Shown: positions 1 through 64,000 of the stretch, piece by piece
How positions within the stretch are numbered: the stretch's first letter is position 1
How the letters are laid out: each line of letters opens with the position of its first letter
Assembly (NCBI GenBank): GCA_018607905.1
Contig: JABBAP010000042.1
Coordinates: forward strand, 68,480-132,479
DNA from: Paracoccaceae bacterium
GTDB taxonomy: Bacteria > Pseudomonadota > Alphaproteobacteria > Rhodobacterales > Rhodobacteraceae
Direction: 5' to 3'
Length of the DNA stretch: 64,000 bases
The notes under the pieces: generated by a model
Databases searched by the model: none
Seen by the model: the letters and a program-made list of their open reading frames with translations, nothing else
What the model was told of the DNA's origin: nothing
Program-made: the position numbers and the translations under genes

Positions 1-104
1 ACGCGCTCCAAACCGCGCGCCAAAACACCGCGCGATAGCAAAAACGTCAGCCCGCCCGAACAACTCGCAGCGATCAAATCAAACACAAAATGGACGTTAA
101 GCAC
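1..104 (-). CDS. N-terminus of a membrane protein, possibly Lgt-like (partial, runs off left edge)
   Basis: Reading leftward from a GTG at 104 gives an open frame beginning MLNVHFVFDLIAAS and continuing as a hydrophobic segment to the window edge. A good Shine-Dalgarno, GAGGA, sits nine bases before the GTG, which is why I chose this start. The sequence resembles the first membrane helix of a polytopic protein. The opening FDLIAA recalls the short Lgt-like (prolipoprotein diacylglyceryl transferase related) proteins of Rhodobacterales, but 34 residues cannot settle that. It is divergent from the small genes that follow. It is too short for the ORF track. I am moderately sure it is a gene and unsure of the family. 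Confidence 0.4.
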   Translation of the reverse strand, partial: MLNVHFVFDLIAASCSGGLTFLLSRGVLARGLER

Positions 105-189
105 GCGGCCAAATCCTCAAATCATTTGCCTTTGGCGCAGCATTGGGCAATTCTGACCCCACTGTCCAGTTCGTTTGAAAGCAAATCCT

Positions 190-414
190 TTGGCCAAATT
201 TTTCCTCGTCCTCAGCGGCCTTGCGATGGTGTTGTTTGGTGGCTGCTCTATCCTTTTTGCCACAAGCATTGGCCCCTCTGCATTTGTTATTGGCGGCTTG
301 CCATTTATCGCAGCGCTTGGCATTTTTGTCCTATCCAAGAGCAAAATTTCAGAAAAACGCCGAAAAACGGGCAGCTTCACCCTAGATCGCGTCAAACCAA
401 AACCAAAACGATAG
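190..414 (+). CDS. Small membrane protein, GGC family copy 1
   Basis: A 74-residue hydrophobic protein with two likely membrane helices. It is the first of three tandem homologous genes. I place the start at TTG 190 rather than the track's TTG 175 because the translation then begins MAKFFLVLS, exactly like copy 2, and because GAAAG lies eight bases upstream. The shared pattern is FFLVL, about seven hydrophobic residues, GGC, then FAT, a short loop, and GG.PF opening a second helix. The tail is basic (KPKPKR). The GGC is at the place of a lipoprotein cysteine, but the residues before it are a poor lipobox. Function unknown. Confidence 0.6.
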   Translation: MAKFFLVLSGLAMVLFGGCSILFATSIGPSAFVIGGLPFIAALGIFVLSKSKISEKRRKTGSFTLDRVKPKPKR

Positions 415-422
415 GCCTGCAC

Positions 423-626
423 ATGGCAAAATTCTTCCTCGTTCTTAGCATAATCGTCATGATCGGCACAGGCGGCTGCGGCCTTGTCTTTGCCACAGGG
501 GGTTGGGCAGACGCCGCGCTCGTTCTGGCGGGCCCACCGTTCGCTGTCGCCCTGATCATCTGCATTATTTGCTACAATGTGATCAACACACGCGAAACTC
601 CTGACGATACCGAAAACAAGGACTAA
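423..626 (+). CDS. Small membrane protein, GGC family copy 2
   Basis: A 67-residue protein opening MAKFFLVLS with a TGGCGLVFAT segment and a second hydrophobic stretch, ending in an acidic tail (ETPDDTENKD). It is homologous to the genes on either side and lies eight bases after copy 1. The track shows it as part of a longer ORF from 90, but the ATG at 423 aligns with copies 1 and 3. Two membrane helices with an intervening short loop are predicted by eye. The tail charge is opposite to that of copy 1, so the copies have diverged outside the membrane core. No function can be assigned. Confidence 0.6.
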   Translation: MAKFFLVLSIIVMIGTGGCGLVFATGGWADAALVLAGPPFAVALIICIICYNVINTRETPDDTENKD

Positions 627-630
627 CCAA

Positions 631-852
631 ATGGGCACTTTCCTAATTGTTCTGGGCGCAATCGTCGCTGTTTTAACCGGCGGTTGCACCGTGATGTTTT
701 TCGCAGGCTCAGGCTTTAACGATCCATTTGCACCCGTGGCTCTGGTGTTCGGTGGCATTCCCTTTTTGGTGGGCATCGGTTTGCTTTTTATCGGTCTTGC
801 CGTGAACAAACATAAAATCAAGCGCGAGAACGAAGCCTACGAAAACCAGTAA
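631..852 (+). CDS. Small membrane protein, GGC family copy 3
   Basis: A 73-residue protein, MGTFLIVLG followed by LTGGCTVMFFAG and a second helix with GGIPF. It lies four bases after copy 2 with AAGGA upstream of its ATG, so the three form an operon. The GGC motif and the GG.PF motif are held in common with copy 1; the loop between them is longer. The C-terminus is charged (KHKIKRENEAYENQ). It ends directly before a hairpin that acts as a terminator only for the opposite strand. Function unknown; probably an inner-membrane protein. Confidence 0.65.
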   Translation: MGTFLIVLGAIVAVLTGGCTVMFFAGSGFNDPFAPVALVFGGIPFLVGIGLLFIGLAVNKHKIKRENEAYENQ

Positions 853-859
853 CCCCAAG

Positions 860-887
860 AAAAAACCCGACTGCAAAAGCAGCCGGG
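860..887 (-). terminator. Rho-independent terminator for leftward transcription
   Basis: A nine-base-pair GC-rich stem with a four-base loop followed by TTTTTT on the minus strand. It lies eight bases past the stop of the third small membrane gene, which is on the plus strand, so it must serve a leftward transcript starting in the dnaB upstream region. Confidence 0.65.
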
Positions 888-1075
888 TAAGTATACCTGA
901 TGATAAGCCGTCGACCTTGGAGGGTACACAGCCATGAGGCAGTTATAAGAACGACAGTCCGAATCCAGCCTAAACTGGCGAAGATGGTCCATTTGTGTGC
1001 AAAAATCGGTCCAGCTTGCGCCTTTCCGAGACGAGGATTTGCACGCACCCAAACCACACCCGATTCGCGTCCTCA
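860..1075 (-). ncRNA. Possible structured non-coding RNA reading leftward, ending in a rho-independent terminator
   Basis: On the minus strand, CCCGGCTGC-TTTT-GCAGTCGGG (887 to 866) is followed by six T, a textbook intrinsic terminator with one G-T pair. On the plus strand there is no T-tract. No convincing coding frame leads into it: the two 79-residue minus ORFs here run through the terminator hairpin. The preceding 190 bases can form a strong hairpin (a GTGCAAA arm pairing with TTTGCAC about 35 bases later) and a CCAG-TTTAGG-CTGG hairpin. I infer a leftward small RNA of about 215 nt. The 5' end is a guess. I do not recognise it as 6S, SRP, RNase P or tmRNA. Confidence 0.35.
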
Positions 1076-1096
1076 TGAAAGAAACCTAGCATGATT

Positions 1097-1241
1097 TGTG
1101 GTTAAGCAAAAGATTTCCACACGATTTAGTGTTTAACCATTTTTAAGTTAGATTTTTTTAACACTTTCACTAAACCTACTAACCCCAATCATACGCATCG
1201 TTTTTTGGCTTATACATACCTTATCCACAACCTTATCCAGA
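1097..1241. promoter_or_regulatory. Cluster of DnaA-box-like sites in the AT-rich region upstream of dnaB
   Basis: TTATCCACA at 1221-1229 is a perfect DnaA box. TTATCCAGA at 1233-1241 follows it in the same orientation with a start-to-start spacing of 12 bases. Two weaker matches lie upstream: TTAACCACA on the minus strand at 1097-1105 (one mismatch) and ATTTCCACA at 1113-1121 (two mismatches). Between the pairs is a very AT-rich stretch (about 1124-1170). The position 55-75 bases before the dnaB start suggests DnaA control of dnaB. A full replication origin is less likely. Confidence 0.45.
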
Positions 1242-1294
1242 TTGCCTTTCTCCCCCAAATCAACAACAACAAACTGAGCAGATTCGAGGGCGAA

Positions 1295-2800
1295 ATGGAC
1301 GGCAACGCACCACCAAACGACGTGCAAAATACTGAAACTGATCCGACCCAGGCCCTCCCGCATTCCATCGAGGCGGAACAGGCTTTGCTCGGTGCGCTAT
1401 TGGTGAACAACGATGTTTTTGATCGCGTCACAACGCTGGTGAACGAAAACCACTTTTTCGATCCCTTACACGGCCGCATCTTCGAAGTGATCGCTCGTCG
1501 TATCCAGAAAAACGCACTGGCCTCCCCCGTCACGATTAAAGCCTTCCTAGAAGACGACCCTGGCCTTGCCGAACTTGGTGGCCCCGCCTACCTCGTGCGT
1601 CTTGCAGGTGCATCTATGTCCGTGTTTGCCGCCAAAGATTACGCGCAAATGATCTATGACATGGCAATCCGCCGCGATCTTATCGCGATCGGTGAAGAAA
1701 TCGGCGCCAAAGCCCAGTCGATGGATGTGGACGACGAACCAAAAGAACAAATCGTCGCCGCCGAACAACGCCTCTACGCCCTTGGCGAACAAGGAAGCGT
1801 CGATTCTGGCTTCCAATCCTTCCTCAAGGCGGTCACCGATGCCGTCAACATGGCCAACGCCGCCTATCAACGCGACGGTGACATGGCAGGCATCTCGACT
1901 GGCCTCAAAGATATGGACGCCAAACTTGGCGGCCTGCACCCGTCCGACCTATTAATCCTCGCGGGTCGGCCCTCAATGGGGAAAACCTCGCTCGCCACCA
2001 ACATCGCCTACAACATCGCCAAAGCCTATAAAAAGGGCCTGCGCCCAGACGGAACCGAAGGCGCAATCGAAGGCGGCGTCGTCGGATTTTACTCCCTCGA
2101 AATGTCCGCAGAACAGCTCGCCGCACGGATCTTGTCTGAGGCCTCAGAGGTCGAATCCCACCGCATCCGCTCTGGCGATATGTCCGAAGAAGAGTTCCGC
2201 CGCTTTGTAGAGGCCGCAAAAAGCCTCGAAAACTGCCCGCTGTTCATCGACGACACCGCCGCCCTGCCAATTTCCGCCCTCGCGGCCCGCGCGCGCCGTC
2301 TAAAACGTACCCACGGCCTTGATGTGCTGATCATCGACTACCTGCAACTCGTGCGCCCCGCCACCGCCAAAGACAGCCGCGTAAATGAGGTCTCCGAGAT
2401 CACCCAAGGCATGAAAGCCATCGCCAAGGAACTCGACATTCCGGTCATCGCCCTGTCCCAGCTCTCACGTGCCGTTGAAAGCCGCGAAGACAAACGCCCC
2501 CAGCTTTCCGATCTGCGCGAATCCGGCTCAATCGAGCAAGACGCGGATTGCGTTATGTTTGTGTATCGCGGCGAATATTACAAAGAACGCGAAAAACCCG
2601 CCGAACACGAGCTGGAAAAAATGGCCACATGGCAGGCCGAAATGGAAGACCTGATGGGCAAAGCAGAGGTCATCATCGGCAAACAACGCCACGGCCCCAT
2701 CGGCTCGATCGACCTCGCCTTTGAAGGCCGCTTCACCCGTTTCACCGACCTTGCAAAACCGTGGCAAGGCAGTGGCGGCAATAAAGAAGACCAATTTTAA
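1295..2800 (+). CDS. dnaB: Replicative DNA helicase DnaB
   Basis: A 501-residue hexameric helicase that unwinds DNA ahead of the replisome and loads primase. An N-terminal primase-interaction domain (LPHSIEAEQALLGALL) is followed by the RecA-like motor with Walker A GRPSMGKTS, Walker B DVLIIDYLQL, the SQLSR motif, and the LRESGSIEQDAD and YRGEYY segments near the end. Length is normal. The ORF track begins at a TTG 90 bases earlier, but the ATG at 1295 has GAGGG six bases upstream and starts the usual sequence. DnaA-like boxes lie upstream. The following FosA-like gene starts one base after the stop, so the two are probably co-transcribed. Confidence 0.97.
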   Translation: MDGNAPPNDVQNTETDPTQALPHSIEAEQALLGALLVNNDVFDRVTTLVNENHFFDPLHGRIFEVIARRIQKNALASPVTIKAFLEDDPGLAELGGPAYLVRLAGASMSVFAAKDYAQMIYDMAIRRDLIAIGEEIGAKAQSMDVDDEPKEQIVAAEQRLYALGEQGSVDSGFQSFLKAVTDAVNMANAAYQRDGDMAGISTGLKDMDAKLGGLHPSDLLILAGRPSMGKTSLATNIAYNIAKAYKKGLRPDGTEGAIEGGVVGFYSLEMSAEQLAARILSEASEVESHRIRSGDMSEEEFRRFVEAAKSLENCPLFIDDTAALPISALAARARRLKRTHGLDVLIIDYLQLVRPATAKDSRVNEVSEITQGMKAIAKELDIPVIALSQLSRAVESREDKRPQLSDLRESGSIEQDADCVMFVYRGEYYKEREKPAEHELEKMATWQAEMEDLMGKAEVIIGKQRHGPIGSIDLAFEGRFTRFTDLAKPWQGSGGNKEDQF

Positions 2801-2801
2801 G

Positions 2802-3221
2802 ATGACAAACATGAATATCGACCTTTCTGGCGTGAACCACATCACGCTCGCCTGCACCGATCTGCCCAAATCCATCGCGTTTTACCGCAACACGCTTGGC
2901 GCAACGCTCAAGGCTGAATGGCCCAAAGGTGCCTATTTTGAGGTCGGCGATCTCTGGCTCTGCCTCGCATTAGAAAAACAAGTCATCCCACGCGACGATG
3001 ACACCCACGTCGCATTCTCCTGTGCTCAATCCGCGTTCGATTACACCGCTGACCACATCGCAGAGACCGCAAAACAGTGGAAAACCAACACATCCGAAGG
3101 CGCATCGCTCTATTTCCTAGACCCGGATGGCCACAAACTTGAACTCCACGCTGGTTCCCTGCAATCACGTTTGGCCCATTACGCGCAAACAAAACCAGAC
3201 GGCATGCAATTCTACCACTGA
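2802..3221 (+). CDS. fosA: FosA-family glutathione transferase (VOC superfamily)
   Basis: A 139-residue metal-dependent VOC-fold enzyme. Proteins of the FosA family inactivate fosfomycin by adding glutathione. The alignment to FosA is strong along its length: NHITLACTDL.KSIAFYR, GAYFEVGDLWLCL, DTHVAF, SEGASLYFLDPDGHKLELH and SRLA. The expected metal ligands (H13, H69, E114) and substrate residues (K94, S98, Y104, R123) are present. The ATG is one base past the dnaB stop, implying translational coupling. In a marine bacterium the natural substrate may be another epoxide or phosphonate; chromosomal FosA-like proteins vary in activity. Confidence 0.8.
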   Translation: MTNMNIDLSGVNHITLACTDLPKSIAFYRNTLGATLKAEWPKGAYFEVGDLWLCLALEKQVIPRDDDTHVAFSCAQSAFDYTADHIAETAKQWKTNTSEGASLYFLDPDGHKLELHAGSLQSRLAHYAQTKPDGMQFYH

Positions 3222-3229
3222 CTTTTTGT

Positions 3230-3250
3230 TTCTTTGTTCCTAAAATACTC
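3230..3250 (+). repeat. Copy 1 of a short intergenic repeat (TTCTTTGTTCC-TAAAATACTC)
   Basis: This is a diverged copy of a sequence of roughly 21 bases, TTCTTYTGGCCNWAAATATCC, that recurs in six gaps of this window. It fills most of the 31-base gap between the FosA-like gene and the oxygenase, directly before the oxygenase ATG, and replaces any recognisable Shine-Dalgarno. Confidence 0.45.
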
Positions 3251-3252
3251 GA

Positions 3253-4188
3253 ATGACAGACTTCACAGAAATCTCGGTCATTGATTTGGCCCAAGACGAC
3301 GCGAAAATCACCGCTGATTTCGCGGCCGCCTATTCCACCGCTGGCTTCGCCTACATCAAAAACCACGGCGTCCCCCAATCCTTGATCGACGCGGTTTTCG
3401 ATGCATCGCGCCAATTTCACGCCCAGACTGAGGCCGCGAAACAAACCATCGCGCTCAACGAAAACCATCGAGGCTACATCCCGATCAACACTTCTACAGA
3501 TGTAAATTCAAAACTCGCTGATGTGAAAAAACCCAATCAATCCAGCAGCTTCATGATGATGGCTGAAACCGAACTTACCCCCGCAGAATACCTCTCTGGC
3601 CCCAACCAATGGCCCGATCTGCCCCAATTTCGCGACACGCTCACAACCTACGCCGCGCAAATGACGACACTTGGCCAACGGCTCATCGCGCTGACCGCAG
3701 CCGCCTGCAATGCCGATCCAGCCGACCTCACGCCAGCCTTTCAAAACCCCACAATCTGGCTCCGCTTGCTGCACTATCCGCCAAGCCCCGCACAATCCCC
3801 CGACGATCTTTACGGCTCCGCCCCCCACACAGATTTTGGCGCATTAACCCTGCTCGCCCAAGACGGCGTTGGCGGGCTACAAGTCCAAACCCCTTCAGGG
3901 GATTGGGTCGATGCCCCCAAGATTGAGGGCACATTTGTGGTCAACGTCGGTGATATGCTCAACCGCGCCTCCAACGGTTTCCTCAAATCCACACCCCACC
4001 GCGTCATCAACCGATCAGGGCGCGAACGCTACTCGATCCCGTTCTTCTTTGATCCCTACATCAACACCACGATCAAACCGCTGAACGGCACAGGCACCCC
4101 GAAATTCGAACCCGCCCATTTCGGGGATTTCCTTCGATCCGAACTCGGTGCAAGCTACGATCAACACAAATCGGACCCAAAAACATGA
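3253..4188 (+). CDS. 2-oxoglutarate/Fe(II) oxygenase of the isopenicillin N synthase family
   Basis: A 311-residue non-heme iron oxygenase with the N-terminal DIOX_N region (AGFAYIKNHGVP) and the C-terminal jelly roll. The iron triad is visible as HTD in PHTDFGALTLL and the distal histidine in STPHRVIN, followed by the RYSIPFF motif that binds 2-oxoglutarate. The substrate cannot be read from sequence. Plant and bacterial relatives include homoarginine/arginine hydroxylases, and the genes downstream act on guanidino or carbamoyl groups, so a guanidino substrate is a reasonable inference. The next gene overlaps its stop by four bases (ATGA). No clear Shine-Dalgarno precedes the ATG. Confidence 0.85.
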   Translation: MTDFTEISVIDLAQDDAKITADFAAAYSTAGFAYIKNHGVPQSLIDAVFDASRQFHAQTEAAKQTIALNENHRGYIPINTSTDVNSKLADVKKPNQSSSFMMMAETELTPAEYLSGPNQWPDLPQFRDTLTTYAAQMTTLGQRLIALTAAACNADPADLTPAFQNPTIWLRLLHYPPSPAQSPDDLYGSAPHTDFGALTLLAQDGVGGLQVQTPSGDWVDAPKIEGTFVVNVGDMLNRASNGFLKSTPHRVINRSGRERYSIPFFFDPYINTTIKPLNGTGTPKFEPAHFGDFLRSELGASYDQHKSDPKT

Positions 4189-4805
4189 TCCCCCAATTCG
4201 ATAAAAACACCGCACTCCTGTTGATCGACGTGCAAAAAGGCGTGAACGACACCGCCTATTACGGTGGCCCCACAGGACGGCGCAACAACCTTGGTGCCGA
4301 AGACAACATCATCGGATTGCTCACCGCATGGCGTGCCAAAGGGGGCCGCGTCGCCTTCACCCGCCACAACAGCATTGAGGACGGCTCGCCCCTCAAACTC
4401 ACGCTAGAAAGCGGTGAACAACTGCCCGGAATGGACATTCACGCAGGCGATATCGCCGTCTCAAAATCCGCCAACAGCGGCTTTATCGGCACCAGTTTGG
4501 AACAAGAATTACACCGCGCTCACATCCACCGCCTTGTGATCGTCGGCTATTTCACCAACATCTGCGTTGAAACCACAACCCGCATGGCAGGCAACATGGG
4601 CTACGATACCTACCTCGTTCACGACGCCTGCGCGACCATGAACATGATCGGCATCGACGGCACAGATTATGACCCAGACTTGGTGCACGATATGGCCCTC
4701 GCCTCCCTTCATGGGGAATTCTGTACAGCCATCACAACTGCCGACGCACACGGCCTAATCAATGCTGACGCGCGCCATCTTGATCGCGTGCAAGGCAACG
4801 AATGA
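4185..4805 (+). CDS. Isochorismatase-family cysteine hydrolase
   Basis: A 206-residue hydrolase with the family's catalytic triad in place: D15 (LLLIDVQKG), K94 (AVSKSANSGF) and C127 (TNICVETTTRM), plus the cis-peptide region before the cysteine. Members hydrolyse amide, ureido or carbamoyl bonds (nicotinamidase, biuret hydrolase, ureidoacrylate and N-carbamoylsarcosine amidohydrolases). It overlaps both neighbours by ATGA, so it is translated as part of one operon with the oxygenase and the DDAH-like gene. I infer a role in releasing ammonia from a product of these enzymes; the exact substrate is open. Confidence 0.85.
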   Translation: MIPQFDKNTALLLIDVQKGVNDTAYYGGPTGRRNNLGAEDNIIGLLTAWRAKGGRVAFTRHNSIEDGSPLKLTLESGEQLPGMDIHAGDIAVSKSANSGFIGTSLEQELHRAHIHRLVIVGYFTNICVETTTRMAGNMGYDTYLVHDACATMNMIGIDGTDYDPDLVHDMALASLHGEFCTAITTADAHGLINADARHLDRVQGNE

Positions 4806-5668
4806 GCTACGGTGTTTCCTCCATGACGGCACCGCTAAAACGCGTGGCATTGCGCGCGCCCAGCCCGTCTTTGCTAAACGCAGACTTGCACAAATGGCAC
4901 TACTCCGACCTTCACGACCCTGATAAAATACAAGAAAGTTATGCACAATTTACACATATCCTACAAAACGCGGGATGTGAGCTGATGTATATGACAGGCG
5001 ATGACAACGGCATTGCAGACGCCGTCTTCACATACGACGCCTCGCTCATTACCCCCCACGGCGCAATCCTCATGTCGCCCGGCAAGGTGCAGCGGACGGG
5101 CGAACAAGACCTGCACCGCGCCTTTTACGCCACCCACCAAATCCCGATTCTAGCCGAGGTCACAGATGCCCGCGCCGAAGCAGGCGATACCCTCTGGCTT
5201 GACGATGAAACCCTGCTGATCGGACGCGGCTTTCGCACAAATGACGCGGGCGTGCATCAAATCGCCGCCGCCTTAAAACCGCACGGCATTGCTTGCCCCA
5301 CCTTCGATTTACCCGTCTACACAGGGGCCGCCGCCTGCCTCCACCTGATGTCGCTCATCTCGATGCTCGACACGAAAACCGCGCTTGTCTGCACCGAACT
5401 CCTGCCTGTCGCACTTTACGAACTCCTCGTTGAAAAAGGCATCACGCTTATCCCCGCCCCCTTTGACGAATTCCAATCCACAGGCACCCTCTCCACCAAC
5501 GTCCTGTGCACGAGCCCCAAAAACGTGATCATGCTTGACGGTATCCCAAAAACCCAAGCAGCAATTGAGGCCGCTGGTATCACAGTCACCACATTTTCCG
5601 CAGATGCCCTCTGCATCGCCTGCGAAGGCGGCCCCACCTGCCTAACGCGCCCCATTTTACGAGGTTAA
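4802..5668 (+). CDS. Dimethylarginine dimethylaminohydrolase (DDAH)-like amidinohydrolase
   Basis: A 288-residue protein of the guanidino-modifying pentein superfamily. Family enzymes attack the guanidinium carbon with a cysteine, giving for example citrulline plus an amine from methylated arginine. Visible landmarks are the acidic DDETLLIGRGFRTN segment, the catalytic histidine in CLHLMS (about H181) and the nucleophile C280 in EGGPTCLTRP close to the C-terminus. Length fits DDAH. The start overlaps the preceding stop (ATGA) and the deiminase gene follows after three bases. The likely substrate is a methylarginine or a related guanidino compound. Confidence 0.75.
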   Translation: MSYGVSSMTAPLKRVALRAPSPSLLNADLHKWHYSDLHDPDKIQESYAQFTHILQNAGCELMYMTGDDNGIADAVFTYDASLITPHGAILMSPGKVQRTGEQDLHRAFYATHQIPILAEVTDARAEAGDTLWLDDETLLIGRGFRTNDAGVHQIAAALKPHGIACPTFDLPVYTGAAACLHLMSLISMLDTKTALVCTELLPVALYELLVEKGITLIPAPFDEFQSTGTLSTNVLCTSPKNVIMLDGIPKTQAAIEAAGITVTTFSADALCIACEGGPTCLTRPILRG

Positions 5669-5671
5669 ACC

Positions 5672-6742
5672 ATGATGACACGACGCACTTTCATCGCTGC
5701 AACCGCCGCGGCCACCAGCGCAACACCAGCCGCCGCCACCGCCCCGTTCAGGGTTCCCGCCGAGGAACACCCCCACGAACGCACCTTCATGCAATGGCCC
5801 GTCAGCCGCAAAGTCCACCCCTCCGCTGGCTTCCTGCAAGACACTCAAGCCACAATCGCCGATATCGCCAATACCATCGCTGATTTCGAACCTGTCGTGA
5901 TGCTGGCCCACAAAGACGATCACGCGACGATCCGCGCGCAAACCTCTGAATTGGTTGAACTTTGGGATATCCCGACCGAAGACCTCTGGGCGCGCGACGC
6001 TGGCCCGTGTTTCGCGCAAAACGGCAAAATTTAACGCATCCACAACTTTAATTTCAACGGTTGGGGCAATCGACAAGTCCACAAACGCGACGGAAAAATC
6101 GCCGCCCTTGTGGCCCAGCACCTCGGCCTCAAAAACCACGACACTGGCCTTGTCGGCGAACCGGGCGGCGTGGAATCCGATGGCCACGGCACGTTGATCG
6201 CGCACGAAAGCAGTTGGGTGAACAAAAACCGCAACCGTATTTCAAAAGCCGAAATCGAAACCCGCCTACTGGCCGCTTACGGTGCCAACAAACTGATCTG
6301 GGCACCTGGTATCAAGAACCAAGACATCACCGATTACCACATCGACAGCCTTGCGCGTTTCACAGGCGCAGGCCGCATGATCATCCAACTGATCGACGAT
6401 CCAGACCCGTCCGATCCATGGCAAATCGTCCCTTATGACACGCATGACATAATCGCGGCCAACCGCACCTCTACGGGCCGCAAATTCGACATAACCGTCA
6501 TCCCCGACCCCGACAAACGCCGCGTGAAATCCAATGATTTCGTCGCCAGCTACGCCAATTATTATGTGTGCAACGGCGCAGTCATCGCCGCACAATTCGG
6601 TGATCGCCGCACGGATAAGGCCGCAAAACGCGCGCTTAAACAACACTATCCCGGTCGCGAGATCATCACACTAAACGTCGATCCGCTTGGCGAACTCGGC
6701 GGCGGAATCCATTGCGCCACCCAACAACAACCAAAACTCTGA
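5672..6742 (+). pseudogene. Agmatine deiminase with Tat signal, interrupted by one in-frame TAA
   Basis: Agmatine deiminase converts agmatine to N-carbamoylputrescine. The frame opens with a Tat-type signal (MMTRRTFIAATAAA, Ala-rich to about residue 24), so the product would be exported. The catalytic landmarks are WARDAGP, EPGGVESDGHGTL, ITDYHID and GGGIHC with the nucleophilic cysteine. Codon 121 is TAA (6032-6034), in the middle of the conserved run NGKI-stop-RIHNFNFNGWGN. The same frame continues intact for 235 codons to 6742. The track shows two pieces, 5672-6034 and 6110-6742, for this reason. A single substitution, for example from CAA, GAA or AAA, explains it. Either a recent nonsense mutation or a base-call error is possible. 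Confidence 0.8.
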
Positions 6743-7188
6743 TGCGCTGGTTTTCTAAAAACGCCGAGAGCATCGAGGCTGCCGCAGCCCTTCTCACCGC
6801 ATTTGTCGCTGTGGCCGCAATTATCGGCGTGAAGATGCAGATCGACGCAAATGCCGACCAACAAGCCGCCCAATCTGCCCGCGATATTTTTCGCGAACAT
6901 CTGACCCTGTCCATTGCAAATCCGCAGTTTTCCGAACCCGACGTCTGCACACTCATTGCCTCAGATCAGCGCCCCGCTTATGCGGCCTACGTCGAACACC
7001 TCTTGTACACGTCAGAACAAATCCTCGCGACGCAAACAGATTGGGATGATGCAATCACCGAACGCTTGGCCCCCCATATCGACTATTTTTGCTCCACAGA
7101 CGGCTGGAACGGCTACACCCAACCCGTCACAGATTTGATCGCACTCACACGAATTGATCACTGCACGGCGACACCCACCTGCCAATAA
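6742..7188 (+). CDS. Hypothetical protein with one N-terminal membrane helix
   Basis: A 148-residue protein. A hydrophobic helix (AAAALLTAFVAVAAIIGVKM, about residues 12-31) anchors a soluble domain with three cysteines near the end (DYFCSTDG, DHCTATPTC). The start at 6742 overlaps the deiminase stop as TGATG, so it belongs to the same transcript; the track's earlier ATG at 6712 lies inside the deiminase. I do not recognise the family. Being last in the guanidino gene run may be coincidence. Confidence 0.65.
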   Translation: MRWFSKNAESIEAAAALLTAFVAVAAIIGVKMQIDANADQQAAQSARDIFREHLTLSIANPQFSEPDVCTLIASDQRPAYAAYVEHLLYTSEQILATQTDWDDAITERLAPHIDYFCSTDGWNGYTQPVTDLIALTRIDHCTATPTCQ

Positions 7189-7205
7189 AAACACCACCCC
7201 AGCCT

Positions 7206-7227
7206 CTTCTTCTGGCCAAAAATATCC
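7206..7227 (+). repeat. Copy 2 of the intergenic repeat (CTTCTTCTGGCCAAAAATATCC)
   Basis: It begins about 17 bases past a stop codon and before alr. It matches the copies at 20094 and 32401 almost perfectly. It forms no hairpin, so it is not an ordinary terminator. Confidence 0.6.
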
Positions 7228-7299
7228 AAATCCCGCCCCCAACCACTTGACGCAACGCCGCCACTGGTGTCCCTAACCGCCAAGCAAAGGAACACTGCA

Positions 7300-8349
7300 A
7301 TGGCCGTCGCAACCCTCACAATTGACCTCACCGCCCTCACGGATAACTGGCGCGCACTTGATGTGAAATCCGCCCCATCGGTGCAAACCGCCGCCGTTGT
7401 CAAAGCCGACGGCTACGGTTGTGGCGCAGGCCGCGTGTCTGCGGCTCTGTCCAAAGCGGGCGCAAAAACCTTCTTTGTCGCCGCCGCCGAAGAGGGCATC
7501 GCCGTGCGCCAAAACACCCCAAACGACACAAAAATATTCGTGTTTTCAGGCTGCTGCGACGCCGATCATCAAATCCTCAAAGCCAACAACCTGATCCCGC
7601 TCCTAAATTCTCCTGAACAGGTTAACCACTTTACCTCAACAGGTGAAAAATTCGGCGTGCAACTCGACACAGGCATGAACCGCCTCGGCCTAGAACCAAA
7701 TGAATTCAACGCCCTACGCGATCAAATCATCACAGCGGATCCGCAAATCATCATGTCCCACCTCGCCTGCGCGGATGAGCCCAACCACCCACAAAACGCC
7801 CAACAACACGCATCGTTCCGCGAAATGACAGATGGCCTCACGGCACCAAAATCCCTCGCCGCCACAGGCGGCACACTCCTTGGCGCGGACTACCACTTCG
7901 ACCTCACACGCCCCGGCGTCGGCCTTTACGGCGGCGCACCGTTCACAGACGCAAAACCCGTGGTCAGCGTCAGCGTCCCCGTCATCCAAACCCGCATCGT
8001 GGAAATCGGTGAAACCGTCGGATACGCAGCCTTCTGGACTGCCAAACGCACCAGCAAAACCGCCACAATCGCCGTTGGATACGCAGATGGCCTCACGCGT
8101 CAGATGGGCAACCACACCAACGATCACCGCGTAAACCTTTACGCAGGCGGCACGCCCTGCCCGCTGATTGGCCGCGTCTCGATGGATATGATCACCGTCG
8201 ACATCACCGATCTCGACCACATCCCTACCCACCTCGATATCCTCACCCCCCATCAAACCGTCGATGACCTCGCCAATGCCGCAGGCACGATTGGCTATGA
8301 AATCCTCACCTCCCTTGGCGCGCGTTACAATCGCGTATACAAAGCATAA
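7300..8349 (+). CDS. alr: Alanine racemase
   Basis: A 349-residue PLP enzyme that supplies D-alanine for peptidoglycan in the cytoplasm. The PLP lysine is K35 in VVKADGYGCG. The second catalytic base is the tyrosine in VGYAAFW. The N-terminal barrel contains LDTGMNRLG, and the C-terminal domain contains AVGYADGL and GRVSMDMITVD. It is a little shorter than the enteric enzymes. I chose ATG 7300 over the track's GTG 7267 because MAVATLTIDL matches the usual beginning; the upstream AAAGGA is a weak ribosome site. The order dnaB ... alr ... radA is usual in Rhodobacterales. Confidence 0.93.
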   Translation: MAVATLTIDLTALTDNWRALDVKSAPSVQTAAVVKADGYGCGAGRVSAALSKAGAKTFFVAAAEEGIAVRQNTPNDTKIFVFSGCCDADHQILKANNLIPLLNSPEQVNHFTSTGEKFGVQLDTGMNRLGLEPNEFNALRDQIITADPQIIMSHLACADEPNHPQNAQQHASFREMTDGLTAPKSLAATGGTLLGADYHFDLTRPGVGLYGGAPFTDAKPVVSVSVPVIQTRIVEIGETVGYAAFWTAKRTSKTATIAVGYADGLTRQMGNHTNDHRVNLYAGGTPCPLIGRVSMDMITVDITDLDHIPTHLDILTPHQTVDDLANAAGTIGYEILTSLGARYNRVYKA

Positions 8350-8362
8350 AAAGGGGAATCCC

Positions 8363-9157
8363 ATGCAGGCACTGACCTTCATCGACAACACGCTCGCCTC
8401 CATTGGTCGCAGCGCCCTTGGCCTCTGCGCCTCGGTCGGGCGCATCATCATGTTCGCCGCCCTCACCATCGCGCATCTGTTCCGCCCACCGTTCTATTTT
8501 CGCGAATTTGCCCAACAATTGCTAACAATCGGCTACTTTTCGCTCCCCGTTGTTGGCCTCACGGCCCTGTTCACAGGCGGCGCACTCGCGCTGCAAATCT
8601 ACTCGGGCGGCGCACGTTTCAACGCCGAGGCGGTCGTGCCCTCCGTCGTTGCCATTGCCATGGTGCGCGAGCTTGGCCCCGTGCTTGGCGGCCTCATGGT
8701 CGCAGGCCGCGTGTCCTCCTCCATCGCCGCTGAACTTGGCACCATGCGCGTCACCGAACAGATCGACGCGCTCACCACCCTGTCGACAAACCCGATGAAA
8801 TACCTCGTCGTCCCCCGCGTGCTCGCCGCCACCCTCGCAATGCCAGTCCTCGCCTTTATCGGCGATGTCATCGGCATCATGGGCGGCTTCCTCGTGGGCA
8901 CACAACGGCTCGATTTCAACGCCTCCACCTACATCAACAACACGGTCGATTTCCTCGAGGTTGGCGACGTCACCTCAGGCCTCGTCAAAGCCGCCGCCTT
9001 CGGCTTCATCGTCGCCCTCATGGGATGCTACCACGGCTACAACTCAGGCCGCGGCGCACAAGGCGTCGGCAAAGCCACCACCAACGCAGTGGTCAGCGCC
9101 AGCGTTCTAATTCTCGCCGCAAACTACATCCTGACAGAGGTGTTTTTCACGTCATGA
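8363..9157 (+). CDS. mlaE: MlaE-type ABC transporter permease
   Basis: A 264-residue inner-membrane permease of the MlaE family, which moves phospholipids between inner and outer membranes. An amphipathic N-terminus is followed by about five membrane segments and the conserved GGxxVAGRVSSSIAAELGTMRVTEQIDAL loop that contacts the ATPase. AAGGGG lies upstream of ATG 8363, which I prefer to the track's start inside alr. It overlaps mlaF by ATGA. No mlaD-like substrate-binding gene follows here, so that component must be encoded elsewhere. Confidence 0.92.
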   Translation: MQALTFIDNTLASIGRSALGLCASVGRIIMFAALTIAHLFRPPFYFREFAQQLLTIGYFSLPVVGLTALFTGGALALQIYSGGARFNAEAVVPSVVAIAMVRELGPVLGGLMVAGRVSSSIAAELGTMRVTEQIDALTTLSTNPMKYLVVPRVLAATLAMPVLAFIGDVIGIMGGFLVGTQRLDFNASTYINNTVDFLEVGDVTSGLVKAAAFGFIVALMGCYHGYNSGRGAQGVGKATTNAVVSASVLILAANYILTEVFFTS

Positions 9158-9900
9158 TCACCCTCCAAAACGTCAAAAAATCCTTCGGCCCCAACCACGT
9201 TCTGCGCGGCGTGGACCTCGACATTGCCAAAGGTGAAAGCATGGTCATCATCGGAGGCTCTGGCACGGGGAAATCCGTCGCGCTCAAATGCGTGCTCGGC
9301 CTGATCACACCAGATTCGGGTAAAATAACCGTAAACGGCGCAGATGCGACCAAGGGCGACCGCGACGCCTTCCTTGCGCAATTCGGAATGCTTTTCCAAG
9401 GCGGTGCCCTGTTTGACTCACTCTCCGTCTGGCAAAACGTCGCCTTCCGCCTGATGCGCGGCAAAGGCAAATTGTCCAAATCAGACGCCCGCGACCTCGC
9501 CATCGAAAAACTCCGCCGTGTCGGCCTCAAAGCAGACGTTGCAGACCGTTTCCCCGCCGAACTCTCAGGCGGCATGCAAAAGCGCGTCGGCTTGGCCCGC
9601 GCCATCGCCGCCGAACCCGAGATTATCTTCTTTGACGAGCCCACCACAGGCTTGGATCCGATCATGTCAGGCGTCATCAACGAGTTAATCCGCGAAATCG
9701 TGGTCGAAATGGGCGCGACAGCGATGACCATCACCCACGATATGTCGTCTGTGCGCGCCATAGCCGACAAAGTCGCCATGATCCACGAAGGCGTCGTCCA
9801 ATGGACAGGCCCCGTAGCGGATATGGACACCAGCGGCGATCCCTATTTGGATCAGTTTATTAATGCGCGTGCTGAGGGGCCGATTGAGGCTGTTCGGTGA
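9154..9900 (+). CDS. mlaF: MlaF-type ABC transporter ATP-binding protein
   Basis: A 248-residue ATPase partner of the preceding permease. Walker A is GGSGTGKS, the Q-loop lies in MLFQGGALFDSLSVWQNV (typical of MlaF), the signature is LSGGMQKRVGLARAI, and Walker B is IIFFDEPTTGLDP, followed by the H-loop in ITHDM. The start is the ATG overlapping the mlaE stop; the track start 129 bases earlier lies in mlaE. A small AT-rich gene begins at the overlapping GTGA at its end. Confidence 0.93.
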   Translation: MITLQNVKKSFGPNHVLRGVDLDIAKGESMVIIGGSGTGKSVALKCVLGLITPDSGKITVNGADATKGDRDAFLAQFGMLFQGGALFDSLSVWQNVAFRLMRGKGKLSKSDARDLAIEKLRRVGLKADVADRFPAELSGGMQKRVGLARAIAAEPEIIFFDEPTTGLDPIMSGVINELIREIVVEMGATAMTITHDMSSVRAIADKVAMIHEGVVQWTGPVADMDTSGDPYLDQFINARAEGPIEAVR

Positions 9901-10286
9901 GTGAGCTAGTAAATAATCTACCCGTTGCATTCATTGGCTTCTATGTAAATGCAACATTATTTTACTCATATTATTTAACAACATTTGGCAAAGAAATAGC
10001 TCTCAAAAGAAAACAACCGCGTTGGTGGGAGTCCGCCTTCGCTGTATTTATTAAAGCTACCTTTTTCGGCATACTGCCAGGGTCATTTTTGACCTATTTT
10101 CTCGTCGCCAATTTTCCTGATTTATCCTGGTCAATAACTCGACTTCCTCTTTTGGCAGGTGCCGCGATTACTGGTATCGTCATCCACAAGGATATCTTGA
10201 AACACACACATAGCGCCCAAAAATCAAACACAGTTATCTTTTGCATAGCACTTGCGCATTTCCCTACATTGCTTTTGATTTACTGA
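9897..10286 (+). CDS. Hypothetical multi-pass membrane protein
   Basis: A 129-residue protein with about four hydrophobic helices (AFIGFYVNATLFYSYYL, FIKATFFGILPGSFLTYFLV, LPLLAGAAITGIVI, VIFCIALAHFPTLLLIY). It starts at a GTG overlapping the mlaF stop (GTGA). Its DNA is clearly richer in A and T than mlaF or the genes after it, which suggests recent acquisition. I do not recognise the family, and the start codon is not certain. Confidence 0.55.
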   Translation: MSELVNNLPVAFIGFYVNATLFYSYYLTTFGKEIALKRKQPRWWESAFAVFIKATFFGILPGSFLTYFLVANFPDLSWSITRLPLLAGAAITGIVIHKDILKHTHSAQKSNTVIFCIALAHFPTLLLIY

Positions 10287-10362
10287 AATCTCAACTTATC
10301 CCTAACAAACCACCTATTCTTTGATTCTACCCGACCAAAAATTAACTTTGCAGGCCCCACCC

Positions 10363-10599
10363 ATGTTCTTCACCTTCTTCGGCACCATCATAATCGCAGC
10401 CATCATCGGCTATGCCTCTGAACGAACGGGCTTCACCTCCAACGGCTACCTCCCGTCCATCATCATCTGCATCGGTGGGGCATTCCTGTTCTTCTTTATC
10501 CGCGTCATGTTCGGCTTTAGCTTCGGGTCAGCAGGCACAAACGCCATTCTATCGTCCATTGGCGCGCTAATCATTGTCCCAACCCGCTACCGCAAGTAA
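10363..10599 (+). CDS. Small membrane protein, possibly GlsB/YeaQ/YmgE-like
   Basis: A 78-residue protein with hydrophobic segments TFFGTIIIAAIIGYASE, YLPSIIICIGGAFLFFFI and a glycine-rich third segment ending IGALIIVP. The pattern resembles transglycosylase-associated (GlsB/YeaQ) proteins, but the match is loose. I use ATG 10363 instead of the track's TTG 10321. Its stop overlaps the start of the glycosyltransferase (TAATG). Confidence 0.55.
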   Translation: MFFTFFGTIIIAAIIGYASERTGFTSNGYLPSIIICIGGAFLFFFIRVMFGFSFGSAGTNAILSSIGALIIVPTRYRK

Positions 10600-11642
10600 T
10601 GACCCAATTCACCCTCCTCGCCACCCTCCGCGACGAATCCCCATACATCATTGACTGGATCGCGCATCACCGCGCCATCGGCATTACGCAATTCGTGCTC
10701 TACCAAAACGACTCCGTCGATGGCACAACCCAACTCCTGCAAACCCTGCACGACGCAGGTGAAATCCTTTTTATCGACAACACCAACCCCGCCGACGCCC
10801 TGCCAAAGTTCCAAGACCTCCCTCCGCAACGCCGCGCCTATGGTCGGGCCTTGCGAAACCGCTCTGTTCAAAACTCGGATTATATTCTCGTAATCGACGC
10901 TGACGAATACCTAGAACTCCCTGTGGACGGCGATCTCCCAACGATGCTGCGCCGACTAAACCACCCCGACGTAGTTTCGATGCCATGGCGGATGATGGGG
11001 TCGTCTGGCCAAACCGAATTCGCACCCGATCCCGTCACACACCGCTTTGACAAAGCCGCCGCCCCTGACGATTTGGGCACCTTACGGCCCTTTAAACAGG
11101 TCAAATCCCTGTACCGCCCAGCAATCACTCGGTTTTACAACCTGCACATGCCCCGCGCATTTCGCGACGAAGTCTCATGGGTCGATCCAAACGGCGCCCC
11201 TATTCTCAAAAAAATGATGAACGGCAATCAATTGCCCCAATTCCCTTTCGACAGCGCAAATTTGCGCCACTACCACGTCAAATCCTACCCCGAGTTTTGC
11301 GTCAAAATCGTACGCGGCTATGCCTGCAGCCCAAATGAAAAACGCTTCCAGCTTGGTGCAAAAATCTTCGATCCGATGAATCCAAACACCGTCTCCCTGC
11401 CGCTCCCCAAACCGCTCGCCACCCGCAGCGCAGAAATCGCCACACACATCCGCCAAAACCCCAAAATCGCAGATATCGAATCCCACGCCATCGCCAGCTT
11501 CATCAAACTCACCCACCTATGCCAAGCCGCCGTAGACAGCCACGACATCCTGCCAACAATCACCCGCCGCAACCGTCTGTCCGACAGCTTACAGACCTAT
11601 TTTGAGGATACAGTCTGGTCCAAAATGCGCACCTCACCTTAA
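10599..11642 (+). CDS. Glycosyltransferase family 2-like protein
   Basis: A 347-residue cytoplasmic protein. The N-terminus TLLATLRDESPYIIDWIAHHRAIGITQFVLYQND is characteristic of the Glyco_tranf_2_4 / GT92-like group found in Rhodobacterales. The metal-binding DxD is in YILVIDADEYLEL. A histidine-containing core (LRHYHVKSYPEF) follows. No membrane helix is seen. The likely role is sugar transfer in surface polysaccharide, but acceptor and donor cannot be read. It is translationally coupled to the small membrane gene before it. Confidence 0.8.
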   Translation: MTQFTLLATLRDESPYIIDWIAHHRAIGITQFVLYQNDSVDGTTQLLQTLHDAGEILFIDNTNPADALPKFQDLPPQRRAYGRALRNRSVQNSDYILVIDADEYLELPVDGDLPTMLRRLNHPDVVSMPWRMMGSSGQTEFAPDPVTHRFDKAAAPDDLGTLRPFKQVKSLYRPAITRFYNLHMPRAFRDEVSWVDPNGAPILKKMMNGNQLPQFPFDSANLRHYHVKSYPEFCVKIVRGYACSPNEKRFQLGAKIFDPMNPNTVSLPLPKPLATRSAEIATHIRQNPKIADIESHAIASFIKLTHLCQAAVDSHDILPTITRRNRLSDSLQTYFEDTVWSKMRTSP

Positions 11643-11676
11643 CATCAACGCGCCAAATCCTTATGTAACGCCTCAG

Positions 11677-11700
11677 TCTTTTTGTTTTCAAAATATCCGC
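11677..11700 (+). repeat. Copy 3 of the intergenic repeat (TCTTTTTGTTTTCAAAATATCCGC)
   Basis: A diverged member lying 35 bases past the glycosyltransferase stop. Only the 3' half (AAAATATCC) is well kept. Confidence 0.4.
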
Positions 11701-11753
11701 GCCGCAGGCAATACGCTTTGAAAAACAAAGCACCCAAAAATGAGATCCCCCAA

Positions 11754-12230
11754 ATGCAGCTAACCAACCTCCCCCAAACTCTCTTAAAACTCGCAAACCT
11801 CTCCTTGCTGGTCCTTTTCCCCATCGCATGGTTCGCGCCGCTGCTAAAAGCAGGCCTCTTGCCCTTCTTTTCCCTCAGCGAAATCTCGGTTTTCTCTGGC
11901 ATTCAAGCCCTCTGGGAAAAGGACATCTTCCTCGCCCTCATCGTCTCCACCCTCGCCCTAGTCGCCCCCATGGCCAAAGTCATCAGCACCGCGCTCATCC
12001 AATTCGGCGTTATCTCGGCGAAAATCAAACCGATCCTCACCCACATGGGCCGCCTTGCAATGGCCGACATCTTCCTCATTGCCATCTACATCGTGGTCGC
12101 CAAAGGCGTCGGCGTCGGGCGCTTGGAAACAGGCTGGGGCCTCTACCTGTTCACCGCCTGCGTTCTCGCCTCCTACGCCATCACGATATTCGACAAATCT
12201 GGCAAAGAGCCACTGGATCAGGCCAAATGA
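11754..12230 (+). CDS. Paraquat-inducible protein A (PqiA)-like membrane protein
   Basis: A 158-residue protein with about four membrane helices (LLKLANLSLLVLFPIAWFAPLL, FLALIVSTLALVAPMAKV, ADIFLIAIYIVVAKG, LYLFTACVLASYAI). The FFSLSEISVFSGIQALWEKDIFLALIV segment fits a single PqiA domain, about half the length of E. coli PqiA. PqiA proteins work with MCE-domain lipid transfer proteins, which fits the nearby mlaEF, though no MCE protein is encoded here. ATG 11754 is preferred to the track's TTG 11682, which overlaps the repeat. Confidence 0.75.
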   Translation: MQLTNLPQTLLKLANLSLLVLFPIAWFAPLLKAGLLPFFSLSEISVFSGIQALWEKDIFLALIVSTLALVAPMAKVISTALIQFGVISAKIKPILTHMGRLAMADIFLIAIYIVVAKGVGVGRLETGWGLYLFTACVLASYAITIFDKSGKEPLDQAK

Positions 12231-12336
12231 TTGCACAAATCGGTATATCAATTTATTGAAACACAAACCCCTGCCTCTCGCTGCGCTCAAACGGGCTTTG
12301 CGTTACGCGAAACAGTAGAAAATTGAAATCCGATAC

Positions 12337-13710
12337 ATGGCCAAACAATCACTCGCATTCACCTGTTCCTCCTGCGGCGCCTCCCACAAAAAATGGGCGG
12401 GGCGATGTGAAACCTGCGGCGAATGGAATTCCATCGAAGAACAGGCACCCTTGGCCGCGGGTCCGGGCACAAAAACCCTCGGCGCAACCAAGGGACGCAA
12501 AGTCGCGCTCAGTGACCTCACAACCGAAGACAAACCGCTGCCCCGCGCCAATTGCGGCATTGAAGAGCTCGACCGCGTGCTCGGCGGTGGTTTCGTCCCT
12601 GCCTCTGCAATCCTCGTGGGCGGTGATCCGGGCATCGGTAAATCCACGCTGATGTTGCAAGCCGCCGCAAAATTCGCGCTCACCGGCAAAAAAGCAATCT
12701 ATGTTTCGGGCGAGGAAGCCGCCTCCCAAATCCGCATGCGCGCACAGCGCCTAGAACTCACACACTCCCCGGTGCAACTGGCCTCCGAATCCAACTTGCG
12801 CGATATCCTGACCACGCTGGAGGCCGAAAAACCCGACCTCGTGGTCATTGATTCCATCCAAACCATGTGGGTCGATCACATCGACAGCGCCCCCGGCTCC
12901 GTATCCCAAGTCCGCGCCGTCGCCCACGAACTCACCACATTCGCCAAACGCAAAGGCATCATCGTTATTCTTGTGGGTCACGTCACCAAAGAAGGCCAAA
13001 TCGCTGGCCCCCGCGTTGTTGAGCACATGGTCGACACGGTGCTGTATTTTGAAGGCGAACGGGGCCACCAATTCCGCATCCTGCGCGCCGTGAAAAACCG
13101 GTTCGGCCCAGCCGATGAAATCGGTGTGTTTGAAATGACAGGCTCTGGCCTTGAACAGGTCACCAACCCCTCCGCATTATTTCTGTCAGATCGCGAAAAA
13201 CCCGCGCCTGGTTCTGTCGTCTTCGCAGGGATCGAAGGCACACGCCCGCTGCTCGTTGAAATCCAGGCCCTCGTTGCGCAAACATCGCTGGCCAATGCAC
13301 GGCGCACCGTTGTCGGCTGGGACTCTGGCCGCCTCTCGATGATCCTCGCCGTGCTCGAATCTCGGTGCGGCTTGTCGTTTCAGGGCATGGACGTCTACCT
13401 CAACATCGCGGGGGGCATGCGCATTTCCGAACCCGCCGCCGATTTGGCCGTGGCCGCTGCGCTCATTTCCGCCCGCCAAGACACCAGCCTCCCCGGTGAT
13501 CTGGTAATTTTTGGCGAAATCAGTCTTTCTGGTGGATTAAGACCAATTTCTCAGGCAGAAGCCCGATTGAAAGAAGCCAAAAAACTGGGCTTTAGTGGCG
13601 CATTTGCGCCATCGCGAATGAAATTGGCCAGCACATCTGGCATGAACGTAAAAAAAGTAGATGATGTCGGCACATTTATCGCGGATTGTTTCGGCGATAT
13701 AGAGGTTTAA
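12337..13710 (+). CDS. radA: DNA repair protein RadA
   Basis: A 457-residue branch-migration ATPase of recombination. The N-terminal zinc finger has C10, C13, C24 and C27. The RecA-like core has Walker A GGDPGIGKST, Walker B LVVIDSIQT and the RadA-specific KNRFGPADEIGVFEM motif. A Lon-protease-like C-terminal domain follows (VYLNIAGGMRISEPAADLAVAAAL, then FGEISLSGGLRPI). Length is normal. It is followed by two hairpins and then cvpA. Confidence 0.97.
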   Translation: MAKQSLAFTCSSCGASHKKWAGRCETCGEWNSIEEQAPLAAGPGTKTLGATKGRKVALSDLTTEDKPLPRANCGIEELDRVLGGGFVPASAILVGGDPGIGKSTLMLQAAAKFALTGKKAIYVSGEEAASQIRMRAQRLELTHSPVQLASESNLRDILTTLEAEKPDLVVIDSIQTMWVDHIDSAPGSVSQVRAVAHELTTFAKRKGIIVILVGHVTKEGQIAGPRVVEHMVDTVLYFEGERGHQFRILRAVKNRFGPADEIGVFEMTGSGLEQVTNPSALFLSDREKPAPGSVVFAGIEGTRPLLVEIQALVAQTSLANARRTVVGWDSGRLSMILAVLESRCGLSFQGMDVYLNIAGGMRISEPAADLAVAAALISARQDTSLPGDLVIFGEISLSGGLRPISQAEARLKEAKKLGFSGAFAPSRMKLASTSGMNVKKVDDVGTFIADCFGDIEV

Positions 13711-13743
13711 CTTTTGTTAAACAAAGAGTACTGCAAATCCCGT

Positions 13744-13795
13744 TCCGCCTTTTGGCGGAGGCAGGGAATTGCGTTTCAATACAAAGTTGAAACGC
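13744..13795. repeat. Two consecutive hairpins between radA and cvpA
   Basis: TCCGCC-TTTT-GGCGGA (13744-13759) is followed by GCGTTTCAA-TACAAAG-TTGAAACGC (13771-13795), both perfect inverted repeats. Neither has a T-tract directly after it, so they are unlikely to be simple terminators. They lie 28 bases or more before the cvpA ATG and could shape the leader or serve as an attenuator or RNA-processing site. Confidence 0.6.
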
Positions 13796-13822
13796 TTAAG
13801 ACGACTGATAAAGGGGATACAA

Positions 13823-14431
13823 ATGGAAGGTTTCACACTGGTAGACGGCGGCGTCGCTGTTATCATTTTGATCTCGGCAATTCTTGCCTATTCGCGCGGT
13901 TTAGTGCGCGAAATCCTCTCGATCGCAGGTTGGGTGGTCGCGGCAATCGCGGCCTACATGCTCACGCCCACGGTCGAACCCCTCCTCAAAGAAGTTCCCA
14001 TTCTGTCTGATTTCATCAGCGGCTCTTGCGTGCTCTCGCTCATCATCGCCTTTGCGGTGGTCTTCGCGATTGCGCTGATTGTCGTGTCGATTTTTACACC
14101 GCTGTTTTCGGGCATGATCCAAAAATCTGCACTTGGCGGCATCGACCAAGGTCTCGGCTTTTTGTTCGGCGTTGCACGCGGCATCCTACTGGTGCTGATC
14201 GCGTTGATTTTATACGACAATATCTTCCCAGAGGGCGACCGTCTTGCCATGGTCGAAGACAGCAAATCACGTGAAATCCTCTCCTCCAGCCAGTCCAACC
14301 TCGCAGAAATGCTCCCCACCGAAGTCCCCACATGGCTCGAAGAACGCTACGAAGGCTTCGTTGGCGCCTGTGGCGCGGCCCCAGCGGATGACGCGGCGGA
14401 CACCAGCACAACGGGCACGTCTGACACATAA
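13823..14431 (+). CDS. cvpA: CvpA family membrane protein
   Basis: A 202-residue inner-membrane protein with four helices, opening FTLVDGGVAVIILISAILAYSRGLVREIL and carrying the conserved AGWVVAAIAAYML and GGIDQGLGFLFGVARGILLV segments. CvpA proteins are linked to envelope homeostasis and were first described with colicin V production. The ATG at 13823 has AAGGGG upstream and gives the usual start; the track's is 54 bases earlier. The neighbouring purF, separated only by a terminator and one gene, is the normal companion. A C-terminal Thr/Ala/Asp-rich tail is cytoplasmic. Confidence 0.92.
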   Translation: MEGFTLVDGGVAVIILISAILAYSRGLVREILSIAGWVVAAIAAYMLTPTVEPLLKEVPILSDFISGSCVLSLIIAFAVVFAIALIVVSIFTPLFSGMIQKSALGGIDQGLGFLFGVARGILLVLIALILYDNIFPEGDRLAMVEDSKSREILSSSQSNLAEMLPTEVPTWLEERYEGFVGACGAAPADDAADTSTTGTSDT

Positions 14432-14459
14432 TTCTTGCCAAACAGGCATTTACACAGCT

Positions 14460-14497
14460 AACTTCAGGTGGAATATTCTTTCACCTGAAGTTTTTTT
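14460..14497 (+). terminator. Strong rho-independent terminator after cvpA, abutting the next start codon
   Basis: AACTTCAGGTG pairs perfectly with CACCTGAAGTT over an 11-base loop and is followed by seven T. The ATG of the pentapeptide gene starts immediately after the T-tract. The only purine-rich stretch usable as a ribosome site, CTGAAG, is in the 3' arm of the hairpin. The structure therefore may both end cvpA transcription and gate the next gene. Confidence 0.85.
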
Positions 14498-16363
14498 ATG
14501 CCCAAATCCAGTTTCAAACCAAACTATCAAATCGGCAAACCCATTAGGCGTCGCCCCCCTGCGGACACCTCCACTGAGGATCAAATCAACCGCATAAACG
14601 AGCTGTCGCGCACCGCCCGCGCTACATGGCTCTCCCTCCTCGGTTACCTCGCATTCGTGGGCGTCACGCTTCTGGGTGTCGAGGACGTCGATTTCTTCGA
14701 CCCAAGCCGCCAAACCGACCTGCCGCTTATCGGCGTCGCCATCCCCACCGCCAGCTTTTTCATCTTCGCCCCCGTCTTGGGCGCTGCACTCTACATCTAC
14801 CTGCACCTCTACCTGTTGAAACTCTGGGACGAACTCGCGACTGTGCCATATGAACACAAAGCCTCCCCCATCTCCGATCACATCACCCCGTGGCTGATCA
14901 ATGATCTCGGCCTGTCCTTGCGCAAGGATGACGCCCTGCGCAAACGCCCGTTGGAACGATTGGCAAAATGGGTCACAATCACGCTTGTCTTCCTCGCTGG
15001 GCCCGCCACGTTAACTGGGTTTTGGGTGCGCAGCTTTCCCGCCTTAAACGAATGGTTGTCACTCTTTAACGCTTTCCTGCTCTATCTGACCATCTGCTCA
15101 GGATGGATGAGCTGGCGATACCTAAGCGGTCTTATCAAAGGTTCAGATTTAGACATCTTGCAGTCCAGTAAATTACGCGCGTTGCGCTTTTACGCACCAC
15201 TGCTAATTATCCTCGGAGCCATAACTTGGCTCGCAACCGAGGGCGATTTTGATCATTACGCTGGCGTCAAAATAACCGGCCTCAAACCCTTTGCCCGTGC
15301 AAACCTTTCAGGCACCCACCTGTCAGAACGCCCCAAAGACTGGCGCGACATCAATACAGCCCAACGCCGCTTTCGCGCTACGTGGTGCAGGCGGCAAAAC
15401 ATTCCGTTGGACACCTGTGGCCAGATATACGGCATTGAAACAATCGCGCCGAGCAACCTTTTGCCCCTGCGCACAAACTGGTGCGAAACCAAGTTTCTGG
15501 ACGAAGAATGCACGCTGTATTTCACAAAACTCGACGAACGCTTTCTTGTTGAATGGGCCGACGAGCGCCAAAGCCTTATGATAGGAGCGAAAACAGCCAG
15601 TCTGCAACGCCGCGATCTGCGCAATGCAAATCTAAGTGACGCATTCTTAGTACAAGCAGATTTGAGCGATGCTAGGTTGCAAAAAGCGAGCCTTGTTAGT
15701 GCGCATCTAGAAGGGGCAGACTTAAGCGAAGCAAAACTTGACGACGCAAGCCTTTGGTTTGCACACCTTGAAGGCGCAAATCTTTACCGCACAAACCTTA
15801 CAAATGCCACCTTATCGAATGCACATCTAGAAAAAGCCTCTCTGGTTCTCACAAATCTAACTGGGGCGGTTTTGAACGAAGCAAGGTTAAAAGGTGCAGG
15901 TCTATGGGGTACACGACTTATTGGGACGAACATGGAAACGGCCCACTTAGAAGATGTACTTTTTGAACGTGCTGTCCTTGAAGGCACAAATATACGCAAG
16001 GCCCGACTTCAATCATCAGATTGGAAAAATACGACAATATTAAGTGCCACCGCACATGGCGCAGATTTCAGAGGCGCTGTAAACCTGACGCAGGAGCAGC
16101 TCGAATTCGTCATCGGTGACGAATTCACATTGTTACCAGAACCGCAGTTTGGCACCGTTGGTTTGGGCGTTTGGTCATGCTGGAGCACTCTAAAACTTCC
16201 TAATAATTTGGAAGGGCTGCTCAAAAATATAAAACGACCTTGGGAAACCCTCGAACAAACTCGCGCCAAATACGTCTGCCCCAAAGGCACCTCCCCACAA
16301 AAAACAGGCACCCCTTGGCCGCTCGACAAACCCCGCCCCAAAGGCCATCCTCTCGGCGACTAA
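14498..16363 (+). CDS. Membrane-anchored pentapeptide-repeat protein
   Basis: A 621-residue protein. Four or more membrane helices occupy about residues 40-260 (LSLLGYLAFVGVTLL, FFIFAPVLGAALYIYL, WVTITLVFLAGPATL, LLIILGAITWLA). A region with paired cysteines follows, and then from about residue 370 a long run of A(D/N)LxxA pentapeptides (LRNANLSDAFLVQADLSDARL and onward), predicted to form a right-handed four-sided helix. The C-terminal cap GDEFTLLPEPQF resembles the GDxxTxLP end found in other pentapeptide proteins. A second, shorter relative is at 42051. Function unknown. Its start touches the terminator T-tract. Confidence 0.85.
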   Translation: MPKSSFKPNYQIGKPIRRRPPADTSTEDQINRINELSRTARATWLSLLGYLAFVGVTLLGVEDVDFFDPSRQTDLPLIGVAIPTASFFIFAPVLGAALYIYLHLYLLKLWDELATVPYEHKASPISDHITPWLINDLGLSLRKDDALRKRPLERLAKWVTITLVFLAGPATLTGFWVRSFPALNEWLSLFNAFLLYLTICSGWMSWRYLSGLIKGSDLDILQSSKLRALRFYAPLLIILGAITWLATEGDFDHYAGVKITGLKPFARANLSGTHLSERPKDWRDINTAQRRFRATWCRRQNIPLDTCGQIYGIETIAPSNLLPLRTNWCETKFLDEECTLYFTKLDERFLVEWADERQSLMIGAKTASLQRRDLRNANLSDAFLVQADLSDARLQKASLVSAHLEGADLSEAKLDDASLWFAHLEGANLYRTNLTNATLSNAHLEKASLVLTNLTGAVLNEARLKGAGLWGTRLIGTNMETAHLEDVLFERAVLEGTNIRKARLQSSDWKNTTILSATAHGADFRGAVNLTQEQLEFVIGDEFTLLPEPQFGTVGLGVWSCWSTLKLPNNLEGLLKNIKRPWETLEQTRAKYVCPKGTSPQKTGTPWPLDKPRPKGHPLGD

Positions 16364-16441
16364 CCCGTCATTCCGCCATAGACTCTCGCTCCCCCCTCAC
16401 GCTATACCCACTCCAACCACTGCCACATCTGGAATCGCTTC

Positions 16442-17914
16442 ATGCTAAGCCAAACCAAACCCTTTCTTGCGCACCCGTTTGATGACGACAAGCTCAAGGA
16501 GGAATGTGGTATTTTCGGCGTCATTGGCGTTGCAGACGCGGCCAACTTTGTCGCCCTCGGCCTTCACGCCCTCCAGCATCGCGGACAAGAAGCAGGCGGC
16601 ATCGTCGCCTACGATCCAGACCACGGTTTCAACTCTGCCCGCCGCTTTGGCTACGTACGCGACAATTTCACCAAAGCCTCGCTCATGGAAACCCTGCCCG
16701 GATCAAATTCCATCGGCCACGTGCGCTACTCCACCGCTGGCTCCAAAGGGCAAACCGCCATCCGCGACGTGCAACCTTTCTTTGGCGAATTCTCCCTTGG
16801 CGGCTGCGCCATCGCCCACAACGGCAACCTCACCAACGCCGATGCCCTGCGCAAAGAACTGATCAATCGCGGCTCGATCTTTCAATCCTCCTCCGATTCC
16901 GAATGCATCATCCACCTGATCGCCCGCTCCTATCAATCCACCTTGCCCGAACGCTTAAAAGACGCGCTGCGCCGTGTTGAAGGCGCGTTTTCTGTCATCG
17001 CCCAAACCCGCACCAAACTTATCGGTGTGCGCGACGCGCTTGGCGTGCGCCCGCTCGTGCTTGGCAAACTCGGCGATGCTTGGATTCTCTCATCAGAAAC
17101 CTGCGCGCTCGATATCATCGGCGCAGAGTTCATTCGCGAAGTGAACCCGGGCGAAATGGTCATCTGCTCGGCCAAAGGCATTGAATCGAGCTATCCGTTC
17201 GAAAAACTCGATCCGCGCCCGTGCATATTCGAGCACGTTTATTTCTCGCGCCCCGACAGCATCTTGGGTGGCCGTTCCGTCTATGAAACCCGCCGCCAAA
17301 TCGGTGTGGAACTCGCCAAAGAATCCCCAGTCGACGCCGATCTCGTCTGCCCCGTCCCTGACAGCGGCACACCGGCTGCGATTGGCTATTCCCAAGAAAG
17401 CGGCATCCCCTACGCCATGGGCATCATCCGCAACCAATACATGGGCCGCACCTTCATCGAGCCGACCGAGCAGATCCGAAACATGGGCGTGCGCCTCAAA
17501 CTCAACGTGAACCGCGCCCTGATCAAAGGCAAACGTGTGATCCTTGTGGACGATTCAGTTGTGCGCGGCACGACCTCCATCAAAATCAAAGACATGGTCC
17601 TCGATGCAGGTGCCGCTGAAGTCCATTTGCGCATCGCATCGCCCCCCACCGCATGGCCCTGCTTTTACGGCGTCGATACGCCCAACCGCGAAAAACTCCT
17701 CGCCTCAAGCATGACAGCCGAAGAAATGCGCGAACACCTCGGCGTCTCCTCGCTGAAATTCGTAACCCTAGACGGGCTTTACCGCGCCGCAGGCGAACCA
17801 AATGGCCGCGACAAAGCCAAACCCGCCTACTGCGACGCCTGTTTTTCTGGTGAATACCCCGTACGACCAGCGGATCAAATTGAGAATGGTTTTGTGATGA
17901 AAGCGGCTGAGTAA
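16442..17914 (+). CDS. purF: Amidophosphoribosyltransferase
   Basis: A 490-residue enzyme for the first committed step of purine synthesis: PRPP and glutamine give phosphoribosylamine. The mature N-terminal nucleophile is C22 in EECGIFGVIG, so a propeptide of about 21 residues must be removed. Glutaminase landmarks are RHVRYSTAG-like GHVRYSTAGSKG and AHNGNLTNA. The PRPP loop is VILVDDSVVRGTTS. Cysteines in YCDACFSGEYP fit the iron-sulfur type related to the Bacillus enzyme. Length is normal. Confidence 0.97.
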   Translation: MLSQTKPFLAHPFDDDKLKEECGIFGVIGVADAANFVALGLHALQHRGQEAGGIVAYDPDHGFNSARRFGYVRDNFTKASLMETLPGSNSIGHVRYSTAGSKGQTAIRDVQPFFGEFSLGGCAIAHNGNLTNADALRKELINRGSIFQSSSDSECIIHLIARSYQSTLPERLKDALRRVEGAFSVIAQTRTKLIGVRDALGVRPLVLGKLGDAWILSSETCALDIIGAEFIREVNPGEMVICSAKGIESSYPFEKLDPRPCIFEHVYFSRPDSILGGRSVYETRRQIGVELAKESPVDADLVCPVPDSGTPAAIGYSQESGIPYAMGIIRNQYMGRTFIEPTEQIRNMGVRLKLNVNRALIKGKRVILVDDSVVRGTTSIKIKDMVLDAGAAEVHLRIASPPTAWPCFYGVDTPNREKLLASSMTAEEMREHLGVSSLKFVTLDGLYRAAGEPNGRDKAKPAYCDACFSGEYPVRPADQIENGFVMKAAE

Positions 17915-17968
17915 ACCCGCCGCTACACCGCCTTGAAACAAATACAATCAGTTCATATATACTTATGA

Positions 17969-18364
17969 ATGGAGAACTTTTTTAATAAATGTAAGAACGC
18001 TTACGATCGTATTGTTGTAACCGATGATTTCAAGTTCGCGTTCGGATTTATGATTTTGGTTGGAATTCTTATTGTTCCAATAACCATTTTTAAAGTGAAA
18101 TTGGCGGACAACCACAGAGTTCAAGGTACGACAAGTTCCTACTTCAAAGCCCAAATCTTAGCTTCCGATACACTTACCTCGACAAGGAAAAAAACACGGG
18201 TACGCGTGACCATCGAACTTCCAGATGGAAGCACCCAAACACTCATGACTGTCCAACCTATCCTATACGGGGGCATTTCCGATAAAGTCTGCATTCGGTC
18301 TTTTGAAGACGCCAAAACCAATCGAAAATGGCTAGCAATCGCGTTACCGCACAATTGCGCTTGA
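17969..18364 (+). CDS. Hypothetical protein with one membrane helix
   Basis: A 131-residue protein. A helix at about residues 24-44 (FAFGFMILVGILIVPITIF) is followed by an extracytoplasmic domain of predicted beta strands (KKTRVRVTIELPDGSTQTLMT). GGAGAAC after ATG 17965 and an AT-rich upstream region leave the start uncertain between two ATGs; the 17969 ATG gives the open frame. Base composition is more AT-rich than purF, so it may be acquired. No family recognised. Confidence 0.55.
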   Translation: MENFFNKCKNAYDRIVVTDDFKFAFGFMILVGILIVPITIFKVKLADNHRVQGTTSSYFKAQILASDTLTSTRKKTRVRVTIELPDGSTQTLMTVQPILYGGISDKVCIRSFEDAKTNRKWLAIALPHNCA

Positions 18365-18458
18365 TCAAGCCAACTGAATTAACGACAAGTTCCCAATGAA
18401 GACAACGAAGTGACGCGAGCAAACAAAGAACAATCGCTTTTTCACTACCTGGTTAACG

Positions 18459-18653
18459 TTATTTCTCGTTTTTTGAACGCCTGACAATCATCTTAAAACC
18501 TGCAACCATTTCTGGCCAAAAAACAAAACCGAGAAACCCAAACACTGCAAATGGCGCACTTGATTTTTGCAAGAAATTTTCATCGTAATAGGCAACAAGC
18601 AGCGAAATAACTGCGAAGGAAACCTTACCGAAGGAAAATAATTTCTTAGACAT
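18459..18653 (-). CDS. Hypothetical small two-helix membrane protein
   Basis: A 64-residue frame from ATG 18653 (the track uses a TTG six codons earlier): MSKKLFSFGKVSFAVISLLVAYY, then FAVFGFLGFVFWPEMVAGFKMIVRR with a basic end. Two hydrophobic helices and a positive tail look like a real small membrane protein. It sits alone between rightward genes in AT-rich DNA and has no clear ribosome site. Confidence 0.4.
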   Translation of the reverse strand: MSKKLFSFGKVSFAVISLLVAYYDENFLQKSSAPFAVFGFLGFVFWPEMVAGFKMIVRRSKNEK

Positions 18654-18788
18654 TTGTAGTATTTCAATCAAAAATTAGAGTACGCGATCTTATTATCAAA
18701 AAAGAATCTACGATTGAAGCGAGCTCTTCGCAAGAGTTCATCCCATACTGCTCTTGACCCACCCCCTCATTCCAGCGAAACCACCCCC

Positions 18789-19442
18789 ATGACAAAACAA
18801 CCCATCACCCTCATCACTGGCGCCTCGCGTGGCCTCGGTGCCGCCGCCGCCGAAGCCCTCTCTGCGCAAGGTCACCACATCATCGCACTGGCCCGCACCA
18901 CAGGTGCGCTCGAAGAACTCGACGATCGCATCAAAGCACAGGGCGGCACGGCCACGCTCGTCCCTCTTGATATCAAAGATGCCGACGCCGTCGCGCGTCT
19001 GTGCATTTCCATAAATGATCGTTGGGGCGGCCTTGATATGTGGCTGCACACCGTCGTTCACGCAGCGCCGCTTTCGCCCGCCAACATGGCCGCACAAAAA
19101 GACTGGGACGACAGTTTCAACACCAACGTGCGCATGGCCCAGCAGTTGATCGTCAACATCGATCCCCTGCTCACCCCGCGCAAAGGCACCGCCGTGCATT
19201 GCATTGATCCCCGCGCTGGCCAAAAGTTTTTCGCGGCCTACGGCGCATCAAAAGCCGCGCAACGGGCCCTGTTCAATTCATGGGCACAAGAGGTTGAACC
19301 TTTGGGGCGCAAAGTCATCGGATTTTCCCCAAACCCGATGCCAACAGCCACCCGCGCACGGTTTTACCCCGGCGAAGTGCGCGCCAAACTCACCCCTTGC
19401 GCCGACGAGGCCCAACGCCTCATCCGCCAGCTCGAAGGCTAA
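18789..19442 (+). CDS. Short-chain dehydrogenase/reductase (SDR)
   Basis: A 217-residue Rossmann-fold oxidoreductase. The NAD(P)-binding TGASRGLGAAAA motif is at the N-terminus and the YGASK catalytic pair is near residue 155. The usual catalytic serine, two or three strands earlier, seems replaced by HCIDPRAG, which makes activity uncertain. I use ATG 18789, 75 bases into the track ORF. The HAD gene follows after three bases, so they are co-transcribed. Substrate unknown. Confidence 0.85.
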   Translation: MTKQPITLITGASRGLGAAAAEALSAQGHHIIALARTTGALEELDDRIKAQGGTATLVPLDIKDADAVARLCISINDRWGGLDMWLHTVVHAAPLSPANMAAQKDWDDSFNTNVRMAQQLIVNIDPLLTPRKGTAVHCIDPRAGQKFFAAYGASKAAQRALFNSWAQEVEPLGRKVIGFSPNPMPTATRARFYPGEVRAKLTPCADEAQRLIRQLEG

Positions 19443-19445
19443 CAA

Positions 19446-20087
19446 ATGGCCACGCCTCCCAAACTCGTCATATTCGATTGCGACGGCGTTTTGGTGGACA
19501 GCGAGCCAATCGCCAACCGCGTGCTGCGCACCATCCTAACCCGCCACGGCGCGACCTTTTCATATGCGGAATCTTGCGCCGAGTTCACAGGTAAAAATCG
19601 TTACGCAGTAATCGCTTACGCGCAGAAACACGGCATCGCCCTGCCCGATGATTGGTCCGAAGAATTTTACGCCACCAGCATCAAAGAACTGTCTGAGAAC
19701 TGCAAACCCATCCCTCACGTCCGCTCCGTCCTAGATGCGCTGGTCACCGCAAAAATCCCTTTCTGCGTCGCCTCCAACGGCGTCCACCCCAAAATGCGCG
19801 CCACCCTAGAAACAACGGGTCTGCTGCCCTATTTTGAGGGCAAAACATACTCAGGCTACGATGTCGCCAACGGCAAACCCGCCCCCGATCTATTCCTGCA
19901 CGCCGCCGCACAATTCAACATCGTACCCGCCGACTGCGTCGTCATTGAAGACAGCGCCACAGGCCTAGAAGCAGCCGCAGCAGCCAAAATGCCCAGCTTC
20001 GCCTACGCGCCCCACCGCGAAATGGCCCTTCACGGCGCAACGCCCTTTGCCTCCATGACCGACCTTCCAAAACTCCTTAACCTGTAA
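19446..20087 (+). CDS. HAD-superfamily hydrolase (phosphoglycolate phosphatase-like)
   Basis: A 213-residue phosphatase. Motif I is FDCDGVLVDSEP with both catalytic aspartates. Motif II is CVASNG, motif III lysine lies in GKPAPDLFLHAA, and motif IV is VVIEDSATGLEAA. The alpha-helical cap between residues 15 and 80 matches subfamily IA, as in phosphoglycolate phosphatase and beta-phosphoglucomutase. Most members act on sugar or small organic phosphates; the substrate is not readable. Confidence 0.88.
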   Translation: MATPPKLVIFDCDGVLVDSEPIANRVLRTILTRHGATFSYAESCAEFTGKNRYAVIAYAQKHGIALPDDWSEEFYATSIKELSENCKPIPHVRSVLDALVTAKIPFCVASNGVHPKMRATLETTGLLPYFEGKTYSGYDVANGKPAPDLFLHAAAQFNIVPADCVVIEDSATGLEAAAAAKMPSFAYAPHREMALHGATPFASMTDLPKLLNL

Positions 20088-20093
20088 ACGATA

Positions 20094-20120
20094 TTTCTTC
20101 TGGCCTAAAATATCCTCGCC
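20094..20120 (+). repeat. Copy 4 of the intergenic repeat (TTTCTTCTGGCCTAAAATATCCTCGCC)
   Basis: A clear copy starting seven bases past the HAD gene stop, nearly identical to those at 7206 and 32401. Confidence 0.6.
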
Positions 20121-20123
20121 AAA

Positions 20124-20204
20124 GCGTTTCGCATTAAACCGAGTTCGATCAAGGGCACTGGTCACTCAGCATTCCCTAGAAATGAGGCGCAGTTTGCGAA
20201 ACGC
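20124..20204. repeat. Spaced 10-bp inverted repeat between HAD and sulfatase genes
   Basis: GCGTTTCGCA (20124-20133) and TGCGAAACGC (20195-20204) are perfect inverted copies separated by 61 bases. No T-tract follows. It could close a stem-loop in the RNA upstream of the sulfatase or be a pair of operator half-sites. Confidence 0.45.
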
Positions 20205-20295
20205 ATGTGCTTCACGGGCCTCGCAAACCGCTTTAAAGGCTTCCCAAACCCACGGTTTTCCCCCAAACTCCTAAAAACAAAACAGGCCGCCAACA

Positions 20296-21687
20296 GTGCC
20301 CAAAAAGCCACCCAAAAACATTCTCTTCCTGTCCATCGAAGACCTGAATGACTGGATCGAACCGCTCGGCGGCCATCCCGACACGATCACACCCAACCTC
20401 ACCCGTCTCGCCAAACGCGCGCTAAATTGCGAAAGCGCCTACGCCGAGGCCCCCGCCTGCTCGCCCTCGCGCACCGCCACAATGTTTGGCCAACACCCGT
20501 GGACCTCGGGTGTTTACGCCAACAACCACAAATCCCACCACGCCTTTGATCACGGCGCGCGAACCTCCCTTGTTGGCCGCTTCAAGGACGCAGGCTTTGA
20601 AACTTTTGGCGCTGGCAAAGTTTTTCACGTCGCCCCCGATCATTTCGACGACGCGGATTGGACAGAGTACAACCGCATCCAAATCGAAAAATTCGCCCCA
20701 ATTTCACGCACGCGACAGGTTGGCAAAGCAGGCGGAAACACCGATTTTGGCGCGATTGACGATGATGATCTACAATACGATGACCACAACACCAAATGGC
20801 TGATCGACAAAATCAAAACGGGCGACACTGGCAAATTCTGGGCGCTCGGCCTCTATCGCCCGCACCTGCCGTTCATCGCGCCACAACGCTGTTTTGATCG
20901 TCTGCCAGACGTTGTCGCCGATCCCCCGGGCCTTGGGCTCAACCGGTTTGATCCCGACAATGAGACCCTGCATCAACCGCTTCCCGATGCGGGTAAAGGC
21001 ATGGCAAATGGCAGCCGCATGTTGCGTAACCAATTGAATCGACACGATGAATACAAGGATTTCTTGAAAGCCTACCTCGCCTCAGTCAACTATGCAGATG
21101 AGCTGTTGGGCAACGTCCTTGACCACATGGATGACTGCGATCTTTGGGAGGATACGCTGGTTGTTCTGTGGTCCGATCACGGCTGGCAGCTGGGCGAAAA
21201 ACTCGCATTCCGCAAATTCACGCTCTGGGAGCGCTCGCTGCGCGTCCCCCTCATGTTCGCGGGCGCTGGCATCAAACCCGCACGCACATCCGAGCCCGTG
21301 ACCCTCACCGACATCGCCCCAACGCTTTTTGCGAAAATGGGCCTCGACATCCCCGACCAGTTTGAAGGCCAAGACCTCACGCCTTTGTTCACAAAACCAA
21401 CCGCAAAACTGCGCGGCAACGCGGTCGCGGTTTGGGGCAAAGGGTTTAGATCAGATGGCCCGCAACTGGCCATGTCGGCGCGATCGCGCAGCCACCGATA
21501 CATCCTTTACTGGGATGGAACCGAGGAGATGTATGACCACGCAAAAGACCCGTTCGAGCACCAAAACTTGCTCTCTGATCCATCGTCAGACTTGCCCGAA
21601 ACCCTAGAATCCCTGCGCGAAGACCTCCAACTTATGCTGCCCGAAGATTTCGCAGAACCTGTTCAACCGCGCGGCATCAATTCATAA
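20296..21687 (+). CDS. Type I sulfatase (iduronate-2-sulfatase-like)
   Basis: A 463-residue arylsulfatase-fold enzyme that removes sulfate esters. The formylglycine signature is CSPSR with C55 (APACSPSRTATMFG). Early metal ligands are in SIEDLNDW, and later ones in WSDHGWQLGEK. The opening DLNDWIEPLGGHPDTITPNLTRLA is typical of the large group of marine polysaccharide sulfatases near iduronate-2-sulfatase. It has no signal peptide, so it would act in the cytoplasm. The GTG start at 20296 has no good ribosome site. The stop overlaps the convergent nitrilase gene by six bases. Confidence 0.88.
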   Translation: MPKKPPKNILFLSIEDLNDWIEPLGGHPDTITPNLTRLAKRALNCESAYAEAPACSPSRTATMFGQHPWTSGVYANNHKSHHAFDHGARTSLVGRFKDAGFETFGAGKVFHVAPDHFDDADWTEYNRIQIEKFAPISRTRQVGKAGGNTDFGAIDDDDLQYDDHNTKWLIDKIKTGDTGKFWALGLYRPHLPFIAPQRCFDRLPDVVADPPGLGLNRFDPDNETLHQPLPDAGKGMANGSRMLRNQLNRHDEYKDFLKAYLASVNYADELLGNVLDHMDDCDLWEDTLVVLWSDHGWQLGEKLAFRKFTLWERSLRVPLMFAGAGIKPARTSEPVTLTDIAPTLFAKMGLDIPDQFEGQDLTPLFTKPTAKLRGNAVAVWGKGFRSDGPQLAMSARSRSHRYILYWDGTEEMYDHAKDPFEHQNLLSDPSSDLPETLESLREDLQLMLPEDFAEPVQPRGINS

Positions 21688-22449
21688 CGCCAGCCGCTGA
21701 AATTCGCGCAAATACGGCAGCCGCTTTTGCGCCTTTTTCACCCGCTCAGGATCAATCTGCGCCACAATCACTTGCGCCGCGCCGCCAGCCCGCACCAAAA
21801 CCTCACCATCAGGCGAACCAACAAAACTCTCACCCAAAAACGCCATGCCATTTTCCACACCCGCAGAATTGGCATAGGCCAGATAAACCCCGTTTTCAAA
21901 ACCCCGCGTCGGAACCATCGTCTGCGCAACCCAGCCCCAATCAGCCCCGAGCGCCGTGGGAACCAAAATCACATCCACACCTTGGGCTGCAACCCGCCGC
22001 GCGGCCTCTGGAAACTCCACATCATAGCAGATCAACATGCCAAACCGCACACCGCGATACTCAAAGGTTTGCGTCTCTGAACCGGTCGCAAAATACTCTG
22101 CCTCAAACCCAGGTGGGATCATCAATTTGCGATGTCGCCCCAACACCTGGCCTGCTGGCGAAATGCACTGCGCACTGTTAAACAGCACCCCGTCTGCGGC
22201 CTCGACATAGCCATAATGTATTGCAATATCAAACTCTTGCGCCAAATCGCCAATTGCAATCGCGCTCACCCCATCCGTCGCCTCGCCCCGCGATTTCAGC
22301 GCATCACCGACGTTGTACCCAGTCGCGAACAGCTCTGGCAGCACTAGCAAATCTGCGTCCAAACTCGGTAAAATCTGCGCCAACCAATCCATCCGCGCAG
22401 CGGGGTCTAACCCCGCATCAACCTGTCCAACCGCAAGGCGAAACATCAA
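21682..22449 (-). CDS. Nitrilase-superfamily carbon-nitrogen hydrolase
   Basis: A 255-residue amidase or nitrilase-type hydrolase. The Glu-Lys-Cys triad is E39 (VLPELFATGYN), K108 (GRHRKLMIPPG) and C141 (MLICYDVEFPE). The FATGY and ICYD.EFPE motifs suggest an aliphatic or omega-amidase-like member. It is the second gene of a leftward operon; its start overlaps the M24-like stop (ATGA). This pairing suggests that it processes an amide formed by the partner. Confidence 0.88.
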   Translation of the reverse strand: MMFRLAVGQVDAGLDPAARMDWLAQILPSLDADLLVLPELFATGYNVGDALKSRGEATDGVSAIAIGDLAQEFDIAIHYGYVEAADGVLFNSAQCISPAGQVLGRHRKLMIPPGFEAEYFATGSETQTFEYRGVRFGMLICYDVEFPEAARRVAAQGVDVILVPTALGADWGWVAQTMVPTRGFENGVYLAYANSAGVENGMAFLGESFVGSPDGEVLVRAGGAAQVIVAQIDPERVKKAQKRLPYLREFQRLAL

Positions 22450-23603
22450 TCCGCCGTCACCAACAGCTCGCGCGGGTATTCCGTTAGATATTCAGCGCCC
22501 GTTTCCGTCACCACGATGCTGTCACCGATCCGCCCCGCCGTGACGCCATCAATGGAAATGCCACCGTCCACCGCAAACGTCATGCCCGCCTGCAACACGG
22601 TTTCATCACCAGCCTTCAACTCTGGCGCCTCCAAATAGGCCACCCCGATGGAGCGCCCGGTGCGATACCCCGTTTCGTACCCACGTTCGGCATAAACCGC
22701 GTTCGCCGCCGCCGCCACATCTTGCGCCACGACACCCGGTTTAATCGCCCCAATCGCCGCCTGTTGCGCCTCAATCGCGGCCAATTGCACCCGTGCGGCA
22801 TCATCATGCACGTCGCCAATATGGAACATCCGATCAAAGCCCAATTTATACTGTTTGAACTGCGCCATATTACAAAAACAGAAATAAACGGGATCAAATT
22901 TCTCGTATTTTTTCACCGAAGCACGGCGATGCACCATCGACGTGTCTTTGCCAGATTGCACAATCTGCAAATTATGGATCATCGGCGACACAAACCGTTC
23001 CCAGCCCTTATCCGTCAAAAATCCAGCCGCCTTGCGCGTGCCCGCGTCAATCACCGCCAGCGCGCTCTCCCATTCTTGCGCACCCGCCTGCAACGATCCA
23101 TGCGCAGCGCCCATCATCGCGCCCGCAATTTGCCCCGCTTGGCGCATCACATCAATTTCCATCGGTGATTTGATCATCCGCTGTGCGCCCAAAACGGGGC
23201 CAATATCTTTCAGTGCCGCATCGCCATAGGTTTCGTCCAAGAAACGGCGCACAATCGCAGGCACCTGCCCCAACTCGATCCACAAATCCGCCGCCCTGTC
23301 GGGAATAATCTCGGACAGAACACGCCCCCAAGACCGCTGCCCCATATCCTCCCAAACACGAATATCACTCACCCACGTCATCTCGCCGACCATTTCGGAT
23401 TCCATCAGCGGCGTAATCACCACGGGATCCCCATCGGCAGGCACAACCAACATGGTTGGCCGCCCAAATTCGATCCCGAGATAACCCCAAAATCCCGCCA
23501 AATACGCGATGGAACTTTCATCCGTGAAAATCGCACGCGCAATGCCCATTTCTGACATCCGTTTTTGCAGATTCGCGGTACGTGTTTTGGCTTCGTTCAG
23601 CAT
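22446..23603 (-). CDS. Creatinase/DoeA-like protein of the M24 fold lacking metal ligands
   Basis: A 385-residue pita-bread-fold protein with the N-terminal creatinase domain and a C-terminal M24 domain. The five metal ligands of M24 peptidases are not conserved. The GHGIG histidine is R317 (RTGRSIG), the EPGIY glutamate is D346 (FAVDGGIS), and the RIED glutamate is G360 (RIGDSIVVT). The usual aspartates give way to FCFCNMAQFKQY. Creatinase and the ectoine hydrolase DoeA/EutD likewise use this fold without peptidase metals, and the C-terminal region reads like DoeA. I infer hydrolysis of a small cyclic or guanidino compound, with the next gene, a nitrilase, acting on the product. Confidence 0.8.
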   Translation of the reverse strand: MLNEAKTRTANLQKRMSEMGIARAIFTDESSIAYLAGFWGYLGIEFGRPTMLVVPADGDPVVITPLMESEMVGEMTWVSDIRVWEDMGQRSWGRVLSEIIPDRAADLWIELGQVPAIVRRFLDETYGDAALKDIGPVLGAQRMIKSPMEIDVMRQAGQIAGAMMGAAHGSLQAGAQEWESALAVIDAGTRKAAGFLTDKGWERFVSPMIHNLQIVQSGKDTSMVHRRASVKKYEKFDPVYFCFCNMAQFKQYKLGFDRMFHIGDVHDDAARVQLAAIEAQQAAIGAIKPGVVAQDVAAAANAVYAERGYETGYRTGRSIGVAYLEAPELKAGDETVLQAGMTFAVDGGISIDGVTAGRIGDSIVVTETGAEYLTEYPRELLVTAD

Positions 23604-23726
23604 GGTGCTCCCCTTTGGCTATATCCCGAAAGGTAACACTGTTTTTTGCCGCTAATTGCCCAAAACCGACACGCCCGAACGCAACAGGTGCATTTTTGCC
23701 GTTAACCTTTGCCAAAACCAAAGTGC

Positions 23727-23770
23727 CATACAGGTGCCATACGCTTTGCATACCGTTTGCATACGCTTTG
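23727..23770 (-). repeat. Four tandem 11-bp repeats (CATAC-type iterons)
   Basis: Read on the plus strand the units are CATACAGGTGC, CATACGCTTTG, CATACCGTTTG and CATACGCTTTG, head to tail with no gap. Units 2 and 4 are identical. The 11-base period is close to one helical turn, placing each CATAC on the same DNA face. The array is 124-167 bases upstream of the leftward M24-like gene and 76 bases past the der stop. It may be a cooperative operator or a minisatellite. Confidence 0.65.
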
Positions 23771-23845
23771 CAGCCCATTTTTAGCTATGGGAAAACAGCA
23801 ACACAGCGTGACAGTAACACCACGTTCGCCCCCGTTGCGCTGGCG

Positions 23846-25336
23846 CTATTTTGGCTTTGGCTTCACACCACGACCCGCTTCTTTGCGGAACTTACCCTCG
23901 GTGTGTTTGTTCAGCTTGGTCACCTTCTTTTCCTTCTTATTCGCATACGGATTTTTGTCCGATTGCGAGCGAAGGAAAATACGAATAGGCGTACCAGGCA
24001 TATCAAGATCGGCCCGTAAGCCGTTGACAAGATAGCGATTATAGCTTTCGGGAACCAGGTCAGGGTGCGAACACATCACCACAAAACTCGGTGGCCGCGT
24101 CTTCACTTGGGTCATGTAGCGCATGCGAATACGTTTGCCCCCCGGTGCGGGCGGCGGATGCGCTTCCAGTTGGCCTTCCAGCCAACGGTTCAATCGCGCC
24201 GTTGAAACACGGCGATTCCAGACCTTATGGGCTGACAAAATCGCGTCATGAAGGCGGTCAATTCCCTTACCTGTTTCGGCCGAAACCGTCACCATCGGCG
24301 CACCGCGCAACTGGGGCAGCAGGCGCGTAAAGCTTTCCCGCAAGTGCTTCAATTTGCTTTGTTTTTCGGTTTCAAGATCCCACTTATTTACGGCCACAAC
24401 AACCGCGCGACCTTCGCGTTCTGCCAAATCGGCGATGCGCAAATCTTGTTGTTCAAACGGGATATCCGCGTCCAGCAAAACCACCACAACTTCCGAGAAT
24501 TTGACCGCCCGCAAACCATCCGAAACCGATAGCTTTTCCAGCTTTTCCTGCACCTTGGCCCGCTTGCGCATTCCCGCCGTGTCCCAGATCCGAAACGGCA
24601 CGCCGTCCCAGTCCGTATTGGTGGAAATCGCGTCGCGTGTAATGCCAGCCTCGGGGCCAGTCAGCAATTTATCTTGGCCCAGAATCTTGTTAATTAACGT
24701 GGACTTACCCGCATTCGGGCGGCCAACAACCGCAATCTGCAAAGGGCGTTCTTTGGAGTAGGTGATCTCGATATCACCCTCTTCAAAACCGTCATCCTCC
24801 ACGTCAACTTCGGTGTCTGGCTCGATCCGACGATCCGCAAACTCATCCGCAATTGGGATCAGCACGCGCATCAAATCATCCATGCCTTCGCCGTGCTCTG
24901 CAGACAACTGCACAGGCTCCCCAAGGCCAAGCGAGAACGCATCGTAAAAGCCCGCCTCACCCGCATTGCCTTCGGCCTTATTTGCGCCCAAAACAACGCG
25001 CGCATTTTTCTTGCGCAAAATCTCTGCAAACACTTGATCTGCAGGCAAAACTCCCGCCCGCGCGTCCATCATAAACAGGCAAACATCGGCCATTTCCACG
25101 GCCCGTTCCGTAAGCATCCGCATGCGCCCTTGCAGGCTCTCGTCCGTGGCTTCTTCCAGCCCAGCGGTATCAATTACCGTGAACCGCAACGGCCCCAAAC
25201 GGGCGTCTCCTTCGCGCAGATCGCGCGTGACACCGGGTTGGTCATCCACAAGCGCAAGCTTGCGGCCCACCAAACGGTTGAACAACGTAGATTTTCCGAC
25301 ATTCGGACGCCCGACAATGGCCAGCGTAAACGACAT
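23846..25336 (-). CDS. der: Ribosome-assembly GTPase Der (EngA)
   Basis: A 496-residue GTPase with two G domains in tandem, needed for 50S subunit maturation. The first domain opens [17 protein letters not shown] with DTAGLEE and GANKAE. The second has [26 protein letters not shown] and AVNKWDL. A KH-like domain and a basic tail ([12 protein letters not shown]) follow. Length is slightly above the usual 440-490. It is the last gene of yfgM-bamB-der, the same order as in E. coli, 84 bases after bamB. Confidence 0.97.
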
Positions 25337-25420
25337 TTTAACACACCTGTGCTAGAAGATTAGACACGCCCTCTAGCCCATCATGCTTTCAATGGAAAGC
25401 GTATAAGCGTTTCGGGGCGA

Positions 25421-26764
25421 TCACTGAAATGCGTGCAACTGCCCGTTACCAGACAAGATGTACATCCGATTTCCCGCGATCGCAGGCTGCGATGCCGCGC
25501 CACCCGGAATATCGACGGTTCCTGTTAACGCACCATTAACTGGATCATAGCTGCGCAAAAGGCCATCACTGCCGCCAACCCAAACCTGACCACCCGCCAA
25601 AACAGGCCCAAAATAGGCATAGGTCGCACGCTTGCGGCGGTCTCTTTCTGTTTTAAAATCAGGGAGTTCTTGGGACCAGACCTCGGTTCCGTCAGATGCG
25701 TTCAACCGTTTAACCGCAAAGCGATCAGTTACCATAAACACCGCGCCGCCAGCAGGCCACACGGGTGAATAAGACCCATCTTTCGCTGTCCACAACCGTT
25801 CACCTGAACGACGATCCATCGCCGCCAAACGCCCGGTTTGGTTCGCAACATACACCGTGCGACCATCAATCACGGGGTCGCCAGAAATATCTGCAACCAA
25901 ATTGCGCGCCAAACCTTTGTTGCCACCTGACACAGAACCGCTCCATGCACGCAGGCCGTTTGATGCAACCGTGCCAACCAGTTCCCCTGATGAAAACGGG
26001 ATCACAACCAGTTTTCCAAGGGCCGCCGGGGCACCCGCACCCGCAACACCAGCAGTGTTACCGGGGCTCAGTTGTTGCCACAAAATACGCCCGTTTTTGA
26101 TATCAAGTCCAAGCGCCACATTGTTGCGCCCGACAGCCACAACGGTGTCGCCGACAATCACAGGCGCTGCAGAAATCGCGCCCGTCATTTGATGACGCCA
26201 GCGCAAAGCCCCCGTCGCAGGGTTCATCACCACAATTTCGCCGTGACCGGTTGTTGCCGCTAAGATACCGTTTCCAAAGGCTAAACCGCCGCCCGATGCT
26301 TCGTTTGATTTTTCATTCGGCGGTGTCAGATCAGCCACCCAGACAGGAGCGCCAGCCGTGGTAAACGCGCGAACACCCGCGTTGGCATCCATCGTATAAA
26401 TGCGGCCATCAGCAATGATCGGGCTTGCGGTGATGGCATGTTTCTTTGAATTTCCGGTTCCAACATTGGCCGCCCAAATCCGCGTCAGGCTCCGTCCAAG
26501 GGATGGATGGCGGATCAAATGTTGCGCAGAGCCATTTCGGTGCGTCCAAGAGGCATTCGTCGCAGGTGCCGCCAACGACAGCTTATCAATGCGAACCTCA
26601 ATTTCTTCAACAGCAGGTACGTCTGCGCCTAGCGCGACGTTGGGCGCGCGAAGCTCGAGCCGTTCGCCCTCTAATACGCGTTCTCTCTCGCAGCCAAACA
26701 GGACCGCGCCCATCAGCAAAGACACGGTTAACGTGCGTCCAATTTTTGTTGCTTGTCCAGTCAT
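25421..26764 (-). CDS. bamB: Outer-membrane assembly lipoprotein BamB
   Basis: A 447-residue lipoprotein of the BAM complex, which inserts beta-barrel proteins into the outer membrane. The start at 26764 (84 bases into the track ORF) gives a signal peptide and lipobox: TVSLLMGAVLFGC. The rest is an eight-blade PQQ-like propeller, seen as repeats such as GRIYTMDANAGVRAF, GALRWRHQM, GRILWQQLSPG and DGLLRSYDPVNGAL. The neighbours yfgM and der make the assignment firm. Confidence 0.93.
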   Translation of the reverse strand: MTGQATKIGRTLTVSLLMGAVLFGCERERVLEGERLELRAPNVALGADVPAVEEIEVRIDKLSLAAPATNASWTHRNGSAQHLIRHPSLGRSLTRIWAANVGTGNSKKHAITASPIIADGRIYTMDANAGVRAFTTAGAPVWVADLTPPNEKSNEASGGGLAFGNGILAATTGHGEIVVMNPATGALRWRHQMTGAISAAPVIVGDTVVAVGRNNVALGLDIKNGRILWQQLSPGNTAGVAGAGAPAALGKLVVIPFSSGELVGTVASNGLRAWSGSVSGGNKGLARNLVADISGDPVIDGRTVYVANQTGRLAAMDRRSGERLWTAKDGSYSPVWPAGGAVFMVTDRFAVKRLNASDGTEVWSQELPDFKTERDRRKRATYAYFGPVLAGGQVWVGGSDGLLRSYDPVNGALTGTVDIPGGAASQPAIAGNRMYILSGNGQLHAFQ

Positions 26765-26863
26765 CGTAATCGCCACCCGCTCTGCCTCGATCTTATACTT
26801 TGATCTATTTGCTTTGTTATTTGTGCAAGTTTCTAAACGAAAAGGCAATCACGCCCTTTCGTC

Positions 26864-27535
26864 TTATTCAGACAATAAAACAGGTGCTGACGGCAGCTCC
26901 GCCCCAAGTGCGACCAACATTTGTGTTGCACGGTTGCGCAACCCGTCGGTGATTTCACTGTCTTGAAACAATTCGGTAAAAATCTCAATCGCGGCGCTCT
27001 GATCATCACCGGCCAGGGCGATTAAGCCCTGCTGTTCTAACGCCAACGGGCGGTACAAGGCACCAGGTGCAGCCAATTGGGCCAAGACCGCGTCACGCTC
27101 TGTGGCCTCTTGATCTTCGCCACGCAAAATCAACGCCTTTAACTGTGCCATATCAGCGTAAATCGGATCAGCGCCACTGTTTGCAACGCCTTCAAATGCC
27201 GCAATCGCTGCGTCTATGTCGCCTGCTTGGATCAGTTCGCCAGCGCGCCGCATCTCTACAACAACTTGCGCTGCCCCTGCATCAGGTGCGACATCAGCCA
27301 AGGCCGCGGCACGTGCTGCTGGCTCTTTTTCATCAAGTGCTGCAACCAACTTATCGCCAAGGGCTTGCGCCGCATTCGCTGTCGCTACCTTTTGATATTC
27401 CAAATACCCAGTGACACCAACAACGCCAACAACCAGCGCAATTGCGATCCAGCCGTATTTGCGAACATATTTATACAACTGATCGCGCCGAACTTCTTCG
27501 GTTACTTCTTCGATAAAGGAATCGGTATCACTCAC
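26864..27535 (-). CDS. YfgM-like membrane-anchored TPR protein
   Basis: A 223-residue protein with a short cytoplasmic N-terminus, one membrane helix (YGWIAIALVVGVVGVTGYLEY) and a periplasmic helical repeat domain. E. coli YfgM associates with the SecYEG translocon and with PpiD, handing exported proteins to periplasmic chaperones. The helices AGELIQAGDIDAAIAAFEGVA and LALEQQGLIALAGDDQSAAIEIF look like TPR units. It is the first gene of the yfgM-bamB-der operon, divergent from the RND pump genes. Confidence 0.85.
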   Translation of the reverse strand: MSDTDSFIEEVTEEVRRDQLYKYVRKYGWIAIALVVGVVGVTGYLEYQKVATANAAQALGDKLVAALDEKEPAARAAALADVAPDAGAAQVVVEMRRAGELIQAGDIDAAIAAFEGVANSGADPIYADMAQLKALILRGEDQEATERDAVLAQLAAPGALYRPLALEQQGLIALAGDDQSAAIEIFTELFQDSEITDGLRNRATQMLVALGAELPSAPVLLSE

Positions 27536-27637
27536 GACTGTCTCCTGCCCGTTTTCGCGCGGACATTACTGCGAAGCGGGTGACTTTGCCAAGCTGCATT
27601 TAGCAAAATGCTGCGACGTTTCGCCGTTTCGCTTAGA

Positions 27638-27700
27638 AAATAAGCAATGCTCTCTTGCCAGTGGTCCGACATCACCCTATTTAGAGAGCAGTGCTTATTT
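27638..27700. promoter_or_regulatory. Long inverted repeat upstream of the RND efflux genes
   Basis: AAATAAGCAATGCTCTCT (27638-27655) and AGAGAGCAGTGCTTATTT (27683-27700) are inverted copies with one mismatch in 18 pairs and a 27-base loop. Each arm contains its own small palindrome AGCAnTGCT. It lies 44-106 bases before the pump's fusion-protein ATG, in the 208-base divergent gap. A dimeric repressor operator or a leader hairpin would fit. No T-tract follows, so it is not a terminator. Confidence 0.65.
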
Positions 27701-27743
27701 ACGCCCAACAAAGATCTATTTTACTGGGCTGGAGGTTGCTTGC

Positions 27744-28835
27744 ATGCGTTTTACCCCACTTTTGACCGCGGCTTTGGTCTGCGCCTTTACTTATATGCTT
27801 ATTCTGGAACGCGAAACATTGCTCGCTTTTGCGGGAGCAGAGGCAGAAACCATCGCCGAGGAAGTGGTTTCAGATCGCATCGAAGATAAACCACCAGTTT
27901 CTGTTTTAGTCATGAAATCAAGCGCCAAACCCGTTGAACGCGGTATTGTATTGCGTGGCCAAACCGCTGCGTTCCGCTTGTTGGATGTCAAAGCAGAAAC
28001 AAGCGGCCAAGTCATTTCCTCGCCTTTGCGCGCTGGTACGCTTGTCGGCGAAGGTGAATTGCTGTGCCAATTAAACGCTGGCACAAAGCAGGCCTCAATG
28101 GCCGAGGCAAAGGCCCGTTTGGCCGAAGCAGAAGCAAACAACAAAGCATCAGCGACGCTTGTTCAAAAGGGGTATGCCTCTGAAACCTCGGCTTTTTCTC
28201 GTCTCGCCCAGCTTGAAGCTGCGCAAGCGGGCCTTGAACGCGCTGAAAAAGAAATGGAATATCTCGAAATCCACGCGCCGTTTTCTGGCATTCTTGAAAC
28301 GGACACCGCAGAATTTGGCGCTTTGATGCAACCAGGCGCAACCTGCGCCCGCATTTTAGAACTCAATCCGATCAAACTGGTTGGCTACGCGACAGAACAA
28401 CAAGTCCGACGCATTGCCGTTGGTGGCATGGCTGGCGCGCGGATGATTGGCGGCGAAACGGTCGTTGGTCAACTGACTTTCATTTCACGCAGTGCGGACC
28501 CTGAAACCCGCACATTCAAGGTCGAAGTTACTATTCCCAACGAAAAACTCGAAATTAGGGATGGCTCGACGGCCGAAATTTTCATCGCATTAAGTGGTGA
28601 AACTGGCCATTTGCTGCCCCAATCCTCACTGACGTTGAATGACGAAGGCGTCATAGGCGTGCGCATTGTAAACGGCGAAACCGCAAAATTTGTGGCCGTT
28701 ACAATTGTGAACGAAACATCGGATGGGTTTTGGGTCACGGGGCTTGATGAAAGCGTCGAAGTGATTGTTGTGGGCCAAGAATATGTAATTTCAGGGCGCC
28801 GCGTTACCGTCACCTATCAGGGCGATGCATCATGA
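27744..28835 (+). CDS. RND efflux periplasmic adaptor (membrane fusion protein)
   Basis: A 363-residue HlyD/AcrA-type adaptor linking an inner-membrane RND pump to the outer membrane. One N-terminal helix (LLTAALVCAFTYMLIL) anchors it. The lipoyl-like halves are seen in VKAETSGQVISSPLRAGTLVGEGELLCQL and EIHAPFSGILETDTAEFGALMQPG, flanking a coiled-coil hairpin rich in Ala and Glu (about residues 115-165). GGAGG eight bases before ATG 27744 supports the start. It overlaps the permease start by ATGA. Confidence 0.92.
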   Translation: MRFTPLLTAALVCAFTYMLILERETLLAFAGAEAETIAEEVVSDRIEDKPPVSVLVMKSSAKPVERGIVLRGQTAAFRLLDVKAETSGQVISSPLRAGTLVGEGELLCQLNAGTKQASMAEAKARLAEAEANNKASATLVQKGYASETSAFSRLAQLEAAQAGLERAEKEMEYLEIHAPFSGILETDTAEFGALMQPGATCARILELNPIKLVGYATEQQVRRIAVGGMAGARMIGGETVVGQLTFISRSADPETRTFKVEVTIPNEKLEIRDGSTAEIFIALSGETGHLLPQSSLTLNDEGVIGVRIVNGETAKFVAVTIVNETSDGFWVTGLDESVEVIVVGQEYVISGRRVTVTYQGDAS

Positions 28836-31800
28836 CTGGGCTGGTCGATTGGGCCTCTGCTCGGGCCAGAATGATCTTTGCGTTCATCGTTCTTTCCCTC
28901 GCAGCAGGCGGGTATTCTTACTATACCTTACCTAAAGAAGGCGAGCCTGACATCGACATCCCCGCGCTGTTTGTGTCCGTTCCCTTCCCTGGTATTTCTG
29001 CTGAGGACAGCGAAAAACTGTTGGTCAAACCAATGGAATCCAAACTGAAAGAACTGGATGGCCTCAAGGCTATTTCTGGCGTCGCATCCGAAAATTATGC
29101 ACTGGTTGTGATGGAGTTTGAATTTGGTTGGGACAAAGCCGCGACAATTGCCAACGTGCGCGATAAAATCAACCAAGCCGAAGCCGATTTCCCCGAAGGG
29201 GCAGAACAATACACAATTGATGAAATCAACTTCTCGCAATTCCCAATCCTTGTTGTTTCGCTGTCGGGTCAAATTCCAGAACGCACACTGTTGCGCGTCG
29301 CCAAAGATTTGCAGGATGAAATCGAGGGGCACTCTGGCGTGCTCGAAGCCGGGCTCGCGGGCCACCGCGACGAAATGCTGGAGGTCCTGATCGACCCCCT
29401 AAAACTCGAGGCGTATAACGTCACCGCAGGCGAATTGATCAATGTTGTGACCAACAACAACCAGTTGATCGCAGCAGGCGAAGTTGAAACCGCCAACGGC
29501 GCGTTTTCCGTCAAAATTCCCTCCGCTTTTGATGAGCCAAACGACGTCTACAGCCTGCCAGTCAAAGTAAATGGCGACAGCATAATTACCCTCGGTGATC
29601 TTGCCGATATCCGACTGACGTTTGAAGATCGCACAGGAACAGCACGTTACAACGGCCAAACAACGGTGGCGTTGCAGGTGGTTAAACGCAAAGGTTTCAA
29701 CCTAATCAACACCGTCACGGACGTGCGTGCTTTGGTGGAAAAAGCCCAAGAAGATTGGCCAGAAGAGCTGCAAAACTCGATCCAAGTTAGTTTTTCGATG
29801 GACGAGAGCAACCAAGTCGCTGACATGGTTGGACAGTTGGAATCCTCTGTTTTTACCGCGGTCGCGTTGGTGATGATCGTGATTCTTGCAGCACTCGGTG
29901 TGCGCTCCGCGTTGCTCGTTGGTTTTGCGATTCCAACGTCCTTTTTGCTGGCCTTCGCTTTAATGGCCCTATCGGGCATTTCAATTTCAAATATGGTTAT
30001 GTTCGGCCTGATCTTGGCGGTCGGGATGTTGGTGGACGGCGCCATTGTGGTGGTCGAATACGCTGACAAGGAAATCAGCAAAGGCACAGGGCCTATGCGC
30101 GCCTATGCCGCCGCTGCAAAACGGATGTTCTGGCCGATCATTTCCTCCACCGCGACAACCTTGTGTGCCTTTTTGCCGATGTTGTTCTGGCCCGGTGTAC
30201 CTGGCGAATTCATGCGGATGTTACCGATCACACTGATCTTCGTGCTGTCTGCCTCCCTGCTGGTCGCGCTGGTTTATTTACCCGTTGTTGGCGGCGTCAC
30301 GGGCCGCTTGTCGGCACTGCTGGAAAGTTCATCCAGTTTACTACGCGCCAAACTCCATTGGTCCCTGCGGATCATTCTATTCTTCGCAAGTGCCGCATTG
30401 TTGTTCGTTAGCGTCCTATTCATGCTGCGCGGAGCGATGCTGGCTGCGGCACCGGTATTTGTCATCAGTTGCATGGCGCTTTCAATCACTGGCGGTTCCA
30501 TCACGCCGCTCCGAAAAGAAAAGAAAATCCGCGCTGGATATCGCCGCTCGCCATTTGGTTGGTTCATCCACTTCCTGACGGGCAACCCCATTATGCCGAT
30601 CGTTTCAATCGTTGCGGTCGCCTTCTTTGTTGCAAGCGTGTTCAGCTATTTTGGCGAAAACTCCAAAGGCGTAGAATTCTTTGTTACCACCGAACCCGAA
30701 CGCGCAAACGTCTATGTTCGCGCGCGCGGCAACCTTTCGATTGAAGAAAAAGACCGCCTTTTAAGACTAGTTGAGGCCAGCATTGTCGATGTTCCCTACA
30801 TCGAGTCTACCTTTGCCTTTGCTGGTGAAGGCGGTTTGAACCAGAACACCAGCGGTGCCTCTCCGCCGATTGATACCATCGGCCAAGTCCAGATCGAACT
30901 GATGAACTGGAGCGAACGCCCGATTGGGTCTGGCCAAGGCATCTTGAACGACGTCAATAATCGCATCAAAGACATTCCCGGCATCCAAGCAGAGGTCACC
31001 GAACAGGCCATGGGGCCAGCGTCAGGTAAGCCGCTTAATCTGCGCCTAAAGGGCGAAGATTGGGACGATCTGATGCAAGCCGCTCAATATGTGCGAGCTA
31101 AGTTCGAGGAAACCAAGGGCCTAACAAAAATCGAAGACACGCGGCCATTGCCAGGTATTGATTGGCAAATCGACGTTGATATCCAACGCGCAGGGCGCTT
31201 CGGCGCGGACGTGCTGTCTGTGGGCGCAATGGTACAACTGGTTACCCGTGGCTTGTTGCTCGATACGATGCGGGTCGACAGCTCGGACGAAGAAATCGAA
31301 ATTCGCGTTCGCTTGCCCGAACAAGATCGCATCTTATCCACAATCGACACGCTGCGCGTGCGTACACAATCGGGCCTGATCCCGTTGTCGAATTTTATCA
31401 CCCGCACACCCGTTCAAAAACTGGGACAGATTGATAGGTCCGACGCGCAACGTTATTTTGATGTGAAATCAGATGTGAATGGTGATCTTTTTGTGGACAG
31501 CACAGGCAATTTTGTTGAAGCCGATGCCGCTGGAGCCAAACCCTTTAGCGGCCCACTTGCCATCGAAACCGTCACAAAATGGCTCGAGGAAGAAGCCGTT
31601 CTGCCCACAGGTGTGACATGGAAATGGGAAGGCGATCAAGAAGACCAAGAAGAATCCAGCGCCTTTCTTGGCAAAGCATTCATGGGTGCATTGGGCCTGA
31701 TGTTTGTGATCTTGCTTGCACAATTCAACTCGATTTATAACTCTGTTCTGGTACTGCTCGCGGTCATCCTTTCCACCACAGGTGTGCTGATCGGCATGCT

Positions 31801-32383
31801 TGTGATGGATCAGACGTTCTCGATCATCATGACGGGAACAGGCATCGTTGCGCTGGCTGGGATCGTGGTGAACAACAACATTGTTCTAATCGACACCTAT
31901 CAAGAATACGCGCAATACATGCCGCGTCTTCAGGCCATTGTGCGCACTGCCGAAGACCGCATTCGCCCTGTTCTATTGACCACTGTCACAACGATGGCGG
32001 GTCTTGCTCCGATGATGTACGGTTTGTCGATTGATTTTGCCAACGGTGGTTATGCCATCGACGCGCCAACCGCGCTGTGGTGGAAACAACTTGCCACTGC
32101 CGTTGTGTTTGGCTTGGGGATCGCGACGGTTCTAACGCTGGTGTTCACGCCATCCCTGCTCGCGTTTCGCATTTGGTTTACAGTTATCGCCAAATGGATC
32201 GGCGGCTTCGTTGCGGCCCTGATCGCCGGGCATTCCTCAAAGGTAGCGCTGAACCGTGCGCAATCGCGTGCAACACAGCAAATGTGGCTGGAAGAGATCA
32301 CTTGGGATGATGTGATCGAAGAGGGTCCAGAACCACTTGTTGAGGTTCCAGCACCTGCCACAGCAATGAAGGCCGCAGAATAA
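28832..32383 (+). CDS. RND-family efflux permease
   Basis: A 1183-residue proton-driven exporter, longer than the usual 1020-1050 residues. The family core is visible: TM1 and the periplasmic porter domain (YYTLPKEGEPDIDIPALFVSVPFPGISAEDSEKLL), the TM4 segment VGMLVDGAIVVVEYADKE with a single aspartate where AcrB has two, and the TM10-11 region GTGIVALAGIVVNNNIVLID. The extra length is in two places: an added pair of hydrophobic helices after TM6 (about residues 505-560) and a charged C-terminal tail. It overlaps the adaptor gene. No outer-membrane channel gene is adjacent. Substrate unknown. Confidence 0.93.
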   Translation: MTGLVDWASARARMIFAFIVLSLAAGGYSYYTLPKEGEPDIDIPALFVSVPFPGISAEDSEKLLVKPMESKLKELDGLKAISGVASENYALVVMEFEFGWDKAATIANVRDKINQAEADFPEGAEQYTIDEINFSQFPILVVSLSGQIPERTLLRVAKDLQDEIEGHSGVLEAGLAGHRDEMLEVLIDPLKLEAYNVTAGELINVVTNNNQLIAAGEVETANGAFSVKIPSAFDEPNDVYSLPVKVNGDSIITLGDLADIRLTFEDRTGTARYNGQTTVALQVVKRKGFNLINTVTDVRALVEKAQEDWPEELQNSIQVSFSMDESNQVADMVGQLESSVFTAVALVMIVILAALGVRSALLVGFAIPTSFLLAFALMALSGISISNMVMFGLILAVGMLVDGAIVVVEYADKEISKGTGPMRAYAAAAKRMFWPIISSTATTLCAFLPMLFWPGVPGEFMRMLPITLIFVLSASLLVALVYLPVVGGVTGRLSALLESSSSLLRAKLHWSLRIILFFASAALLFVSVLFMLRGAMLAAAPVFVISCMALSITGGSITPLRKEKKIRAGYRRSPFGWFIHFLTGNPIMPIVSIVAVAFFVASVFSYFGENSKGVEFFVTTEPERANVYVRARGNLSIEEKDRLLRLVEASIVDVPYIESTFAFAGEGGLNQNTSGASPPIDTIGQVQIELMNWSERPIGSGQGILNDVNNRIKDIPGIQAEVTEQAMGPASGKPLNLRLKGEDWDDLMQAAQYVRAKFEETKGLTKIEDTRPLPGIDWQIDVDIQRAGRFGADVLSVGAMVQLVTRGLLLDTMRVDSSDEEIEIRVRLPEQDRILSTIDTLRVRTQSGLIPLSNFITRTPVQKLGQIDRSDAQRYFDVKSDVNGDLFVDSTGNFVEADAAGAKPFSGPLAIETVTKWLEEEAVLPTGVTWKWEGDQEDQEESSAFLGKAFMGALGLMFVILLAQFNSIYNSVLVLLAVILSTTGVLIGMLVMDQTFSIIMTGTGIVALAGIVVNNNIVLIDTYQEYAQYMPRLQAIVRTAEDRIRPVLLTTVTTMAGLAPMMYGLSIDFANGGYAIDAPTALWWKQLATAVVFGLGIATVLTLVFTPSLLAFRIWFTVIAKWIGGFVAALIAGHSSKVALNRAQSRATQQMWLEEITWDDVIEEGPEPLVEVPAPATAMKAAE

Positions 32384-32400
32384 AACTTGCGGCTCCACCC

Positions 32401-32421
32401 TTCTTCTGGCCTTAAATATCC
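32401..32421 (+). repeat. Copy 5 of the intergenic repeat (TTCTTCTGGCCTTAAATATCC)
   Basis: A clear copy in the 86-base gap between convergent genes, 17 bases past the RND stop. The following CCGAGCGGAGCGG is a small GC-rich near-repeat. Confidence 0.6.
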
Positions 32422-32469
32422 CCCGAGCGGAGCGGACCCGCATCTATGATGCACACCAGAGGCTCAGAG

Positions 32470-34308
32470 TTACGCAACCTGCGCGTTGCCCTCGTCTTCA
32501 TCTGCCAATTGGCGATGCCACATGCTGGAATACCGCGCGCCAAGCTCTAACAGCTCGTCGTGGGTGCCTTGTTCAACCAAATGACCATCTTCCAACACAA
32601 CAATCTTATCAGCGTCCACAACCGTGGACAGACGGTGTGCAATCGTAATAACGGATCGTCCCTGCCCCATGCTGCGCAAACTGTCCTGAATATCGCGCTC
32701 GGTTTCTGTGTCGAGCGCTGAGGTCGCTTCGTCTAACAACAAAATAGGCGGATTTTTCAACAAGGTGCGAGCAATCCCGACCCGTTGCTTTTCCCCACCC
32801 GACAGCTTTAGGCCGCGTTCTCCAACGGTTGTTTCATACCCGTCTGGCAAGCTGACTACAAAATCATGAATTTTCGCGGCCTTGGCGGCGGCAATAACTT
32901 CATCGCGGGTCGCGCCCTCGCGCCCATAGGCCACGTTGTAGCCAATGGTGTCGTTAAACAGCACGGTATCCTGTGGCACGATACCAAGGGCGTCATGCAG
33001 CGAGGTTTGCGTGATATCGCGAATGTCCTGCCCATCAATGGACACGGATCCACCGTTCACATCGTAAAAACGAAACAGCAAACGTCCGATGGTGGATTTG
33101 CCAGACCCAGATGGCCCGACAACCGCAACCGTTTGGCCGGGCTTCACCTCTAAATCGAGAGTTTTGAGGATTTGACGGTCCGCATCATAGCCAAAATCAA
33201 CTGCCTTAAATTGAATACTGCCGCCCGTCACTTTCAAAGCCTTGGCATCTGGCTTGTCAGTCACTTCCTCGGGTTGTTCTAACAGATCGAACATCTCGCC
33301 CATATCGACCAGCGCTTGCCGTATTTCGCGGTACACCGTCCCCAGAAAATTCAGCGGCATCGTGATTTGGATCATATAGGCGTTCACCATCACAAAATCA
33401 CCGACCGTCAGCTGGCCGTTTTGCACCCCGATCGCCGCCATAACCATGACAATCACCAAGCCAGCCGTGATCAAAACAGATTGGCCAAAGTTCAGAAACG
33501 CCAAGGAATAGTTGGTTTTCAACGCCGCTGCCTCATAGCCCTTCATGCTTTCGTCATAGCGCATTGCTTCGCGCTGTTCGGCGCCAAAATATTTCACGGT
33601 TTCGAAATTCAGTAGGCTATCAATCGCCTTTTGGTTCGCATCGGTGTCTTGGTCATTCATCTCTTTACGAATTTGCACGCGCCATTCGGTCACTTTGAAC
33701 GTAAACCAAATGTAAATCCCAATGGTCAGCACAACGACGGCCAAGTACCAGACATCAAAAACAAAAAACAATATCGCGGAAATAAAGATCAGTTCCAGTA
33801 TCAACGGCCCAATTGAAAACAGCATAAAACGCAGCAGGAATTCCACGCCCTTCACACCGCGTTCAATAATTCGGCTTAATCCACCCGTTTTGCGTGTTAT
33901 GTGATATCGCAACGACAGCGCGTGCATGTGTTCAAATGTTTCCAACGCCAGTTTTCGCAGGGCGCGTTGCCCCACACGGGCGAAAATCACGTCGCGTAGT
34001 TGGTTGAAGCCAACAGACATCAAACGCAACACACCGTAGGCAATCGTTAATCCGACCGCCCCCATCGCCAACAAAACCGCAGGCTCAGCGGCATCTGCAA
34101 CAGGTGCCAACGCATCAACCGCAGCTTTGTAATAAAACGGCGTTGCCACAGAAATGACCCGCGCCAAAACCAAAACAATCAGGGCCAGAACAACGCGAAC
34201 CTTTACCGAAGATTTATCTGCTGGCCATAAATAAGGCGCGACCTTGCGAATGGTACGCATCCCGCTTTTACGGTCAATCTCGGCATCTGTTATGGTGGTT
34301 TTGCGCAT
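32470..34308 (-). CDS. Atm1-type ABC exporter (fused permease and ATPase)
   Basis: A 612-residue half-transporter. The membrane domain has six helices and the family segment NFETVKYFGAEQREAMRYDE. The ATPase has Walker A GPSGSGKST, signature LSGGEKQRVGIARTLL, Walker B PPILLLDEATSALD and an IAHRLST switch. Atm1 relatives export glutathione-conjugated sulfur or metal species linked to iron-sulfur assembly and metal tolerance; bacterial Atm1 works as a homodimer. ATG 34308 has AGGAG seven bases upstream, so I prefer it to the track's start. Confidence 0.9.
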   Translation of the reverse strand: MRKTTITDAEIDRKSGMRTIRKVAPYLWPADKSSVKVRVVLALIVLVLARVISVATPFYYKAAVDALAPVADAAEPAVLLAMGAVGLTIAYGVLRLMSVGFNQLRDVIFARVGQRALRKLALETFEHMHALSLRYHITRKTGGLSRIIERGVKGVEFLLRFMLFSIGPLILELIFISAILFFVFDVWYLAVVVLTIGIYIWFTFKVTEWRVQIRKEMNDQDTDANQKAIDSLLNFETVKYFGAEQREAMRYDESMKGYEAAALKTNYSLAFLNFGQSVLITAGLVIVMVMAAIGVQNGQLTVGDFVMVNAYMIQITMPLNFLGTVYREIRQALVDMGEMFDLLEQPEEVTDKPDAKALKVTGGSIQFKAVDFGYDADRQILKTLDLEVKPGQTVAVVGPSGSGKSTIGRLLFRFYDVNGGSVSIDGQDIRDITQTSLHDALGIVPQDTVLFNDTIGYNVAYGREGATRDEVIAAAKAAKIHDFVVSLPDGYETTVGERGLKLSGGEKQRVGIARTLLKNPPILLLDEATSALDTETERDIQDSLRSMGQGRSVITIAHRLSTVVDADKIVVLEDGHLVEQGTHDELLELGARYSSMWHRQLADEDEGNAQVA

Positions 34309-34383
34309 AGGTATTCTCCTGAACACCTGTAAATACGCCGCGCGATTGGGATTGACCAGACCACGGCCCGCGTTACGTGCGGT

Positions 34384-35385
34384 TTATTCGGGTAATTTAA
34401 AAATTTGACCGGGATAGATCAGATTGGCATCGCGGATCGTGTCGCGATTGGCATGGAAAATTTGCACGTATTTCACACCGTCACCGTAGGTATCCTGTGC
34501 TAATTCCCACAAAGTGTGACCTGGCTGAACAACCACGCGGCCCGTGTCAGTTGATGTTGCTCCGTCAGCCAGTAAATCTTGCGGAGCCGCGCGTTGAAAC
34601 GGGCTTTCAACGCGAGCTTGAACGCTACCCACATCGTTTATCTCATCGACGCGCAGGGTATACTGTCCTTGCGCAATTTCTGGCAGCACAACACGCCAAT
34701 TACCGTCGTTTGGTACCAATTCCGTTTCGATCGGTTCGTTGTCCACGTAAATACGCACAAATTGCGCGCCTGTTCCCTGGCCCGACAAAACCACGGCACC
34801 GCTGTTGTCATAAGAAATCGTATCAAGGCTCAACGGATTGGTCGCGGTCGGTAGTTCGGGTGCGCTGCGGGCTCCGCCTTGCAAAACCTCGGCGCCCGCG
34901 CCATCCGCCAGAACAATCGTGGGTGCAGTGCCTTCATTTGCGTCGGGCAATGGCGGCACGACCAGCACCGTTTGCACAGACACCGCGACCACACTGCCAC
35001 CGCGCAATTGTTGCAAGCCAACGGTCAGCGCGGCCTCTGCTTGGGGCAGCTGAAACAGCGCAACAAATGCGCCATTATTGTCCGTCTGCACCGTTTCGAT
35101 TTGATCTCCGCTTAGGACAATTGCCACGTCTGTAAGAGGTTCAGCGCTGCCGGCAATCACTGCTGAACCGGTGTCATCGACACGTACCAGATCAAACGTT
35201 GGCCCCGCCACGTTATCTGGCACTAAAGATTTTGGATCACTGACTTGCTCAACACCTACAGTCGAGACCGCGGAAACGGTTGGCTCAATAATTTGGGTCG
35301 ATTGCGTTCCCACAGATAAAATACCGACAACGAAAACAGCGCCTAGAGTGGAAGCGCCAGCGGCAATCCTTAGAGGTGCAGACAT
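34384..35385 (-). CDS. LysM-domain envelope protein with Ig-like repeat
   Basis: A 333-residue protein with one N-terminal membrane helix or uncleaved signal (IAAGASTLGAVFVVGILSVG). Two Ig/carboxypeptidase-regulatory-like beta domains follow (SAVIAGSAEPLTDVAIVLSG and its partner GAVVLSGQGTGAQFVRIYVDNEPI). The C-terminal LysM domain HTLWELAQDTYGDGVKYVQIFHANRDTIRDANLIYPGQIFKLP should bind peptidoglycan. This architecture is common in Rhodobacterales. I placed the start at ATG 35385 (MSAPLRI); the track begins 96 bases upstream in the LOG promoter region. Confidence 0.8.
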   Translation of the reverse strand: MSAPLRIAAGASTLGAVFVVGILSVGTQSTQIIEPTVSAVSTVGVEQVSDPKSLVPDNVAGPTFDLVRVDDTGSAVIAGSAEPLTDVAIVLSGDQIETVQTDNNGAFVALFQLPQAEAALTVGLQQLRGGSVVAVSVQTVLVVPPLPDANEGTAPTIVLADGAGAEVLQGGARSAPELPTATNPLSLDTISYDNSGAVVLSGQGTGAQFVRIYVDNEPIETELVPNDGNWRVVLPEIAQGQYTLRVDEINDVGSVQARVESPFQRAAPQDLLADGATSTDTGRVVVQPGHTLWELAQDTYGDGVKYVQIFHANRDTIRDANLIYPGQIFKLPE

Positions 35386-35498
35386 GATTAACATTTCAAC
35401 ATCGTTTTGCAGACCCGCAGTTTGGCATTTATCCTTGTTGCAACCGTGATACACTGAAACTTCATTAACACAAAACCCCAATCACAAAGACCTGACCC

Positions 35499-36056
35499 AT
35501 GCCAAAAAACAATCCGACCAAATCCGTCTGTGTATTTTGCGGATCCCGCTTTGGCACAAACCCTGCCTATAAAACCGCAGCAAAAGACCTTGGCGCGGGT
35601 CTTGCGGTCCAAAACCTGCGTCTTGTTTATGGCGCTGGTGATGTCGGGCTGATGGGCGAAGTGGCGAATGGGTGCCAATCCGCGGGTGGCGAAACCTTTG
35701 GCGTTATCCCAGTTCACTTGATGGATATGGAGGTCGGCAAACGCGATCTTTCGACCTTTGTGATTACAGAAAACATGCACGAGCGTAAAAAGGTCATGTT
35801 TATGAATGCGGATATCATTGTGACGCTACCTGGTGGCGCAGGGTCGCTAGACGAATTCTTTGAGGTGCTGACATGGGCACAGCTTGGCCTTCACAAGAAA
35901 CCGATTTATCTGCTGAACATTGAAGGGTTTTGGGATCCGCTTGTGATGCTGATCGAACATCAAATCGCATCTGGATTTGCCGATAAAAGCCTGCGTGCAT
36001 TGTTCCAAGTTGTTGAAACAACACCAGAACTGCTCTCTTTGATTGGCGAAAACTAA
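35499..36056 (+). CDS. LOG family phosphoribohydrolase
   Basis: A 185-residue Rossmann-like enzyme of the lonely-guy (LOG) family, which cleaves nucleoside 5'-monophosphates to base and ribose phosphate. The signature motifs are MHERKKVMF and PGGAGSLDEFFEVLTWAQLG. A glycine loop, FCGSRFGTNPAY, lies near the start. In bacteria the role is usually nucleotide salvage or housecleaning rather than cytokinin supply. It is divergent from the LysM gene. Confidence 0.9.
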   Translation: MPKNNPTKSVCVFCGSRFGTNPAYKTAAKDLGAGLAVQNLRLVYGAGDVGLMGEVANGCQSAGGETFGVIPVHLMDMEVGKRDLSTFVITENMHERKKVMFMNADIIVTLPGGAGSLDEFFEVLTWAQLGLHKKPIYLLNIEGFWDPLVMLIEHQIASGFADKSLRALFQVVETTPELLSLIGEN

Positions 36057-36263
36057 ATTTCTAACACTCGCCGAAGAACATCTTTGCAGATTTGCTTTCG
36101 GACAAACGGCATTTTGTCCTTGCCGTTAGCGGCATTCATTACGGATCCCGTATTACAAGCTTCCGACACAGATGCGCTCTCAATGTTTGTGATACGGCAG
36201 CGATAGCTCCATGAACTCGTCCAATATAAAGACGTGAATCAATCGCAGGCTATCTGCGCAACG

Positions 36264-36293
36264 AAAAAGCCCCGCCAAATGAGGCGAGGCTTT
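36264..36293 (-). terminator. Rho-independent terminator downstream of sodB
   Basis: On the minus strand AAAGCCTCGCC pairs with GGCGGGGCTTT (one G-T pair) over a six-base loop and runs into TTTTTC. It starts 21 bases past the sodB stop. The arms are near-symmetric, but the T-run favours the leftward direction. Confidence 0.8.
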
Positions 36294-36313
36294 ATCAACT
36301 TAAATCAGATGGA

Positions 36314-36922
36314 TTAGGCGTTTGACAGACGTTCCGCCACATTGTCCCAATTCACCAAATTTTCCAAGAAATTGGACAGGTAAACAGGGCGTTTGTTGCG
36401 GAAATCAATGTAGTAGGAATGTTCCCAAACATCGCAGCCAAGCAGTGCAGTTTGGCCGAAACAAAGTGGATTCACGCCATTTTCGGTCTTGGTCACTTTC
36501 AAAGAACCGTCTTTATCAACTACCAACCAGCACCAGCCTGACCCAAACTGGCCAGCACCTGCTGCGCCAAATTCAGTTTTGAAAGCATCGACAGAGCCAA
36601 ACGCATCGGTGATGCGGCTTTCCAGTTCAGACGGCATCGCACGACCCGATGGGCCCATCATTTCCCAGAACTGGTTGTGGTTCCACAATTGGCTGATGTT
36701 GTTGAAGATACCGTTTTGCGCCACGCCAGATGCGTCGTAGGTGCCAGTGATGATGTCTTCCATCGACTTGTCCGCCCACTCGGTGCCAGCGATCAGTTTG
36801 TTACCATTGTCCACATAGGCTTTGTGGTGCAGGTCATGGTGGAATTCCATGGTTTCAGCGGACATGCCGCCAGCAGCCAAAGCATCGTGTGCATACGGAA
36901 GATCAGGAAGTTCAAAAGCCAT
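36314..36922 (-). CDS. sodB: Superoxide dismutase, iron type
   Basis: A 202-residue cytoplasmic superoxide dismutase. The four metal ligands are H28 (MEFHHDLHH), H82 (LWNHNQFW), D164 and H168 (LLGCDVWEH). Q78, in the sequence NNISQLWNH, occupies the position where iron enzymes carry glutamine, so I call it Fe-SOD, although cambialistic use of manganese cannot be excluded. AGAGG precedes the ATG. It is monocistronic, with its own terminator. Confidence 0.95.
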   Translation of the reverse strand: MAFELPDLPYAHDALAAGGMSAETMEFHHDLHHKAYVDNGNKLIAGTEWADKSMEDIITGTYDASGVAQNGIFNNISQLWNHNQFWEMMGPSGRAMPSELESRITDAFGSVDAFKTEFGAAGAGQFGSGWCWLVVDKDGSLKVTKTENGVNPLCFGQTALLGCDVWEHSYYIDFRNKRPVYLSNFLENLVNWDNVAERLSNA

Positions 36923-37029
36923 TGTTGCCTCTTTCTCAAGGGTTCGCGCTGGCCAAAATGCCAGCTTCCACTCAACTATATATCGGTTCTGGCTGTCGGG
37001 GAAAGGGTGGTTTTCGACGCAATGGCAGT

Positions 37030-37500
37030 TTACGGCTTAACAACACCTCGAATATCGCCATTCACAACTTGGCATGCGCCTTTGGCAGAAAATTGTGACG
37101 CAATACCAACAGGATGTGCGCGCAGTAGTATTTTATTACCACCGCGCAATAGCGTTGCGCGGTATTCAATTTTGGTTGGCACGGCATTTGGGTAATCACG
37201 GCTCGCGACTTGCTTATCATTTTGATAGCGCCCAGTGACCCATTTCAGGTCCACACGAACAGAATTTCCTGCTTGAACACGCGCATCTGCGAAATCGCCC
37301 AAAGTAGAATACGTGATCGGGTCATAGGTTTTGGCCATCGTTTCATCGCTGTTGGTTTCAAAAACCAAAGTATCCGGAAGCCATCCACTGTTTCGGGTGT
37401 CTTTCAAAACACATGAAAAGGTCTCTGCGTTGCTTATCGATGCTAGGAAACAAGCGGCCGCTGCGATGGGAAATATTCGTAAAATTTTCATACGCTTCAA
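37030..37500 (-). CDS. Hypothetical secreted protein
   Basis: A 156-residue protein with a cleavable-looking signal peptide (ILRIFPIAAAACFLASISNAE) and two cysteines (FSCVLKD and GACQVVNG) that could form a disulfide in the periplasm. The body reads as beta strands. The ATG at 37500 or at 37491 (MKILRIF) may be used. No domain recognised. Confidence 0.65.
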   Translation of the reverse strand: MKRMKILRIFPIAAAACFLASISNAETFSCVLKDTRNSGWLPDTLVFETNSDETMAKTYDPITYSTLGDFADARVQAGNSVRVDLKWVTGRYQNDKQVASRDYPNAVPTKIEYRATLLRGGNKILLRAHPVGIASQFSAKGACQVVNGDIRGVVKP

Positions 37501-37546
37501 ATTAGATCAATTTCTTTGAGTTTCGAGGGGTTTCAAGAATTATTCC

Positions 37547-37900
37547 TTAAACTGCTAAAACGGCCAACGCGACGCGTCGGCCTTCGGACAGCAAAACATT
37601 GTAGGTCCGACAGGCGCTCGGGCTCGACATGACCTCTATCGCGACACCAGCTTCGTCTAGCGTGGCTCGCACGTCCTTTGGCAACGGCGCGATATCTGCG
37701 CCTGTGCCGACAAATACAATGTCATAGCTTTCAATCGAGTTAATCAGCGGCGCAAGATCATCGTATCCGCCCCAAGGCGAAACACCGTCGGCATTTAGAA
37801 ACATCGCGCCTTCTTGTAATGTTTCTTGGACACGAAAAAATCCTGGCCCATAGGAATCCACGGGTAGTTGATCTTCATATCTTACAGCGCTCATTTGCAT
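37547..37900 (-). CDS. Mth938-like domain protein
   Basis: A 117-residue protein of the Mth938/NDUFAF3 family (DUF498), seen in NADGVSPWGGYDDL, IVFVGTGADIAPLP and GVAIEVMSSPSACRTYNVLLSEGRRVALAVL. Mitochondrial relatives assist complex I assembly; the bacterial role is not known. It regularly accompanies secDF in alphaproteobacteria and here is the last gene of that operon, nine bases after the TauE-like gene. GGGGG precedes the ATG. Confidence 0.88.
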   Translation of the reverse strand: MQMSAVRYEDQLPVDSYGPGFFRVQETLQEGAMFLNADGVSPWGGYDDLAPLINSIESYDIVFVGTGADIAPLPKDVRATLDEAGVAIEVMSSPSACRTYNVLLSEGRRVALAVLAV

Positions 37901-37909
37901 TTGTACCCC

Positions 37910-38662
37910 CTAGCTCATCCAGACTGGTAGGCCAATCAGGGCCGAGCCAGCAATTACAATATACGCCACAACACGGTACACACGTTCTTTTGTTGGATCA
38001 AACAATGCCACCCCAACCGCGCTGCCCGCCATGTAGGGCAACAACATTATCAATCCAATAAGAATAGGCTGTAGGCTGAGCATGCCTTGCAGCGCCATGA
38101 TGGGAAATATTAATACATCCGCCAACAGAAGGAACAAAATCAAATTGGCGCGCACAGTTTGCGCGGGCAACCTGCTGGCCATATACAGAACGGTCACGGG
38201 TGGTCCAGGAACGCCAGCAACACCGCCAAGGAAACCGCCCAATCCACCTGCTGCGATTATCACAGGTGGCGTCAAGGGGCGGGTGTATCGCACACCTGAA
38301 ATCAACAACACAACACAGGCCAGCGTGACGAAGGAAACGACATAGCGGTAGGTGTTGCCCTCCATCTGGCCGAGCAAGAAAATCCCGATGGGCAGCATGA
38401 CCACCATGCCAAGCCCCATGCGAAGAATGTCGCGTGGATGTCCTTTGCGTGCCGCGTTTGGCACCAACGGCAAGGGGCCAAAGATATCCATAGTAACAAG
38501 GGAGAGAAGTGCGCTCACAGGGCTAAGAACAGCGCCGGCGAATGGCAAATACACCATTGCAGTGCCAAATCCTGTAAAGCCACGCACGATGCCTGCTAAA
38601 ACAGCGCCCAACAAAATCCACCACAGCCCATCAATGGCGAGGGTAGCAGTGATGGCATCCAT
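37910..38662 (-). CDS. TauE/SafE family membrane transporter
   Basis: A 250-residue protein with about eight membrane helices and two internally related halves, as in the TauE/SafE sulfite or sulfonate exporter family: LLGAVLAGIVRGFTGFGTAMVYLPFAGAVL and IIAAGGLGGFLGGVAGVPGPPVTVLY. The glycine-proline motif FLGGVAGVPGPP is typical. I use ATG 38662, one base after the secF stop, so it is coupled to secF; the track begins within secF. Substrate unknown. Confidence 0.85.
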   Translation of the reverse strand: MDAITATLAIDGLWWILLGAVLAGIVRGFTGFGTAMVYLPFAGAVLSPVSALLSLVTMDIFGPLPLVPNAARKGHPRDILRMGLGMVVMLPIGIFLLGQMEGNTYRYVVSFVTLACVVLLISGVRYTRPLTPPVIIAAGGLGGFLGGVAGVPGPPVTVLYMASRLPAQTVRANLILFLLLADVLIFPIMALQGMLSLQPILIGLIMLLPYMAGSAVGVALFDPTKERVYRVVAYIVIAGSALIGLPVWMS

Positions 38663-38663
38663 G

Positions 38664-39629
38664 TTAGGCGTCGATATTGGCGTATTGGCCGCTTGCGTTG
38701 GCATTTTGCTTTGACCAATCGCGTTTCACATCCAAGCGCAACAAAATGGCCGAGGCGATAAACACAGAGGAATACGTTCCGACAATTACGCCCCAGATCA
38801 TCGCAAACACGAAGCCGCGGATCACATCACCACCCAAAACAAATAGCGAAATCAGCGCGATCAGCGTGGTGACCGAGGTCATCACAGTCCGGCTTAAGGT
38901 TTCGTTGATCGAAAGGTTTAGAACCGCCTTTAGATTCTTCTTTTTGTATTTGCGCAGGTTTTCACGCACGCGGTCAAACACAACCACGGTGTCGTTCAAT
39001 GAGTACCCGACGATGGTCAGCAAAGCCGCGATAATCGCCAGATCAAACTTGATCTGCAACAGGCTGAACACACCGATCGTCAACACAATATCATGCACCA
39101 ACGCGGCCACAGCTCCGACAGAAAACTGCCATTCAAAGCGCAACCAAATATAAAACAAAACTGCTGTGATAGCCAAAACAACTGCGATTACCGCCGTTTG
39201 AATCAACTCGCCCGAAACCTTTGGCCCAACGCTTTCGACTTGAGGGAAGGTCATCGTGGCATCAATCACATTCAACGCAGCTTTGACTGCAAGAATACGG
39301 TCATTGGAAATCGCTTCATCACCCTCTTGGGCTTGAATGCGAATTTGCGTTACATTTTTATCTGGCTTGGTCGGATCAGATACTTGTGTAATCGAAATAT
39401 CACCCAGTTCCAGCGCCTCGAGCGCACCGCGATATCCTGCAATGTCGACGGCCACTTGGCTGTCTGTGCGGATCGTCGTGCCACCCCGAAAATCGATACC
39501 GTAGTTCAGGCCGATCACGAAAAAGATCACAATAGACGCGATCATCGCCAGCATTGAGGCCCCGAAGGTTACTTTGTTCAGCTTAAAGAAATCAACATTT
39601 GTTTTTGTTGGAACCAATTTCAAACGCAT
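38664..39629 (-). CDS. secF: Protein translocase subunit SecF
   Basis: A 321-residue inner-membrane subunit that, with SecD, uses the proton gradient to pull proteins through SecYEG. Six helices are present, with a periplasmic P1-like domain after TM1 (GIDFRGGTTIRTDSQ). The conserved VGYSLNDTVVVFDRVRENLRK segment lies at TM4-TM5. Length and order (yajC-secD-secF) are standard. Twelve bases separate it from secD. Confidence 0.96.
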   Translation of the reverse strand: MRLKLVPTKTNVDFFKLNKVTFGASMLAMIASIVIFFVIGLNYGIDFRGGTTIRTDSQVAVDIAGYRGALEALELGDISITQVSDPTKPDKNVTQIRIQAQEGDEAISNDRILAVKAALNVIDATMTFPQVESVGPKVSGELIQTAVIAVVLAITAVLFYIWLRFEWQFSVGAVAALVHDIVLTIGVFSLLQIKFDLAIIAALLTIVGYSLNDTVVVFDRVRENLRKYKKKNLKAVLNLSINETLSRTVMTSVTTLIALISLFVLGGDVIRGFVFAMIWGVIVGTYSSVFIASAILLRLDVKRDWSKQNANASGQYANIDA

Positions 39630-39641
39630 AACAGTGCTCCC

Positions 39642-41315
39642 TTAAACTTCGATTGTTTTGGGACGGCGACGGCCCATGTAGATTGAAATCATCAGACGTG
39701 TGACCCAAATTGCAGTGAACACCGACGTGATAATCCCGAGGCCAAGGGTGATCGAGAACCCGCGAACAGGCCCAGATCCCATCACAAACAAGATTACTGC
39801 AGCAATCAGTGTTGTGATATTCGCATCAATAATCGCTGAAAATGCCCGCTCATAGCCAAGCTCGATGGCCCGTGCAGGCCCTTTGGCCGATTTCAATTCT
39901 TCGCGTATCCGTTCAAACACCAGCACGTTTGCATCGACGGCCATACCAATGGTCAATACGATCCCCGCGATACCCGGCAACGTCAGCGTTGCGCCAATTG
40001 CGCTTAGCAATCCAAAGATTAGACCGACATTAATAATCAACGCGATATTCGCGAAAATTCCGAACAGACCATAACTAAGGCCCATAAACACCAGCACCGC
40101 AATAAACGCGATGATGCAGGCAATGCGCCCCGCATCAATACTGTCTTGGCCCAATTCTGGCCCGATTGTGCGTTCCTCGAGGTAGGTGATTTTCGCAGGT
40201 AACGCCCCTGCCCGCAGTTGGATCGACAACTTTGCCGTTTCTTCTACGGCGAAACGCCCCGTAATAATCCCAGACCCACCAGGAATATGGCTGCGAATTA
40301 CAGGCGCAGACATAACGTTTTCATCCAGAACAATTGCAAAGGCCGTTCCGATATTATTCGCCGTGTATTCCCCGAAAATGCGCGCACCCTCTGGATTTAG
40401 ACGAAACGAAATGGCGGGTTGGTTGTTTTGATCAAAGGAGGCCTGCGCATCAACCAAGTGATCACCGTTGATCACTGGCGTTTTTTCCAAAGTATAAAAG
40501 ACACCTGCTTCGTCTTCGGCGGGCAAAAGAATTTGGCGCGAACCGACCCGCGCATTTTGATCACCCGTGCGCCCGACAACGGTGTGGAACGTCAGCTTCG
40601 CGGTTTTACCGATCAGCTCTTTCAGCTCTTCTGCGGACCCAATTCCAGGAACTTGGATCAAAACTCGATCATTGCCTTGGCGTTGAATTGTCGGTTCGCG
40701 TGTGCCTGCTTCATCGACACGACGGCGCACGATCTCAAGGGTTTGTGCCATGGTCCGTTGATCTGTCGCCAGCTTTTCAGCCTCTGACAATTGCACAACA
40801 ACATCAGCGCCTTCCGACGACACCTCGATATCGAAAGCACCAACACCCGTCAGCGATACAACTGGGCGTGCCAATGAGCGTACTGCATTCACTGCATCGC
40901 CAATTGCTTCAGGGTTGGAAATACGAACGCGCAACTGATCATCTGGGCTATTTTGGCGGCGAATGGTGCCAATTGTAGCCCGTTGGTCGCGCAATTCATT
41001 GCGCACCTCGGTCCACATGTTGTCAATTCGTGTGGCATAGACCTGTTCCAATTGAACAGCAGCAAGCAGATGCGCACCACCACGAAGATCAAGTCCGAGA
41101 TTTACCAAAGACGATGGCAAATACGATGGCCACTGCGTTGATTGCGCTAACAGTTCGGGTGACAATTCAGCACCCTCTGGAAGCGTCTCAATCACGGCAT
41201 GCGCGTCGTTATACTGTTCAACAGTTGTGTATTGAAGGTTTGGCGTGGCCAACAAAACACCAAGCGCACAGACGCCCCAAATGACAATTTTCTTCCAGAG
41301 TGGGAATTGAAGCAT
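39642..41315 (-). CDS. secD: Protein translocase subunit SecD
   Basis: A 557-residue partner of SecF. The N-terminal helix is followed by the large periplasmic P1 domain with LGLDLRGGAHLLAAV, then six helices including GIAGIVLTIGMAVDANVLVFERIREEL, the segment needed for proton use. It is the second gene of the yajC-secD-secF operon and lies 52 bases after yajC. Confidence 0.97.
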   Translation of the reverse strand: MLQFPLWKKIVIWGVCALGVLLATPNLQYTTVEQYNDAHAVIETLPEGAELSPELLAQSTQWPSYLPSSLVNLGLDLRGGAHLLAAVQLEQVYATRIDNMWTEVRNELRDQRATIGTIRRQNSPDDQLRVRISNPEAIGDAVNAVRSLARPVVSLTGVGAFDIEVSSEGADVVVQLSEAEKLATDQRTMAQTLEIVRRRVDEAGTREPTIQRQGNDRVLIQVPGIGSAEELKELIGKTAKLTFHTVVGRTGDQNARVGSRQILLPAEDEAGVFYTLEKTPVINGDHLVDAQASFDQNNQPAISFRLNPEGARIFGEYTANNIGTAFAIVLDENVMSAPVIRSHIPGGSGIITGRFAVEETAKLSIQLRAGALPAKITYLEERTIGPELGQDSIDAGRIACIIAFIAVLVFMGLSYGLFGIFANIALIINVGLIFGLLSAIGATLTLPGIAGIVLTIGMAVDANVLVFERIREELKSAKGPARAIELGYERAFSAIIDANITTLIAAVILFVMGSGPVRGFSITLGLGIITSVFTAIWVTRLMISIYMGRRRPKTIEV

Positions 41316-41367
41316 GGTTGCCCCTGTAGCGAATTCGTTATTGTTTACGACACCTTACGCAGGCGTT

Positions 41368-41688
41368 TTATGTCGTCGGTTCGGTCTTATTCAAAACGGA
41401 TTGAATCGTAGATTGAACAACGCGGACTTTAACGCCTGTTGCCAATTCAACTTCAATTTCGTTTTCCTCTTTGACCTTGGTCACTTTGCCGATCAAACCG
41501 CCCGCCGTCACAACCTGATCCCCTTTGCGCAGGGCATCAATCATCGCGCGCTGTTCTTTCATCTTTTTTTGCTGAGGGCGGATCATCAAGAAATACATGA
41601 TACCAAAGATCAAAATCAGCGGTACAAAACCACCAATTCCACCTAAACCACCACCAGCGGCCTGAGCATACGCAGGACTTGCAAACAT
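41368..41688 (-). CDS. yajC: Preprotein translocase subunit YajC
   Basis: A 106-residue single-helix protein of the SecDF-YajC complex. The helix GIGGFVPLILIFGIMYFLMIRPQQKKMKEQ and the following GDQVVTAGGLIGKVTKVKEE.EIEVELATGVKVRV are diagnostic. AAAGGA precedes the ATG. First gene of the leftward operon. Confidence 0.96.
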   Translation of the reverse strand: MFASPAYAQAAGGGLGGIGGFVPLILIFGIMYFLMIRPQQKKMKEQRAMIDALRKGDQVVTAGGLIGKVTKVKEENEIEVELATGVKVRVVQSTIQSVLNKTEPTT

Positions 41689-41785
41689 ATTATTTTCCTT
41701 TGTGATAGGTGGCCTTTAAAACCACCGATTTTTCCGCGAGGAACCTAGTCTTTCAGATGGGGGATAGCAAGCCGTCTGGCAAGGG

Positions 41786-41959
41786 TTAAAGCAGCTTCTT
41801 TTCTTTCGAATCGCGCAAATATGATTGGGCGGGCGCACTCTGCCCAATTTCTGATCCCTGTTTCCACAAAAGCTGCAAACAATTCATCACACCTGTCATC
41901 GTTTCTAATTTGGAAACGGCCGCTGATTTAATCGCGTCAGAATGGGTGAATTCCTTCAA
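41786..41959 (-). CDS. Possible small ORF or gene remnant upstream of yajC
   Basis: A 57-codon minus-strand frame from TTG 41959 ends at TAA 41786: LKEFTHSDAIKSAAVSKLE, then MTGVMNCLQLLWKQ and YLRDSKEKKLL. It is amphipathic and reads more like coding sequence than the other frames, but it is below the track length limit and has no ribosome site. A stop closes the frame six codons upstream. It may be the C-terminal remnant of a lost gene. No other gene is seen in the 362 bases between yajC and the next start; the rest holds only a T- and G-rich leader before 42051. Confidence 0.25.
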   Translation of the reverse strand: MKEFTHSDAIKSAAVSKLETMTGVMNCLQLLWKQGSEIGQSAPAQSYLRDSKEKKLL

Positions 41960-42050
41960 TAAAGTTGAAAAATCAGGAAATTATGTGCAACATGATGGGG
42001 CTTGCTTGATGATTTATTAACGCGTGCCTTTTTTGGGGGGGTACATTTTT

Positions 42051-43397
42051 ATGGAACAGACCGAAACCGGGTTGGTTTTTGACCTCCCGCCATTAATTAT
42101 TCCAACTTCGCTCAATGCTGATACTGCCCCGTGGGTTCTTGGGGCGGTGTTGTTGCTGTCGATTATCGCACTGCGATACAAAATCTGGCGGGGCTGGAAA
42201 CGTCGTTTGAATTTGTTTCGGCGCACTGAAAAACCGCTACTGAAATTTATAGGCTGGCTCTCGATCCTTGTTTCCCCGCTTTGGGTTGCGCTTATCTTTC
42301 TGGTTTTCTTCTCAATCTGGAAGCTCGCGACAACTTTTGGTCAAGCGATTGGGGTCGAAAGCATGCGTTGGCACGTCTTAGCGATTGTTGGCATGATCGC
42401 GGCACTTGGCGGGCTTGTGTCGATCCCCCTCCTCGTGATGAACGCATTTCATGCAGAGCGCCGCACCCGCGCTACCGAAGAAAGCTATCTGACAGATCGG
42501 ATCGCCCAAGCAGTTGAAAAACTCGGATCAGAGCGCATCGTTTGGCGTGAAAATAAACAATCATCCGAACCCAACCTAGAAGTTCGCATGGGCGCATTGT
42601 ATTTATTGGAACGCATCGCCAAAGACAGCCCGCGCGATCACGTGCCAATCACAGAAACCATCTGCGCCTACATGCGCGAAAACGCCAATCGCCCGCACAT
42701 CGATGAATTGACCACAAACGACAATGAAAAAGCGGCTGCGAAGCGGTTGAAAATCAAAATCGCTGAATTGGATGCGAGCGACAAGGCGGCCTGTCTAACC
42801 TACGCTGTTCCCCGCGCCGATGTACAAGCAGCCGCAACTATTTTGGGCCGTCGTTCGCTCGATGCACTGGAGATAGAGGCCAGAGAAAAATATGTTCTTG
42901 ATTTGCGCGGCGTGCATTTGGATCGGATTGACTGGTCCAATGCGAACTTGGCCTACGCAATTATGGACGGCGCCAGCCTAAACGCGGCCACGCTGTGCGT
43001 TGCCAATTTGCGCGGAGCCCGCCTTAAGGACGCCAGCTTAGAAGGTGCCGACCTGTTTAAGGCGAACCTGACCGAAGCATGGATGTCTGGCGCGAAGCTG
43101 TCTAATGCTTGGCTTGATTGGGCGGTGTTCCACGGTTCGCAATTGTCGCTCGCCAAGTTTCAAAACGCCAATTTTTCTGCGACTGAACTGAGCTTTGCAG
43201 CGGTAAAAAATGCAGACTTCACCAACGCCAAACATCTAGACGAAGATCAGTTGGCCGAAAGCGTTGGGGATGCATCCACAATTCTACCTGCGAACATATT
43301 GATGCCACGCACAGAGACTTGGACAGACAAGGTGTTACCCTCCGAAACCTTTTTCAGTCATTGGCGTAGCATGAAAAAACAGGCAGGCCTGACGTGA
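42051..43397 (+). CDS. Membrane pentapeptide-repeat protein (second copy)
   Basis: A 448-residue protein. Three helices (WVLGAVLLLSIIALRY, WLSILVSPLWVALIFLVFF, WHVLAIVGMIAALGGLVSIPLLVM) precede a cytoplasmic linker and the helical element VRMGALYLLERIAKDSPRDHVPITETICAYMREN, which is common ahead of pentapeptide repeats in alphaproteobacteria. Repeats run from about residue 285 (LRGVHLDRIDWSNANLAYAIMDGASLNAATL) and end in the cap GDASTILPANILMP. ATG 42051 has a G-run eight bases upstream; the track's GTG is 27 bases earlier. Its relative is at 14498. Function unknown. Confidence 0.85.
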   Translation: MEQTETGLVFDLPPLIIPTSLNADTAPWVLGAVLLLSIIALRYKIWRGWKRRLNLFRRTEKPLLKFIGWLSILVSPLWVALIFLVFFSIWKLATTFGQAIGVESMRWHVLAIVGMIAALGGLVSIPLLVMNAFHAERRTRATEESYLTDRIAQAVEKLGSERIVWRENKQSSEPNLEVRMGALYLLERIAKDSPRDHVPITETICAYMRENANRPHIDELTTNDNEKAAAKRLKIKIAELDASDKAACLTYAVPRADVQAAATILGRRSLDALEIEAREKYVLDLRGVHLDRIDWSNANLAYAIMDGASLNAATLCVANLRGARLKDASLEGADLFKANLTEAWMSGAKLSNAWLDWAVFHGSQLSLAKFQNANFSATELSFAAVKNADFTNAKHLDEDQLAESVGDASTILPANILMPRTETWTDKVLPSETFFSHWRSMKKQAGLT

Positions 43398-43694
43398 TCA
43401 ACATTTGATCCGCGCAATAATCAACACCGCATCTGATTTTGGATCGACACGTTTTATCTTGCACTCCGTCGCCAAAATTATCGCCTGCACGCCGCCGTCT
43501 GCGGCAGCTTGGCGAGACCGAAGGCTGACGTTGTTCGTTCGCACCGCCTGCGCGTCGGTTTCATTAAAATAGACCTTATACTTGTTCCCATCGACACTCA
43601 GGTCTTTAACTGTGTTGTATTTGAAGCCGAATTTTGGCGTATCGCATCCCACAAAGACGGAGTTACAGCATAACAAGATTAAGAAATGTTTCAT
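43398..43694 (-). CDS. Hypothetical lipoprotein
   Basis: A 98-residue protein with a short signal and lipobox (MKHFLILLCCNSVFVGC, cleavage before C17). The small mature domain ends ATECKIKRVDPKSDAVLIIARIKC with two cysteines. GGGAA precedes the ATG. Its stop abuts the end of the convergent pentapeptide gene. No family recognised. Confidence 0.6.
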   Translation of the reverse strand: MKHFLILLCCNSVFVGCDTPKFGFKYNTVKDLSVDGNKYKVYFNETDAQAVRTNNVSLRSRQAAADGGVQAIILATECKIKRVDPKSDAVLIIARIKC

Positions 43695-43825
43695 AATTCC
43701 CAGCCTGCTTCACTGTGGTTAATAAAACCCTAACTTCCGTACGCGCTCACCACCCCATTGCACCAGACTGTCAGCTGCGGTATCCCCGCGCTACGATTTG
43801 CACCCCACTTTGAAAGGCTAAGGAA

Positions 43826-45118
43826 ATGCATGACATTCGACTAATCCGTGACAACCCCGAAGGGTTCGATGCCGCACTGGCAAAGCGTGGATTGGCACCA
43901 TTGTCATCCCAAATCCTAGACATCGACACATCCCGTCGTACCAAAATCACGGCTGCTGAAAACGCGCTTGCGGATCGCAATGCTGCCAGCAAGCAAGTGG
44001 GTGCCGCCAAGGCAAAGGGCGATGAGGAAGAATTCGAACGTCTGCGAGCACTTGTGGCAGATAAAAAGGCCGAAATCGCCACGTTGGAAGACGAAGCAAA
44101 GGCAGAAGATGAACGTTTGCAAGGTTTGCTCGCGACCATCGACAATCTGCCCCATGATGATGTTCCTGTTGGCAAAGATGAAAACGACAATGTTGAAATC
44201 CACCGCTGGGGCACCCCGCGCGAAATGGATTTCCCGGCGATCGAACACTATGATCTACCGTCGGTAAAAGGTGGAATGGATTTTGAAACGGCTGCCAAAC
44301 TTAGCGGGTCACGGTTTGTTGTGATGTCGGGCGCAGTGGCACGTGTACACCGCGCGCTGGCCCAGTTCATGATCGACACACACACAACTGAAAATGAACT
44401 GACCGAAGTGAACACCCCCGTTTTGGTGCGCGACGAAGCCATGTTCGGCACTGGGAACCTTCCGAAGTTTTCAGAAGACAGCTACCAGACAACCAACGGC
44501 TGGTGGATGATCCCAACGTCCGAAGTGACCCTGACAAACATCGTTGCAGGCGAAACAGTAGACGAGGCCACCCTGCCCCGCCGTTACGTTGCACACAGCC
44601 TATGTTTCCGCTCCGAAGCAGGATCTGCGGGCCGCGATACGGCTGGCATGTTGCGCCAACATCAGTTCGAAAAGGTCGAAATGGTCAGCGTGACCAAACC
44701 CGAAGACAGCTTGGCCGAACACGTTCGCATGACCGAATGTGCTCAAGGCATTTTGGAACGCCTAGAATTGCCCTACCGCACCGTTGTTCTGTGCACAGGC
44801 GACATGGGCTTTGGCTCACGCAAAACACACGACATCGAAGTGTGGCTGCCGGGGCAAAACGCCTACCGCGAGATTTCGTCTTGTTCGGTTTGTGGCGATT
44901 TCCAAGCCCGCCGCATGAACGCGCGTTTCAAACGCACGGGCGAAAAGAAACCAGAATTTGTTCACACGTTGAACGGGTCTGGTCTGGCCGTCGGGCGGTG
45001 TTTGATTGCTGTGCTGGAAAACGGCCAGCAAGCGGATGGATCCGTTGATCTGCCAAAGGCGCTTCACCCTTGGCTCGGCGGTAAAACCCGCATCACAGCC
45101 GACGGTAAAATGGCCTAA
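43826..45118 (+). CDS. serS: Seryl-tRNA synthetase
   Basis: A 430-residue class II synthetase. The N-terminal antiparallel coiled coil that holds the long tRNA-Ser arm is seen as a charged stretch at about residues 28-100. Class II motif 2 is [34 protein letters not shown] and motif 3 is [25 protein letters not shown] lies just before the ATG. A strong terminator follows. The gene faces the convergent surE-pcm-nlpD-like operon. Confidence 0.97.
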
Positions 45119-45124
45119 CGCATT

Positions 45125-45150
45125 ACGCCGACCCAAAGGGTCGGCGTTTT
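45125..45150 (+). terminator. Rho-independent terminator after serS
   Basis: ACGCCGACCC-AAA-GGGTCGGCGT is a perfect ten-base stem followed by TTTC. It begins six bases past the serS stop, and its GC-rich stem could also stop the convergent nlpD-like transcript. Confidence 0.85.
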
Positions 45151-45167
45151 CAATTCCAGTATTGAAT

Positions 45168-46331
45168 TTATAGATACGGCGCAGGATCAACGCTTTCTGT
45201 TCCGCGGCGAATTTCAAAGTGCAGGAACGCAGGGCTGCCCCCAGCAACTTTGCCAATCGCTTGACCGCGGCGCACACTTTGCCCTTTGGCAACTGAAACA
45301 TCCGACACGTTGGAATACACCGTGTACAGATTATCTGCGTGACGGATCAAAACGATCTTTGAGTTGCCGCCCGCAGATGAAACCAACGCCACTTCGCCGT
45401 TTTCGGCCGCTTTCACACCAGCGCCTTTGCTGGCCGCGATATCCAAACCTTCATTGCCACCCGGCTTGTTCGAATATCCGCGCAAAACATCCCCAGAAAC
45501 CGGTTTCAACAATTTGCGCGACGCCCCAACAGGGGTGCGCGTTTCAACGAGATTTGGGCTTTCGGGGACAACAGATTCCACCACTTTGTCAGGAAGCGGT
45601 TCCACAGCACTTGGTGGGATGGGCGTGATTGATCCCGCACCCGGTGCAGGTTCTGTCACTTGGAAATCATTGTCTTGCGATTTTACCGATCCGTCCTCAA
45701 CAACTGGGATCAACAAACGCTGCCCTTCGCGAACGGCCAAATCTTTGCCCAACCCATTCCAACTTGCCAAGGATGGCACTGAAACACGGTACAAACGCGC
45801 GATTGAATAGATCGTTTCGCCAGGTTCAACAACGTGGCGGATCGGTTCAGGGCCGTTCTGAACAGCCACTTTTGGTTTCGTGTCACCTGCCCGCCCGATC
45901 GCGGTCTGCGCAATGGATTCCAAACTGTTGGTGCTTGCACCTGTCTGCGAAATTTCTGACGCCTCAACAGGGATCACAGTGCCTTTGGGCAGCGCCAAGA
46001 CTTCGCCAGATCGTGGCAGGTAGCTTGGGGACAGGCCGTTATAGCGCGCCAACTCCGCACCTGTGAGGCCAACACGACCAGCCACATCGTTCATCGTGTC
46101 ATTGCGTCGCGCGACGATGACTTGGTAATTAGGGTACGTAATCAAACCACGACTGTCGGGTTTGGGTCGCGGCGCAACATTTGCTTGGCTTGCACTGGCC
46201 TGCGTTGGACGCCGATCCAGTTTCTCGCTCAGATTGCCGAGATCAAAACCACCTTCGCACGCGGTAAGCAAAAATACGCCGCCTGTTAGCATAAGCGCGC
46301 TTTTGCGCACCTTCGGGAAACTCATCACCAT
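45168..46331 (-). CDS. NlpD-like LysM/LytM lipoprotein (catalytically degenerate M23)
   Basis: A 387-residue lipoprotein. A signal with lipobox ALMLTGGVFLLTAC is followed by two LysM domains (YQVIVARRNDTMNDVAGRVGLTGAELARYNGL and HVVEPGETIYSIARLYRVSVPSLASWNGL), a disordered linker and a C-terminal LytM/M23 domain. The zinc ligands are missing: the usual HxGxDIA is NEGLDIA, and HLHFE is FLHFEIR. This matches NlpD, which does not cut peptidoglycan but activates cell-division amidases. ATG 46331 has GAGGT seven bases upstream. It lies 40 bases after pcm. Confidence 0.85.
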   Translation of the reverse strand: MVMSFPKVRKSALMLTGGVFLLTACEGGFDLGNLSEKLDRRPTQASASQANVAPRPKPDSRGLITYPNYQVIVARRNDTMNDVAGRVGLTGAELARYNGLSPSYLPRSGEVLALPKGTVIPVEASEISQTGASTNSLESIAQTAIGRAGDTKPKVAVQNGPEPIRHVVEPGETIYSIARLYRVSVPSLASWNGLGKDLAVREGQRLLIPVVEDGSVKSQDNDFQVTEPAPGAGSITPIPPSAVEPLPDKVVESVVPESPNLVETRTPVGASRKLLKPVSGDVLRGYSNKPGGNEGLDIAASKGAGVKAAENGEVALVSSAGGNSKIVLIRHADNLYTVYSNVSDVSVAKGQSVRRGQAIGKVAGGSPAFLHFEIRRGTESVDPAPYL

Positions 46332-46371
46332 ACTGCTCACCTCAATCATTGCCCATTTTCGGGCTTATCGT

Positions 46372-47013
46372 TTAGGATTCCTGTGCAACCCCTTCGACCA
46401 ATGGAACAAATCGCACGGGTTCTAACTCTGTGTATTCAAAGCCATTTTCTGTTTTTTCGACCTTGATCAGATGCTGAACCGCGTCCGTTTGCCCTACAGG
46501 CAAAACCATTATACCGCCCTCACGCAATTGCGCCAAGAGGTTTGCTGGCGGATCCTCCGCTGCGGCCGTCAAAAGGATACGATCAAAGGGGGCTTGGTCG
46601 GCAAGCCCTTGGCTTCCGTCCCCTGTCATCACGATAACATTGACCAAACGCATTTCATCTAGCAGACGCCGTGCATCGCGCGCCAAACCACGGTGCCGTT
46701 CAATCGTATACACACGACGCGCCAAATGCGCGAGAATGGCGGCCTGATATCCAGAGCCTGTTCCGATCTCCAGCACTTTGTCGCGAGGCCCAACATTTAG
46801 GGCTTGCGTCATCTTTGCTACGATCGAGGGCTGGCTGATCGTTTGACCACTTGCGATTGGCAGCGCCATATCCTCGTAAGCGCGCGGCGCAAAATGGCCC
46901 TGCAAAAATTCGTGGCGCGGAACTTTTTCCATAACATTCAGCACGTTCACATCCGTGACCCCTGCGCGGCGCAGAGCAAACATGAATTGCATTTTGGTTT
47001 CAGCATCAACCAT
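46372..47013 (-). CDS. pcm: Protein-L-isoaspartate O-methyltransferase
   Basis: A 213-residue SAM-dependent repair enzyme that methylates isoaspartyl residues in damaged proteins. The PCMT motifs are present: [24 protein letters not shown], the SAM-binding [16 protein letters not shown] and IMVLPVG. Its start overlaps the surE stop (TGATG), as is usual for surE-pcm-nlpD. Confidence 0.95.
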
Positions 47014-47792
47014 CAGTCGAAAATCTCTTGTAGTTGCCCCATTTTTTCATGGGCGGTTAGATCAACTCGCATTGGGGTTACTGATACATAATCGTTTAGG
47101 TTCGCATGAACATCTGTTCCGGGCGCAGTCGGTTTGTCCTGCGGTCCGCCTTGAATGTACAAAAACCGCTTTGTTCCTTGAACATGGGCTTGCACACCAA
47201 ATTCCACATCTTCGCGCCATCCTTGCGCAACGGCTTTGGTGCCTTTTACTTGCGCACCAGAACAGGGCGGGAAATTCACGTTGTAAAACAGCTCGTAAGG
47301 CCCTTCGTGCCAAGGTGCTTCTTCAATCAACTTGCGCAAAACCTCTTCGCCAGCAGTTCGCGATGCTTCAAACGTATCTGCTAAGTCTCTGTTTTTTGGT
47401 CCGTAATACTGCGACAGCGCGATGGATTTCACATGGTGCAACACGGCTTCCATGCACGCACCGATGGTTCCAGAATAGAGCGTGTTATCGGCAGCATTGT
47501 TCCCGCGGTTAACCCCAGACAAGACAATATCTGGTGGGGTATCTTTCATGACATCAAACAGACCCGCCAAAACGCAATCCGCAGGCGATCCAGTAACAGA
47601 ATAGCGCCGATCCGCCAGTTTTGTCAGCAAAACGGGTTGGGAATATGAAATGCAGTGCCCGACACCCGATTGTTCATGGGCGGGCGCAATGGTCCAGACG
47701 TTTTCTTCACCTGCAATGGCGCAAGCGATCTCATGGAGCACGGCCAAACCCTCGGCTGCGATTCCATCATCATTCGTAATCAATATACGCAC
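47013..47792 (-). CDS. surE: 5'/3'-nucleotidase SurE
   Basis: A 259-residue metal-dependent nucleotidase with the N-terminal ILITNDDG metal site, the [12 protein letters not shown] segment, [26 protein letters not shown], and the tail MRVDLTAHE. It is the first gene of the leftward surE-pcm-nlpD-like operon and acts on nucleoside monophosphates, with a role in stationary-phase survival in E. coli. Confidence 0.96.
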
Positions 47793-48007
47793 GCTACATC
47801 GCCCCTTTATATTTCAACATGGTCTTAGTGCCATTCGCATCGTTGCTACCTTATGAAGGCCTCGGTGAAAAGGCGCAAAACACCGCTTTTAGCAACATCA
47901 TCCAAGGGAAACCTTGACACCACCACCTGCAAAAACAAAACTCAGAGCAGACCCGCTGGCGCGCATCTGCTGCGTTGCCACAGATTAAACCAACAGGAGC
48001 TGCCAAA

Positions 48008-49582
48008 ATGTCTGCGAAACTTCTCACCACAATCTCTGCACTCGCGCTTAGCGCAACCGCTGCCACAGCGGATTTCTCACTGACTGTTCTACACACCAAC
48101 GATTTTCACTCGCGCTTTGAACCCATCAGTAAATACGACAGCGGATGTGGCGCTGAAGACAATGCAGAAGGCAAATGTTTCGGCGGCTCTGCGCGCCTTG
48201 TCACTGCCATCGCAGATGCCCGTAAACGCTCCAACAACTCTATCCTTGTGGATGGTGGTGACCAATTCCAAGGTTCGTTGTTCTACACCTATTACAAAGG
48301 CAAACTAGCCGCCGAAATGATGAACAAAATGGGCTATGACGGCATGACCGTCGGCAACCACGAATTCGACGATGGGCCAGAGGTGTTGCGCGGGTTTATG
48401 GACGCAGTGAATTTCCCGATCCTCATGTCCAATGCAGATGTAAGCGCCGAGGAAATCCTCGCAGGCAAGCTGGCAAAATCCACAGTGATCGAACGTGGCG
48501 GTGAGAAAATCGGCCTCATCGGTCTCACGCCACAAGATACAGATGAGCTTGCTTCTCCTGGCGAGAATATCACGTTTTCTGATCCCGTGGCGGCCGTTCA
48601 GGGCGAAGTGGACAAATTAACGGCCGAGGGCGTGAACAAGATTATCGTTCTTTCCCACTCTGGCTATGTGGTTGATCAAAAGGTCGCCGCTGAAACAACG
48701 GGTGTGGACGTGATCGTTGGCGGCCATTCAAATACACTGCTTTCAAATACCAATGAACGTGCCGTTGGGCCCTACCCTACAATGGTTGGTTCCACAGCAA
48801 TCGTGCAGGCCTATGCCTACGGCAAATTTTTGGGCGAACTGAACGTCACCTTCAACGATGCAGGCGAAATCACAACTGCTGTGGGTGAGCCATTGGTCAT
48901 GGATGGCACTGTGGCCGAAGATGGTGCCACAAAAGACCGTATCGCCGAAGCGGCAAAACCGCTTGAAGAAATCCGCAACAAAATTGTCGCCAGCGCCGCC
49001 GAGGCGATTGAAGGCGACCGCGCCATCTGCCGTATCCAAGAATGCGCGATGGGCAACCTTGTGGCAGACGCAATGTTGGATCGCGTAAAAGACCAAGGCA
49101 TTACCATTTCAATCGCCAACTCAGGCGGCATCCGCGCCTCCATCGACGCAGGCGAGGTCACAATGGGCGAAGTTCTGACGGTGCTGCCGTTCCAAAACAC
49201 GCTGTCTACATTTCAAGTATCTGGTCAAACCATCCTTGACGCGCTTGAAAACGGGGTCAGCCAAGTGGAAGAGGTCAAAGGCCGCTTCCCACAAGTTGCT
49301 GGTCTCAAATATTCATGGGACATCAAAGTCGCGGCGGGCGAAGGTCGTATTTCCGATGTGATGGTCGCCACAAGCGACGGGTTCGCCCCGATTGATCCAG
49401 CGGCCACCTACGGCGTCGTGTCCAACAACTATGTGCGCGGCGGCGGTGACGGCTATAAAATGTTCCGCGATGCTGCAAACGTCTATGATTACGGCCCAGA
49501 TGTTGCCGATGTTCTAGCGGAATATATGGCAAATTCAGGTGGCTACACACCTTACCTTGATGGCCGCATCACTGCGAAATGA
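48008..49582 (+). CDS. Periplasmic 5'-nucleotidase / UshA-like metallophosphatase
   Basis: A 524-residue exported enzyme. The signal peptide is LLTTISALALSATAATAD. The metallophosphatase domain carries LHTNDFHSRFEP, DGGDQFQGS, GNHEFDDGPE, LSHSGY and GGHSN. The C-terminal substrate domain carries NSGGIRASIDAGEVTMGEVLTVLPFQNTL and NNYVRGGGDGY. It would dephosphorylate nucleotides in the periplasm for phosphate and nucleoside uptake. ATG 48008 has AGGAG upstream; the track's TTG is earlier. It overlaps the next gene by ATGA. Confidence 0.92.
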   Translation: MSAKLLTTISALALSATAATADFSLTVLHTNDFHSRFEPISKYDSGCGAEDNAEGKCFGGSARLVTAIADARKRSNNSILVDGGDQFQGSLFYTYYKGKLAAEMMNKMGYDGMTVGNHEFDDGPEVLRGFMDAVNFPILMSNADVSAEEILAGKLAKSTVIERGGEKIGLIGLTPQDTDELASPGENITFSDPVAAVQGEVDKLTAEGVNKIIVLSHSGYVVDQKVAAETTGVDVIVGGHSNTLLSNTNERAVGPYPTMVGSTAIVQAYAYGKFLGELNVTFNDAGEITTAVGEPLVMDGTVAEDGATKDRIAEAAKPLEEIRNKIVASAAEAIEGDRAICRIQECAMGNLVADAMLDRVKDQGITISIANSGGIRASIDAGEVTMGEVLTVLPFQNTLSTFQVSGQTILDALENGVSQVEEVKGRFPQVAGLKYSWDIKVAAGEGRISDVMVATSDGFAPIDPAATYGVVSNNYVRGGGDGYKMFRDAANVYDYGPDVADVLAEYMANSGGYTPYLDGRITAK

Positions 49583-50064
49583 TACGCGCAAAAATGCTCC
49601 TCCTCGGCGCGGCATTTGTCGCGCTGGGATCAACTGGAATTGCCCAACAAAGCTGTTTTGCGCGCGACTACTCTGCGGATCACATGCGTAAAACGCCGAA
49701 CCAAATGGTCAAGTCCATCGCCATTCGGTTTGAAGGACCAGCGAACGACAAATCTTCCACAGGCGATTGGGGAGATGTGACTGCCTATTTCACGGACACG
49801 CCCAATAAATTCACCCAAACGCTGTACTGCCAGATGATTGACGGCAAACAATGGTGCGGTGTCGAATGTGATGGCGGCGGCGCAGAAGTCACTTGGAAAG
49901 ATCGCGACACCATCTTGATCAAGACCGAAGGCTTTATAGTGTCGGGTGGCTGCGATGGAAGCGAAACGGAAACGCGCTTTGTAAAAGATTTAAACGCAAA
50001 ATCCACGACCTTTCGTTTGAACCGCACATCAATGGACGCATGCCCACCGCTTGACGCCCAATAA
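49579..50064 (+). CDS. Hypothetical secreted protein
   Basis: A 161-residue protein with a signal peptide (KMLLLGAAFVALGSTGIAQ). The mature part has several cysteines (SCFARDY, YCQMIDGKQWCGVECDGGG, GGCDGS, DACPP), suggesting disulfides in the periplasm. The start overlaps the nucleotidase stop, so the two are co-translated, but I know no shared role. No family recognised. Confidence 0.7.
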   Translation: MIRAKMLLLGAAFVALGSTGIAQQSCFARDYSADHMRKTPNQMVKSIAIRFEGPANDKSSTGDWGDVTAYFTDTPNKFTQTLYCQMIDGKQWCGVECDGGGAEVTWKDRDTILIKTEGFIVSGGCDGSETETRFVKDLNAKSTTFRLNRTSMDACPPLDAQ

Positions 50065-50069
50065 GGCAA

Positions 50070-50357
50070 TTATTTGAGTTCAACCTCAACAAAACTCATA
50101 TCGGTCGCGCCCGTGTTGATCACGTTATGCTCCACACCCTCCATCCGACGATAGGCCGAACCAGCGGGTACTTTTACTTCTGATGTGGTGCCATCAGGGT
50201 GCGAAAGCATCATATCCAAATCCGTCACCGCGGTGATGACGTAATCAAACCCATGCGTGTGCCAGCCCGTTTCCGCGTTGGGCGCAAAATCAAATCGCGT
50301 CACGCGCACTCGCTCATCATCAATCAATTGCGTTGCAACGGCTTGTGGTTTTGTCAT
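50070..50357 (-). CDS. Cupin-fold protein
   Basis: A 95-residue single-domain cupin: RFDFAPNAETGWHTHGFDYVITAVTD holds the first metal motif (HTH ... Y) and PAGSAYRRMEGVEHNVINTG the second. The start at ATG 50357 is preferred because the track's first 19 residues come from the intergenic repeat. Small cupins of this kind bind a metal and a small acid; the function is not predictable. It is convergent with the gene before it. Confidence 0.8.
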   Translation of the reverse strand: MTKPQAVATQLIDDERVRVTRFDFAPNAETGWHTHGFDYVITAVTDLDMMLSHPDGTTSEVKVPAGSAYRRMEGVEHNVINTGATDMSFVEVELK

Positions 50358-50370
50358 CGTTTTATCCCTT

Positions 50371-50392
50371 GAGTATTTTGGGACAAAAGAAG
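50371..50392 (-). repeat. Copy 6 of the intergenic repeat, inverted (CTTCTTTTGTCCCAAAATACTC)
   Basis: This copy is on the minus strand, 14 bases upstream of the cupin start. It resembles copy 1 in ending AAAATACTC. Confidence 0.45.
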
Positions 50393-50506
50393 CAGGCATG
50401 ACGGGTTCTGTCAAACGCTCTAAAAACCTGCGTGTTCCGATTGGCCGCGCCGTGGTACGAATTGCTCAACGCGATTCCTCACCACTCGGCTGAACATGCC
50501 GACACA

Positions 50507-50914
50507 ATGAAAGACATCCCAATGGCCGATTTATTCAATGAAGACCTGTTCCTACAAGGCTTAGAGCAACGCAAATCCACACTTGGCGCCGAATACGTCG
50601 AAAAGAACCTCGCCGCCGCAGATGAGTTCACCCGCCCCTTTCAAGAAGCCATGACGGCGTGGTGCTGGGGCTTTGGTTGGGGCGACGATGTGATCCCCGC
50701 CAAAACCCGCTCCATGATGAACCTCGCAATGCTAGGCGCGCTAGGCAAAATGCACGAATGGGAAATCCACTGCAAAGGCGCATTAACCAACGGCGTCACC
50801 AAAGAAGAAATTCGCGCGATTATCCACGTGGTTGGTATTTATTGTGGGGTGCCTCAATCTCTTGAATGTTTCCGCGTCGCCCGTAAGGTGCTGGAGGAAG
50901 CAGGAGAATTGTAG
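50507..50914 (+). CDS. Carboxymuconolactone decarboxylase family protein
   Basis: A 135-residue all-helical protein: FTRPFQEAMTAWCWGFGWGDDVIPAKTRSMMNLAMLGALGKMHEWEIHCKGALTNGVTKEEIRAIIHVVGIYCGVPQS is close to PcaC-type 4-carboxymuconolactone decarboxylases of the beta-ketoadipate pathway. No other pca genes are in the window, so it may be a related decarboxylase or peroxidase-like protein. The start may be ATG 50507 or 50522; the track's start at 50432 lies in the leader. Confidence 0.85.
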   Translation: MKDIPMADLFNEDLFLQGLEQRKSTLGAEYVEKNLAAADEFTRPFQEAMTAWCWGFGWGDDVIPAKTRSMMNLAMLGALGKMHEWEIHCKGALTNGVTKEEIRAIIHVVGIYCGVPQSLECFRVARKVLEEAGEL

Positions 50915-50947
50915 TTTTTAGTGACGAATTACCATTCATGCATAAAT

Positions 50948-50978
50948 TGTGATCACATAAAAAATACGTGTGATCACA
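50948..50978. promoter_or_regulatory. Twin TGTGATCACA palindromes upstream of sucC
   Basis: TGTGATCACA occurs at 50948-50957 and again at 50969-50978. Their centres are exactly 21 bases apart, two helical turns, in AT-rich DNA 108-139 bases before the sucC ATG. A weaker relative, TGTGATATCA, is at 50994-51003. This is the layout of a double operator for a dimeric regulator (GntR- or LacI-type are candidates). The half-sites touch with no spacer, unlike a CRP site. Confidence 0.7.
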
Positions 50979-51086
50979 AAACACACAAAATCATGTGATA
51001 TCAACAATTATTGGCGTTTTCCTCTTTGAACGCTCTCTTTTCTATGGCACCAAATAGGAAATTCTTTGCCTTAAGGGACAGTCCAC

Positions 51087-52280
51087 ATGAACATTCATGA
51101 ATACCAAGCCAAACAACTCCTTAAAGAATATGGCGCGCCAGTCTCTGATGGTCGCGCTGTTTTACGCGCAGAAGATGCCAAAACAGCGGCGGGTGAATTG
51201 GATGGCCCGCTTTGGGTTGTAAAAGCGCAAATTCATGCGGGGGGCCGTGGCAAAGGCACCTTCACAGAGGCCGCCGCTGGTGATCAAGGCGGTGTGCGCC
51301 TGACGAAATCGGTAACTGAAGCCGCCGAGGAAGCGCAAAAAATGTTGGGCCGCACCTTGGTCACGCATCAAACTGGCCCCGCTGGCAAGCAAGTAAACCG
51401 TGTCTACATCGAAGACGGCGCAGGCATTGAAAGCGAACTTTACCTCGCTTTGCTGGTTGATCGGAACTCCTCTCGCGTATCTTTTGTTGCCTCCACTGAG
51501 GGCGGTATGGATATCGAAGAAGTCGCCGCAAACACTCCTGAGAAAATCGTAACTTTCACCGTAGACCCTGCATCTGGCCTATCTGCATTCCACGGTCGCC
51601 GAGTTGCATTCGCACTCGGCCTTGAGGGCAAACTCGTCAAACAGTGCGTCACGCTGATAGGGCAACTGTACAAAATGTTCATTGAGCGGGACATGGAAAT
51701 GCTCGAAATCAACCCACTGATCGTAACAGATGGTGGCGATCTAAAATGTCTTGATGCGAAAATGGGCTTCGATAGCAACGCATTATATCGCCAAAAAGCG
51801 ATCCTCGATCTGCGCGACGAAACTGAAGAAGACCCAAAAGAGCTGGCGGCTTCAAAATTCGATCTCAACTACATCGCGCTTGATGGTGAAATTGGTTGCA
51901 TGGTGAACGGTGCCGGCCTTGCGATGGCCACAATGGACATCATCAAACTTTATGGCTCCGAACCTGCCAACTTCCTTGATGTGGGTGGCGGTGCGACAAC
52001 AGAAAAAGTGACCGAGGCCTTCAAGATCATCACCTCTGATCCGCAAGTCAAAGGCATTCTCGTGAACATCTTTGGTGGCATCATGCGCTGCGACGTGATC
52101 GCAGAAGGTGTGGTTGCAGCGGTGAAAGAAGTCGGCCTACAAGTGCCACTTGTTGTCCGCCTAGAAGGCACAAACGTTGCCGAAGGCAAAAAGATCATCA
52201 ACGAAAGTGGCCTTGACGTAATCGCCGCCGACGATCTGGGCGACGCAGCAGAGAAAATCGTGAAAGCGGTTAAGGGCTGA
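51087..52280 (+). CDS. sucC: Succinyl-CoA synthetase beta subunit
   Basis: A 397-residue subunit of the TCA-cycle ligase converting succinyl-CoA to succinate with ATP or GTP formation. The ATP-grasp domain begins [19 protein letters not shown] and contains [13 protein letters not shown] and [11 protein letters not shown]. The C-terminal CoA-ligase domain has [15 protein letters not shown] and the FLDVGGGA motif. First gene of the suc region, behind the twin palindromes. Its partner sucD is 1.8 kb downstream rather than adjacent. Confidence 0.97.
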
Positions 52281-52282
52281 AC

Positions 52283-52714
52283 ATGCGCCGCCTCCTTTGT
52301 TCTTTCGTTGTGATCGTCATTGGGAGTTTGCCTATCAATGCAGGCGATCTCCCCGGTGCTTTGGCACTTCGGTTGCAACAAGGCGTTCAGGCCTGCGTAG
52401 CGTATTATAAAGACAACGCCGCTTTAACTTCGTTGCAACAGTTTGGGTTCTCTCCCAAAGGTACAGGTGCTGAAATTACGCTTGCGCCGCCTGTTGTGCC
52501 CAACAAGATAAAAGTGCGCGTTTACACCGAAGGGCCGCAAGACATTGAATGCGAGATTCATGCCAATTACACCCGAAATGACACCCAGAAACACGCCTTT
52601 AACCTAACTTTGGCGGTGCTGCAAAAAATGGCTTTTCTCGACTGCGCGAACACCACTATTCAAGCAAGGCAAAAACGATTTACCAAGACGGTACCACAAG
52701 TATGTTCCATTTGA
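52283..52714 (+). CDS. Hypothetical secreted protein inserted in the suc operon
   Basis: A 143-residue protein with a signal peptide ([19 protein letters not shown]). Four cysteines in the mature part ([27 protein letters not shown]) would allow two disulfides. It starts two bases after the sucC stop, so it is probably co-transcribed. No family recognised. Confidence 0.65.
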
Positions 52715-52763
52715 TCCGTGTCAAACAGGGCAAGGTGATGATTAAATTCAAAAGGCGGAACCT

Positions 52764-53309
52764 ATGATGTTTGGTTCAGCTTCTATTCACGAAACACGTT
52801 TTGCACCTGCGTCTTTGGTGTGTGCTGCGCTTAGCGCGATTTGCTTATCGCCGTCCACTGCCGCTGCGCGCGAACCTGCAATCACTGCTTTCACTGCCGC
52901 GTGTTTTAACAAAGGCTACACGCAACAACGCATCACCCAAGCAATGGAACACGCCATTGGTGGGCCGCTCTCGTTTGACCTTACGTTCTGGGATAAAGCG
53001 CTCGCGCCTGCACCCAACACCTCTGATTTTCATGAACGCCGCTGCGAAGTGGCCTTTGCGGGCGATCATACGCAAACCGCGATTGACGCATTGCGCGAAA
53101 AGATGGCAACGCCACCGGTTTTCGGACATAAAATTCCGCTTCCTGTGACCCATGCCGCAAATTCAGGCACTGCGCTGATCGAAGGGCGCGAATTGCTGCG
53201 CGGTCGAACGGCCGTGATCCAAATTGGCACGCGGCCGACCCAAACTGGCATCGAAACCTACATCATCGTAGATCGCCTGCCCGCAAATTGGCAGGATCAA
53301 TTGCAATGA
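52764..53309 (+). CDS. Hypothetical secreted protein inserted in the suc operon
   Basis: A 181-residue protein with a signal-like N-terminus ending in SPSTAAAREP (ASLVCAALSAICL is the hydrophobic core). Two cysteines follow (TAACFNKG and ERRCEVAF). The central part is predicted to mix helix and strand. It overlaps the methyltransferase gene by ATGA. Two successive ATG codons make the start ambiguous by three bases. Function unknown. Confidence 0.65.
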   Translation: MMFGSASIHETRFAPASLVCAALSAICLSPSTAAAREPAITAFTAACFNKGYTQQRITQAMEHAIGGPLSFDLTFWDKALAPAPNTSDFHERRCEVAFAGDHTQTAIDALREKMATPPVFGHKIPLPVTHAANSGTALIEGRELLRGRTAVIQIGTRPTQTGIETYIIVDRLPANWQDQLQ

Positions 53310-54109
53310 ACGCGCTTACTCCGTTCCGCCCCTGCCCTGCCTGTGACACGCCCGACGTGACAAACATGGCGCAATTTGCCCATGACACTTGGAAAATCGG
53401 GAAATGCAAACTTTGCGATTTTGTTTTCTTGCGAAACCCAACTGAATACGAAGCCTTGGAAGAGGATTTCGCTTGGGAAGAAACATTTTGGGCCGAAGAC
53501 GCTGAACGTAAAAAGAAGCGCGGCATACTGAAACGCGCTGCCTACCATGCCCGTATGCTCGGTTATCGCCTAAAAGGGGATCCCCAAAACAAATACGTCA
53601 AGCTGCTCGGTGCGGGTAAGATCCTCGATATTGGCTGCGGAGAGGTCGTACGTTGGACGGCTCCGTTTGAACCCTACGGCATTGAAATATCCAAACATCT
53701 TCATGCACGTGCTGACGCCAAAATGAAAGCGCTCGGCGGTGAATGTTTCCAAGGCGCAGGCGCGGAGCGTATTTTCACCCTGCCTGAAAACCATTTCGAC
53801 AGCGTGATGATGCACAGCTATTTGGAACACGAAGTCCAGTATCGCGAATTGCTTGCGGGGTGTTTTCGCTGCCTCAAACCCGGTGGCAGAGCGTTTATCC
53901 GTGTGCCAAATTTCAACTCGTTAAATCGCCGTTTGGTCGGGGCGAAATGGCCAGGCTTTCGCTATCCCGATCACGTCAATTACTTCACCCAACAGACCTT
54001 GCGCACCGCGGCGCAAGAAGCGGGTTTCGAATTTAAACTCACCAACAAAGCCAAAATCTGGCTCGACGACAACATTCAGGCATTGCTGACAAAGCCTGCC
54101 GTAACTTAA
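53306..54109 (+). CDS. SAM-dependent methyltransferase with N-terminal zinc ribbon
   Basis: A 267-residue protein. The N-terminus has C10PAC13 and C34KLC37, a likely zinc ribbon. The Rossmann methyltransferase domain has the SAM motif [16 protein letters not shown] and the later [16 protein letters not shown] and [13 protein letters not shown], as in the Methyltransf_23/type 12 groups seen in polysaccharide clusters. I use ATG 53306, overlapping the previous stop; the track is 18 bases longer. Its place between sucC and sucD is unusual. Confidence 0.82.
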
Positions 54110-54120
54110 GGACCAAAAAC

Positions 54121-55002
54121 ATGGCCGTACTGATAGATGAAAACACCAAAGTGATCTGCCAAGGCATCACCGGATCCCAAGGCACGTTCCACTCTGAGCA
54201 AGCCATTGAATACGGCACAAAAATGGTTGGCGGCGTTACTCCTGGCAAAGGTGGGCAATCTCACCTCGGCATGCCAGTGTTCAATTCAGTGCACGAAGCA
54301 AAACATGTAACTGACGCCAATGCTTCCGTGATCTACGTCCCCCCACCCTTCGCAGCAGATTCCATCCTTGAGGCCATCGACGCTGAAATGGAATTGATCG
54401 TTTGCATCACCGAAGGCATCCCCGTTCTTGATATGATGCGCGTGAAACGCGCGTTAGAAGGTTCCAAATCCCGCCTGATCGGCCCAAACTGCCCGGGCGT
54501 TATCACGCCAGATGCCTGTAAAATCGGCATTATGCCGGGCCATATCCACAAACGCGGCTCTGTTGGTATCGTTTCACGCTCTGGCACGCTCACTTACGAG
54601 GCTGTGGGCCAAACAACTGCGGCGGGCCTTGGCCAATCCACTGCTATCGGCATTGGCGGCGACCCGATCAAGGGCACCGAACACATTGATTGCCTAGAAA
54701 TGTTCCTTGCGGACCCAGAAACCCAATCCATCATCATGTTGGGTGAAATTGGTGGCTCCGCAGAAGAAGAAGCCGCGCAGTTCCTCGCAGATGAGGCAAA
54801 AAAAGGCCGCTCCAAACCAACAGCAGGTTTCATTGCTGGCCGCACTGCCCCTCCTGGCCGTCGAATGGGCCACGCTGGCGCAATTGTTGCAGGCGGCAAA
54901 GGCGGCGCAGAAGACAAGATCGAAGCCATGAAAGCAGCAGGTATTATTGTTGCAGATAGCCCTGCTGGTTTGGGCGAGGCAGTGTTGAAGGCGATAGGCT
55001 AA
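54121..55002 (+). CDS. sucD: Succinyl-CoA synthetase alpha subunit
   Basis: A 293-residue partner of SucC. The CoA-binding N-terminal domain has [21 protein letters not shown]. The phosphohistidine active site region shows as [17 protein letters not shown]. Length is normal. It is followed by a hydrolase gene whose ATG shares the stop (TAATG). Confidence 0.97.
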
Positions 55003-55742
55003 TGAGACAGGTTTTTATTTCTCTAATAAGCATTGTTTTGCTGGCAAGCACAGCTAGCGCAGACAGTTTTGGAAAATTGAAAGGCCAAACCTTTGGGTCT
55101 GGTAGCACTGCTGTCGTCGTTACGTTGCACGGTGATGTGTCTCGTGGTGGGCCAGCCGATTATCATTATGCTTTTGCGAAATCCATCGCTGCAAAAAATA
55201 AGGGCGTCACATCAATCGCTTTGCTGCGGCCTCGATATTCTGATCGTGCAGGCCAAAAAAGTGGCGGATCAAACAATGGACGGCGGGACCATTACACCAA
55301 ACGCAACAATGATCTTGTGGCCGCCGCCCTAAAAGACATCAAGGCGCGCTACAAAGCCCGTAAACTGATTGTTGTGGGTCATTCTGGTGGCGCTGCACAA
55401 ACTGGTGCAATCATTGGTCGATACCCAAATCTTATTGACGGTGCCGTGCTCGTATCATGCCCTTGTCACATCGCAAATTGGCGAAATGCCAAAGGTGGCA
55501 GCCCTTGGCCTAGCAGCCAATCGCCGCATCGGTATCTAAAAAAAGTCTCAAAATCCACCGCGATTGTTGTGATAAATGGATCGCAGGATTCCAATACACG
55601 CCCAGCCCAGGCCAAAGCATACGTAGCACTCGCTAAGAAGAGCGGTCTGAACCCGAGTTATGTTGAGATCGGTGGTGCGGGTCACGGATTTAACAAGATG
55701 TCGCGCAAAATTGCCTCCACCGTTGGAAAAATGACGCGATGA
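55002..55742 (+). CDS. Secreted alpha/beta hydrolase
   Basis: A 246-residue exported hydrolase. The signal peptide is VFISLISIVLLASTASAD. The nucleophile elbow is VVGHSGGAAQTG, the acid is probably in NGSQDSNTRP and the histidine in GGAGHGFNKM. The oxyanion region is VVVTLHGDVSRGG. Candidate substrates are esters or peptides in the periplasm. It lies between sucD and sucA and is coupled to sucD. Base composition seems slightly more AT-rich than that of its neighbours. Confidence 0.8.
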   Translation: MRQVFISLISIVLLASTASADSFGKLKGQTFGSGSTAVVVTLHGDVSRGGPADYHYAFAKSIAAKNKGVTSIALLRPRYSDRAGQKSGGSNNGRRDHYTKRNNDLVAAALKDIKARYKARKLIVVGHSGGAAQTGAIIGRYPNLIDGAVLVSCPCHIANWRNAKGGSPWPSSQSPHRYLKKVSKSTAIVVINGSQDSNTRPAQAKAYVALAKKSGLNPSYVEIGGAGHGFNKMSRKIASTVGKMTR

Positions 55743-55823
55743 AGAACCGCCTTAGCCACGAACCTACATCACTATCGACCGAACGCATTTTTACCTCAGC
55801 TTCCTGACGAAGGAAAATTGACC

Positions 55824-58781
55824 ATGACCGAACATCCATCCAACGATCAATTTCACGCAGAATCCTTTCTGCAAGGCCACAACGCGGAGTACATTGAGCA
55901 ACTTTACGCGCGGTACGCACATGATCCAAACGCGGTGGATGCTGCTTGGCAGGATTTCTTTAAGGCGATGGGTGATCCCTCTGGGGAAGTAGTCGCGGAA
56001 GCCTCTGGTCCTTCGTGGGCACGTTCCGATTGGCCGCCTCAACCAGCCGATGATCTAACGGCCGCGCTCGATGGGCAATGGGGCGAAGACCCGGCCGCAA
56101 ATGCAGAAAAGAAAATCGCTGCCAAAGCAGAAGAAAAAGGCGTTCCAGTATCTGAGGGTCAAATCCGTCAAGCCGTGCTCGACAGTGTGCGTGCTTTGAT
56201 GTTGATCCGTGCATATCGCATCGTTGGCCACCTTAATGCTGACCTTGATCCGCTGAAAATGCATGCAAAAGACGACCTGCCAGAACTGCAACCAGCCAAC
56301 TATGGCTTTACCGAAGCGGATATGGATCGCCCAATCTTCCTCGACAATGTACTCGGCCTTGAAACCGCAACCATGCGCGAAATCCTCGCCATTGTGAAAC
56401 GCACCTATTGCGGCACGTTTGCCCTACAATACATGCACATTTCAGATGCGGAGCAGGCAAGTTGGCTGAAAGAACGGATCGAAGGTTTCGGCAAAGAAAT
56501 CCAGTTCACCAAAGAAGGCCGCAAAGCCATTTTGCAAAAGATGGTCGAGGCCGAAGGTTTTGAGAAATTCCTACACGTTAAATACGTTGGGACCAAACGG
56601 TTTGGCCTTGATGGTGGCGAAAGCCTGATCCCTGCGATGGAACAGATCATCAAACGGGGTGGCGCACTTGGCGTGCAAGATATCATTATCGGCATGCCCC
56701 ACCGTGGGCGTTTAAACGTATTATCCAACGTAATGCAAAAACCGTTCCGCGCAATCTTCAACGAGTTTCAAGGCGGCAGTTACAAACCAGAGAGCGTCGA
56801 TGGCTCTGGCGATGTAAAATACCACCTTGGCGCGTCATCAGACCGCGAGTTTGACGACAACAAGGTTCACCTTTCGCTCACCGCAAACCCCTCCCACCTA
56901 GAGGCTGTGAACCCTGTCGTTTTGGGGAAAGCCCGCGCCAAGCAAGGGCAGCTTGATGATGAAGACCGGATCAAGGTTCTGCCGATCCTGTTGCACGGCG
57001 ATGCGGCCTTTGCTGGCCAAGGTGTTGTGGCCGAATGTTTCGGCCTGTCTGGCCTAAAGGGTCACAAAACGGGCGGCACCATGCACATCGTGGTGAACAA
57101 CCAAATCGGTTTCACCACCGCGCCGCACCATTCGCGCTCCAGCCCTTATTGCACAGATATCGCCCTGATGGTCGAAGCACCGATTTTCCACGTGAATGGC
57201 GATGATCCAGAAGCAGTGGTTCACGCAGCCAAAGTTGCCATTGAATTCCGCCAAAAATTCCACAAAGACGTGGTTTTGGATATCATTTGTTACCGTCGCT
57301 TTGGTCACAACGAGGGTGACGAGCCGATGTTCACCAACCCGGAAATGTACACACAGATCAAGGGCCACAAAACCACGCTTGCGGTTTACACAGAACGTCT
57401 TGTGCGCGATGGCCTGATCCCAGAGGGCGAAATCGAAGACCAAAAAGCCGCCTTCCAAGCCTACCTGAATGAAGAATTCGAGAGCGGCAAGGATTACAAA
57501 CCCAACAAAGCCGATTGGCTCGATGGGCGTTGGTCGCACCTTGATAAACGCGGCGAAGAATACCAGCGCGGCGCAACCGCTGTGGACGAAGCAAACCTGC
57601 GCAAGGTCGGCAAAGCACTGACCACTCTGCCCAAAGGCTACAACGTGCACCGCACCGTGGCGCGTTTGCTCGAAACAAAACAAGAAATGTTCAACACGGG
57701 CAAAAATTTCGATTGGGCCACGGCCGAAGCGCTCGCATTTGGCACATTAATGACCGAAGGCTATCCTGTGCGCCTGTCTGGCCAAGACTGTACACGCGGC
57801 ACCTTTAGCCAACGCCACTCTGGCATCATCGACCAGAAAACCGAAGAACGATATCTCCCACTCAATTCTATTCCGGATACCCTCGCCGAATACGAAGTCA
57901 TCGACTCGATGCTCTCGGAATATGCGGTGCTGGGCTACGAATATGGCTACACGCTCGCTGAACCAAACGCCCTAACCCTGTGGGAAGCGCAATTCGGCGA
58001 TTTCGCCAATGGCGCACAGATCATGTTCGATCAGTTCATATCGTCTGGCGAAAGCAAATGGCTGCGGATGTCGGGCCTCGTTTGCTTATTGCCGCACGGC
58101 TATGAAGGCCAAGGGCCAGAACACTCCTCTGCGCGCCTAGAACGGTTCTTGCAAATGTGTGGCAACGACAACTGGATCGTCGCCAATTGCACCACGCCCG
58201 CGAATTATTTCCACATTTTGCGCCGCCAAATGCACCGCAGTTACCGTAAACCGCTCATCATGATGACGCCTAAATCTCTGCTACGGAACAAGATGGCCGT
58301 CAGCACTTTGGATGAAATGTCCGAAGGTTCCAGCTTCCACCGCGTGCTGTGGGATGATGCGCAATACGGCAACTCGGATACGAAACTTGCCAATGACGAC
58401 AAAATCAAACGGGTCGTCATTTGTTCTGGCAAAGTCTACTATGATCTGCTCGAAGAACGCGACAAACGGGGTATTACCGATATCTATTTGTTGCGCCTTG
58501 AACAGTTCTATCCATTCCCGGCCCAATCCATGGTCAAAGAATTGTCCCGCTTCTCGGGCGCTGAATTTATCTGGTGTCAGGAAGAGCCAAAAAACCAAGG
58601 TGCGTGGACATTTGTGGAACCCAACATTGAGTGGATTCTCACACGGATCGAACACAAAAACACACGGCCGATTTACGTGGGCCGCAACACATCCGCTTCG
58701 CCAGCCACTGGCCTAGCTAGCCAGCACAAAGCAGAACAAGCCGCGCTCGTGAATGACGCGCTGACATTGGAAGGTAAATAA
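55824..58781 (+). CDS. sucA: 2-oxoglutarate dehydrogenase E1 component
   Basis: A 985-residue thiamine-diphosphate enzyme that decarboxylates 2-oxoglutarate in the TCA cycle. The short N-terminal segment [22 protein letters not shown] tethers E1 to E2. The E1 core includes [28 protein letters not shown] and the ThDP motif region NNQIGFTT, followed by [18 protein letters not shown] precedes ATG 55824; the track's start is two codons earlier. sucB starts two bases after the stop. Confidence 0.97.
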
Positions 58782-58783
58782 TC

Positions 58784-60289
58784 ATGACCGACGTAAGAGT
58801 ACCAACCCTAGGCGAAAGCGTAACCGAAGCCACCATCGCAACTTGGTTCAAAAAACCGGGCGACAGCGTGGCCGTGGATGAAATGCTGTGCGAACTCGAA
58901 ACCGACAAAGTCACAGTTGAGGTTCCTTCCCCTGTGGCTGGAACCCTTGGCGAAATTGTCGCGGCCGAGGGAACAACAGTGGGCGTTGATGCACTGCTCG
59001 CCGTGATTTCTGAGGGCGGCGCAGCAACGGCTGCCCCCGCCAAAGCCGAGCCAGAAGCAGAATCCGCGCCGAGCGCAACAGGTGGCGCAGATATTGACGT
59101 GATGGTTCCCGCCTTGGGTGAAAGCGTAACTGAGGCAACCGTAGCGACCTGGTTCAAAGCAGAGGGCGACACCGTTGCCGTAGATGAAATGTTGTGCGAA
59201 CTCGAAACCGACAAAGTAAGCGTCGAAGTTCCCGCACCTGCCGCTGGTGTTCTGTCAAAAATCCTCGCAGCAGGCGGCGTTACCGTAGAAGCAGGCGGCA
59301 AATTGGCCGTTATCGCATCTGGGGCAGCAGGCGCGAAATCTGCACCAGCCGCTGCGCCCGTGGCTGCAACAGCGTCACCAGAAATCACCAAAGATGGCAT
59401 GAAAAATGCCCCATCTGCAGAAAAAATGATGGCTGAAAAAGGCCTAACTGCGGATCAAGTCACGGGCACAGGTCGCGATGGCCGCATCATGAAAGAGGAC
59501 GTAATGAACGCCTCATCTGCACCTGCCCCAGCAGCAGCCCCTGCGCCACGTGCGTCTGCACCCGCCGCCCCTGTTGCTGCGCATCAAGCCGAGCGCGAAG
59601 AACGCGTAAAGATGACACGCCTGCGCCAAACCATTGCGCGTCGTCTAAAAGACAGCCAAAATACTGCCGCGATGCTAACCACTTACAACGAAGTGGACAT
59701 GACCGAGGTCATGGCATTGCGCAATGAATACAAAGACTTGTTCTTAAAAAAGCACGGCGTGAAACTCGGCTTTATGTCCTTCTTCACCAAGGCCTGCAAC
59801 CACGCGCTGCGCGAAGTGCCCGAGGTGAATGCTGAAATCGACGGTACAGACATCGTGTACAAAAACTACGTCAACATGGGCATCGCTGCTGGCACACCAA
59901 CAGGCCTTGTGGTGCCTGTAGTCAAAGACGCTGATGCGATGTCTTTCGCTGAAATCGAGAAAGAAATCAGCCGTTTGGGTGGCCTCGCACGCGACGGCAA
60001 ACTCTCGATGGCCGATATGCAAGGCGGCTCCTTCACCATCTCCAACGGCGGCGTCTACGGCTCGCTGATGTCCTCGCCGATCCTGAACCCACCGCAATCA
60101 GGCATCTTAGGGATGCACAAAATCCAAGACCGCCCGATGGCCATCAACGGCGAAGTTGTGATCCGTCCGATGATGTACCTCGCCCTGTCCTACGATCACC
60201 GCGTCGTAGACGGTAAGGGCGCCGTGACGTTCTTGGTTCGGGTTAAGGAAGCGCTAGAGGATCCGAGACGGTTGTTGATGGATTTGTAA
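58784..60289 (+). CDS. sucB: 2-oxoglutarate dehydrogenase E2, with two lipoyl domains
   Basis: A 501-residue dihydrolipoyl succinyltransferase, longer than the single-lipoyl enteric form of about 405. Two lipoyl domains are nearly identical: [18 protein letters not shown] ... ETDKV with lipoyl K42, and [18 protein letters not shown] ... ETDKV with K144, joined by Ala/Pro/Glu linkers. The peripheral-subunit-binding domain ([25 protein letters not shown]) is followed by the catalytic domain with YDHRVVDG. Two-domain OdhB proteins are common in Rhodobacterales. Confidence 0.96.
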
Positions 60290-60291
60290 AA

Positions 60292-60684
60292 ATGGAGAAT
60301 TTGGAAATTAGTGCGAAGGTAATTTCTGCGATTTTGGCAAAATTACTTGAGAACGGTTTGCAAAGCTCTTTCATTGGCGACACTGATTTAGGCCTTGAAG
60401 AAGGAGAACGGCGATTTGCAGGACCGTGTTTCCTTTGGTTAGAAGATGAAGGGTTAGTACGGTGTATCAATTCTTCTAATACAAGTGAATCAAGCGCATG
60501 GGTTGATCCCGTTCTTACAAGTCGAGGATTTGCATTGCTGGGAACTCAATTGGACTACAACGGTGCAAACATTACTATTGCCGAAGCAGTAGAACAGAAG
60601 AAAACTATATCTGGAGACTATTCGAAATTTGGGGATTTTTTTGGTGGAGCGTTGGGCGGATTCATTAAATCTGTAGCAAACTAG
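60292..60684 (+). CDS. Hypothetical protein in the suc operon
   Basis: A 130-residue soluble protein starting two bases after the sucB stop. MENLEISAKVISAILAKLLENG and the following GEGE-rich stretch look like a winged-helix-type domain of the kind seen in small regulatory hypotheticals, but I do not claim DNA binding. The DNA is distinctly AT-rich next to sucB, so it is probably an acquired gene in the operon. It ends in GGALGGFIKSVAN. Confidence 0.55.
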   Translation: MENLEISAKVISAILAKLLENGLQSSFIGDTDLGLEEGERRFAGPCFLWLEDEGLVRCINSSNTSESSAWVDPVLTSRGFALLGTQLDYNGANITIAEAVEQKKTISGDYSKFGDFFGGALGGFIKSVAN

Positions 60685-60773
60685 TAGGAGTGCATTGGCG
60701 TTTTGTATAAAGACCAAACTTAGTCATATGATATGGGATTTGAAATGCGCCAAATATTAAGTGAGTTAACCTA

Positions 60774-60986
60774 ATGGCCTACCTCTCCCCCAAAATCCTC
60801 CACTGCCCCAATTGCGACTACACCACCAAAGTCGAAATCGTTGTCGGCGTCGGCCCGCATTCAAAAAAGGGTGATGTTCCCTACAAACGTCACCTCCGAT
60901 CCGATACGGGCGTTGACGGCCCAACCATAACCTGCCCCAATGACGGAACAGTCTTGTGGACAGATAAAGCAGGGAAGAAAGCATGA
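60774..60986 (+). CDS. Small zinc-ribbon-like protein
   Basis: A 70-residue protein. Two cysteines, CPNC, near the N-terminus and another in TCPNDGT suggest a partial zinc ribbon with a missing fourth ligand or a histidine in its place (PHSKKGD). It overlaps the MAPEG gene by ATGA. Function unknown. Confidence 0.6.
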   Translation: MAYLSPKILHCPNCDYTTKVEIVVGVGPHSKKGDVPYKRHLRSDTGVDGPTITCPNDGTVLWTDKAGKKA

Positions 60987-61393
60987 CCACCGAACTCACT
61001 GTCCTGGCCTATGCCGCCCTTTTGCAGGTCGTGCAATTTGCTCTGATGTCTGTCGCTGTGAACTTGGATGTCGGTGTGGCAAAAACCGCCTCTGCCCGCG
61101 ATGCATCTCGTTTAGGGAAACCGCTGGCAGACCTGCTGAACGACACATCTGGTCGTTTGTTTCGCGCCTTTAACAATCACTTCGAGGGCCTGATCCTGTT
61201 CACGATTGCCGTCGTGATCATCACCCTCGGCGAACAATCAACCAACGTCACAACGACCTGTGCTTGGGTCTATCTTTTCGCGCGCATCGCTTATGTCCCT
61301 GCCTATTACTTTGGCTGGGCACCGTGGCGTTCGCTCATCTGGTTTGCAGGCTTTGGCGCAACCGTCGTCATGTTACTGGCAGCATTGATATGA
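60983..61393 (+). CDS. MAPEG-family membrane protein
   Basis: A 136-residue protein with four membrane helices. The motif RLFRAFNNHFEGLILFTIAVV, with the arginine and asparagine that bind glutathione in this family, and ARIAYVPAYYFGWAPWRSLIW identify MAPEG proteins. These are membrane glutathione transferases or related enzymes. It overlaps genes on both sides by ATGA and ATG/TGA junctions. Confidence 0.85.
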   Translation: MTTELTVLAYAALLQVVQFALMSVAVNLDVGVAKTASARDASRLGKPLADLLNDTSGRLFRAFNNHFEGLILFTIAVVIITLGEQSTNVTTTCAWVYLFARIAYVPAYYFGWAPWRSLIWFAGFGATVVMLLAALI

Positions 61394-62040
61394 TCCGCAT
61401 TGACCACTTCGCCCTTGCCGCAACAACGCTTGATGTTGGTGTCGACTATGTGCGCAACATCACGGGTCTAACCGTCCCATTTGGCGGCGTGCATCAAGGC
61501 GTCGGCACACATAACTGCCTCATGGCGACGGGCGATGACAGCTATTTAGAGATTATCGCGAACGACCCCAACCAGCCTGATCCCGTAACGCCGCGTGCGT
61601 TTGACCTCGACAACCCTGACGTGGTCGCAAAAACTGTTGCTGGCCCACACATCCAAAACGTTATCCTGCGCACGGATGATGCGCAGCGGGATGTAAAATT
61701 GGCCCGTGAAGCAGGCGTTGACCTTGGTGAGCTGATCAATTCCGCCCGTGGAGATGTGCATTGGATTTTGGTGCTGCGCGAAGATCGCACGTTGGCCCTT
61801 GATGGCACCGCTCCGCCGCTCATCGAATGGCCCGAAGGCCCGCATATTTCCAGCCAAATGGCGGATGAAGGCCTGATCCTAACCAAATTGACCATCAAAG
61901 CCCCCCAAGCAGACGCGCTCAAGGCTCTATTCAAAGCAATCGACGTTCAAGATTCGCGCCTGCATGTGGAACATGGCGACCAAAAACACATCACCGCCAC
62001 CTACCGAACGCCTGATGGGCGCACAGTCACACTGGGTTAA
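61390..62040 (+). CDS. VOC-fold (glyoxalase-like) protein
   Basis: A 216-residue protein of the glyoxalase_3-like group (as in PF13468): MIRIDHFALAATTLDVGVDYVRNITGL, GVHQGVGTHNCLMATGDDSYLEII. It probably binds a metal through the HFALAA histidine and the YLEII glutamate, but the substrate is unknown. I use ATG 61390, overlapping the MAPEG stop; the track begins inside that gene. It is the last gene before lpd. Confidence 0.8.
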   Translation: MIRIDHFALAATTLDVGVDYVRNITGLTVPFGGVHQGVGTHNCLMATGDDSYLEIIANDPNQPDPVTPRAFDLDNPDVVAKTVAGPHIQNVILRTDDAQRDVKLAREAGVDLGELINSARGDVHWILVLREDRTLALDGTAPPLIEWPEGPHISSQMADEGLILTKLTIKAPQADALKALFKAIDVQDSRLHVEHGDQKHITATYRTPDGRTVTLG

Positions 62041-62114
62041 TGTTAGCAATTAATCTGGCACTCCCGCCTAATGCACAGTAAAAAGTAACAAAGATTTCCT
62101 CGAAAGGACACGAC

Positions 62115-63503
62115 ATGGCAGACTACGACGTAATCATCATCGGAGGCGGCCCCGGCGGCTATGTCTGCGCAATTCGTTGCGCCCAGCTCGGTTTGAAAAC
62201 CGCAGTAGTCGAGGGTCGCGAAACGCTCGGCGGCACGTGCCTGAACGTCGGTTGCATCCCGTCCAAAGCATTGCTGCATGCCTCTCACATGCTGCACGAA
62301 GCACAGCACAATTTCGCGGCAATGGGCCTCAAGGGCAAAACCCAATCCGTCGATTGGAAGCAGATGCTGACCTACAAGCAAGAAACCATCGACCAAAACA
62401 CCGCGGGCGTCTCGTTCCTGTTAAAGAAAAACAAAGTCGATCACATCAAAGGCTGGGGCAAAATCACAGCCAAAGGTGAAGTCACCGTAGGCAGCGACAA
62501 GCACACCGCCAAGAACATTGTAATCGCAACAGGCTCCGAACCCTCCGCCCTTAAAGGCGTTGAAGTGGACGAAAAAGTCGTCGTGACATCGACTGGCGCG
62601 TTGGAATTGAACAAAGTCCCCAAAACGCTCGCCGTTATCGGTGCAGGCGTCATCGGCCTGGAATTAGGCTCGGTTTACGCCCGTCTTGGTTCAGACGTTA
62701 CAGTCATTGAATTCCTCGATCACATCACGCCTGGAATGGATTCAGAAACCGCCAAAGTGCTGCAACGAACCCTTAAAAAACAGGGCTTGAAGTTTATCCT
62801 CAACGCTGCGGTTCAATCCGTTGAAGCCTCTAAAACCAAAGCGAAACTCACTTATGAGGACCGCAAGAAAAACGAGATCCATACAATGGACGCAGATGTT
62901 GTACTGGTCGCCACAGGTCGTCGTCCGTTCACAGATAACCTCGGTTTCACCGATTTGGGCGGTGAAATGACAGAACGCGGCCAAGTGAAAACCGATGCCC
63001 ATTGGAAAACCAATATCGATGGCATCTACGCCATCGGTGACGTGATCGAAGGCCCGATGTTGGCCCATAAAGCCGAAGACGAAGGCATGGGCGTCGCAGA
63101 GGTACTGGCAGGCAATCATGGCCACGTGAACTACGGCGTTATCCCCGGCGTGATCTACACCACCCCCGAAGTCGCATCAGTGGGCAAAACCGAAGAACAG
63201 CTCAAAGAAGAAGGCGTTGATTATAAAATCGGTAAATTCTCGTTCAAGGGCAATGGCCGCGCCAAAGCAGTGCATCAAGGCGATGGTTTTGTAAAAATCC
63301 TTGCGGATAAAACAACGGACCGCATTCTTGGGTGCCATTTGATCGGTCCATCTGCAGGCGATTTGATCCACGAAATCTGTGTCGCAATGGAATTTGGCGC
63401 CTCTGCTCAAGACGTCGCCATGACTTGCCACGCACATCCTACCTTCTCTGAAGCCATGCGCGAAGCTGCACTCGCCTGCGGCGGTGGCGCGATACACGCA
63501 TGA
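62115..63503 (+). CDS. lpdA: Dihydrolipoyl dehydrogenase (E3)
   Basis: A 462-residue flavoprotein that reoxidises lipoamide for the 2-oxoglutarate dehydrogenase made by the upstream genes. The FAD motif is [21 protein letters not shown] and the redox pair is C42 and C47 in [13 protein letters not shown]. The NAD motif is [19 protein letters not shown]. The active-site histidine region is [14 protein letters not shown]. Seventy-four bases separate it from the VOC gene, so it may have its own promoter. It overlaps the next gene by four bases. Confidence 0.97.
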
Positions 63504-64000
63504 TCCAAAACTCCCGCCGCGCCACCGCAATTGTGCGGCGCGGTGTCGCCACCTTGGCTTGCGTCGCCCTCATTGCAGGATGGGCCATGTTGTCGCCCCC
63601 TACCTCCCTTGAAAAAGGCACGTTTGGCCCATTTGAACGCGCGCTCAACACAACCCAATACGGCTATCAAATTTTACCCGACCCAACCGAACTTGCCCCC
63701 ACGCAATACGTTGAACGATTCGAGGTCCGCAGTGGCGATTGTGGCACCAATGGCGCGTGGAGCGATTGCAGCAACGACCGCGAACGCTCTGAACTGTCCC
63801 AAACGATAAAGGAATTAGGCGAAGGCGACACAGCTTGGTACGGCTGGTCGGTCTATTTCCCTCCAGATTTTCCGGATATTTCACCCACAAAAACCACAAT
63901 CGCGCAATTTCATCAAAGAAACGAAGATGGACGCATAGCCAAACCCGTTTGGATGTTTCAACACAGTAACGGCGCTCTGTACCTCGACGATCAAACCACG
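63500..64000 (+). CDS. Polysaccharide lyase, PF14099-like (partial, runs off right edge)
   Basis: From ATG 63500, which overlaps the lpd stop, the frame stays open to the window edge (167 codons), so the ORF track omits it. An N-terminal membrane anchor or signal ([17 protein letters not shown]) is followed by the family pattern ERSELSQ and [31 protein letters not shown], as in heparin-lyase-I-related lyases. It would cut an anionic polysaccharide outside the cytoplasm. The catalytic core lies beyond the window. Confidence 0.75.

Follow-up and report, generated by a model that had tools for sequence, protein, structure and literature searches.

Twin palindromes upstream of sucC as a very probable AkgR-type operator pair in a member of the Rhodobacterales

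Two identical palindromes upstream of sucC, in the window examined here (the whole analysed stretch of 64,000 nucleotides), are very likely a tandem operator for AkgR, a GntR/FCD protein encoded about 15 kb away that would activate suc and sdh and repress its own gene. We take AkgR to be the Rhodobacter sphaeroides protein RSP_0981. In the proposed mechanism, two AkgR dimers would sit next to each other on the same helical face, with the -35 element about 52 bp downstream; occupancy of the sucC pair would activate the suc operon, occupancy of a similar pair upstream of sdhC would activate succinate dehydrogenase, and binding to a single site over the akgR -10 element would repress akgR, with AkgR itself presumably controlled by a TCA-cycle metabolite. 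A likely regulator is thereby assigned to an orphan operator pair. The features on which this reading draws are as follows, in window coordinates except for the last.

50948..50957, no strand assigned: AkgR-type operator site 1, TGTGATCACA, a perfect palindrome; exact match, kept in 26 of 29 genus loci
50969..50978, no strand assigned: AkgR-type operator site 2, TGTGATCACA; exact match, centre 21 bp from that of site 1
50994..51003, no strand assigned: weak third copy, TGTGATATCA, with two mismatches; unconserved and probably not functional
51026..51031, plus strand: putative suc -35 element, TTGAAC, some 52 bp beyond the site 2 centre, a conserved offset
51087..52280, plus strand: sucC, succinyl-CoA synthetase beta subunit (Pfam PF08442 and PF00549; ATG start at 51087)
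54121..55002, plus strand: sucD, succinyl-CoA synthetase alpha subunit (Pfam PF02629 and PF00549)
55818..58781, plus strand: sucA, 2-oxoglutarate dehydrogenase E1 (an ORF whose translation was read by eye; homologues lie 3' of sucD in related loci)
G000:C59:134569-135225, minus strand: probable akgR, gene for a GntR/FCD regulator of 218 residues (PF00392 and PF07729 above cut-off)

The preliminary description of this DNA had reported twin identical palindromes 21 bp apart upstream of sucC, and both exact copies were recovered there: a direct read of window positions 50947-50979 gives TTGTGATCACATAAAAAATACGTGTGATCACAA, placing the centres of the two TGTGATCACA sites at 50952.5 and 50973.5, exactly 21 bp apart. 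Both lie between a carboxymuconolactone-decarboxylase-like ORF, which ends at 50914, and sucC, whose start is 108 bp from the end of site 2. The same description had counted a third, weaker copy as part of the array, and this we reject: the centre of TGTGATATCA is 25 bp from that of site 2, which is not a whole number of helical turns and puts it out of phase, and the copy is partly kept by the nearest relative (L043) only, and not in other relatives. A weak terminator-like hairpin at 51013-51034, between the operators and sucC, overlaps the putative -35 element and is probably due to chance. Further downstream, the gap between sucC and sucD (52283-54109) holds three ORFs, one encoding a methyltransferase and two without a Pfam match; sucD directly follows sucC in several relatives, and a similar methyltransferase gene separates the two in L063, L177 and L178.

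Within the genus (the Amylibacter group of the Rhodobacterales), the pair is present in 26 of the 29 sucC promoters for which upstream sequence was available, at a spacing of 21 bp in 24 of these and 20 bp in the other two; in the set of named loci, it stands at 21 bp before each of the 11 sucC genes whose upstream stretch was long enough. In a survey of the family comprising 121 genomes, one per genus, pairs of the core GTGATCAC at spacings of 18-22 bp occur in 107, mostly exactly two to a genome. Thirty such loci were fetched, and the pair stands before sucC in 17, before sdhC in 11, before a putative fumC in one and within coding sequence in one. The fumC case, a third pair in genome G074 (L149:1501-1529), lies upstream of a gene identified by eye and suggests that the regulon sometimes reaches fumarase. 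Before both sucC and sdhC the pair is kept across genera although the flanks diverge; it is under selection. A core of two TCA-cycle promoters, suc and sdh, is thus furnished with these sites in most genera of the family.

The genome under study (3.17 Mb in 76 contigs) contains eight exact copies of TGTGATCACA. Four are intergenic: the two before sucC, one before sdhC and one before the GntR/FCD gene. The sdhC copy is one member of a pair, TTGTGATCACAGTAATTTTTTAGTGATCACAA, with a spacing of 20 bp. The remaining four, in pyrE, a GST-like gene, a thiamine-enzyme-like gene and a gene of the nuo operon, fall inside coding sequence and were set aside as chance occurrences rather than operators. Of the further TCA-cycle targets suggested earlier, sdh has such a pair before sdhC; icd and glt are absent among the exact copies and the approximately 80 one-mismatch copies inspected; these last yielded no further convincing TCA-cycle promoter. 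The proposal of a TCA-cycle regulator acting through the twin sites as its operators gains support from the pair of the same type before sdhC and from its retention at both promoters across the family, with binding itself a prediction.

It had also been stated that no gene for the regulator lies nearby. This proved incorrect: the GntR/FCD gene, with a single copy of TGTGATCACA 7 bp in front of it, is located 2.1 kb past the window edge, about 15 kb downstream of the operators and convergent with the suc operon, and so could not have been seen by a reader confined to the window. The closest named relatives of its product are from Amylibacter, and close orthologues, mostly 62-73% identical, are found in 104 of the 121 genera, this genome included, with a DNA-binding domain that is highly conserved in alignment. 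Occurrence of the orthologue follows that of the twin sites closely (both in 103 genomes, protein only in one, sites only in four, neither in 13; Fisher p = 3e-13, a value that serves only as a guide, the genomes being related). The single protein-only genome has a close orthologue without an exact pair. The four with sites only (G051, G065, G129 and G147) are either incomplete assemblies or harbor a diverged relative with the same site preference; G065 encodes a protein of 47% identity. The gene's own promoter bears the site in 25 of 30 genera and in 68 of 80 named loci. Residues N139, H143, H186 and D208 of the GntR protein were also considered in the alignment: the motif NLEFH stands in place of DxxFH, the metal-site motif of FCD domains, and its N, shared with McbR, shows no variation among the orthologues. 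The protein may therefore have an effector site unlike the one in FCD proteins that bind metal.

Whether the pair is a binding site at all, and for which protein, are questions on which these data bear jointly. The pair might be put down to coincidence, as two copies of a common short palindrome, single exact copies of which do occur within coding sequence of this genome; this has next to no probability. With GTGATCAC present 83 times per genome, chance would supply about 0.011 pairs at spacings of 18-22 bp against two observed, a figure computed from core density because a reversed-pattern control was probably biased low (the reversed core contains CTAG), and conservation before sucC and sdhC across genera with diverging flanks refutes the notion. 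A more substantive alternative is that the main binder of the pairs is a paralogous GntR/FCD protein rather than the one encoded nearby. Many genomes encode a further relative of about 40% identity, a 32%-identical Pseudomonas protein has been proposed to bind GTGATCAC (PMC6365646), and the four genomes with pairs but without a close orthologue would fit a substitute. Against this, it is the nearby protein that has the site in its own promoter and whose presence tracks the pairs, and we regard the paralogue as quite improbable.

The sign of regulation is the other point of contention. Most GntR/FCD regulators are repressors, and the same protein could in principle repress suc and sdh, its upstream dimers hindering transcription until a TCA-cycle intermediate frees them, a mode shared by many FCD-type regulators; the akgR site, which covers the promoter, indeed looks repressive. 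At akgR, a TTGAC-N12-site arrangement in 54 of 70 promoters puts the operator over the -10 element, from which autorepression would follow. The layout at suc and sdh is of another kind. A promoter scan before sucC found no consensus promoter; beyond the sites themselves, conservation is highest for a TT that 15 of 17 genera have at +51.5/52.5 relative to the site 2 centre, and this TT underlies the putative -35 element. Among 11 sdh promoters, the seven that carry a GTGAC element were measured, and six of these have it at +62.5 to +63.5; this genome's own sdh promoter is without the element. Where present, the element is farther from the pair than its suc counterpart by roughly one turn of the helix, so that the suc and sdh pairs would face polymerase alike. 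The pairs thus keep a conserved and considerable distance upstream from the putative -35 and leave the promoter uncovered, and AkgR has been named an activator (PMC6365646), both of which count against a repressor of suc and sdh; we judge that role unlikely, if clearly less so than binding by a paralogue. Taken as a whole, promoter geometry suggests upstream activation of suc and sdh by AkgR and repression of akgR itself. The conserved geometry, a 21-bp pair at a fixed promoter distance, is perhaps the most useful new detail to emerge, as it provides a precise and testable basis for the action of the regulator. It is conceivable, and we put this forward tentatively, that AkgR works as an obligate dimer pair on sites 21 bp apart, in fixed helical phase at suc and sdh throughout the family, and constitutes a cooperative dual-mode switch, one that activates from pairs and represses from its own single site. 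To our knowledge, such a switch would be unusual for a GntR/FCD protein.

Several known systems share features with the one described here. The half-site letters TGTGA and TCACA are common to CRP/FNR operators (TGTGA-N6-TCACA); a CRP/FNR site was rejected, as the half-sites here abut with no 6-bp spacer and the regulator found is of the GntR/FCD type. By sequence, the closest solved relative of the protein is McbR of Escherichia coli (4p9f), likewise GntR/FCD; it is a distant relative only, with a regulon different from the AkgR-type regulon seen here. Among the papers listed by a literature text search for TGTGATCACA, none concerned a bacterial regulator, and we found no study of this regulator in the Amylibacter-group genus. 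GTGATCAC is also the proposed binding palindrome of the PS417_07240-type GntR regulator of deoxyribonate catabolism in Pseudomonas simiae, which is 32% identical to AkgR and has other targets, a deoxyribonate oxidation cluster (PMC6365646). The most extensive likeness is to R. sphaeroides, where the GntR regulator RSP_0981 is predicted to regulate sucCD (succinyl-CoA synthetase), sdh and sucAB (2-oxoglutarate dehydrogenase) (PMC4344238); the GTGATCAC core is given for AkgR, termed an activator and attributed to Imam et al. 2015 (mBio), in PMC6365646. Like that regulon, with its GntR-family regulator, GTGATCAC site and targets sucCD, sucAB and sdh, the present genome has operators with the GTGATCAC core, suc and sdh as targets and a GntR-family regulator of its own, and the proximity of regulator gene and suc is matched in R. 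sphaeroides, where, judging by locus-tag numbers, the gene for the regulator is near both suc and sdh. The differences are that this is another genus, that sdh is on another contig and that three ORFs separate sucC from sucD. The GntR protein, a putative orthologue of RSP_0981, agrees with it, if only indirectly, in motif, targets and protein family. What is described here is very probably an already known regulon, in a genus new to it, rather than a new kind of system.
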